NCBI GenBank assembly: GCA_017881445.1
Contig: JADGQX010000019.1
Span: forward strand, 1-33,106
Length of the DNA: 33,106 nucleotides
Direction: 5' to 3'
From: Gemmatimonadota bacterium
Lineage (GTDB): Bacteria; Gemmatimonadota; Gemmatimonadetes; Longimicrobiales; RSA9
This document shows, piece by piece, positions 1 through 33,106 of this stretch (its first letter is position 1; every line of letters starts with the position of its first letter). The notes under the pieces are model-generated. The model ran no database searches and had not been told where the DNA came from. It worked only from the letters and a program-made list of their open reading frames with translations. The translations under genes were made by a program, and so were the position numbers.

Positions 1-560
1 GAGGCGAAGCCCAGCGCCAGCGCCACGACACTGGCACCGCCCAGCACCAGCAGCGAGCGCCGCTGGCGGCGGCGCGCCGCCTGGCCGGCCGCCCCCGCCA
101 GCGCCGCGGGCAGCGCCCCCGCCAGCCGCTGCGCCAGCCGCGCCTCGGCGTGGTGGAAGAGGGCGGGCGAGGTGCCCTCGGGCACCTCGCGCCCGAGCTC
201 CAGCACCCCCCGCACACTGCCGGCGGCGAGGCCCAGGCTCTCCTCGGCGCTGGCGGCGGCGCGGCCCTCGTCGTATCCCGCGAGCCAGCGCCGTACCAGC
301 CAGGCGCCCAACCCGGCGGCGGCCAGTAGCGCGGTCAGCTCCAGGGCGAGCGGCACGGAGCTGGGCGCGGCCCATGAGTCGGCGCCGACCAGCAGCCAGG
401 CCACCACCAGGAGCGCGGGCACGGTGACCGCCACCGCGGCCAGCGCGGCCCAGGCGCCGGCGCGCAGCACGTAGTGCCGTGCCGCCGCCACCAGCGCGGC
501 CAGCGGGCTCCCGCCACCGGGGGAGGGGTCGGCGGCGCTTCCGCCCTGGAGCGGACTCAT
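1..560 (-). CDS. Membrane protein of unknown function, N-terminal part (3' end outside window)
   Basis: The frame starts with ATG at 560 and stays open to the left edge, giving 186 visible residues. After a Ser/Gly/Pro-rich start there is a hydrophobic segment at about residues 37-60 and a second at about 73-92. A charged, alanine-rich stretch with coiled-coil character follows (about 95-165), and a third hydrophobic segment begins at about 170 just after an RRRRQRR-like cluster. Its ATG overlaps the stop of the DUF4159 gene as ATGA, so the two are probably translationally coupled and work together at the membrane. DUF4159 genes are often found near large membrane proteins of unknown role (for example DUF4175 types) and MoxR/DUF58 genes. 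Assigning this fragment to such a family is inference only, because the diagnostic part is not in the window. Confidence 0.7.
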   Translation of the reverse strand, partial: MSPLQGGSAADPSPGGGSPLAALVAAARHYVLRAGAWAALAAVAVTVPALLVVAWLLVGADSWAAPSSVPLALELTALLAAAGLGAWLVRRWLAGYDEGRAAASAEESLGLAAGSVRGVLELGREVPEGTSPALFHHAEARLAQRLAGALPAALAGAAGQAARRRQRRSLLVLGGASVVALALGFA

Positions 561-1246
561 TGCGCCACCTGCGAGGCGGCGTACATGAACAGGTTGACGC
601 CCATGCGCAGCGCCGCCTCGTGCAGCGCGGGCGGGTCGCCGTAGGTCTGCGGGTCCTCCCAGCCGTTGCCCAGGTCCGACTCGTAGCTGTAGAAGACGAC
701 CATGCGCCCGCCGTGGAAGAGGCCGAAGCCCTGAGCCGGAAGGCCATCGTGCTTGTGGATCTTGGGCAGCCCGCCGGGGAAGTCGTAGAAGCTGTGGTAA
801 ACCGGGTGGTCCTTGGGCAGCTCCACCAGCTTCGCGCCGGGGAAGATGCGCACGACCTCGCGCCGGAAGCTGGCGTCCATACCGTAGTTGTCGTCGGCGT
901 GCAGGAAGCCGCCCGTGCTCAGATACTGCCGCAGGATCTGCAGCTCCACGTCGCTGAAGTGCACGTTCCCGTGCCCGGTCATGTACAGGTAGGGATACTG
1001 CCAGAGCTCGGGGTCGGTGATCTTCACGTGCGCCGGCCGGTCCGACACGGGCAACGCCGTCCGGGCGCGGATGGCGTTCAGCAGGTTGGGCAGCCCCGAG
1101 GGGTTGGCGTACCAGTCCCCGCCACCGCCGTACTGCAGCTGCGCGATGGTCATGACCGCCGCCGTTCCCGCCGCGGGGCCGACCGGTCGGGCCTGCGCCA
1201 GCGGCGCCGCCGCCAGCACGAGGAGCGTCGCCACCAGCGCTCTCAC
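557..1246 (-). CDS. DUF4159 domain exported protein
   Basis: The 229-residue product has an N-terminal signal peptide (hydrophobic run at about residues 4-17, likely cleavage after ALAQA near residue 19). The body matches the DUF4159 family, a ThuA-like or glutamine-amidotransferase-like fold of unknown activity. Recognisable family features are the FTIAQLQY-like opening (here MTIAQLQYGGGGDWY), a YLYMTGHGNVHFS strand-turn, GGFLHADDNYG and a C-terminal HEAALRMGVNLFMYA helix. Proteins of this family usually occur with MoxR ATPase, DUF58 and large membrane proteins, and the overlap with the downstream membrane-protein gene fits that context. rsmI lies 17 bp upstream on the same strand, so all three genes may share a transcript. 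The substrate is unknown. The family call is firm and any enzymatic function is not. Confidence 0.85.
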   Translation of the reverse strand: MRALVATLLVLAAAPLAQARPVGPAAGTAAVMTIAQLQYGGGGDWYANPSGLPNLLNAIRARTALPVSDRPAHVKITDPELWQYPYLYMTGHGNVHFSDVELQILRQYLSTGGFLHADDNYGMDASFRREVVRIFPGAKLVELPKDHPVYHSFYDFPGGLPKIHKHDGLPAQGFGLFHGGRMVVFYSYESDLGNGWEDPQTYGDPPALHEAALRMGVNLFMYAASQVAQ

Positions 1247-1263
1247 GGGCCTTCTCCTTCGGG

Positions 1264-2109
1264 CTATCCTGTCTCTGAACAGGAAAGCGCCAACTCGTAC
1301 GCGCGGTTCCGGGGAACCCCGAACTCCGCCGCGACCTGCCGGGCCACGGCGCTCGGCCGCAACCCTTCTCCCAGCAAGGCACGGGTCCTCACCCGCGCCG
1401 CCTCATCCGCGTCGGCATCGCCCTCGTCCGCCGCTCGACCGCCCACCACCACCGCGATCTCGCCCCGCACCCGCACGCCCGGCCGGCCGAAGTGCGCCGA
1501 CGCTTCCGCCAGCGTGCCGCGGAAGAACGTCTCGTGGATCTTGGTCAGCTCTCGCGCGACCGCCACAGGGCGAGCGGAGCCGCAGACCCGCTCCAGATCC
1601 TGCAGCAGCGCCCCGATCCGGCCAGGCGACTCGTAGAGCACGGCCGTGTGCGGCAGCGCCGCCACCGCCGCCAGCCGCTCCGTCCGCTCCCGCCCACCCC
1701 GGGGCGTGAAACCGAAGAACGTGAACGCCTCCGCGTCCAGACCGGAGCCCACCAGCGCCGCCAGCACCGCCGACGCCCCCGGGATCGGGATCACATCGTG
1801 CCCCCCGGCCAGCGCGCGTTGCACTATGCGTGCGCCCGGATCCGACACCAGGGGCGTGCCCGCATCCGTGACCAACGCCAGCGTTTCCCCGGCGTCCAGC
1901 CAGCCGAGGACCTGTTCCGCTCTCGACGCCTCGTTGTGCTCGTGAGCCGAGACGAGCGGCGTGTCGATGCGGTAGTGGCGGAGCAGTGTGAGAGTCCTGC
2001 GAGTGTCCTCGGCGAGCACCCGGTCAACCGCGCCCAGAACTTCCAGGGCGCGGTGCGAGATGTCGGCCAGGTTCCCGATGGGGGTACTTACAATATAAAG
2101 TTGCGACAT
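1264..2109 (-). CDS. rsmI: 16S rRNA (cytidine-1402-2'-O)-methyltransferase RsmI
   Basis: This 281-residue protein is a SAM-dependent methyltransferase that 2'-O-methylates C1402 of 16S rRNA in the ribosomal P site. Family hallmarks are STPIGNLADIS at residues 8-18, LAEDTRRT, a TDAGTPLVSDPG motif that forms part of the SAM pocket of this tetrapyrrole-methylase fold, IPGASAVLAAL, FFGFTPR, and VLYESPGRI. The C-terminal 50 residues form the small helical domain of the family. Length is typical (about 275-290). The start at 2109 begins directly with the conserved LYIVSTPIGNL block, but no good ribosome-binding site precedes it. A terminator separates it from thioredoxin, so it should have its own promoter, which I could not define. 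Confidence 0.96.
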   Translation of the reverse strand: MSQLYIVSTPIGNLADISHRALEVLGAVDRVLAEDTRRTLTLLRHYRIDTPLVSAHEHNEASRAEQVLGWLDAGETLALVTDAGTPLVSDPGARIVQRALAGGHDVIPIPGASAVLAALVGSGLDAEAFTFFGFTPRGGRERTERLAAVAALPHTAVLYESPGRIGALLQDLERVCGSARPVAVARELTKIHETFFRGTLAEASAHFGRPGVRVRGEIAVVVGGRAADEGDADADEAARVRTRALLGEGLRPSAVARQVAAEFGVPRNRAYELALSCSETG

Positions 2110-2202
2110 GGAGTTACGCCAGTCGGAGGCCAGAGGATCCCCGCCCGGGTCGGGCCGGGCGTCCGCAACGGAATCTCACCACGGAGAACACGGACCGCAG
2201 TG

Positions 2203-2268
2203 AAAAAGAGGCGCCGGCGCCGCGCCCCGCCGCCGCGATCGACGACGGAAGCGCGACGCCGGCGCCTC
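2203..2268 (-). terminator. Rho-independent terminator after thioredoxin
   Basis: A perfect 12-bp inverted repeat, arms 2208-2219 and 2257-2268 (GAGGCGCCGGCG on the plus strand), lies 17 bp past the trx stop. On the minus strand it is followed directly by five T residues (2207-2203). The 37-nt loop is itself GC-rich and may fold. This should end trx transcription before rsmI. Confidence 0.7.
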
Positions 2269-2285
2269 GTTCCGCAGGGCGCCCC

Positions 2286-2624
2286 TCAGGCGGCGAGGTG
2301 CTCCTGCACCTTCCGCTCGAGGAACTGGCGGGGCACCGCGCCCACTACCGTGTCCACCAGCTTGCCGTCCTTGAAAAACAACAGGCTCGGGATCGAGCGG
2401 ATGTTGAAGCGCGCGGACGTCTGCATGTTGTTGTCCACGTCGAGCTTCAAGACCTTGAGCTTGCCCGAGTACTCCTGGGCGAGCTGCTCGACGATGGGTG
2501 CGACCATGCGGCACGGCCCGCACCACACCGCCCAGAAATCGATGAGCGTGAGTCCGCTCGCCTTTTCCACCTCGTCCGCGAACGTGGCGTCCGTCACCGC
2601 GTGGATGTTCCCGTTCTCCGCCAT
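2286..2624 (-). CDS. trx: Thioredoxin
   Basis: A 112-residue single-domain thioredoxin, a cytosolic protein-disulfide reductase recycled by thioredoxin reductase. The active site WCGPC is at residues 34-38 (Cys35/Cys38), the cis-proline is Pro79 in SIPSLLFF, and the buried Asp is in LIDFWA (Asp29). I chose the ATG at 2624 because AGGAG lies 6 nt ahead. An in-frame ATG two codons upstream (2630) would overlap that spacing, and the longer frame from 2660 has no site and adds an unrelated charged tail. The gene stands alone, divergent from the epimerase gene, and is closed by a strong terminator. The exact paralogue type (trxA or another) cannot be settled from one locus. Confidence 0.95.
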   Translation of the reverse strand: MAENGNIHAVTDATFADEVEKASGLTLIDFWAVWCGPCRMVAPIVEQLAQEYSGKLKVLKLDVDNNMQTSARFNIRSIPSLLFFKDGKLVDTVVGAVPRQFLERKVQEHLAA

Positions 2625-2721
2625 CCTCATCTCCTGTTCAAGCGCCCGGCGTTCGCGCACGCGTACCGGGTCGGCTATCTTTTTCGCTCCACGGCTGCAA
2701 AAGACTGGCCCTGGAGGACCG
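2625..2721. promoter_or_regulatory. Divergent promoter region between trx and the epimerase gene
   Basis: This 97-bp gap must drive both genes. On the plus strand TATCTTTT at 2676-2683 resembles the TAnnTTTG -7 element of Bacteroidetes-type promoters, with a TTC about 21 nt upstream instead of the expected TTG. On the minus strand a TTTTGCAG sits in a plausible -35 position for trx, but no clear -10 follows. GGAGG at 2713-2717 is the epimerase ribosome-binding site. Promoter assignments are weak. Confidence 0.35.
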
Positions 2722-3123
2722 ATGTCACGTCTCGAGCTGGATCACGTCGCGATCGCCGTGCCGTCGATCGCCGACGCGTTGCCGACCTTTGAAGCCCTCA
2801 TTCATGCCCCGGGTTCCACCGTCGAGCGCGTGGAGTCCCAGGGCGTCGCCGTCGCCTTCGTGGGCGAGGGTGCGGGGAAGCTGGAGCTGATCGAGCCGCT
2901 CAGCGCCGAGTCCGGAGTGGGCCGATTCCTGGCCAAACGGGGCCCCGGCATCCACCACCTCGCCTACCGCGTTCCCGACCTCGGCGCGACCCTCGAGCGC
3001 CTGGCCGCCGACGGCGTCCAGCTGATCGACCGCGCCCCCCGTCCCGGCGCCCACGGCCACAGGGTCGCCTTCCTCCACCCCCGCAGCACTGGCGGCGTGC
3101 TCATCGAGCTGGTCGAGGCCTAG
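2722..3123 (+). CDS. mce: Methylmalonyl-CoA epimerase
   Basis: A 133-residue VOC-fold protein that interconverts (2S)- and (2R)-methylmalonyl-CoA in propionyl-CoA/succinyl-CoA metabolism. The start ATG at 2722 follows GGAGG (2713-2717). Two beta-alpha-beta-beta-beta modules are visible. The first opens with LELDHVAIAVPSIADAL (metal-ligand His8) and ends in LELIEPL with Glu55. The second has GIHHLAYRVPDL (His78/79), the family-typical DRAPRPGAHGHRVAFLHP loop and ends with VLIELVE (Glu129). These correspond to the His/Gln-or-Glu/His/Glu metal site of the family. It is the only housekeeping plus-strand gene in the left part and has no mutase gene nearby. A different VOC enzyme is possible, but the loop signature and length fit the epimerase well. 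Confidence 0.92.
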   Translation: MSRLELDHVAIAVPSIADALPTFEALIHAPGSTVERVESQGVAVAFVGEGAGKLELIEPLSAESGVGRFLAKRGPGIHHLAYRVPDLGATLERLAADGVQLIDRAPRPGAHGHRVAFLHPRSTGGVLIELVEA

Positions 3124-3125
3124 CA

Positions 3126-3149
3126 GGCGCCGCCGCCAGCGGCGGCGCC
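3126..3149. terminator. Candidate hairpin between convergent genes
   Basis: GGCGCCGCC (3126-3134) and GGCGGCGCC (3141-3149) form a 9-bp inverted repeat directly after the epimerase stop. It could help end transcription from both convergent genes, but it lacks a T-tract. Confidence 0.35.
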
Positions 3150-3156
3150 CCCTCAC

Positions 3157-3192
3157 CTTTACCCTTACCCCTGCCCCTGCCCTTGCCCTGCC
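3157..3192. repeat. Degenerate hexanucleotide array (CCYTRC-like, 6 units)
   Basis: Six consecutive 6-nt units fill the gap between the epimerase stop region and the lipoprotein stop at 3194: CTTTAC, CCTTAC, CCCTGC, CCCTGC, CCTTGC, CCTGCC. The same unit type recurs upstream of proS (13106-13153), and a close relative lies in the 3' end of rbfA. Confidence 0.75.
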
Positions 3193-3193
3193 T

Positions 3194-3691
3194 CTACTGG
3201 TTCTGCGTCAGCGGCTTGAGATCGATCTTCTCCACCAGCCAGTCGCCGCTGCCGGACCGCACGACGGTTACGGGCAGCTGGTACTCCCGCCCGCCCTGCT
3301 TGATGCGGACGTTGAGCAGAACCGCCTGGCCCAGCCGGCCCGGAACGATATTCTGCCCCTGGACCTTGTAGTCGTCGGACTGCAGCAGCGAGGCGAGGGC
3401 GAACATGCGCTTCTCGACATCGCCGCGCGGATCGCGCTTGAGGATCGAGCCGTCATGGGTGCCGAAGAGCTTGCCCATGGTCTCGATGTCCTCCGTCTTG
3501 GTCGCGCAGTTGTTGCTGGCCACGCAGTTGGCAGCGCGCAGGAATCGCTCTACGGCGAGCTGGGGGGCGATGCCCGCCTGCGAGGCCGGGCCTTCGGTCA
3601 CCGGCAGCGTCTGGTGCACGCAGGCGGTGGCGAGCGCCGCACAGGCGAGCGCGAGCCCCGCGGCGGCGCGGGCGAGCCGGGATCTGGACAT
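3194..3691 (-). CDS. Small predicted lipoprotein, unknown function
   Basis: From the ATG at 3691 (GGAG about 8 nt upstream) the product has 165 residues. Arg-rich residues 3-8 are followed by a hydrophobic core and a lipobox-like ALATAC ending at Cys24, so it is probably a lipid-anchored periplasmic or outer-membrane protein. A Cys pair with five residues between (CVASNNC) could form a disulfide. The second half alternates strands (AVLLNVRIK, YQLPVTVVR, GDWLVEKIDL) and ends in a W-x-V-x-x-I pattern, reminiscent of NTF2-like/DUF4878-type small lipoproteins. That resemblance is inference. An upstream in-frame ATG at 3745 lacks a ribosome-binding site and would spoil the signal sequence. The gene lies downstream of clpB, separated by a hairpin. 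Confidence 0.75.
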   Translation of the reverse strand: MSRSRLARAAAGLALACAALATACVHQTLPVTEGPASQAGIAPQLAVERFLRAANCVASNNCATKTEDIETMGKLFGTHDGSILKRDPRGDVEKRMFALASLLQSDDYKVQGQNIVPGRLGQAVLLNVRIKQGGREYQLPVTVVRSGSGDWLVEKIDLKPLTQNQ

Positions 3692-3793
3692 TGGGCGACT
3701 CCGGGAGAAGAACGGCGCGCCCCCTGATCGGGGGGCTGTCGTCACGTTAGACCAGCGGCAACGCGGCTGTCAAGCGATCCCGTCGCCGCCCGC

Positions 3794-3823
3794 CGGCGCG
3801 GCCCGCTCGGGCGGGTCGCGCCG
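3794..3823 (-). terminator. Hairpin after clpB
   Basis: A 13-bp stem (3794-3806 with 3811-3823, one G-T wobble, loop TCGG) lies 7 bp past the clpB stop. There is no T-tract on the minus strand, so it is either a weak terminator or a 3'-end-stabilising hairpin. Confidence 0.5.
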
Positions 3824-3830
3824 CCGCCGG

Positions 3831-6485
<2,655 letters not shown>

Positions 6486-6783
6486 GTCGCTCCATCCCGC
6501 GCCTGCGCGCCGCGGCCGGGCGACCCCGCCGGAGTCCGCTCCGGCTGTCCCTCCCGTCCGCCGCGCGTGTTGTGTTCAGTACCCCCGCCAGGGGCAAACC
6601 ACGTGCCCTCCCCTGCTGCCTTTATGACAGACCCTCCGACCCTCCTTGCCCCTGGCCCCTCGACCCCTCGACCTTAGCCCTCGCCGTTGCCGTTCCCAGC
6701 CCCAGCCCCAGCCTCAGCCTCAGCCTCGATCCCGCCGTCCCTCCCCTTGCTCAGCCCCTTCGTACGGCACAGCTTTGTCCGCC
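6486..6783. other. Divergent intergenic region clpB / lipoprotein
   Basis: This 298-bp gap must hold promoters for clpB (minus) and the lipoprotein pair (plus). I see no convincing -35/-10 pair. The right half is pyrimidine-rich on the plus strand and contains the hexanucleotide array at 6694-6723. No convincing coding frame is present. Confidence 0.6.
6694..6723. repeat. Solo hexanucleotide array (CCYCAG, 5 units)
   Basis: Units on the plus strand: TCCCAG, CCCCAG, CCCCAG, CCTCAG, CCTCAG, followed by a decayed CCTCGA. It has the same unit, copy number and orientation as the array at 8739-8768 and is the reverse complement of 8256-8285. No partner array in inverted orientation lies close by. 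Confidence 0.8.
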
Positions 6784-7245
6784 ATGCAATCACGCCTCGT
6801 GCTCGCCTCCCTTGCCGCCTGTGCCCTGCTCGCCGGCTGTGGCCGCGGCTCCGGAATCAGCTTCGACCAGTTCGTGAACGCGACGGTCGAGCTGCGCAAG
6901 CTCTCCACGCGCGCCACCGCGCCGGCCAGCTACGCGGCCGGGAAGCGAGAGGTGGAGGCGCGGCTGCACGTGAGCGACGCCGATCTCGAGCGCTGGGCCC
7001 GCGACCACGGCGACGACGTCACGTTGATGTCGGCCGCATGGGACAGCGTCGAGGCCCGGCTGGGCCGCGCCACCGAAGCCGCTGCCGCTGCCGCGTCCAG
7101 GCACGGGGTCCCGAGCGTCCCCGGTGCCCCGCCCCCCGGCGCCGCCATCACGATCCCTCCCTCGTCGTCGCCCGCCGCGCCCACGACGTCCACCGCGGCC
7201 GCGCCCGCCCCCGCCCCCGCCCCCGCCATCCCGCCGCGCCGGTGA
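6784..7245 (+). CDS. Predicted lipoprotein with Pro/Ala-rich tail
   Basis: A 153-residue protein with a classical lipoprotein signal: hydrophobic residues 5-17 and lipobox LLAGC with Cys19. The mature part begins with a helical region (about residues 26-110) rich in charged and Ala residues, including FDQFVNATVELRKL, EARLHVSDADLERWARDHGDD and MSAAWDSVEARLG. It ends in a low-complexity Ser/Pro/Ala/Thr tail of about 45 residues, whose last part is coded by a GCCCCC hexanucleotide repeat (about 7201-7226, Ala-Pro dipeptides). The start ATG at 6784 begins the signal peptide but lacks a clear Shine-Dalgarno. Its stop overlaps the next gene's GTG (GTGA). No family recognised; the helical part could bind a partner in the periplasm. 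Confidence 0.72.
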   Translation: MQSRLVLASLAACALLAGCGRGSGISFDQFVNATVELRKLSTRATAPASYAAGKREVEARLHVSDADLERWARDHGDDVTLMSAAWDSVEARLGRATEAAAAAASRHGVPSVPGAPPPGAAITIPPSSSPAAPTTSTAAAPAPAPAPAIPPRR

Positions 7246-7736
7246 GCGCGCCGGTGCAGCGCCTCCGGGCCACCGGGGCGGTTGGGCTCCGGGCAGCCCG
7301 CCCCGCCACGCCCGTACCCCGCGCCCCCGGCGCGCGGAGCATCGCGCTTGCCCTGCTGCTGGCGTCCCTCGCCGGCTGCGGCGAGCGGGCGCGGCCCACG
7401 CCCATGGACCCCGGCCTGGGCATGAGCGTCGAGGTGGTCGATCCCGCCGGCGACGAGACCATCCATCCGGGCGCCCTGGACGTGACCGTGCATGGCAACG
7501 ATCCCATCGGCCGCCTGAACGCCCTGGGCGTGGTGGTCCGCACCGCGCCCGCGCCCGGCAGCTTCGTCGATTCGGTCGTGGTCCACTTCCCGGCGCGCAT
7601 CGACAACACGGTCACCGTCACTGTGCAGATCCCCCGCATCACGAAGCCCGCCGGCATGGAGCTGCGAGGCCTCGCTCTCAACATCACCGGCGGCGCATCG
7701 ATCACGGGAGTGCGGGCGCTGACCGTGATCCCCTGA
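7242..7736 (+). CDS. Predicted lipoprotein with beta-rich domain
   Basis: I place the start at GTG 7242, which overlaps the previous stop (GTGA) and suggests translational coupling. GTG 7254 is an alternative. The 164-residue product has an unusually long Arg/Ala-rich n-region (about 33 residues), then a hydrophobic stretch and lipobox LAGC with Cys46. The mature domain alternates short strands (MSVEVVDPAG, GALDVTVHG, ALGVVVRT, DSVVVHFPA, VTVTVQIP, LRGLALNITG, VRALTVIP). That pattern suggests an Ig-like beta sandwich with a GDETIHPGALDVTVHGND opening. No catalytic motif is visible and I do not recognise a family. The coupling implies that the two lipoproteins form one functional unit. Confidence 0.72.
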   Translation: MSAPVQRLRATGAVGLRAARPATPVPRAPGARSIALALLLASLAGCGERARPTPMDPGLGMSVEVVDPAGDETIHPGALDVTVHGNDPIGRLNALGVVVRTAPAPGSFVDSVVVHFPARIDNTVTVTVQIPRITKPAGMELRGLALNITGGASITGVRALTVIP

Positions 7737-7894
7737 TCCGCAACGCATTACAGCAAAGGCACATACTCGCCGCGACCCCGCGCCGGCGCCCCGCCCGCGC
7801 CGGGGCTGCCGTGAGTCTCCCGTGCTTGGCCTGACGCTTGCACTTCCAGAGCCCGGGATGCCGGTCCGGCGCCCGTGGAACTCGGGAGGCAAGC

Positions 7895-8122
7895 ATGGTG
7901 GTGCTGGAGCACAGCTTCGCGCAATGCACAGGAAACTGGAGACTGGTCGGCTCCGGCGAGGAGCGAACCATCCGTTGTGATCGCTGCGACTGCGCCTACC
8001 CGGCGACCCCCGAGCATCGCCTGGCGGCCATCGACGAGAACTACGCGGGCATCTACCTCCGGCGCCTCACCGCCGAGGGCCTGGGCCAGCTGGAATCGGA
8101 GAAGCGCGAAAACGCCGACTGA
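7895..8122 (+). CDS. Small cysteine-containing protein, unknown function
   Basis: A 75-residue cytosolic protein (no signal or membrane segment) starting at ATG 7895 with GGGAGG 5 nt upstream (7884-7889), a strong ribosome-binding site. It carries Cys11 and a CDRCDC cluster (Cys28, Cys31, Cys33). Together with the following aromatic residue this resembles half of a zinc ribbon. The C-terminal half is helical and charged (LAAIDENYAGIYLRRLTAEGLGQLESEKRENAD). It is too short for a catalytic domain; a metal-binding adaptor or regulator is possible but unproven. It is closed by a terminator and followed by the repeat-flanked four-helix-bundle gene, with no evidence that the two are linked. Confidence 0.7.
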   Translation: MVVLEHSFAQCTGNWRLVGSGEERTIRCDRCDCAYPATPEHRLAAIDENYAGIYLRRLTAEGLGQLESEKRENAD

Positions 8123-8148
8123 GGCACCCGCGCCACACCTTCCATGCA

Positions 8149-8186
8149 GCGCCTCGCGGCTCCCGATCCGCGGGGCGCTTCGCTTT
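8149..8186 (+). terminator. Rho-independent terminator after the 75-residue gene
   Basis: GCGCCTCGCGG (8149-8159) pairs with CCGCGGGGCGC (8168-8178) over 11 positions including one U-G wobble. The loop has 8 nt, and an interrupted T-rich run (TTCGCTTT, 8179-8186) follows. Confidence 0.6.
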
Positions 8187-8255
8187 GGCGACCGAATTCC
8201 CCGACCGGGATGATGGCCCGGATGGCCATGGAACCGCCCCGGAGGAGACAGTATC

Positions 8256-8287
8256 CTGAGGCTGGGGCTGGGGCTGAGGCTGGGGCT
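8256..8287. repeat. Left inverted hexanucleotide array (CTGRGG x5)
   Basis: Units: CTGAGG, CTGGGG, CTGGGG, CTGAGG, CTGGGG, then CT. Positions 8256-8285 match the reverse complement of 8739-8768 at 27 of 30 positions. Two of the three differences become G-U pairs in plus-strand RNA. It lies 20 bp before the start of the four-helix-bundle gene. Confidence 0.85.
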
Positions 8288-8307
8288 GACAACACAGTGG
8301 GGGAGGA

Positions 8308-8700
8308 ATGATTCCGCAGTTCGATTTCTCGCGGCTGGAAGCCTACGACCTCGCCGCCGAGTTCGTCCTGTGGACCGAAGCGCAGAGGCATTCACTACGC
8401 CGGCGGCCCCATCTGGCGCATCAGCTCCATCGCGCCGCCACATCGGTGGCGCTGAACATCGCCGAGGGCGCGGGCGAGTTCCGACCACGGGAGAAGGCCC
8501 GGTTCTACCGGATGGCACGGCGCTCCGCCACCGAATGCGCAGGAGTCGTGGACCTGCTGGCGCGCATAGGAACGGTCGAGGCCGAGCAGGCGCAGCGCGG
8601 GGAGGTCCTGCTCGCGCAGATCCTGCCGCTCCTCGTCACGATGTGCCGTAATCAGGAGCGAAAAGCCAGCCGTGTTCCGGGAACGGCCGCCACGAAGTAG
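8308..8700 (+). CDS. Four-helix-bundle protein (23S rRNA intervening-sequence protein-like)
   Basis: A 130-residue protein of the four-helix-bundle (S23/IVP) family, first known from ORFs inside 23S rRNA intervening sequences. Its fold is shared by Avd, the accessory protein of diversity-generating retroelements. The family core is clear: helix 1 LEAYDLAAEFVLWTEAQ, the signature QLHRAATSVALNIAEGAGE (39-57), RFYRMARRSATEC (66-77) and two further helices. A basic tail (about 114-130) follows. The ATG at 8308 has GGGAGGA almost touching it, closer than ideal, but no better in-frame start exists. Molecular function of free-standing members is unknown; the basic surface suggests nucleic-acid binding. 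The gene is enclosed by the inverted arrays 8256-8287 and 8739-8768, and no reverse transcriptase or rRNA gene is nearby. Confidence 0.88.
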   Translation: MIPQFDFSRLEAYDLAAEFVLWTEAQRHSLRRRPHLAHQLHRAATSVALNIAEGAGEFRPREKARFYRMARRSATECAGVVDLLARIGTVEAEQAQRGEVLLAQILPLLVTMCRNQERKASRVPGTAATK

Positions 8701-8738
8701 CCGGCACGTGGATTCGCCCGTAAATCCGCGCCCCCCCA

Positions 8739-8768
8739 CCTCAGCCTCAGCCTCAGCCCCAGCCTCAC
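8739..8768. repeat. Right inverted hexanucleotide array (CCYCAG x5)
   Basis: Units: CCTCAG, CCTCAG, CCTCAG, CCCCAG, CCTCAC. It is the inverted partner of 8256-8285. It starts 38 bp after the four-helix-bundle stop and runs up to and over the guaA stop codon (8765-8767), marking an abrupt junction with the convergent guaA gene. Confidence 0.85.
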
Positions 8769-10309
8769 TCCCACTCGATGGTGGCGGGAGGCTTCGAGCT
8801 GACGTCGTAGCACACCCGGTTGACGCCGTGCACCTCGTTGATGATGCGAGAGGAGACGCGGCCGAGCACATCGTGGGGGAAGGGGTACCAGTCGGCGGTC
8901 ATGCCGTCGCGGCTGGTGACGGCGCGCAGGGCGACGACGTTCTCGTAGGTGCGGAAGTCGCCCATGACGCCCACGCTGCGGACGGGCAGGAGCACGGCGA
9001 AGGCCTGCCAGATGTCGTCGTACAAGCCGGCGGCGCGGATCTCCTCGAGGTAGATGCTGTCGGCCTCGCGCAGGGTCGCCAGTGCCTCTTCGGTGACGGT
9101 TCCCAGCACGCGGATGGCGAGCCCGGGGCCGGGGAACGGGTGGCGTCCGACCAGCTCCTCGGGCAGGCCCAGCTCGCGGCCGACGTTGCGCACCTCGTCC
9201 TTGAACAGCTCGCGCAGCGGCTCGACCAGCTCCAGGGCCATGTCCTCGGGGAGGCCACCCACGTTGTGGTGGCTCTTGATGGTGGCGGAGGGTCCGCGCA
9301 CGGAGAGCGACTCGATGACGTCCGGATAGAGCGTGCCCTGCACCAGGAAGCGCGCATCGGCACCGCCGTCGCTGGCCGCGCGCTCGAAGACACGGATGAA
9401 GGTCTCGCCGATGATCTTGCGTTTGCGCTCGGGCTCCTCCACTCCCGCCAGCTTCCCCAGGAACTCCGCCGCCGCGTCCACGACCACGAGCCGCGTGCCC
9501 ATGTGCTGGCGAAAGGCGCGCTCGACACCCTCACGCTCGCCTTTCCGCAGCAGCCCCGTGTCCACGAAGATGCAGGTGAGCCGATCGCCGATCGCGCGGT
9601 GCACGAGCGCGGCGGCCACCGACGAGTCGACGCCGCCGGACAGCCCGCAGATGACCTCCGCGTCCCCCACCTGCTGCCGGATGCCGGCGATGTGGTCCTC
9701 GATGAACGAGCCGGGCGTCCAGGTCGGCTGACAGCCGCAGATGCGGAACAGGAAGTTGGAGATCAGCTCGGCGCCGCGGGGCGTGTGCGCCACCTCGGGG
9801 TGGAAGAGCACGCCGAAAATCGGACGGTCCTCCGCCCGGAACGCGGCCACCGGCAGGGTGTCGGATGTGGCCAGCTTGCGATAGCCCGGGGGCGGCGCCT
9901 CCACGTGATCGCCGTGACTGGCCCAGACGACGGCTTTCTCACCCGCCTTGAAGCCCGCGAACAGCTCGTCCGGGTCCTGCACGTCGATCTCCGCCCGGCC
10001 GTACTCGCGCTGTCCCGGCACCACGCGCCCGCCCTCGAGGTGGGCCAGGAGCTGCATCCCGTAGCAGATCCCGAGCACCGGCACGCCCAGGGCGAGGATC
10101 GCCCGGTCCGCCGTGGGGACGTCGGTGTCGTAGACCGACGCCGGCCCGCCGGAGAAGATGATGCCCCGCGGATTCCATTCCCGGATCCACGCCAGCGACA
10201 CTGTGGGCGGGTGGATCTCGCAGTAGACGCGCTCCTCGCGGATGCGCCGTGCGATGAGCTGTGTGAACTGCGAGCCGAAGTCGAGGATCAGGATGCGATT
10301 GTCATCCAT
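8765..10309 (-). CDS. guaA: GMP synthase (glutamine-hydrolysing)
   Basis: A 514-residue enzyme converting XMP to GMP with ATP and glutamine. The class I glutamine amidotransferase domain carries the triad Cys82 (GICYGMQ), His170 and Glu172 (FHPEV). The ATP-pyrophosphatase domain has its P-loop SGGVDSS at 224-230. The C-terminal dimerisation domain follows, with the typical FPGPGLAIR, and ends in [10 protein letters not shown] prefer the ATG at 10309, where GGTGA lies 5 nt upstream and the conserved [20 protein letters not shown] follows. A GTG at 10318 overlapping the lysA stop (GTGA) is the alternative and adds only three residues. It is the last gene of the hisS-proS-lysA-guaA run. Confidence 0.98.
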
Positions 10310-10314
10310 GCCGG

Positions 10315-11622
10315 TCACCCGGGCCCTGGAGGGCCGACGTCGTCGCCGCCCCCGGCCGGAACGAAGGAAGGCCGGAGCAGGTCGAGCTCGCCCCGGACCA
10401 GGTCGTCGAGCGTCTCGCGCCGCCGCACCAGCCGGGAGGTCCGCCCCTCGACCAGGACCTCGGCCGGGCGGGGCCGGGCGTTGTAGGTGGAGGCCATGGA
10501 GAAGCCGTAGGCGCCGGTCGTGCTGATGACCAGCAGCTCGCCCTCGCGCACCCGCTCGACCACGCGGTCGAGCGCCAGGAAATCGCCGCTCTCGCAGATC
10601 GGGCCCACCACGTCCACCTTCAGCGACTCGCGCTCGGGGTGCAGCTCGGCGGGCGCGACCCTGTGGTAGCTGGCGTAGTGGCTCGGCCGCAGCAGGTCGT
10701 TCATGCCGGCATCGGTGATGACGAACGTCTTGGCCAGCTGCTTGACGTAGAGCACCCGCGTGAGCAGCACGCCCGCCGGGCCCACGATGTAGCGGCCGGG
10801 CTCCACGACCACCCGCAGTCCCGACTCATGCAGCAGCGGCAGCAGCGCCGAGGCGAAGGCGGCGGCGTCCAGGCCCTCGTCGTCGTCGTAGGGGATGCCG
10901 AAGCCGCCACCCACGTCGATGTACTCCAGCTCGATGCCCTCGCGGCGCAGGTCGGCCACCAGCTCCAGGACTCGCGACAATGCGACGACGTAGGGCCGCG
11001 TTTCCAGGATCTGGCTGCCGATGTGGAAGTCGATCCCCCGCAGTCGCAGCCCCGGCATCTGCGCCGCGGCGCGGTACAGCCGGCGCGCCTCGTCGATGGG
11101 AATGCCGAACTTGGTGTCGTGGTGTCCCGTGCGCGTGTAGCGGTGTGGCGTGGGCGATTGCACGTCCGGGTTCACGCGCAGCGCAACGGGCGCCGGCAGT
11201 CCCGTGGCCTCGCCCAGCGCGGCCAGTTGCCGCAGCTCGCCCTCGCTCTCCACGTTGAAGCCGTAGATGCCCGCGTCCAGGGCGGCGGCGAGCTCCGTCA
11301 CGGTCTTGCCCACGCCGCTGAACACGATGCGCTCCGGGCCGATGCCCGCCAGCCGCGCGCGCTGCAGCTCGCCGCCGCTGACGATGTCCGCGCCCGAGCC
11401 CTCGTCCGCCAGCAGCCGCAGTACCGACAGGTTGCCGTTGGCCTTCACCGAGTAGGCCATGAGCGGGTCCACCGCCGCGAACGCCTTCCGGAATTCGCGG
11501 TAGCGCTCCACGATCAGGGCGCGGGAGTAGACGTAGAGCGGCGTGCCGAACTGGGCCACCAGCTCCTCGGCGGGGACGTCCTCGCAGAACAGCTTCCCTT
11601 CCCGATAGCTGAAAGCGTCCAC
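10315..11622 (-). CDS. lysA: Diaminopimelate decarboxylase
   Basis: A 435-residue PLP enzyme of fold type III that decarboxylates meso-diaminopimelate to L-lysine, the last step of lysine synthesis. PLP-binding Lys60 is in YSVKANGN. Other family landmarks are HIGSQ (200-204), the GGGFG phosphate loop (238-242), EPGR (274-277), catalytic Cys343 in GPICESGD, and Tyr372 in GAYGFSM. The GTG start at 11622 follows the proS stop by one base (TGACGTG), so translation is probably coupled. The last 15 residues are Gly/Pro-rich. The clear CESGD motif favours LysA over arginine or ornithine decarboxylases of the same fold. Confidence 0.97.
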
Positions 11623-11623
11623 G

Positions 11624-13087
11624 TCAGTAGGCCCGCGCCCAGATCACTTCCATCTTCGCCTCGCCGCCGCACACCAGGCAGCGCGCCGGAGCCTCCGGCG
11701 AGCGGAACTCCTCGAAGGGGATGCAGCGGATCGTGGCCTTGGTATCGTCCTTCACCTTCTCCTCGCATTCGGGACTGCCGCACCAGCCGGCGTAGACGAA
11801 CCCACCCGCGCCTTCCACGATCTCCCGCAGCCGGGCATACTCGGTCACGCCCCGGTAGGAGTTCGCTTCCCGGCGCGCGATGGCCGCATCCAGCAGCGCC
11901 TGCTGGAACTGCTCCAGGCGCTCGGGCAGCGAGTCGACGACGACCGACTCCAGCATCGGCTCCTTGCGCGGGCGGCCCCCCAGCTCGAGACGCCAGACCA
12001 GCATCACCGACTGCTTGGCCACGTCCCGCGGACCGATCTCGATGCGCACCGGCACGCCCTTGCGCTCCCACTCGAAGTACTTGGCGCCCGGCTTGAGGGT
12101 GTCGCGGTCGTCCACGTGCACCCGCACGCCCGCCCGCTTCAGCTCGCCCGCCAGGCCGTGGGCCTTCTCCACGGTCAGCGTCCGCTCCTCGTCGGTGCGG
12201 TAGATCGGCACCAGCACCGCCTGGATGGGCGCCAGGCGCGGCGGCACCACCACGCCGCCGTCGTCGCCGTGGGTCATGACCAGTCCGCCCACCAGCCGGG
12301 TGGACACGCCCCAGGACGTGTTCCAGGCAAAGTCCTCGCCCCCCGCCGCAGTCTGGAACTTCAGCTCGAACTGGCGCGCGAAGTTCTGCCCCAGGTTGTG
12401 CGACGTGCCCGCCTGCAGCGCCTTGTTGTCCTGCATCATGGCCTCGCACGCATACGTGCGCAGCGCGCCGGCGAACTTCTCCGAGTCGCTCTTGCGACCC
12501 AGCACCGGCGGCATGGCCATCCAACCTTCCATGAAGGTGCGGTACACGCCCAGCATGCGGATCGTCTCCGCCTCCGCGTCCGCCTCGTCCACGTGCGCCG
12601 TGTGCCCTTCCTGCCACAGGAACTCCGCCGTGCGCAGGAACAGCCGCGTCCGCATCTCCCAGCGCACCACGTTCGCCCACTGGTTGATCAGCAGCGGCAG
12701 GTCGCGGTAGCTGCGCACCCACTTGGCGAACATGGCGTAGATGATCGTCTCCGACGTGGGCCGGATCACCAGCGGCTCCTCCAGCTCCTTGCCGCCCGCG
12801 TGCGTCACGACCGCGACCTCCGGAGCGAAGCCCTTCACGTGCTCCTTCTCGCGCTCCAGGAAGCTCATGGGAATGAGCAGCGGGAAGTACGCGTTCTGGT
12901 GCCCGGTGTCCTTGAACATCTGGTCCAGCGCCCGCTGCATGTTCTCCCAGATGCCGTAGCCCCACGGCCGGATCACCATGCTGCCGCGCACGGGTGAGTA
13001 GTCCGCCAGCTCCGCCCGCAGCACCACCTCGTTGTACCACGCGGAGAAATCGGTGCTTCTGGGGGTGAACCCCTGTTCGTCAGCCAT
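11624..13087 (-). CDS. proS: Prolyl-tRNA synthetase, archaeal/eukaryotic-type
   Basis: A 487-residue class II synthetase of the ProS type 3 architecture: catalytic core, anticodon-binding domain and C-terminal zinc-binding domain. It lacks the INS editing insertion of E. coli-type ProRS. Visible motifs: RGSMVIRPWGYGIWENMQ (motif 1 region), EPLVIRPTSETIIYAMFAKW, NQWANVVRWEMRTRLFLRTAEFLWQEGHTAH (motif 2), and LVGGLVMTHGDDGGVVVPPRLAP (motif 3). The C-terminal domain carries zinc-site cysteines (WCGSPEC and CLVC) and the enzyme ends in a tyrosine, as in archaeal and eukaryotic ProRS. Start ATG at 13087. It follows hisS across a 66-bp gap occupied by a hexanucleotide array. Because INS is absent, Ala-tRNA(Pro) clearing would need a separate factor. 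Confidence 0.97.
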   Translation of the reverse strand: MADEQGFTPRSTDFSAWYNEVVLRAELADYSPVRGSMVIRPWGYGIWENMQRALDQMFKDTGHQNAYFPLLIPMSFLEREKEHVKGFAPEVAVVTHAGGKELEEPLVIRPTSETIIYAMFAKWVRSYRDLPLLINQWANVVRWEMRTRLFLRTAEFLWQEGHTAHVDEADAEAETIRMLGVYRTFMEGWMAMPPVLGRKSDSEKFAGALRTYACEAMMQDNKALQAGTSHNLGQNFARQFELKFQTAAGGEDFAWNTSWGVSTRLVGGLVMTHGDDGGVVVPPRLAPIQAVLVPIYRTDEERTLTVEKAHGLAGELKRAGVRVHVDDRDTLKPGAKYFEWERKGVPVRIEIGPRDVAKQSVMLVWRLELGGRPRKEPMLESVVVDSLPERLEQFQQALLDAAIARREANSYRGVTEYARLREIVEGAGGFVYAGWCGSPECEEKVKDDTKATIRCIPFEEFRSPEAPARCLVCGGEAKMEVIWARAY

Positions 13088-13105
13088 TTCGCCCCTGTGC
13101 CAGTC

Positions 13106-13153
13106 CTTTGCCCTTACCCTTACCCCTACCGTCCCCTACCCTCACCTCTACCC
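13106..13153. repeat. Degenerate hexanucleotide array between hisS and proS
   Basis: CTTTGC, CCTTAC, CCTTAC, CCCTAC are in register at 13106-13129. Decayed C/T/A-rich units (with CTACCC twice) continue to the hisS stop. It shares the CCTTAC unit with 3157-3192 and occupies most of the hisS-proS gap, within about 20 bp of the proS start. Confidence 0.7.
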
Positions 13154-14458
13154 TTACCGTCGTTGTGCCGTTGCCGTTGCTTCACCCAGCGATTCGATCC
13201 GCACCCGCTCTTCCGCGCCGCTGGCCATGTCCCGCACCGCGACCTGACCCGAGGCGACCTCGTCCGGCCCGACCACCACCACGCGGCGGACGCCCCGGGC
13301 GTTCGCGTCCTTGAACTGCGCCTTCACACCCGCGGCCCGCAGCGAGTAGATCGCGCTCCAGCCGGCGCGCCGCAGGCGGGTCGCCATCTCCCGCACGACC
13401 CGGCGCTCGGGCTCGCCCACGGCCACGAGGTAGTAGTCGCCGGCGGGCTCTCCGGAAGGCAGCAGCTCGCGGTCGGCGAGCAGCTCGCGCAGGACGACGT
13501 CGCCCATGCCGAATCCGAGCGCGGGCAGCGACACGCCGCTGACCTGCTCCAGCAGCTGGTCGTAGCGTCCGCCGCCGCAGACCGCGCGCAGCTCGCCCTT
13601 GCGGTCGAAGACCTCGAAGACGATCCCCGTGTAATAGGCCAGCCCCCGGACGATGCGCGGGTCGAAGGTCACCCAGGCACCGAAGCCGAGGGCGCCCAGG
13701 ATGCCGAAGTACTCGCCCAGCCGGGCCAGCTCCTCCGCCACGCCCGGCACGTCGCGATAGGCGGCGGTCAGGGACTCGAAATCGGGATGGGCGAAGATCC
13801 GGAAGATCTGGTCGATGGCGGCCGCGCCCAGCCCCGCCTCCTTCGCCAGCCGGTCACGGATGACGCGCTCCTCCTCGCGGCTGAGCTTGTCGATGGCCGC
13901 GTACGCCGCCATGAGCCGGTCGGCGGGTACGCCCGCGTGCAGCAGCAGCGCCTCCAGCAACCGGCGATCGCTCACGCGGGCCACCACGTCCTGCGCGCTC
14001 AGCCCCAGCAGCTGAAACGATTGGAGCGCCACGGCCAGGATCTCCGCGTCGGCCGCGACGCCCTCTTCCCCCACGACGTCCACGTTCCACTGGAAGTGCT
14101 CGCGCAGGCGCCCGCGCTGCGTGCGCTCGTAGCGGTAGAGCTGGGGAATGGAGAACCAGCGGATCGGCTTGCGCAGCTCGCCCGCGCGGGCGCCCGCCAT
14201 GCGCGCCAGCGTGGGGGTCATCTCGGGGCGCAGCGTTACGGCGCGCCCGCCCTTGTCCTCGAAGTTGTAGAGCTGGCGGACGATCTCGTCGCCGCTCTTG
14301 TCCGTGTAGAGCTCCAGCGGCTCCAGGGGCGGGCCATCATACTCCTCGAAGCCGAATCGACGAGCGGCCTCGCGCCAGGCAGCGAAGATGTGGGAGCGGG
14401 CCGCCAGCTCGCGGGGATAGAAGTCGCGGAAGCCGGGAAGGCTTGTGGTGATTGACAT
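13154..14458 (-). CDS. hisS: Histidyl-tRNA synthetase
   Basis: A 434-residue class II synthetase with N-terminal catalytic core and C-terminal anticodon-binding domain (about 340-425). Landmarks: LPGFRDFYP (7-15), TLRPEMTP, motif 2 RYERTQRGRLREHFQ (109-123), histidine-specific GLAYYTG (272-278), GGGRYD (295-300), and motif 3 ALGFGMGD. The motif 2 loop reads ERTQ and EHFQ where E. coli has ERPQ and QFHQ. The usual GLDYY is GLAYY, so this is not the canonical bacterial subtype. ATG start at 14458, 9 bp past the folC stop. The last residues (EATATAQRR) are coded by a short GCAACG repeat. HisZ is excluded by the intact active site and the anticodon domain. Confidence 0.96.
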   Translation of the reverse strand: MSITTSLPGFRDFYPRELAARSHIFAAWREAARRFGFEEYDGPPLEPLELYTDKSGDEIVRQLYNFEDKGGRAVTLRPEMTPTLARMAGARAGELRKPIRWFSIPQLYRYERTQRGRLREHFQWNVDVVGEEGVAADAEILAVALQSFQLLGLSAQDVVARVSDRRLLEALLLHAGVPADRLMAAYAAIDKLSREEERVIRDRLAKEAGLGAAAIDQIFRIFAHPDFESLTAAYRDVPGVAEELARLGEYFGILGALGFGAWVTFDPRIVRGLAYYTGIVFEVFDRKGELRAVCGGGRYDQLLEQVSGVSLPALGFGMGDVVLRELLADRELLPSGEPAGDYYLVAVGEPERRVVREMATRLRRAGWSAIYSLRAAGVKAQFKDANARGVRRVVVVGPDEVASGQVAVRDMASGAEERVRIESLGEATATAQRR

Positions 14459-14467
14459 TGCGCGAAT

Positions 14468-15793
14468 CTAGAGGCGTGGCGTCCGGGGCTGCAAGGGCGG
14501 GTCCACGCCCGCGGGCGCGCGGCCCAGCAGCGCCAGCGCGTCGCCCACAGTGTGGAACGACCCCGTCACCAGCACCGTGCCGCTTCCCGCCCGGCCGCGC
14601 GCCTGCTCCAGCGCCGCCGGGAAGTCGCCCACCGCTTCGGCCACCAGCCCCGGAAGCCGTGCCAGCACCGCCACCGCATCCCAGCGGCGCTCGGATGGCG
14701 CGCTGGGCGGCTCGGTCAGCACCAGCCCATCGACTGCCGCGGCGAGCGGCGGCAACATCAGGCTCCAGTCCTTGTCGCCCAGGATGCCGACCACGGCCAC
14801 GATCGGCCGGGGCAGCACCAGGTCGGGGAGCGCCGCCACCAGCGCCTGCACGCCCGCGGGGTTGTGGGCCACGTCGAAAAGCCAGTCGCGCCCGCCCACG
14901 ACCTCCCGCTGCAGCCGGCCCGGCCAGCGCACCGCTTCCACGCCCGTGCGCACGGCCGCGGGCTCGGGCCGCAGCTCCGGCGGCAGCAGCTCCAGGGCGC
15001 GCACCGCCAGTGCCGCGTTCACCGCCTGGTGCGCCCCGGCCAGCGGCGTGCGCAGCGCCAGCCGTCCCCAGGACGCCGTCGCCAGCTCGAAGGCCGTGCC
15101 GCCCGCCGCCGGGTGCACGGCGGCCGGCTCGTCGGCGGCCAGGGCGTGGAAGGGGGCGCCGGCTTCGGCGGCGCGGGAGCGGAAGATCCCGAGGATGGCC
15201 GGATCGCGCTCCGCCGTGACCACGGGCACGCCCGCCTTGATGATGCCGGCCTTTTCCCCCGCGATGGACTCCAGCGTGTTGCCGAGATACTGGGCGTGGT
15301 CCAGGGCGACGTTGGTCAGGACGGCGACCTCGGGCCGAAGCACGTTGGTGGCATCCAGGCGGCCGCCCAGCCCGACCTCGGCCACGACCACCTCCGCGCC
15401 GGCCTGCGCCAGCGCCAGGAAGGCCAACGCGGTAGTGGCCTCGAAGAATGAGGGCCGTTCCGCCTCGAACGCGGGCCAGAGCCGGCGGGCGGCGGCGACC
15501 AGCAGGGCGTCGTCCAGGGGCTCGCCCCCGAGCTGGACGCGCTCCCGGAAGGCGCAGAGGTGGGGCGAGGTGTACAGCCCGACGCGCAGGTCCCGGGCCT
15601 GGAGCACCGCCGCCAGCGTGGCCGAGACCGATCCCTTGCCGTTGGTGCCGCCGACGTGGAGCGAGCGGAAGGCCTGCTGCGGGTCACCCACGGACGCGAG
15701 CAGCCGCTGGGTCCGGTCCAGCCCCCAGCGGATGCCGCCCGTCAGTCGCGGGAACAGCTCGCGGATCAGATCCGCGTATGTGGCGGGAGTCAA
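14468..15793 (-). CDS. folC: Folylpolyglutamate/dihydrofolate synthase
   Basis: A 441-residue Mur-ligase-like ATPase that adds glutamate to dihydropteroate and to tetrahydrofolates. Recognised motifs: GIRWGLDRTQRLLASVGDPQ, the P-loop HVGGTNGKGSVSA (46-58), TSPHLCAFRERVQLGG, the EVGLGGRLDATN loop, ALDHAQYLGNTLESIAGEKAGIIK (with the lysine region carbamylated in Mur enzymes), and the C-terminal GRLQ, DVAHNPAG and VLVTGSFHTVGD. The start is TTG at 15793, overlapping the accD stop as TTGA. The next in-frame Met is far inside the conserved domain, so TTG is required. Whether it performs both reactions cannot be read from sequence. Confidence 0.96.
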   Translation of the reverse strand: MTPATYADLIRELFPRLTGGIRWGLDRTQRLLASVGDPQQAFRSLHVGGTNGKGSVSATLAAVLQARDLRVGLYTSPHLCAFRERVQLGGEPLDDALLVAAARRLWPAFEAERPSFFEATTALAFLALAQAGAEVVVAEVGLGGRLDATNVLRPEVAVLTNVALDHAQYLGNTLESIAGEKAGIIKAGVPVVTAERDPAILGIFRSRAAEAGAPFHALAADEPAAVHPAAGGTAFELATASWGRLALRTPLAGAHQAVNAALAVRALELLPPELRPEPAAVRTGVEAVRWPGRLQREVVGGRDWLFDVAHNPAGVQALVAALPDLVLPRPIVAVVGILGDKDWSLMLPPLAAAVDGLVLTEPPSAPSERRWDAVAVLARLPGLVAEAVGDFPAALEQARGRAGSGTVLVTGSFHTVGDALALLGRAPAGVDPPLQPRTPRL

Positions 15794-16770
15794 TCGCTCG
15801 GCCGTTCCTTGGCCGACCGGTCGTTGCGCCGCGCCCGGGCCGCGTCGCCCCGCCCGCCCCGGCCTCGCCGGGAGCGCGGACCGGGGCGACGCGCGGGCGG
15901 CGACTCCAGCGGTCCGATGCTCGGGTCCGGCAGCTTGAGCATGTGCCGCAGCAGCCGGCTGATGGTGGCCTTCATCTCGCGCCGATCCACCACCATGTCC
16001 ACCATGCCGTGCTCCAGCAGGAACTCCGCCCGCTGGAATCCCTCCGGCAGCTCCTGCTTGATGGTCTGCTCGATCACGCGGGCGCCGGCGAAGCCGATGA
16101 GCGCCCCGGGCTCGGCCACGTTGACGTCGCCCAGCATGCCGTACGAGGCCGTGACGCCGCCCGTCGTCGGATCGGAGAGCACGGAGATGTAGGGAATGCC
16201 GGCGTCGTGCATGCGCGCCAGCACCACGGAGGTCTTGGCCATCTGCATGAGCGAGAGGATGCCCTCCATCATGCGGGCACCGCCGGAGGAGCTCACCACG
16301 ATCAGCGGCTTGTGCTCCGCCAGGGCGCGGCGTCCCGAGCGGGCCACCTTCTCGCCCACCACGGAGCCCATGCTACCGCCGATGAAATCGAAATCCATGA
16401 CGGCCAGCGCCACGGGCACACCGTCCAGGGTGGCGTCGCCGGTGATGACCGCGTCGCCGTGGCCGGTGGAGCGCTGCGCGGCTTCCAGTCGCGAGGTGTA
16501 GGCCTTCAGGTCAACGAAGCCCAGCGGGTCCGAGCTGCGCAGCTCACCGTCCCGCTCCTCGAACGAGCCCTCGTCCGCCAGCAGCTGCACGTAGCCGACC
16601 GCGCCGATGCGCTGGTGGTGGGCGCACGTGGGGCAGACGAAGAGATTCTGCTCGAGCCGCGCCCGGTACAGGATCTCACCGCAGCGCGGGCATTTCTCGA
16701 AGACATCCGTCGGCAGATCGCGCCGGTCCGTCGCGCGGAGCTTCTGCTTCTCCTTCCGGAACCAGGACAT
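15790..16770 (-). CDS. accD: Acetyl-CoA carboxylase carboxyltransferase subunit beta
   Basis: A 326-residue subunit that with AccA transfers CO2 from carboxybiotin to acetyl-CoA, giving malonyl-CoA. The N-terminal C4 zinc ribbon is CPRC and CPTC (Cys27, 30, 46, 49). The crotonase-like carboxyltransferase core includes VMDFDFIGGSMGSVVGEK, SSSGGARMMEGILSLMQMAKTS, DPTTGGVTASYG and IGFAGARVIEQT. The C-terminus carries an added tail of about 40 residues, very rich in Arg and Gly with an RGRGG stretch, which core AccD does not need. The ATG at 16770 follows the rodA stop by two bases. No accA is present in the window, so the partner lies elsewhere. Confidence 0.97.
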   Translation of the reverse strand: MSWFRKEKQKLRATDRRDLPTDVFEKCPRCGEILYRARLEQNLFVCPTCAHHQRIGAVGYVQLLADEGSFEERDGELRSSDPLGFVDLKAYTSRLEAAQRSTGHGDAVITGDATLDGVPVALAVMDFDFIGGSMGSVVGEKVARSGRRALAEHKPLIVVSSSGGARMMEGILSLMQMAKTSVVLARMHDAGIPYISVLSDPTTGGVTASYGMLGDVNVAEPGALIGFAGARVIEQTIKQELPEGFQRAEFLLEHGMVDMVVDRREMKATISRLLRHMLKLPDPSIGPLESPPARRPGPRSRRGRGGRGDAARARRNDRSAKERPSD

Positions 16771-16772
16771 GG

Positions 16773-18011
16773 TCAGATCTTTCCCTGCTCCGTCGCGATG
16801 CGCTCCGCGATGCCAAGCGCGAGGTAGGTGGCCAGGAGGAACGACCCGCCGTAGCTGATGAACGGCAGCGGAATGCCCGTGACCGGCGTCACGCCCACGG
16901 TCATGCCGATGTTCTCGACCACATGGGCGAACCAGGCCCCGAAGATACCGAACACCACGATGCCCGCAAAGGGGTCCGGCACCCGCTCCGCGATGCGCGC
17001 CAGGCGCCAGAGCACCATGCCGAACAGCGTCAGCACGAACATGGTGCCGATGTAGCCGAACTCCTCGCCGATCACCGCGAAGATGAAGTCCGTGTGCTGC
17101 TCGGGGAGGAAGGCCAGCCGCTTCTGCGTCCCCTGCGTGTAGCCCTTGCCGAACAGCCCGCCGCTGCCGATGGCGACCCGCGACTGGATGACGTGGTAGC
17201 CGGAGCCGCGCGGGTCCGACGTGGGATCGAGGAACACCGTCAGCCGCGCCTTCTGGTACGGCTTCAGATGATTCCAGAGCGGCACCGCGATCGTGCCCGC
17301 CGCCAGGTTCGCGAAGACCACCAGCGACGCCTCCAGCAGGTACGTCTTGTACAGGTAGAGGAAGATGATCAACCCCACCATGTAGGCGCTGAAGATCCAG
17401 CCCTGGAACGCCAGGATCAACGCCACGATGGGCGAGATCAGCAGGAAGATCACCCCGAGGGGCGTGCCCGCCCAGTACAGCGTGGCCAGCAGGATGGCGC
17501 CGAAGATGATGGCCACGCCCAGGTCCGGCTCCGCCAGCACCAGCAGCATGGGCGCCGCCACGATGACCACCGGCTTCCACAGCTGGAAGAGCGACGTGGG
17601 CGCCTCGCGCCACGCACCCATGACCCGGCCCAGCAACAGGACGGTGGCCAGGTTAGCGAACTGCGAAGGCTGGAACGACACCGGCCCCAGCGGAATCCAC
17701 TGCCTCGTGCCCTTGGCCGTGCCGTGCCCCTCCCCGATGAACAGCACCGCCACCAGCAGCAGGATGGTCAACCCGTAGAGCGGGACCGAGGCCCACTCGA
17801 ACCAGCGCACCTGGATGCGCATGACCACCACCAGCGCCAGGCAGCAGACCAGCCACCACAGCAGCTGCATGCGCCAGATGTGGATGACGCCCGGGTCCGG
17901 GACGTCCAGCTGGCCCGCGGAGTAGATCATGGCGACGCCGATGGCCGTCAGCAGCATCACGGTCCCCACCAGCACCGGGTCGCCGAAAGCGAGCTGGATA
18001 CGGCGGATCAT
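16773..18011 (-). CDS. rodA: Rod-shape-determining SEDS glycosyltransferase RodA
   Basis: A 412-residue polytopic inner-membrane protein of the SEDS family. It polymerises peptidoglycan glycan strands and works with the PBP2 transpeptidase encoded immediately upstream. Nine to ten hydrophobic segments are visible. SEDS landmarks are GTRQWIPLGPVSFQPSQFANL, LAEPDLGVAII, PRGSGYHVIQSRVAIGSGGLFGKG (split over the conserved loop), the EQHTDFIFAVIGEEFG motif that contains the catalytic Asp, and the C-terminal NIGMTVGVTPVTGIPLPFISYGGS. The ATG at 18011 overlaps the mrdA stop (ATGA). The operon position after mreBCD-mrdA makes RodA, not FtsW, the assignment. Confidence 0.97.
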   Translation of the reverse strand: MIRRIQLAFGDPVLVGTVMLLTAIGVAMIYSAGQLDVPDPGVIHIWRMQLLWWLVCCLALVVVMRIQVRWFEWASVPLYGLTILLLVAVLFIGEGHGTAKGTRQWIPLGPVSFQPSQFANLATVLLLGRVMGAWREAPTSLFQLWKPVVIVAAPMLLVLAEPDLGVAIIFGAILLATLYWAGTPLGVIFLLISPIVALILAFQGWIFSAYMVGLIIFLYLYKTYLLEASLVVFANLAAGTIAVPLWNHLKPYQKARLTVFLDPTSDPRGSGYHVIQSRVAIGSGGLFGKGYTQGTQKRLAFLPEQHTDFIFAVIGEEFGYIGTMFVLTLFGMVLWRLARIAERVPDPFAGIVVFGIFGAWFAHVVENIGMTVGVTPVTGIPLPFISYGGSFLLATYLALGIAERIATEQGKI

Positions 18012-19831
18012 CGGACCCAGGGCGTGGCGCGCCCCGCGTTCATGTACTCGCGGGCCGTCTGGATCGAGTCGAGCGGCATGCCGTACTTCTTGCGCAGGTA
18101 GTAGTCCGCCACCTTGGACGCATACTGCGCCGCCTCCGAGCCGTGGGCGCCGAACTCCACAAGTGCCGAGACCACGATCTCCGGCTTGCCGCCCTTCGGC
18201 CCGGCCATGCCCACGAACCAGGCGTGGTCGGTGCCATGGGGGTTCTGCGACGTGCCGGTCTTGCCGATCCAGTCCCAGTGCTCGAGGGCCGAGAGCCGGG
18301 CCGTGCCGTCCTCCTGCACCACGCGCCGCAGCCCCTCCCGCAGCCAGCTGAGGTTCTCCTCCGAGACGTGCAGGTCCCACACCTCGCCCGGCGCGCCGGA
18401 CGAGGCGATGCGGGGCGAGCGGACCTTGCCGTCGGCGGCGAGCGCGGCGTAGAACTGGGCCATCTTGAGCGGCGACTGGTCGTCGGGTCCCTGGCCGATG
18501 GCGAGGGAGAGCACTTCCGCGGGAGTCGGCTTCCAGCCGAAGCGCTTGCGGTACCAGTCGGGCGACGTCGGGAAGTTGCCGGCGCGCTCGACCGGGACGT
18601 CGATCCCGGTCTTGCGCGAGAATCCCAGGCGCGTGCCCTCCGCGGCCAGCCGTGCCAGTCCGATCTTCAGCCCGACCTGATAGAAGAAGACGTCACACGA
18701 GAGCTTGATGGCATCGGGCAGGGCCAGGAAGCCGTGCCCGCGCTTGTCCCAGCAGCGGAAGTAGCGGTTGCCGTACTGCAGGCCGCCGCGGCAGGGAATG
18801 GGCATGAAGGCCCTGGGGTCCAGCACGCCCAGCTCCAGGCCGATGGCGGCCGTGGCCAGCTTGAAGGTGGACCCCGGCGGATAAAGGCCGGCGGTGGCGC
18901 GCTGGATCAGCGGGTGACGCGGGTCGTTGCGCAGCCCGTTCCACACCTCGGTGGAGACGCCGCCCACGAACAGGTTGGGGTCGTACGAGGGTTGGGAGTA
19001 GAGCGCCAGCACGTGCCCCGTGCCCGGCTCGATGGCCACGATGGCCCCCATCATGGAGTCGGGGAACACCTTCGCGGCCCACTGCTGCAGCCCCAGGTCC
19101 AGGTAGAGGTGCAGGCCCTTGCCGGCCACGGGCAGGACGTCCGGCTTGGGCGACATCTCGCCCACGATGTGCCCGCGGGCGTCCACCTTCACATAGCGGT
19201 ATCCCGGGCTGCCGGCCAGCTGCCGCTCGTACTCGCGCTCGAGCCCGGCCTTGCCCACCAGCTGTCCCTGGTCGTAGTCCTCGAACTCCTTCGAGGCCAG
19301 CTCCCGCTCGCTGATCTCGGCCACGTAGCCCACCAGGTGCCCCACCGCCGGCCCCTGCACGTAGCGCCGCTTGGGCCGCATGTCCACGATGACCGTGGGG
19401 AACAGGTCCCGTCGCTCCTCGATGGCGGAGACCTGGTCGAAGTTGAGGTCGGTGGAGACGACCAGCGGCAGGGTCGGCGTGGCAGCCTGCTTGGCCAGCA
19501 GCTGTGCGATGCGCTCCGGCGTCAGGCCGATGAAGGGTGCCAGTCGCCCGAGCCGCGCCTGCAGTGAGTCCCGCTTCGCCGGGAGCACCGAGAGTGCGTA
19601 GCCCGGCACGTTGTCGGCGATGATCGCGCCCGTGCGGTCGAAGATCGTCCCCCGCGGCGCGGGCAGCAGCATGGGCCGCAGGCGGTTCGCCTCCGCCTGC
19701 AGCTCGTAGTCGTGCGCGGAGAGCACCTGCGTGCGGAAGAAGGCCGCGCCCAGGATGACAAAGCCCACCACGAGGGCGAACAGGGCGCCGATGGCTCGGC
19801 GACGGCGTGCGTGCGCGTGGAAGAGATGCAT
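18008..19831 (-). CDS. mrdA: Penicillin-binding protein 2 (elongasome transpeptidase)
   Basis: A 607-residue class B PBP that cross-links peptidoglycan during cylindrical growth. An N-terminal cytoplasmic His/Arg cluster precedes one membrane segment (about 12-32). A pedestal domain starts with PAPRGTIFDRTG (58-68) and includes VGKAGLEREYE. The transpeptidase domain has the serine motif STFK (321-324, Ser321), SCD (378-380) and KTGTS (524-528). Two cysteines (347 and 360) flank GNRYFRCW, as usual in PBP2. I use the ATG at 19831; an immediately preceding TTG (19834) is also possible. It starts 57 bp after mreD and its stop overlaps the rodA start, so PBP2 and RodA are coupled. Confidence 0.96.
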   Translation of the reverse strand: MHLFHAHARRRRAIGALFALVVGFVILGAAFFRTQVLSAHDYELQAEANRLRPMLLPAPRGTIFDRTGAIIADNVPGYALSVLPAKRDSLQARLGRLAPFIGLTPERIAQLLAKQAATPTLPLVVSTDLNFDQVSAIEERRDLFPTVIVDMRPKRRYVQGPAVGHLVGYVAEISERELASKEFEDYDQGQLVGKAGLEREYERQLAGSPGYRYVKVDARGHIVGEMSPKPDVLPVAGKGLHLYLDLGLQQWAAKVFPDSMMGAIVAIEPGTGHVLALYSQPSYDPNLFVGGVSTEVWNGLRNDPRHPLIQRATAGLYPPGSTFKLATAAIGLELGVLDPRAFMPIPCRGGLQYGNRYFRCWDKRGHGFLALPDAIKLSCDVFFYQVGLKIGLARLAAEGTRLGFSRKTGIDVPVERAGNFPTSPDWYRKRFGWKPTPAEVLSLAIGQGPDDQSPLKMAQFYAALAADGKVRSPRIASSGAPGEVWDLHVSEENLSWLREGLRRVVQEDGTARLSALEHWDWIGKTGTSQNPHGTDHAWFVGMAGPKGGKPEIVVSALVEFGAHGSEAAQYASKVADYYLRKKYGMPLDSIQTAREYMNAGRATPWVR

Positions 19832-19888
19832 CAAGCCCCGGTCATGCGAATGCGGTACCGCGGGCCCGCGCCCCGGCGCGGGTCGACA

Positions 19889-20368
19889 TCAGCGCTCGCC
19901 CGTGGCGGCGCGGTAGAGAGAGAGCGCCAGCATGCCGCAGACCGCCGCGTACAGTCCTCCGAGCGGCGCCTGCACGAGCAGCCGGGAGAGCGCCTCCGCG
20001 CCCCCTCCCATGTGCGCGAGCAGGAAGAACACGGCATCGTGCACCCACTTCCCCAGGAAGAGATAGCCGGCCACGAAAAAGGCGCTCTCGCCCATGAAGA
20101 AATCCCGCGAGCGCGCGCCGGCGAAAGCGAGCAGCGTCTGGCTCACGGCCTCCGCGCCGAAGGACCCCAACGAGAGGGCGTCCTGCAGCAGCCCGAGGCT
20201 CAGCCCCAGCGCCGCGGCCGGCCCGCCCGCCAACCGTCGCGCCGACAGCAGCACGGCCACCGTGAGCAGGTCCGGCGCCACCGCGCCCAGTCCCAGCCCC
20301 ACGTGCAGCAGGAAATGAAAGAGAACCAGTAGCGCGACGAACACCCAGAACGGCCAGGTGCGACCCAC
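19889..20368 (-). CDS. mreD: Rod-shape-determining protein MreD
   Basis: A 159-residue polytopic membrane protein with about five hydrophobic segments, in the fixed mreB-mreC-mreD order. GTG at 20368 is the chosen start. GGAGAGG lies 7 nt upstream and the gene follows the mreC stop by one base (TGACGTG). The longer upstream frame is only antisense-like Arg/Pro-rich sequence inside mreC. The family-typical APDLLTVAVLLSARRLAGGPAAALGLSLGLLQDALSLGSFG region is present with the conserved G-x-x-x-D. MreD's biochemical role is unresolved; it supports MreC and PBP2 in the elongasome. Sequence conservation is low in this family, so synteny carries part of the call. Confidence 0.92.
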   Translation of the reverse strand: MGRTWPFWVFVALLVLFHFLLHVGLGLGAVAPDLLTVAVLLSARRLAGGPAAALGLSLGLLQDALSLGSFGAEAVSQTLLAFAGARSRDFFMGESAFFVAGYLFLGKWVHDAVFFLLAHMGGGAEALSRLLVQAPLGGLYAAVCGMLALSLYRAATGER

Positions 20369-20369
20369 G

Positions 20370-21380
20370 TCAATGCCTCTCCGGCGGCACGGTACCGGTG
20401 CTGTCCGGCGGCGCCTGCACCGCGGCGGCGGCCGGAGCCCGCGTCCCGGTGGCCGGGGTGGCACGGCCCGCGCCCGCCGTGACGGCCGCCGCCGAGTCGG
20501 GGCGCGCCTGCCCCACGGTGTCGGGGGGCGCGGCCACCTGCCAGAGCGCCGACACGTCGGCACCCATACCGCCGGCGCGCAGCACGCCCACCAGCACGTG
20601 GGACACGGCCTCGGGGCGCACCGCGGGCTGCAGCAGGTAGCTCTTGCGCCAGCCCGTGTCCGCCTCCTCGATGCCCGCCACGGTGCCGATGGGGATGCCC
20701 CGCGGGTAGATGCCGCCGCGGCCGGATGTCACGATGCGCGTCCCCGCCGGGATCTCGCTGTAGAAGAGGGCGCCGGTCAGCGAGAGCATGTCGTTCTCGC
20801 GGAAGGCGCCACGCCGGGCCTCCACGATGCCGTAGGCGCTGCCGTCCGCGGACATGGCGCTGGCCCGGAAGTCGGGATGCGTCCAGTCGATCGCCTGCGA
20901 AGTGTGGGCACCCACGTCCTTGACCACGCCCACCAGGCCGCCGGCCGCGATCACGGGGCTGCCCACCTGCACGCCGTCCGCACTGCCCACCGACAGCAGG
21001 AACGTGCTTTCCGCGCCCGGCACGCCCGCCCGCAGCACCTCGGCGGGAACGAAGGCGGTGCCTGCCCTCTGCCGCACACCCAGCAGCTGGCGCAGTGAGC
21101 GGTTCTCCTCGGCCAGGCTGGCCTGCGCCGACACCAGCGCCATGAGCGAGTCGCGCTGCGCCGAGAGCGTGGTCACATCCAGCCGCTGCTCCCGCTTCTC
21201 CGCCACCCGCTCCTGGCCGGCGATGAAGGGGCGCAGCACGGAGCCGCGCAGCAGCTGGCGCAGCGGTCGCTGCACCACTCCCGGCAGCAGGAAAACCGCA
21301 AGGGCGACCAGCAGCACACCGGCCGCAATCGCCAGGTCGCGCCGTCGCCCCTTGCGGGTACTGTCGAAATACTCAGGCAC
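20370..21380 (-). CDS. mreC: Rod-shape-determining protein MreC
   Basis: A 336-residue bitopic protein: short basic cytoplasmic N-terminus, one membrane segment (about 15-33), a periplasmic coiled coil (about 54-101) and the double beta-barrel MreC domain (about 105-275). The barrel includes SVGSADGVQVGSPVI, GGLVGVVKDV and the conserved GIYPRGIPIGTV. It scaffolds and activates PBP2. The last 60 residues are a low-complexity Ala/Pro/Thr/Asp-rich tail not found in short MreC proteins and probably disordered. The GTG start at 21380 directly abuts the mreB TAA, so the genes are tightly coupled. Confidence 0.96.
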   Translation of the reverse strand: MPEYFDSTRKGRRRDLAIAAGVLLVALAVFLLPGVVQRPLRQLLRGSVLRPFIAGQERVAEKREQRLDVTTLSAQRDSLMALVSAQASLAEENRSLRQLLGVRQRAGTAFVPAEVLRAGVPGAESTFLLSVGSADGVQVGSPVIAAGGLVGVVKDVGAHTSQAIDWTHPDFRASAMSADGSAYGIVEARRGAFRENDMLSLTGALFYSEIPAGTRIVTSGRGGIYPRGIPIGTVAGIEEADTGWRKSYLLQPAVRPEAVSHVLVGVLRAGGMGADVSALWQVAAPPDTVGQARPDSAAAVTAGAGRATPATGTRAPAAAAVQAPPDSTGTVPPERH

Positions 21381-22421
21381 TTACGTGTTCAATACGCTGC
21401 GGAACCGATCGAAGTCGTCGAGGATGCGCCCAGCGCCGCGCACCACGCACGTCAGCGGCTCCTCGTCCAGATGGATCGGCAGGTTGGTCTCGTGCTGCAG
21501 CAACAGGTCCAGTCCCCGGATGAGCGCCCCGCCCCCCGTCATCACGATGCCCCGGTCGACGATGTCCGACGCCAGCTCCGGCGGCGTGATCTCCAGCGCG
21601 CGCCGCACCGCGTCCACCACCTGCTGGATCGGCTCCTGGATGCACTCGCGGATCTCCTGCGAGTGCACGCGCACCGTCTTGGGGATGCCGCTCACCAGGT
21701 CCCGGCCCTTCACTTCCATCTCCCGCTCGTCGCCGTTGTTGAATGCGGAGCCGATCTGGATCTTGATCGCCTCCGCCGTGGGCTCGCCGATGAGCAGGTT
21801 GTAGTTCTTGCGCAGGAACGTCACGATCGCCAGGTCGATCTCGTCGCCGCCCACCCGGATCGACGTGTCCGACACGATCCCGTTCAGCGCGATGACCGCG
21901 ATCTCTGTCGTACCGCCGCCGATGTCGATCACCATGTTCCCGGTCGGCGTGTCCACCGGCAGCCCCACCCCGATGGCCGCGGCCATGGGCTCCGCCACCA
22001 TGTAGACTTCCTTGGCACCCGCCGCCGCCGCGCTCGACCGCACCGCCCGGCGCTCCAGCTCCGTGATCCCCGACGGCACCCCCACGATGACCCGGGGCTT
22101 GATGCGGAAGAACCGCTTGGCGGTCACCGTCCGCAGGAAGTGGCGCAGCATGATCTCGGTGATGTCCACGTCCGCGATCACGCCGTCCTTCAGCGGACGG
22201 ACCGCTATGATTCCCTCGGGCGTGCGGCCCAGCATCCGCTTGGCCTCCAGCCCGATCCCCTTGATCCGGTTCGTCCCCCGCTCCACCGCCACTACCGACG
22301 GCTCATTGAGGACGATGCCCTCGCCCTTCACGTACACCAGGGTGTTCGCCGTCCCCAGGTCCACCGCGATGTCGTTGACGGGGATCAGCCGGCCCGAAGT
22401 CAGAAACTCTCGCAGTGACAT
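21381..22421 (-). CDS. mreB: Rod-shape-determining actin homologue MreB
   Basis: A 346-residue bacterial actin that forms short membrane filaments and positions the RodA/PBP2 synthases. Actin-fold landmarks: phosphate-1 VDLGTANTLVYVKGEGIVLNE, GVPSGITELERRAV, VAEPMAAAIGVGLPV, phosphate-2 MVIDIGGGTTEIAVI, RVGGDEIDLAI, and the adenosine motif IVMTGGGALIRGLD. I choose the ATG at 22421; a GTG four codons upstream (22433) is an alternative. It leads the mre operon, 248 bp downstream of dut, with a candidate promoter in that gap. Confidence 0.98.
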   Translation of the reverse strand: MSLREFLTSGRLIPVNDIAVDLGTANTLVYVKGEGIVLNEPSVVAVERGTNRIKGIGLEAKRMLGRTPEGIIAVRPLKDGVIADVDITEIMLRHFLRTVTAKRFFRIKPRVIVGVPSGITELERRAVRSSAAAAGAKEVYMVAEPMAAAIGVGLPVDTPTGNMVIDIGGGTTEIAVIALNGIVSDTSIRVGGDEIDLAIVTFLRKNYNLLIGEPTAEAIKIQIGSAFNNGDEREMEVKGRDLVSGIPKTVRVHSQEIRECIQEPIQQVVDAVRRALEITPPELASDIVDRGIVMTGGGALIRGLDLLLQHETNLPIHLDEEPLTCVVRGAGRILDDFDRFRSVLNT

Positions 22422-22521
22422 GGATGCTCGCACGACCCTACCGGCAGGGTCAACTCAGGACTTCCCCGCGGCGTCCCCGCGCCGGCAGCAGGTCTGACGA
22501 TCCGCAGAGTGTTGAGAGATA

Positions 22522-22552
22522 CAAAGTTAACGGCGCGCATCAGGCGCTGCAA
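22522..22552 (-). promoter_or_regulatory. Candidate mreB operon promoter (TTG-N20-TAACTTTG)
   Basis: On the minus strand TTG (22552-22550) is followed after 20 nt by TAACTTTG (22529-22522), a full match to the Bacteroidetes -7 consensus TAnnTTTG with suitable spacing. It can also be read as TTGCAG-N17-TAACTT, a weak sigma-70 promoter. The surrounding A/T-rich patch stands out in this GC-rich window. The predicted leader is about 95 nt. Confidence 0.55.
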
Positions 22553-22669
22553 GTTAATATTCGAGGCGCGGCGCACCATCCGGGGCCCCGCCCCGGCGAA
22601 TCCGGGCCGCCACCCCGACGCTCCGGCGACCCCAGACGCGCCTCGTCCGCCACAGTCAGCGGCGCTGCA

Positions 22670-23122
22670 TCAGTGCTTTCCCGTGCTTCCGAAGCCGCCC
22701 GCGCCCCGCTCCGAGGCAGGCAGATCCGCCGCCTCCCGCCACTCGACGCGCGGCACGAACGCCACCAGCAGCTGCGCAATGCGCTCGCCGTGCGCCACCT
22801 CCTGCGGCGACGCATCCAGGTTCACCAGCGGGATCCGGATTTCCCCCCGGTAGTCGCTGTCGATCGTGCACGGTGTATTGATGATGCTGATGCCGCGCTT
22901 GAGCGCCAGACCCGAGCGCGGCCGGATCTGCGCCTCGGTTCCCGGCGGCAGGGCGATCGCCAGCCCGGTGGGCACCAGCTCCCGACCCAGCGGCGGAATG
23001 ACCAGGGTGGCACCGGCATGGCGCAGGTCCACCGCCGCCGACCCGCTGGTGGCATAGGCCGGCAAGGGCCAGTCGGCGGGATAGTTGTCGAGGCGCTTGA
23101 TGAGGACGGTGACGCTCTCCAC
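22670..23122 (-). CDS. dut: dUTP diphosphatase
   Basis: A 150-residue trimeric dUTPase that hydrolyses dUTP to dUMP and PPi. The five motifs are present: SGSAAVDL (26-33), PRSGLAL (68-74), IDSDYRGEI (87-95, with catalytic Asp90), GERIAQLLV (112-120), and the C-terminal ERGAGGFGSTGKH (138-150). In motif 3 the residue before Thr-Ile-Asp is Cys85, where glycine is usual (NTPCTIDSDY). In motif 1 the usual Gly-Tyr is Ala-Val. I start at GTG 23122, with AAAGG 7 nt upstream and standard family length. A GTG at 23173 would add 17 residues without support. It sits alone between the octamer repeats and the mreB promoter region. Confidence 0.95.
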   Translation of the reverse strand: MESVTVLIKRLDNYPADWPLPAYATSGSAAVDLRHAGATLVIPPLGRELVPTGLAIALPPGTEAQIRPRSGLALKRGISIINTPCTIDSDYRGEIRIPLVNLDASPQEVAHGERIAQLLVAFVPRVEWREAADLPASERGAGGFGSTGKH

Positions 23123-23184
23123 CCGACGGCCTTTCCCATGCACCCGGGCGGGTCCGGGCGCGAATGCGATCACCCTCTTACCGA

Positions 23185-23216
23185 GAGCGGGACAGCGGGA
23201 GAGCGGGAGAGTGGGA
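23185..23216. repeat. Octanucleotide array, right-facing (GAGCGGGA x4)
   Basis: Four 8-nt units: GAGCGGGA, CAGCGGGA, GAGCGGGA, GAGTGGGA. The first three are an inverted match (22/24) to 23279-23302. It lies between dut and ald. Confidence 0.8.
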
Positions 23217-23278
23217 GACCGCGTCCTCGGCGTCGCCGCGAGCCCAAGGGTCGCCGGCCAGGCTTCGGACGCCGTTAC

Positions 23279-23302
23279 TCCCGCTCTCCCCCTCTCCCGC
23301 TC
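23279..23302. repeat. Octanucleotide array, inverted partner (TCCCGCTC x3)
   Basis: Three units: TCCCGCTC, TCCCCCTC, TCCCGCTC, 5 bp past the ald stop on the transcribed strand. With 23185-23208 it can form a stem of up to 24 bp around a 70-nt loop, and may act as the ald 3' hairpin. No ORF lies between the arms. Confidence 0.8.
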
Positions 23303-23307
23303 TGCCG

Positions 23308-24417
23308 TTACAGCACTTCCTCCACCGGCGTGTAGGGCAGGCCGAAGGCCTCCGCCACGCCGGGGTACGTGATCTTGCCCTTGACGACGTTGAGGCCGAG
23401 CGCGAGGGCGCCGTCCTCCTGGCAGGCCTTGACCCAGCCCTTCTGCGCCAGCGTCACGGCGTAGGGGAAGGTGGCGTTGGTCAGCGCCAGCGTCGAGGTG
23501 CGGGGCACCGCCCCCGGCATGTTGGCCACGCCGTAGTGGATCACGCCGTCCACGACGTAGATCGGGTCCTCGTGCGTGGTGGCGTGGATCGTCTCGACGC
23601 AGCCGCCCTGGTCGATGGCGACGTCCACGATGACGGACCCGGGCTTCATGAGCTTGAGGTCCTCGCGACGCACCAGCTTGGGCGCCTTGGCGCCGGGCAG
23701 CAGCACCGCGCCCACGACCAGGTCCGCCTTCGCGATCTGCTCCAGGATGTTGTGGCGGCTGGAGTGCATGGTGAAGACGTTGGCGGGCATGACGTCCGAC
23801 AGGTAGCGCAGGCGGTCGAGCGACAGGTCCAGGATCGTGACCTTGGCGCCCATGCCCGCCGCCATCTTGGCCGCATTGGTGCCGACGATGCCGCCGCCCA
23901 GGATCACGACGTGCGCCGGCTCGACGCCGGGCACGCCGCCCAGCAGCATGCCCAGGCCGCCGTAGAACTTCTCCAGGTACTTGGCGCCCTCCTGCACAGC
24001 CATGCGCCCGGCGACCTCGCTCATGGGCGTCAGCAGCGGCAGCTCACCCGTGGGCAGCTGGACGGTCTCGTAGGCGATGGTCACGGCGCCGGACGCCATG
24101 CAGGCGCGCGTCAGCGGCTCGTCGGCGGCGTAGTGGAAGTACGTGAAGATGACCTGGCCACGCTTCATGCGCGGCCATTCCACCTTGATCGGCTCCTTCA
24201 CCTTCATGATCATCTCGGCCCTGGACCAGACCTCCTCGACCGAGAGCATCTGCGCACCGGCGTCGATGTACTGCGTGTCCTCGAAGCCGCTGCCCACGCC
24301 CGCGCCCTTCTCGACCAGCACCGTGTGACCGGCCTGCACCAGCGTAGCCGCTCCGCCCGGCACCAGCGCCACGCGGTTCTCATTCGTCTTGATTTCCTTG
24401 GGGACCCCGATGATCAT
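23308..24417 (-). CDS. ald: Alanine dehydrogenase
   Basis: A 369-residue NAD-dependent enzyme that interconverts L-alanine and pyruvate plus ammonia. The N-terminus MIIGVPKEIKTNENRVALVP contains the substrate-site Arg and the family signature; Lys and His residues follow in MKVKEPI and TYFHYAADEPL. The Rossmann motif is VVILGGGIVGTNAA (about 169-182) with LDLSLDRL after the second strand. VDVAIDQGGCVET and the late ANMPGAVPRTSTLALTNAT are typical of AlaDH and separate it from transhydrogenase alpha subunits and saccharopine enzymes. ATG start at 24417, 26 bp after the M16 protease gene. The downstream inverted octamer arrays probably end the transcript. Confidence 0.97.
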   Translation of the reverse strand: MIIGVPKEIKTNENRVALVPGGAATLVQAGHTVLVEKGAGVGSGFEDTQYIDAGAQMLSVEEVWSRAEMIMKVKEPIKVEWPRMKRGQVIFTYFHYAADEPLTRACMASGAVTIAYETVQLPTGELPLLTPMSEVAGRMAVQEGAKYLEKFYGGLGMLLGGVPGVEPAHVVILGGGIVGTNAAKMAAGMGAKVTILDLSLDRLRYLSDVMPANVFTMHSSRHNILEQIAKADLVVGAVLLPGAKAPKLVRREDLKLMKPGSVIVDVAIDQGGCVETIHATTHEDPIYVVDGVIHYGVANMPGAVPRTSTLALTNATFPYAVTLAQKGWVKACQEDGALALGLNVVKGKITYPGVAEAFGLPYTPVEEVL

Positions 24418-24443
24418 GGCTCACGCCCCTGAAAAGGTCGGAT

Positions 24444-25715
24444 TCAGCGTTCCGAGCCCGGGCCCAGGCGAACCAGTACCTGCCGGTCCGGGTCGAAGTA
24501 CTCGGCCGCCAGAGCGGCCACCTCGTCGTTGGTGACCGCATCCACGCGGGCGACCAGCGTATCGAGTCCCAGATAGGGCTCCTGGTACAGCGCGCAGCCG
24601 GCGAGCCGTTGCAGTCTCGAGCCGGTCGATTCCAGCGCCAGCACCATCTGCCCTTTCACCTGCCCCTTCACGTCGTCCAGCTCCTCCGCCGTGAGGCCTT
24701 CGCGCGCTACGCGCCCGAGCTCCTCGCGGATGACCGCCGTCGCCTTGTCCGCCCATTCGGGACGGGTGCCCACGTACACACCGGTGACGCCGGCTTCGCG
24801 ATAGAACGACTGGTAGGAGTATACGGCGTAGGCCAACCCCAGCTCCTCGCGCACCCGCTGGAACAGCCGCGAGCTCATGCCTCCACCGAACGCGTTCGAC
24901 AGGAGCACCAGCGCGTAGCGCCGCGGGTCGCCGTGCGCAAATGTAGGAGCACCGAAGACAATATGCGTCTGGGCACTGGGCCGCGCCACGGTCACTTCCC
25001 GCGCCGCCAGCGGCGTCGGCGGCGGCACCGGCCGACCCTCCGTGGGCGGCCCGCCCGAGCCCGGGATCAGCCGCGAAACCGCCTCCAGCACCGCCTCATG
25101 CCGGATGCTTCCCGCCACCGCCACCACCAGGTTCGGGCGCCGGTAGGCGCCCCGGTGGATGCGGCGCAGCTCCGCGCCGCTCAGCCGCGTGATCGTCTCC
25201 CGCGTGCCCAGAATGGTGTGACCGTATGGGTGCTCGCCCCAGAGCGCTTCGGAATGGAGGTCGAAGACGAGGTCGTCGGGGGTGTCGTCCACCGTGGCGA
25301 TCTCCTCGAGCACGACCTCCCGCTCGAGCTCCAGGTCCTCGTCCCGCAGCAGCGGATCGAGCACCAGGTCCGCCAGCACCTCCAGCGCCGTGCCCAGGTC
25401 GGTGTCCAGTACCCGCGCCTGGTAGCTCGTGTATTCCCGCGTGGTGTAGGCGTCCAGCGAGCCGCCCAGCCGCTCCAGCACCAGCGCCAGGTCCCTGGCG
25501 CTGCGCTGGTGCGTCCCCTTGAACACCATGTGCTCGAGGAGATGGGCCACGCCCATCTCCTCCCGATGCTCGTGCGCCGAGCCGAACCGGACCCAGATGC
25601 CCGCCGAGGCCGAGCGCACGCCCGGGATCTCCTCGGTGAGCAGTACGAGCCCATCGCTCAGCTCGGCGCTCTGGAAGCGGCCGGACTCGCCGGCCGCCCG
25701 TTCGCTGCTGCTCAC
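24444..25715 (-). CDS. M16 family zinc peptidase
   Basis: A 423-residue pitrilysin-family metalloprotease of the processing-peptidase type (MPP beta-like, PepR/YmxG group). The inverted zinc motif HLLEH is at 58-62, with the third ligand Glu at about 138 in EREVVLEEIATVDDTPDD, so this copy should be active. The second domain contains FGGGMSSRLFQRVREELGLAYAVYS, the flexible glycine/arginine-tyrosine substrate region. The GTG start at 25715 overlaps the pnp stop as GTGA. The order rpsO-pnp-M16 peptidase is widespread in bacteria. The natural substrate is unknown. No signal peptide is seen, so it is probably cytosolic. Confidence 0.94.
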   Translation of the reverse strand: MSSSERAAGESGRFQSAELSDGLVLLTEEIPGVRSASAGIWVRFGSAHEHREEMGVAHLLEHMVFKGTHQRSARDLALVLERLGGSLDAYTTREYTSYQARVLDTDLGTALEVLADLVLDPLLRDEDLELEREVVLEEIATVDDTPDDLVFDLHSEALWGEHPYGHTILGTRETITRLSGAELRRIHRGAYRRPNLVVAVAGSIRHEAVLEAVSRLIPGSGGPPTEGRPVPPPTPLAAREVTVARPSAQTHIVFGAPTFAHGDPRRYALVLLSNAFGGGMSSRLFQRVREELGLAYAVYSYQSFYREAGVTGVYVGTRPEWADKATAVIREELGRVAREGLTAEELDDVKGQVKGQMVLALESTGSRLQRLAGCALYQEPYLGLDTLVARVDAVTNDEVAALAAEYFDPDRQVLVRLGPGSER

Positions 25716-27796
25716 GATTCCTGCAGCGCGGCCTTGCGGGAGAGGCGGAGACGCCCCTTTTCGTCGATCGAGAGGAGCTTGACCCGCGTCACGTCCCCCT
25801 TCTTCAGCACGTCCTCGGTCCGTTCCGTGCGCCCGTCCTGCAGCTCCGAGATGTGAACCAGCCCCTCGGTGCCCGGGATGATCTCAACGAAGGCGCCGAA
25901 CGACGTCGTCGACTTCACGATGCCCTCGTAGATGCGCCCGATCTCCGGCTCCTGCACGATGGCCGCGATCCGCTGGCGGGCCCGCTCGCCCGCCTCCGAG
26001 GACACGCTGGCGATCTTCACGATGCCGGAGTCCTCGATGTTGATCTGCGCGCCCGTCTCGTCCTGGATCGCGCGGATCGTCTTCCCCTTCGGGCCGATGA
26101 CCTCGCCGATCTTGTCCGGGTTGATCTGGATGGTGATGATGCGCGGCGCCCACTGCGACAGCTCGCTGCGCGCCGTGGCGATGGTCGCGTCCATCAGGTC
26201 GAGGATGTGGATGCGACCCCGGTTGGCCCGCTGCAGCGCCTCGCGCATCACGTCCACCGAGATGCCTTCCTCCACCTTGATGTCCATCTGGATCGAGGTG
26301 ACGCCCTGCCGCGTGCCGGCCACCTTGAAGTCCATGTCCCCCAGCGCATCCTCCATCCCGAGGATGTCCGTCAGCACCGCCACCTTCTTGCCTTCTTTGA
26401 TCAGCCCCATGGCCACGCCCGCGCACGCCGCACGCATGGGCACGCCCGCGTCCATCAGCCCCAGCGAGGCGCCGCACACCGATGCCATGGAGGACGAGCC
26501 GTTCGATTCCAGGATGTCGGAGACGATGCGGATGGTGTAGGGGAACTCGTCGTACGCCGGCAGCAGCGGCTGGATCGCCCGCTCCGCCAGGTTGCCGTGG
26601 CCGATCTCCCGGCGCGACGTGCCCCGCATCTGCTTCACTTCCCCGGTGGCGAAGGGCGGGAAGTTGTAGTGCAGCATGAACGACTTGGTGGTTTCCTGCG
26701 GCTGGTTGATCGTCTCGATGCGCTGCTCGTCCGACTGCGTGCCCAGCGTCACCGCCACCAGCGCCTGCGTCTGGCCGCGCGTGAACAGCGCCGAGCCGTG
26801 TGTCCGCGGAAGGACCCCCACCTCGCAGGTGATCGGCCGGATCTCGTCCAGCCCCCGACCATCGGAGCGCTCACCCTTGTCCAGGATCTGCTTGCGCATG
26901 GTCTTCTTCTCGATCTCGCCCAGCACATCACCGACCGCCCGGCCCTGCTCCGGGTATGTCTCCGCCAGCTGCGCCGCGATGTCCTCGCGCAACGACGCCA
27001 GCGCCTGCTTGCGCTCCGCCTTGTCCTTCAGCGTCAGCGCCTCCTTCACCCGGTCGTTCGCCAGCGACGTGACCTGCTTGCGGATCGCCTCAGGCACCTG
27101 CACCGGCGTCCAGGCCATCTTCGGCACCGTGATCGACTGCACGAACTCCTTCTGGATCGCCACCAGCTCCTTGATCCCCTCGTGCGCGACCTCCAGCCCG
27201 GCGACGAGGTCCTCCTCCTGCACCTCGATCGCTCCTCCCTCCACCATCGTGATTGCCTTGGCCGTCCCCGCCACCACGATGTCCACGTCACTGAATTCCA
27301 GCTGCTGGAACGTCGGGTTCAGCACCCACTGTCCCTGGATCCGGCCGATCCGCACCGCCGCCACGAAGTCCTGGAACGGGATGCGCGACATGTTCAGCGA
27401 CGTGGATGCACCCAGCAGCGCCAGCACGTCCGCATCGTTTTCCTGGTCCGCCGACAGCACGTAGACAAAGATCTGCGTCTCGTTCTGGTACCCATCGGGG
27501 AACAGCGGCCGCAGCGGCCGATCCGTCAGCCGCGCCGCCAGGATCTCCGCGTCGCTCGGCCGGCCTTCCCGCTTGATGAAGCCACCGGGAATCTTGCCCG
27601 CCGCGTACGTCCGCTCCCGGTACTCGATGGTCAGGGGGAAGAACGGCAGGTTGGTGGGATTGTCCTGGGCGACCGCCGTGCACAGCACCACGGTCTCGCC
27701 ATACTGCACCAGGCAGGCGCCGTTCGCCTGGCGCGCCATGCGCCCCGTCTCCAGGATCAGCTTCCGGCCGGCGAAGGTCTTCTCGATCCGATGCAT
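25712..27796 (-). CDS. pnp: Polyribonucleotide nucleotidyltransferase (PNPase)
   Basis: A 694-residue trimeric 3'-5' phosphorolytic exoribonuclease. Order: RNase PH domain 1 (about 5-145), helical linker domain, RNase PH domain 2 (about 310-540, with MRGTSRREIGHGNLAERA and FKVAGTRQGVTSIQMDIK), KH domain (IGPKGKTIRAIQDETG), and S1 domain (GRIYEGIVKSTTSFGAFVEI). I start at ATG 27796, where AGGA lies 6 nt upstream and the conserved HRIEKTFAGRKLILETG follows. A longer frame from 27859 runs into the intercistronic hairpin. It follows rpsO by 82 bp, and that gap carries a strong stem, as in other rpsO-pnp operons where PNPase is autoregulated. Confidence 0.98.
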   Translation of the reverse strand: MHRIEKTFAGRKLILETGRMARQANGACLVQYGETVVLCTAVAQDNPTNLPFFPLTIEYRERTYAAGKIPGGFIKREGRPSDAEILAARLTDRPLRPLFPDGYQNETQIFVYVLSADQENDADVLALLGASTSLNMSRIPFQDFVAAVRIGRIQGQWVLNPTFQQLEFSDVDIVVAGTAKAITMVEGGAIEVQEEDLVAGLEVAHEGIKELVAIQKEFVQSITVPKMAWTPVQVPEAIRKQVTSLANDRVKEALTLKDKAERKQALASLREDIAAQLAETYPEQGRAVGDVLGEIEKKTMRKQILDKGERSDGRGLDEIRPITCEVGVLPRTHGSALFTRGQTQALVAVTLGTQSDEQRIETINQPQETTKSFMLHYNFPPFATGEVKQMRGTSRREIGHGNLAERAIQPLLPAYDEFPYTIRIVSDILESNGSSSMASVCGASLGLMDAGVPMRAACAGVAMGLIKEGKKVAVLTDILGMEDALGDMDFKVAGTRQGVTSIQMDIKVEEGISVDVMREALQRANRGRIHILDLMDATIATARSELSQWAPRIITIQINPDKIGEVIGPKGKTIRAIQDETGAQINIEDSGIVKIASVSSEAGERARQRIAAIVQEPEIGRIYEGIVKSTTSFGAFVEIIPGTEGLVHISELQDGRTERTEDVLKKGDVTRVKLLSIDEKGRLRLSRKAALQES

Positions 27797-27840
27797 GTCT
27801 TTTCCTATTCCGCTTGGTTGCTTTGCAGCTTTCGAACAGA

Positions 27841-27870
27841 AGGCGGCCGCGGCAGACACCGCGACCGCCT
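27841..27870 (-). terminator. rpsO-pnp intercistronic hairpin
   Basis: AGGCGGCCGCGG (27841-27852) pairs with CCGCGACCGCCT (27859-27870) at 11 of 12 positions around a 6-nt loop, 8 bp past the rpsO stop. No proper T-run follows. It may be a partial terminator or an RNase III-type processing site, as known for this operon in E. coli. Confidence 0.55.
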
Positions 27871-27878
27871 CTGGACGA

Positions 27879-28139
27879 CTAGTGGCGCAAGCCGAGATCA
27901 GTGATCAGCTCGCGGTAACGATTCACGTCCGTGCGACGCAGGTACTCCAGCAGACGACGGCGCTTCCCCACCATCATCAGCAGACCGCGCCGCGAATGGT
28001 GGTCCTTGGGGTGCGCCCGGAAGTGGCTGGTGAGCTCGTTGATGCGCGTGGTGAGCAGCGCGACCTGGATCGGAGAGCTCCCCCGATCCGTCGGGTGGAG
28101 CTGGTACTTCTTGATGATGTCGTCCTTGACGGCATGCAT
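27879..28139 (-). CDS. rpsO: 30S ribosomal protein S15
   Basis: An 86-residue primary 16S rRNA-binding protein of the 30S central domain (family usual 88-89). The family pattern is intact: [58 protein letters not shown]. The start ATG 28139 has GAGGAGG 7 nt upstream; a longer reading to 28193 lacks any support. It is driven by its own promoter just upstream and is followed by the intercistronic hairpin and pnp. S15 often regulates its own leader; I did not identify a specific operator structure. Confidence 0.98.
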
Positions 28140-28202
28140 GCCGTGGCCTCCTCGAGAGACGAGTGCTGGTCGGGAAGCGTTCTTCCATACCAATAGAGCC
28201 TT

Positions 28203-29177
28203 TTATTCTAGCGGCAGAACCCCCTCCCGGCAAGCGCCCGCCCCTCGCGCCAGCAGCGCCCGCGCCGCGTCGCAGTCGGCGCGGATCGCCGCCACCAGCG
28301 CGTCCACGGTGGCGAAGGCATGGATGTCGCGCAGCCGCTGGCAGAACTCCACCCGCATGTCCTCGCCATAGAGCTGGTCGTCGAAATCGAAGAGGTGCAC
28401 CTCGATGGAGGGCGGGGCGTCCTGGAAGACGGGACGCGGCCCGAGGTGGAGCACGCCGTCGTGCATCTGGCCACGGACGCGGGCGCGCACGACGTAGACG
28501 CCCTCGCGCGGGAGCAGCTTGTCGGGGCTGGGCGCCTCGATGTTGGCGGTGGCGAAGCCGAGGTGGCGCCCGCGGCCGAGACCGCGCACCACGGTGCCGC
28601 GGAAGGCGTAGGGCCGGCCGAGGCCGGCGGCGGCGGCGACGACGTCGCCCTCCTGCAGTGCGTGCCGGATGCGGCTGGAGGAGACGGGCTCGCCGTCCAG
28701 CTGCACGGCCGGGACCACGTGGACCTCGAAGCCGAGGCGGCGGCCGATGTCGCGCAGCGTCTCGACGTCGCCGCTGCGGCCCTTGCCGAAGCCGTGGTCG
28801 TAGCCGATGACCAGGCGCCGGAGATGCAGCCGGTCGACGAGAACGTCCCGCACGAATCGCTCGGGCGAGAACTGGGCGAGGGTGCGGCTGAAGGGGAGGA
28901 AGACGGCGTACTCCAGGCCGGACTCGGCCAGGATCTCCTCCTTCTCCAGCGGCGTGGTGAGCAGCGCCGGGGCAACCTCGGGCCGCAGGATGCGGAGCGG
29001 ATGAGGATGGAAGGTCAGGAGAACACTGCGCCGGCCATCCTGCTCCGCCCGGCTGCGGGTCTCCTGCAGCACCTGCCAGTGGCCCCGGTGCACGCCGTCG
29101 AAGGTGCCGACGGTCACCACCGAGCCGTGGGGGTCGCGCGGGATCCCCGGGGGCGAGGAGAAGAGCGGGCCGGTCAC
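28203..29177 (-). CDS. ribF: Bifunctional riboflavin kinase/FAD synthetase
   Basis: A 324-residue enzyme that makes FMN from riboflavin and FAD from FMN. The N-terminal nucleotidyltransferase domain shows VTVGTFDGVHRGHWQVL (21-37, the HxGH-like site), TFHPHP, the GYDHGFGKGRSGD loop and SSSRIRHAL. The C-terminal flavokinase domain (from about 190) has GRHLGFATANIE, where the usual PTAN is ATAN with the Mg-binding Thr kept, plus GVYVVRARV and VEVHLFDFDDQLYG-type sequence with the catalytic Glu in FCQRLRD context. The GTG start at 29177 overlaps the truB stop (GTGA). No FMN riboswitch was seen. Confidence 0.96.
   Translation of the reverse strand: MTGPLFSSPPGIPRDPHGSVVTVGTFDGVHRGHWQVLQETRSRAEQDGRRSVLLTFHPHPLRILRPEVAPALLTTPLEKEEILAESGLEYAVFLPFSRTLAQFSPERFVRDVLVDRLHLRRLVIGYDHGFGKGRSGDVETLRDIGRRLGFEVHVVPAVQLDGEPVSSSRIRHALQEGDVVAAAAGLGRPYAFRGTVVRGLGRGRHLGFATANIEAPSPDKLLPREGVYVVRARVRGQMHDGVLHLGPRPVFQDAPPSIEVHLFDFDDQLYGEDMRVEFCQRLRDIHAFATVDALVAAIRADCDAARALLARGAGACREGVLPLE
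28205..28233 (-). promoter_or_regulatory. rpsO-pnp promoter (TTGCCG-N17-TAGAAT)
   Basis: On the minus strand TTGCCG (28233-28228), a 17-nt spacer, and TAGAAT (28210-28205, 5/6 match to TATAAT) form the best sigma-70-type promoter in the window. It lies inside the last codons of ribF. The predicted leader is about 60 nt and ends in the strong rpsO ribosome-binding site. Confidence 0.7.
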
Positions 29178-30061
29178 CGGAACACCTTGATCGGGCGGAG
29201 CATCCCGTCCATCGCCTCGGCAATGGCGAGGAGAGCGCCCCCCTCGACCACGACCACGGTGCCCGCGGCGGGGGCAGCGGCGGGGGCGGTGACGGCCACG
29301 CCGTGGCCGATCTCGCTGGCCTGGGGCTCGCCCAGCTCGACGCGCGGCAGGTGCGCCAGCGCGTCTACGGGCGCGAGCCAGGCGCCGCTCACGGCGTCAG
29401 GGTCGTCGAGCCGCTCCACGGGCAGAGCGCCGGCCACGTCCAGGCTGCCCACGCGGGTGCGGCGCAGCGCGGTCAGGTGCGCGCCCGTCCCCAGCCGCTC
29501 GCCCAGGTCCCGGGCGAGGGCGCGGATGTAGGTGCCGCTCGAGCACTCGACCTCCAGCTCGACGTCGGGCAGGTCCAGGCCCAGCACCTCGATGCGGTGC
29601 AATGTCACGGGCACGGGCGGCAGCGCCACGGCAGCGCCGCGCCGGGCGCGCTCGTACATGCGCTCGCCCTCCACCTTCTTGGCCGAATAGACGGGCGGCA
29701 CCTGCAGCTGCCGTCCGGCCAGGGAGCGAACCGCCTCCTCGACCTGCGCCGCCATGAGGCCGCGCCAGGCGTCCGAGACGGCCAGTACCTGCCCGGTCCG
29801 ATCGTCGGTGTCGGTGGCGGTGCCCAGGCGCGCCGTGGCGCGGTAGGTCTTGTCCAGGCCCGTCAGGTATTCGGCCAGGCGGGTGGCGCGCCCGATGCAC
29901 AGCAGCAGCAGCCCGGAGGCGAAGGGGTCCAACGTGCCCGTGTGGCCGATGCGCCGCTGGTGCAGGGCGCGCCGTGCGCGTGCGACGATGTCGTGGGAGG
30001 TCGGGCCCTCCGGCTTGTCCACCGGCAGCACGCCTGAGCGATCGCCGGCCTCAGCGGTCAT
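29174..30061 (-). CDS. truB: tRNA pseudouridine(55) synthase TruB
   Basis: A 295-residue enzyme forming pseudouridine 55 in the T-loop of tRNAs. The catalytic Asp45 is in HTGTLDPFASGLL. Other motifs are VDKPEGPTSHDIVARARR, KTYRATARLGTATDTDD, QVPPVYSAKKVEGERMYERARRG and ECSSGTYIRALARDLGE. The C-terminus (about 225-295) forms a PUA-like domain (GHGVAVTAPAAAPAAGTVVVVEGGALLAIAEA). The ATG at 30061 lies inside the end of rbfA (11-bp overlap), so translation is coupled. The infB-rbfA-truB-ribF order is standard in many bacteria. Confidence 0.97.
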   Translation of the reverse strand: MTAEAGDRSGVLPVDKPEGPTSHDIVARARRALHQRRIGHTGTLDPFASGLLLLCIGRATRLAEYLTGLDKTYRATARLGTATDTDDRTGQVLAVSDAWRGLMAAQVEEAVRSLAGRQLQVPPVYSAKKVEGERMYERARRGAAVALPPVPVTLHRIEVLGLDLPDVELEVECSSGTYIRALARDLGERLGTGAHLTALRRTRVGSLDVAGALPVERLDDPDAVSGAWLAPVDALAHLPRVELGEPQASEIGHGVAVTAPAAAPAAGTVVVVEGGALLAIAEAMDGMLRPIKVFR

Positions 30062-30509
30062 CGCCCTGCACGTCGCTCTCCGCGGCCGATGTTTCGTGCC
30101 CGGGCACGGGAACGTCAGCCTCTGCGTCTGCGCCTGCGTCTGCGGCAGTTGCAGTTGCTGCTGAAGTCTCCGCCGCCACCTGGTGCAGCAGCTCCTCGAT
30201 GCGGCTGGCGTGAGCGAGGGTTCGGTCCACCTCGAAGCGCATCTCGGGGATGCGCCGGATCTGGAGCCGGACGCCGAGCTCCTTGCGCAGGAAAGGCATG
30301 GCCGCGCGCAGGCCCGTGAGCGCTTCCTCGTTGGCGGGCTCGTCGGCCGCCGGCGCCACGAACACGCGGGCAAAGGAGAGGTCCTGCGCCACGCGCACGC
30401 CGGTGAGCGTCACGCCGGCCACACGGGGGTCCCTGGCCTCGCCCCGCAGCACGTCCATGAGCTCGCGACGGAACTGCTCGTTCAACCGTTCCACGCGCCG
30501 ACCCGGCAT
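30051..30509 (-). CDS. rbfA: Ribosome-binding factor A with acidic repeat tail
   Basis: A 152-residue protein whose first 115 residues are the KH-like RbfA domain, needed for 16S rRNA 5'-end maturation and cold adaptation. Landmarks: RVERLNEQFRRELMDVL, DPRVAGVTLTGVRVAQDLSFARVFV, LRKELGVRLQIRRIPEMRFEVD and the C-terminal SRIEELL helix. The remaining 35 residues are an Ala/Asp/Glu/Gly-rich extension (ADAGADAEADVPVPG) coded partly by a hexanucleotide repeat (about 30120-30143). Core RbfA does not need it. Start ATG 30509 with AGGG close upstream. A hairpin separates it from the DUF503 gene. Confidence 0.95.
   Translation of the reverse strand: MPGRRVERLNEQFRRELMDVLRGEARDPRVAGVTLTGVRVAQDLSFARVFVAPAADEPANEEALTGLRAAMPFLRKELGVRLQIRRIPEMRFEVDRTLAHASRIEELLHQVAAETSAATATAADAGADAEADVPVPGHETSAAESDVQGDDR
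30120..30143. repeat. In-frame hexanucleotide array in the rbfA 3' end
   Basis: Plus-strand units CTCTGC, GTCTGC, GCCTGC, GTCTGC (consensus SYCTGC) code the alternating Ala-Asp/Gly/Glu tail of RbfA. GTTGCA units follow. The unit resembles the CCCTGC units at 3169-3180. Confidence 0.6.
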
Positions 30510-30581
30510 CGTTCCCTGCTCTTTCCGCCACTCTCCGCGGCCGCGATTCCTGTATTGGCTTGTCCCGGCCCGGGATGCAAG

Positions 30582-30609
30582 ACGGCGGCCGCGCACGCGC
30601 GGCCGCCGT
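30582..30609 (-). terminator. Strong hairpin between the DUF503 gene and rbfA
   Basis: A perfect 12-bp stem, ACGGCGGCCGCG (30582-30593) with CGCGGCCGCCGT (30598-30609), 4-nt loop, begins 3 bp past the DUF503 stop. Only a short T pair follows on the minus strand. It may be an attenuator between the infB/DUF503 part and rbfA. Confidence 0.55.
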
Positions 30610-30612
30610 GAT

Positions 30613-30894
30613 CTAGTAGGTCGTCCGGTAGCTGTCGATGATGCGCGCCCGCGGCTCGCCCGCCACGAAGCGGTCCAGGCTCTCCACCACCTGGTCGGCA
30701 TGGCGCCGGTCGCCGCTGACCACGCACGCCGTCAGCTCCGCCCGCTGCCAGAGGTCCTGCTTCCCCGTCTCCGCCACGGAGACGTTGAAGCGGTCATGGA
30801 GCCGGTCCTTCAGGCTCTTCACGACGGAGCGCTTCTCCTTGAGCGACTGCGCTCCCGGGATCTCCAGCTCCCACGCGATGACGCCCACGACCAC
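30613..30894 (-). CDS. DUF503 (YlxP-like) protein
   Basis: A 93-residue protein of the DUF503 family, commonly encoded between infB and rbfA (B. subtilis YlxP). The family pattern is clear: MVVGVIAWELEIPGAQSLKEKRSVVKSLKDRLHDRFNVSVAE, then QRAELTACVVSGDRRHADQVVESLDRFV. It is an alpha/beta ferredoxin-like small domain. A role in ribosome assembly or translation is inferred only from its conserved neighbourhood. The start is GTG at 30894, with a second GTG two codons later as an alternative; the ribosome-binding site is weak. infB ends 57 bp upstream. Confidence 0.92.
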   Translation of the reverse strand: MVVGVIAWELEIPGAQSLKEKRSVVKSLKDRLHDRFNVSVAETGKQDLWQRAELTACVVSGDRRHADQVVESLDRFVAGEPRARIIDSYRTTY

Positions 30895-30951
30895 GATCTG
30901 CGCCGATCTCTCACCAGGCGGCCACGCGGCCGTCGCTGCGCCGGGCGGGCG

Positions 30952-33106
30952 TCAGGACGCGCCGCCCTCCTGCCCGGCGGCTGCGTCGGCCAGCGTGCGG
31001 GCGACCTCTTCCACGCGGAAGCACTCGACGTGGTCGCCGACCTTCAGGTCGTTGTAGTTGGCGATGTTCAGCCCGCACTCGAAGCCCTCGCGCACCTCGC
31101 GGACGTCGTCCTTGAAGCGCTTGAGGCTGGCCAGCTCGCCCTCGTAGACCTGGACGCCGTCGCGGATCAGGCGCACGCGGCCCCGGCGGTCCAGCACCCC
31201 GTCGGTGACCATGCAGCCGGCCACCGTGCCGACCCGCGGCACCTTGAAGAGCTGCCGCACCTCGGCCGTGCCCAGGATGACTTCCTTCTCCTCGGGCGTG
31301 AGCATGCCCTCCAGGGCGCTGCGGACGTCTTCCACGGCCTCGTAGATGATGTTGTAGAGGCGGATGTCCACATTGTCGCGCTGGGCCAGGTTGCGGGACT
31401 CGGCGCTGGGTCGGACGTGGAAGCCGATGATGATGGCCCCCGCGGTCGCCGCCAGCAGCACGTCCGACTCGTTGATGGCGCCCACCGCCCGGTGGATCAC
31501 CTGCACCTGGACCTCGCCCGTCGAGAGCTGCTCCAGCGAGTCGGTGAGCGCCTGGACCGAGCCGTCCACATCGCCCTTGATGACCAGGTTGAGCTGCGCC
31601 TGCTCGCCCCGCGCCAGCAGCTTGCTGATGTCGGTGAGCTTCACGCCGCGGCTCTTGACGCGGATCTGCTTCTCCCGGTCCAGCCGCTGGCGCGTCTGCG
31701 CGATCTCCGCCGCCTTGAGCTGCTCCATGGCCACCAGCGAGTCGCCCGCCTGGGGTACGCCGCTGATGCCGAGGATCTGTGCCGGCATGCCCGGGCCCAC
31801 GTCGTCCAGGTGCTTGCCGCGCTCGTCCAGCAGCGCGCGCACCCGGCCCTCGTACAGGCCGCAGACGAAGGAGTCGCCCACGCGCAGCGTGCCCGTGCTG
31901 ATGAGCACGGTGGCGACCGGCCCCTTGCCCACGTCCAGCTGCGCCTCGATGACCGTACCCTGCGCCGGCCGGTCCGGATTGGCCTTCAGGTCGAGCATCT
32001 CGGCCTGCAGCAGCACCTTGTCCAGCAGGTCCTGGATGTTCGTGCCCTTCTTGGCGCTGATTTCCGAGCTCAACACCTCGCCGCCGAACTCCTCTACCAC
32101 CACCTGGTGGTTCAGCAGCTCCTGCTTCACCTTCAGCGGGTTCGAGCCCGGCAGGTCGATCTTGTTGATCGCCACCACCAGTGGCACGCCGGCGTTGCGC
32201 GCGTGGCTGATCGCCTCGATCGTCTGCGGCATGACGGCGTCGTCCGCCGCCACGACCAGCACCACGATGTCGGTGATCTCCGCGCCCCGGGCGCGCATGG
32301 CGGTGAAGGCCGCGTGGCCGGGCGTGTCCAGGAACGAGATGCTGCGGCCATCGGGCAGCTTGACGTGGTAGGCGCCAATGTGCTGCGTGATGCCGCCCGC
32401 CTCGCCCGCGATCACGTTCGTCTTGCGGATGTAGTCCAGCAGCGACGTCTTGCCGTGGTCCACGTGGCCCATGACCGTGACTACCGGCGGGCGCGGCACG
32501 CGCAGCGCCGTCTCCTCCGGCGTCTCTTCCTCGGACTCGTCCTCGCCGCCGTACTCCTCTTCCCGCACGGCCTGGAAGCCGAACTCGTCCAGCAGCAGCT
32601 CGATCTGGTCGAAGTCCAGCCGCTGGTTGATCGTAACCATCATGCCCAGGTTCTTGAAGGCACTGGAGATGATCTCGGTGGCCGTGTGATCGATCAGCTC
32701 GGCCAGCTCGGCGATGGTCAGGAACTCGTTGACCCTGACCTGCTGCGCCTCCTCCTCCTCGTGGCGCACCCGCTCGGCCTCGCGCTCCGCCCGGACGTCT
32801 CCACGACGGTCCACGTGGCGGCGCTTCTTGCCCGACGTGCGCATCTCGGCCATGGTGCGGGCGATGTTCTCCTGCACCTGCTCCACGTCCACGCGCCGCT
32901 TCTTCTTCTTCTTGTTGTCCTTGCCGGTCGCGCCCGCCTTGCGCCGGCCATCGGCGGTGAAGCCCTCGGCCGCGATGCGCACCTGCCCGCCCGGCCCGGC
33001 GCTCGCCGCCGGCTGGGGCGCGGGTGTGCGCCGGTCCGGCGCAGCGCCGGGGGCGCTGCTGGCCGCCGGCTGCGCCTGCCGCGGCGAGCGGCCCAGCACG
33101 TCCGCG
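30952..33106 (-). CDS. infB: Translation initiation factor IF-2 (5' end outside window)
   Basis: The C-terminal 717 residues are visible and the frame is open to the right edge, so the true start lies beyond. Order in the visible part: disordered Ala/Pro-rich and Lys-rich linker (KKKKKRR), a helical stretch rich in Arg/Glu, the IF2-N-like domain (VNEFLTIAELAELIDHTATE), then the GTPase domain with G1 GHVDHGKT (about residues 213-220 of the visible part), G3 DTPGH, G4 NKID and G5 SAK. Domains II, III and IV follow, the last with fMet-tRNA binding (GTVAGCMVTDGVLDRRGRVRLIRDG). IF-2 brings fMet-tRNA to the 30S subunit and promotes subunit joining. In most bacteria nusA precedes it. Confidence 0.98.
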   Translation of the reverse strand, partial: ADVLGRSPRQAQPAASSAPGAAPDRRTPAPQPAASAGPGGQVRIAAEGFTADGRRKAGATGKDNKKKKKRRVDVEQVQENIARTMAEMRTSGKKRRHVDRRGDVRAEREAERVRHEEEEAQQVRVNEFLTIAELAELIDHTATEIISSAFKNLGMMVTINQRLDFDQIELLLDEFGFQAVREEEYGGEDESEEETPEETALRVPRPPVVTVMGHVDHGKTSLLDYIRKTNVIAGEAGGITQHIGAYHVKLPDGRSISFLDTPGHAAFTAMRARGAEITDIVVLVVAADDAVMPQTIEAISHARNAGVPLVVAINKIDLPGSNPLKVKQELLNHQVVVEEFGGEVLSSEISAKKGTNIQDLLDKVLLQAEMLDLKANPDRPAQGTVIEAQLDVGKGPVATVLISTGTLRVGDSFVCGLYEGRVRALLDERGKHLDDVGPGMPAQILGISGVPQAGDSLVAMEQLKAAEIAQTRQRLDREKQIRVKSRGVKLTDISKLLARGEQAQLNLVIKGDVDGSVQALTDSLEQLSTGEVQVQVIHRAVGAINESDVLLAATAGAIIIGFHVRPSAESRNLAQRDNVDIRLYNIIYEAVEDVRSALEGMLTPEEKEVILGTAEVRQLFKVPRVGTVAGCMVTDGVLDRRGRVRLIRDGVQVYEGELASLKRFKDDVREVREGFECGLNIANYNDLKVGDHVECFRVEEVARTLADAAAGQEGGAS

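Follow-up and report, generated by a model that had tools for sequence, protein, structure and literature searches.

Inverted octamer arrays enclosing no gene in the ald-dut spacer of a Gemmatimonadota bacterium, probably a copy of a dispersed S23/IVP-type insertion element

Octamer arrays in the ald-dut spacer

We analyzed a 33,106-nt stretch of a Gemmatimonadota genome (contig JADGQX010000019.1; hereafter, the window). On its minus strand, the alanine dehydrogenase gene ald (23308..24417) lies upstream of the dUTPase gene dut (22670..23173; PF00692), for which an alternative start is possible at about 23122. The spacer between these two minus-strand genes contains, as the original prediction had it, two inverted arrays of G-rich octamers with no gene between them. 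The left arm (23185..23216, plus strand) comprises four octamers of the GAGCGGGA type, here termed A type, in the order GAGCGGGA CAGCGGGA GAGCGGGA GAGTGGGA, and carries four GGG tracts spaced by 5 nt. The right arm (23279..23302) consists of three octamers that are G-rich on the minus strand, which is the coding strand of ald and dut; read on that strand, it begins 5 nt past the ald stop codon. Three octamers per arm had been predicted, which holds for the right arm but not for the left. The predicted 24-bp inverted repeat was recovered exactly: 23279-23302, once reverse-complemented, agrees with 23185-23208 at 22 of 24 positions. Between the arms lies a gene-free loop of 62 nt (23217..23278, no strand assigned) that is partly self-complementary (loop z about -2.3). 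Outside the right arm, a degenerate unit, TAACGGCA on the ald strand (23303..23310, minus strand; element consensus GAACGGCR), takes in TAA at 23308-23310, the stop codon of ald.

Across the window, the double octamer gave 8 matches at up to 3 mismatches against 2.16 expected, a number reached in none of 100 shuffles. Folded as RNA, 23185-23302 forms a hairpin of -94.9 kcal/mol (z = -5.3) that no shuffle equaled, and as DNA the hairpin has a z of -5.4. The ald-dut stretch has no rRNA match, and the element does not lie in the helix of an rRNA gene. Rfam matches at the element were discarded as chance, miRNA-like hits produced by the hairpin. A search of the spacer for promoters and terminators detected neither; 22900-23600 contains no terminator-like site and no U-tract after a GC-rich stem.

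Dispersed copies between and within genes

The source genome, a 420-contig assembly of 99.6% completeness with signs of strain mixture, contains 64 + 58 = 122 matches to the A-type double octamer at up to 1 mismatch, compared to 1 for the reversed pattern. A sister unit, GATGGGGN (B type), has 102 matches in the same genome and 0 for its control. Strain mixture as the sole cause of the two arm types was rejected, as both occur on the same contigs. Among 20 relatives, each genome had 0-1 A-type matches and none of B type; in a phylum sample of 395 genomes, only one other, from another family, had many A-type matches, which also appeared in scattered genomes of other phyla.

The arms of neighboring arrays face each other. 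In the stretches read, period-8 G-rich arrays within 200 bp of each other were arranged as 21 FR (G-rich facing C-rich), 1 RF, 0 FF and 0 RR, while arrays with periods of 5-7 and 9-11 showed no convergent bias. For typed units, all 49 of 49 neighboring pairs were FR, a count weakened by the fact that B-type stretches were mostly chosen for close F and R matches; orientation is, therefore, best judged from the period scan and the unselected B-type match list. Some stretches were likewise chosen for holding matches, which biases estimates of density. Arrays of three to four units were the commonest among the period-8 arrays, and the loops of different copies have sequence in common above the level of shuffles and random genomic stretches. 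The octamer elements thus constitute a dispersed, lineage-restricted family with strictly convergent arms. An outer motif, GGGCGCTGAACGGCG, was considered as a fixed element end and set aside on weak support.

Other repeats were encountered in the same data. A third dispersed repeat, present on more than ten contigs (for example, L040:14228-14433), has a 66-bp tandem unit that begins with GGGCGCTGAACGGCGGAGGGGGCGCAAC and there resembles the octamer elements at their outer end. The window itself also contains telomere-like (CCCTTA)n hexamer arrays at 3150-3192 and 13111-13158.

The sampled 14 intergenic A-type pairs included none in a divergent spacer, and most had their G-rich arm on the sense strand and began no more than a few nucleotides from a stop codon. 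Of 56 pairs examined (A and B types), at least 17 were instead located inside frames that are open and coding-like on both sides, on the basis of gene calls made for this analysis and rechecked, for in-gene cases, by frame scores, Pfam and orthologues. Hosts comprised ValRS, PriA (two inserts), a HisD-HisC fusion, MeaB, DUF763, an amidohydrolase, an ABC exporter, QueA, PrmC, a radical-SAM methylthiotransferase, DnaE, a CCG/Fer4 protein, an AcrB-type pump and a CrtC-type protein, with conserved enzymes lengthened by roughly 25-67 residues. Comparison across genera revealed that orthologues lack the inserts of PriA (both), ValRS and MeaB and have a short or variable linker at the site, indicating that the inserts are new DNA. 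As 8 is not a multiple of 3, an A-type array reads as the same cyclic octapeptide, ERESGRAG or SPALPLSR, in every frame of a strand. With no T on one strand and no A on the other, a stop codon is impossible in any frame of the octamer or its complement.

Two side observations concern in-frame sites. On contig C398 (L065:2071-2146), an A-type element lies exactly at the junction between hisD (histidinol dehydrogenase) and a class I/II aminotransferase in a single ORF; this insertion may have fused hisD and hisC. In relative G008 (L188), an unrelated octamer-like array of the GCGACACG type lies in the same PriA linker that an A-type element occupies in the source genome.

These positions bear on the suggestion that the arrays were selected as long 3' hairpins, by which the element after ald would be a terminator, an RNase III site or an mRNA stabilizer. 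The very high stability of the fold speaks for such a function, as do other GC-rich hairpins in several relatives with a wide ald-dut spacer, but relatives with a short spacer lack a hairpin, and the window copy has no T-run. Copies in frame inside conserved enzymes make a terminator unlikely as the general function. Furthermore, the arms of an A-type element pair no better with each other than with arms swapped between elements (P = 0.79), and their unit numbers are not significantly correlated (rho 0.26, p 0.20); there is, thus, no sign of selection for exact pairing. On these grounds selection for 3' hairpins is not supported as a general explanation, and at ald itself we consider it unlikely, if less so than the other alternatives. 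Unit number, then, does not vary together in the two arms, but unit type does, with the same type in both arms of 47 of 49 pairs (Fisher p = 3e-11). As a separate observation, relative G013 (L175), which belongs to another family, has a GGGAATA heptamer array in the same place downstream of ald.

PF05635 genes and matched arrays

The window contains a second element with inverted arrays, which encloses a gene. Its left arm (8256..8289, plus strand) is composed of CTGAGG/CTGGGG hexamers and its right arm (8739..8767, minus strand) of CCTCAG/CCCCAG hexamers inverted to the left (inverted-repeat score 23). Between them, the gene at 8308..8700 (plus strand) matches the Pfam family PF05635, 23S_rRNA_IVP (S23, a four-helix bundle), with E = 8.3e-17 and 61.8 bits versus a cut-off of 33.8. 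The proposed kinship between the octamer pair and this 8256/8768 element gains support from the identity of the gene, as PF05635 genes proved to be systematically flanked by matched inverted arrays.

We identified seven PF05635 genes in the source genome and at least one in 11 of 20 relatives. The unit of the flanking arrays varies by locus (6, 7, 8, 13 or 14 nt), but the arms match. Inverted-repeat scores averaged 25.7 for own partners versus 9.6 for permuted ones (maximum 14.8 in 5,000 permutations), and at 23 of 27 loci the own partner ranked first. A score of at least 14 was attained by 23 of the 27 PF05635 loci and by none of 46 conserved-gene controls. Matched inverted arrays were also present at 12 of 14 loci on plasmids of cyanobacteria, Azospirillum, Riemerella and Gemmatirosa, which represent Cyanobacteriota, Alphaproteobacteria, Bacteroidota and Gemmatimonadota; these plasmid-borne genes were found with a self-written generic four-helix-bundle consensus, and one was confirmed as PF05635, the rest being assigned by record annotation (four helix bundle or S23) or by similarity alone. 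Most of the array statistics derive from a single order of Gemmatimonadota together with the 14 plasmids. Within that scope, matched arms around PF05635 genes favor the general mechanism for making paired arrays that had been suggested from the window alone. To our knowledge, PF05635 has no known transposase activity.

A connection with the octamer families themselves is visible at one locus. The PF05635 gene on contig C127 of the source genome has B-type octamer arms (GATGGGGA), and a gene-less B copy repeats an 18-nt inner edge of it at an equal offset, with 17 of 18 positions identical; the inner right edge gave no signal against gene-less loops. Octamer arms of the A and B families were present at only one of the seven PF05635 genes of this genome, and an A-type arm, GAGCGGGA, beside a PF05635 gene was seen only in a betaproteobacterium. 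The case that the A family descends from a gene-bearing element is, therefore, indirect.

Two further loci are recorded here for their own sake. On contig C17 (L235:1-800, L361), the arms of a PF05635 gene include GGTTAG/CTAACC, the vertebrate telomere unit, and contig C124 (L354/L365) has two PF05635 genes about 450 bp apart with AGCAGG/CTGCTC arms.

Cyanobacterial plasmids provided direct comparisons of occupied and empty sites. At several sites (nrdB-nrdA, cmr2-cmr3 and between conserved plasmid genes), a PF05635 element is present in one plasmid record and missing from a close one. Two sites have exact junctions, at which the insert is flanked on both sides by TTCTA in one case and ATG in the other. 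A site beside a TraM-domain gene is empty in two Nostoc C057 plasmids, contains a PF05635 gene in Nostoc C052 and N. edaphicum and, in Nostoc ATCC 53789, is occupied by gene-less inverted heptamer arrays with the left junction unchanged. The empty Nostoc sites differ from occupied ones by the full element. The three states of this site show that inverted arrays with a gene and inverted arrays without one can be forms of a single element.

The arrays themselves change rapidly. Contigs C44 and C244, which overlap at contig ends, are identical at 41 of 46 flank bases and have alignable loops, yet they differ in arm type, one having B-type arms and the other A-type. Contigs C213 and C405 (L050:1-83, L322) have an identical left flank but differ in the unit of the whole array, AGAGCGGG versus ATAGCNGG. 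Both pairs look like strain variants of one site each, and their differences imply that arrays turn over much faster than their surroundings.

Such local turnover raises an alternative in which the arrays arose by mutation in situ, through octamer slippage and inverted copying by template switching, with no mobile element involved. It would accommodate the swap of a whole-array unit between near-identical flanks and the concerted A/B switch of both arms. It does not account for relatives that lack the entire insert, loop included, for loops common to unrelated sites or for Nostoc sites that differ by a full element, and PF05635 genes inside the arms would be unexpected. We regard it as improbable, somewhat more so than a 3' hairpin function.

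Origin and wider kinship of the element

Taken as observed, these data reveal inserted blocks with inverted tandem-array ends that are tolerated between and inside genes, and such ends are generally associated with PF05635 genes. Element 23185-23302 is probably a gene-less (non-autonomous) copy of a dispersed S23/IVP-type insertion element with tandem-array arms, and we infer that it belongs to the PF05635 superfamily as a gene-less member rather than merely resembling it. Gene-bearing relatives carry the PF05635 S23/IVP gene between inverted short-unit arrays, as at 8256-8767. In the proposed model, the element would insert as one block of new DNA consisting of the arms and the loop, together with the gene in full copies, and copies would persist where harm is small: after stop codons, between genes and in frame inside protein loops. 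The arms fold into a long hairpin, as DNA or RNA, and this hairpin may be the form recognized during movement, in which PF05635 would take part; the octamer family may descend from PF05635-bearing elements or be mobilized by them.

An element-specific unit common to both arms would imply that the arms are synthesized together or corrected against each other. One unit might be kept in both by inter-arm correction or by joint making at insertion. Extension of the two 3' ends of a break on one and the same short template, followed by joining, would yield convergent arms, and so would copying of one arm from the other through a hairpin.

Several known systems resemble the element in part. Among them are the GGGAATC and GGGGA(C/T)T repeats of Xanthomonas and Nostoc, which are short G-rich tandem units dispersed between genes, located on the sense strand near stop codons or antisense before genes and rare between divergent genes, with 70-75 convergent inverted pairs per Xanthomonas genome; their length and sequence vary extensively between close relatives, and no function has been assigned (Rehm et al. 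2015, PMC4692102). The G-rich units studied here share the position near stop codons on the sense strand and the convergent pairs. Unlike those heptamers (GGGNATC), they are octamers (GAGCGGGA) from another phylum, have copies in frame inside conserved enzymes and are linked, as arrays, to PF05635 genes, which go unmentioned in the main text of PMC4692102. X. campestris, an organism of that study, encodes a PF05635-type protein, XCC0516 (PDB 2GSC). A literature search, with most subscription journals outside its scope, returned no paper joining such repeats to PF05635 genes.

For the Xanthomonas and Nostoc repeats it was proposed that simple repeats are kept because they form DNA or RNA G-quadruplexes. 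The same could be asked of the ald-dut copy, as its left arm fits the G3N1-7 rule, arrays of three to four units are commonest and the positions relative to genes are those described in PMC4692102. The right arm, however, has only three tracts, and many PF05635 elements have arms lacking GGG tracts altogether (AATTCA, CGCAAG, ACGTAC), so quadruplexes cannot be the common principle; as an explanation of the arrays they appear very unlikely. REP/REPIN elements moved by a RAYT (Y1 transposase) likewise consist of short, dispersed palindromes with two inverted arms, but we found no RAYT-type gene: the 99.6% complete assembly has no PF01797 match in a search that was positive in E. coli and other controls, and the arms here are octamer arrays rather than GTAG/CGTC-tagged palindromes, which makes this origin scarcely credible.

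Reading the ald-dut copy as a gene-less S23/IVP-type element places it beside the intervening sequences (IVSs) of 23S rRNA genes, which sit in a helix of the rRNA gene and are cut out of the RNA by RNase III. The Coxiella IVS has a terminal stem, an S23 ORF and, just before the ORF, three to four heptamer repeats (GACAGAT) in strain-variable number (Warrier et al., PMC4990558). Like such IVSs, 23185-23302 has complementary ends that form a stem, and 8256-8767 and the other PF05635 loci have an S23 ORF between the arms, which 23185-23302 lacks. Unlike them, the ald-dut element lies outside rRNA genes, the arms are plain tandem arrays and gene-less copies outnumber gene-bearing ones. Rickettsia palindromic elements, about 100-150 bp long, are found between genes and in frame in conserved protein genes (Delihas PMC2229807; PMC10969869), which parallels the intergenic window copy and its in-frame sister copies. 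The Rickettsia elements have a common sequence and 12-bp terminal repeats, whereas the constant part here is the tandem-array architecture. With PF05635 elements bearing tandem-array arms, 23185-23302 agrees in having matched inverted arrays at both ends.

A wider generalization can be drawn, in which our belief and doubt are about evenly balanced: these elements may represent a widespread, unnamed class of bacterial mobile element in which a PF05635 four-helix-bundle gene, or no gene at all, is enclosed by inverted arrays, with a unit of 6-8 (up to 14) nt that is element-specific and arm-matched. The heptamer and octamer families of Xanthomonas, cyanobacteria and others would then be gene-less remains, and rRNA intervening sequences would be the best-known special case. 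Ordinary terminal inverted repeats are inherited rather than renewed, which makes the rule of a free unit with matched arms unusual; it requires some way of writing or repairing the two ends jointly. The finding links three things that have been studied separately, namely short G-rich tandem repeats, S23/four-helix-bundle proteins and the selfish insertions found in genes for rRNA and for proteins. Cultured cyanobacteria, in which a single site occurs empty, full and gene-less, make the function of PF05635 directly testable.
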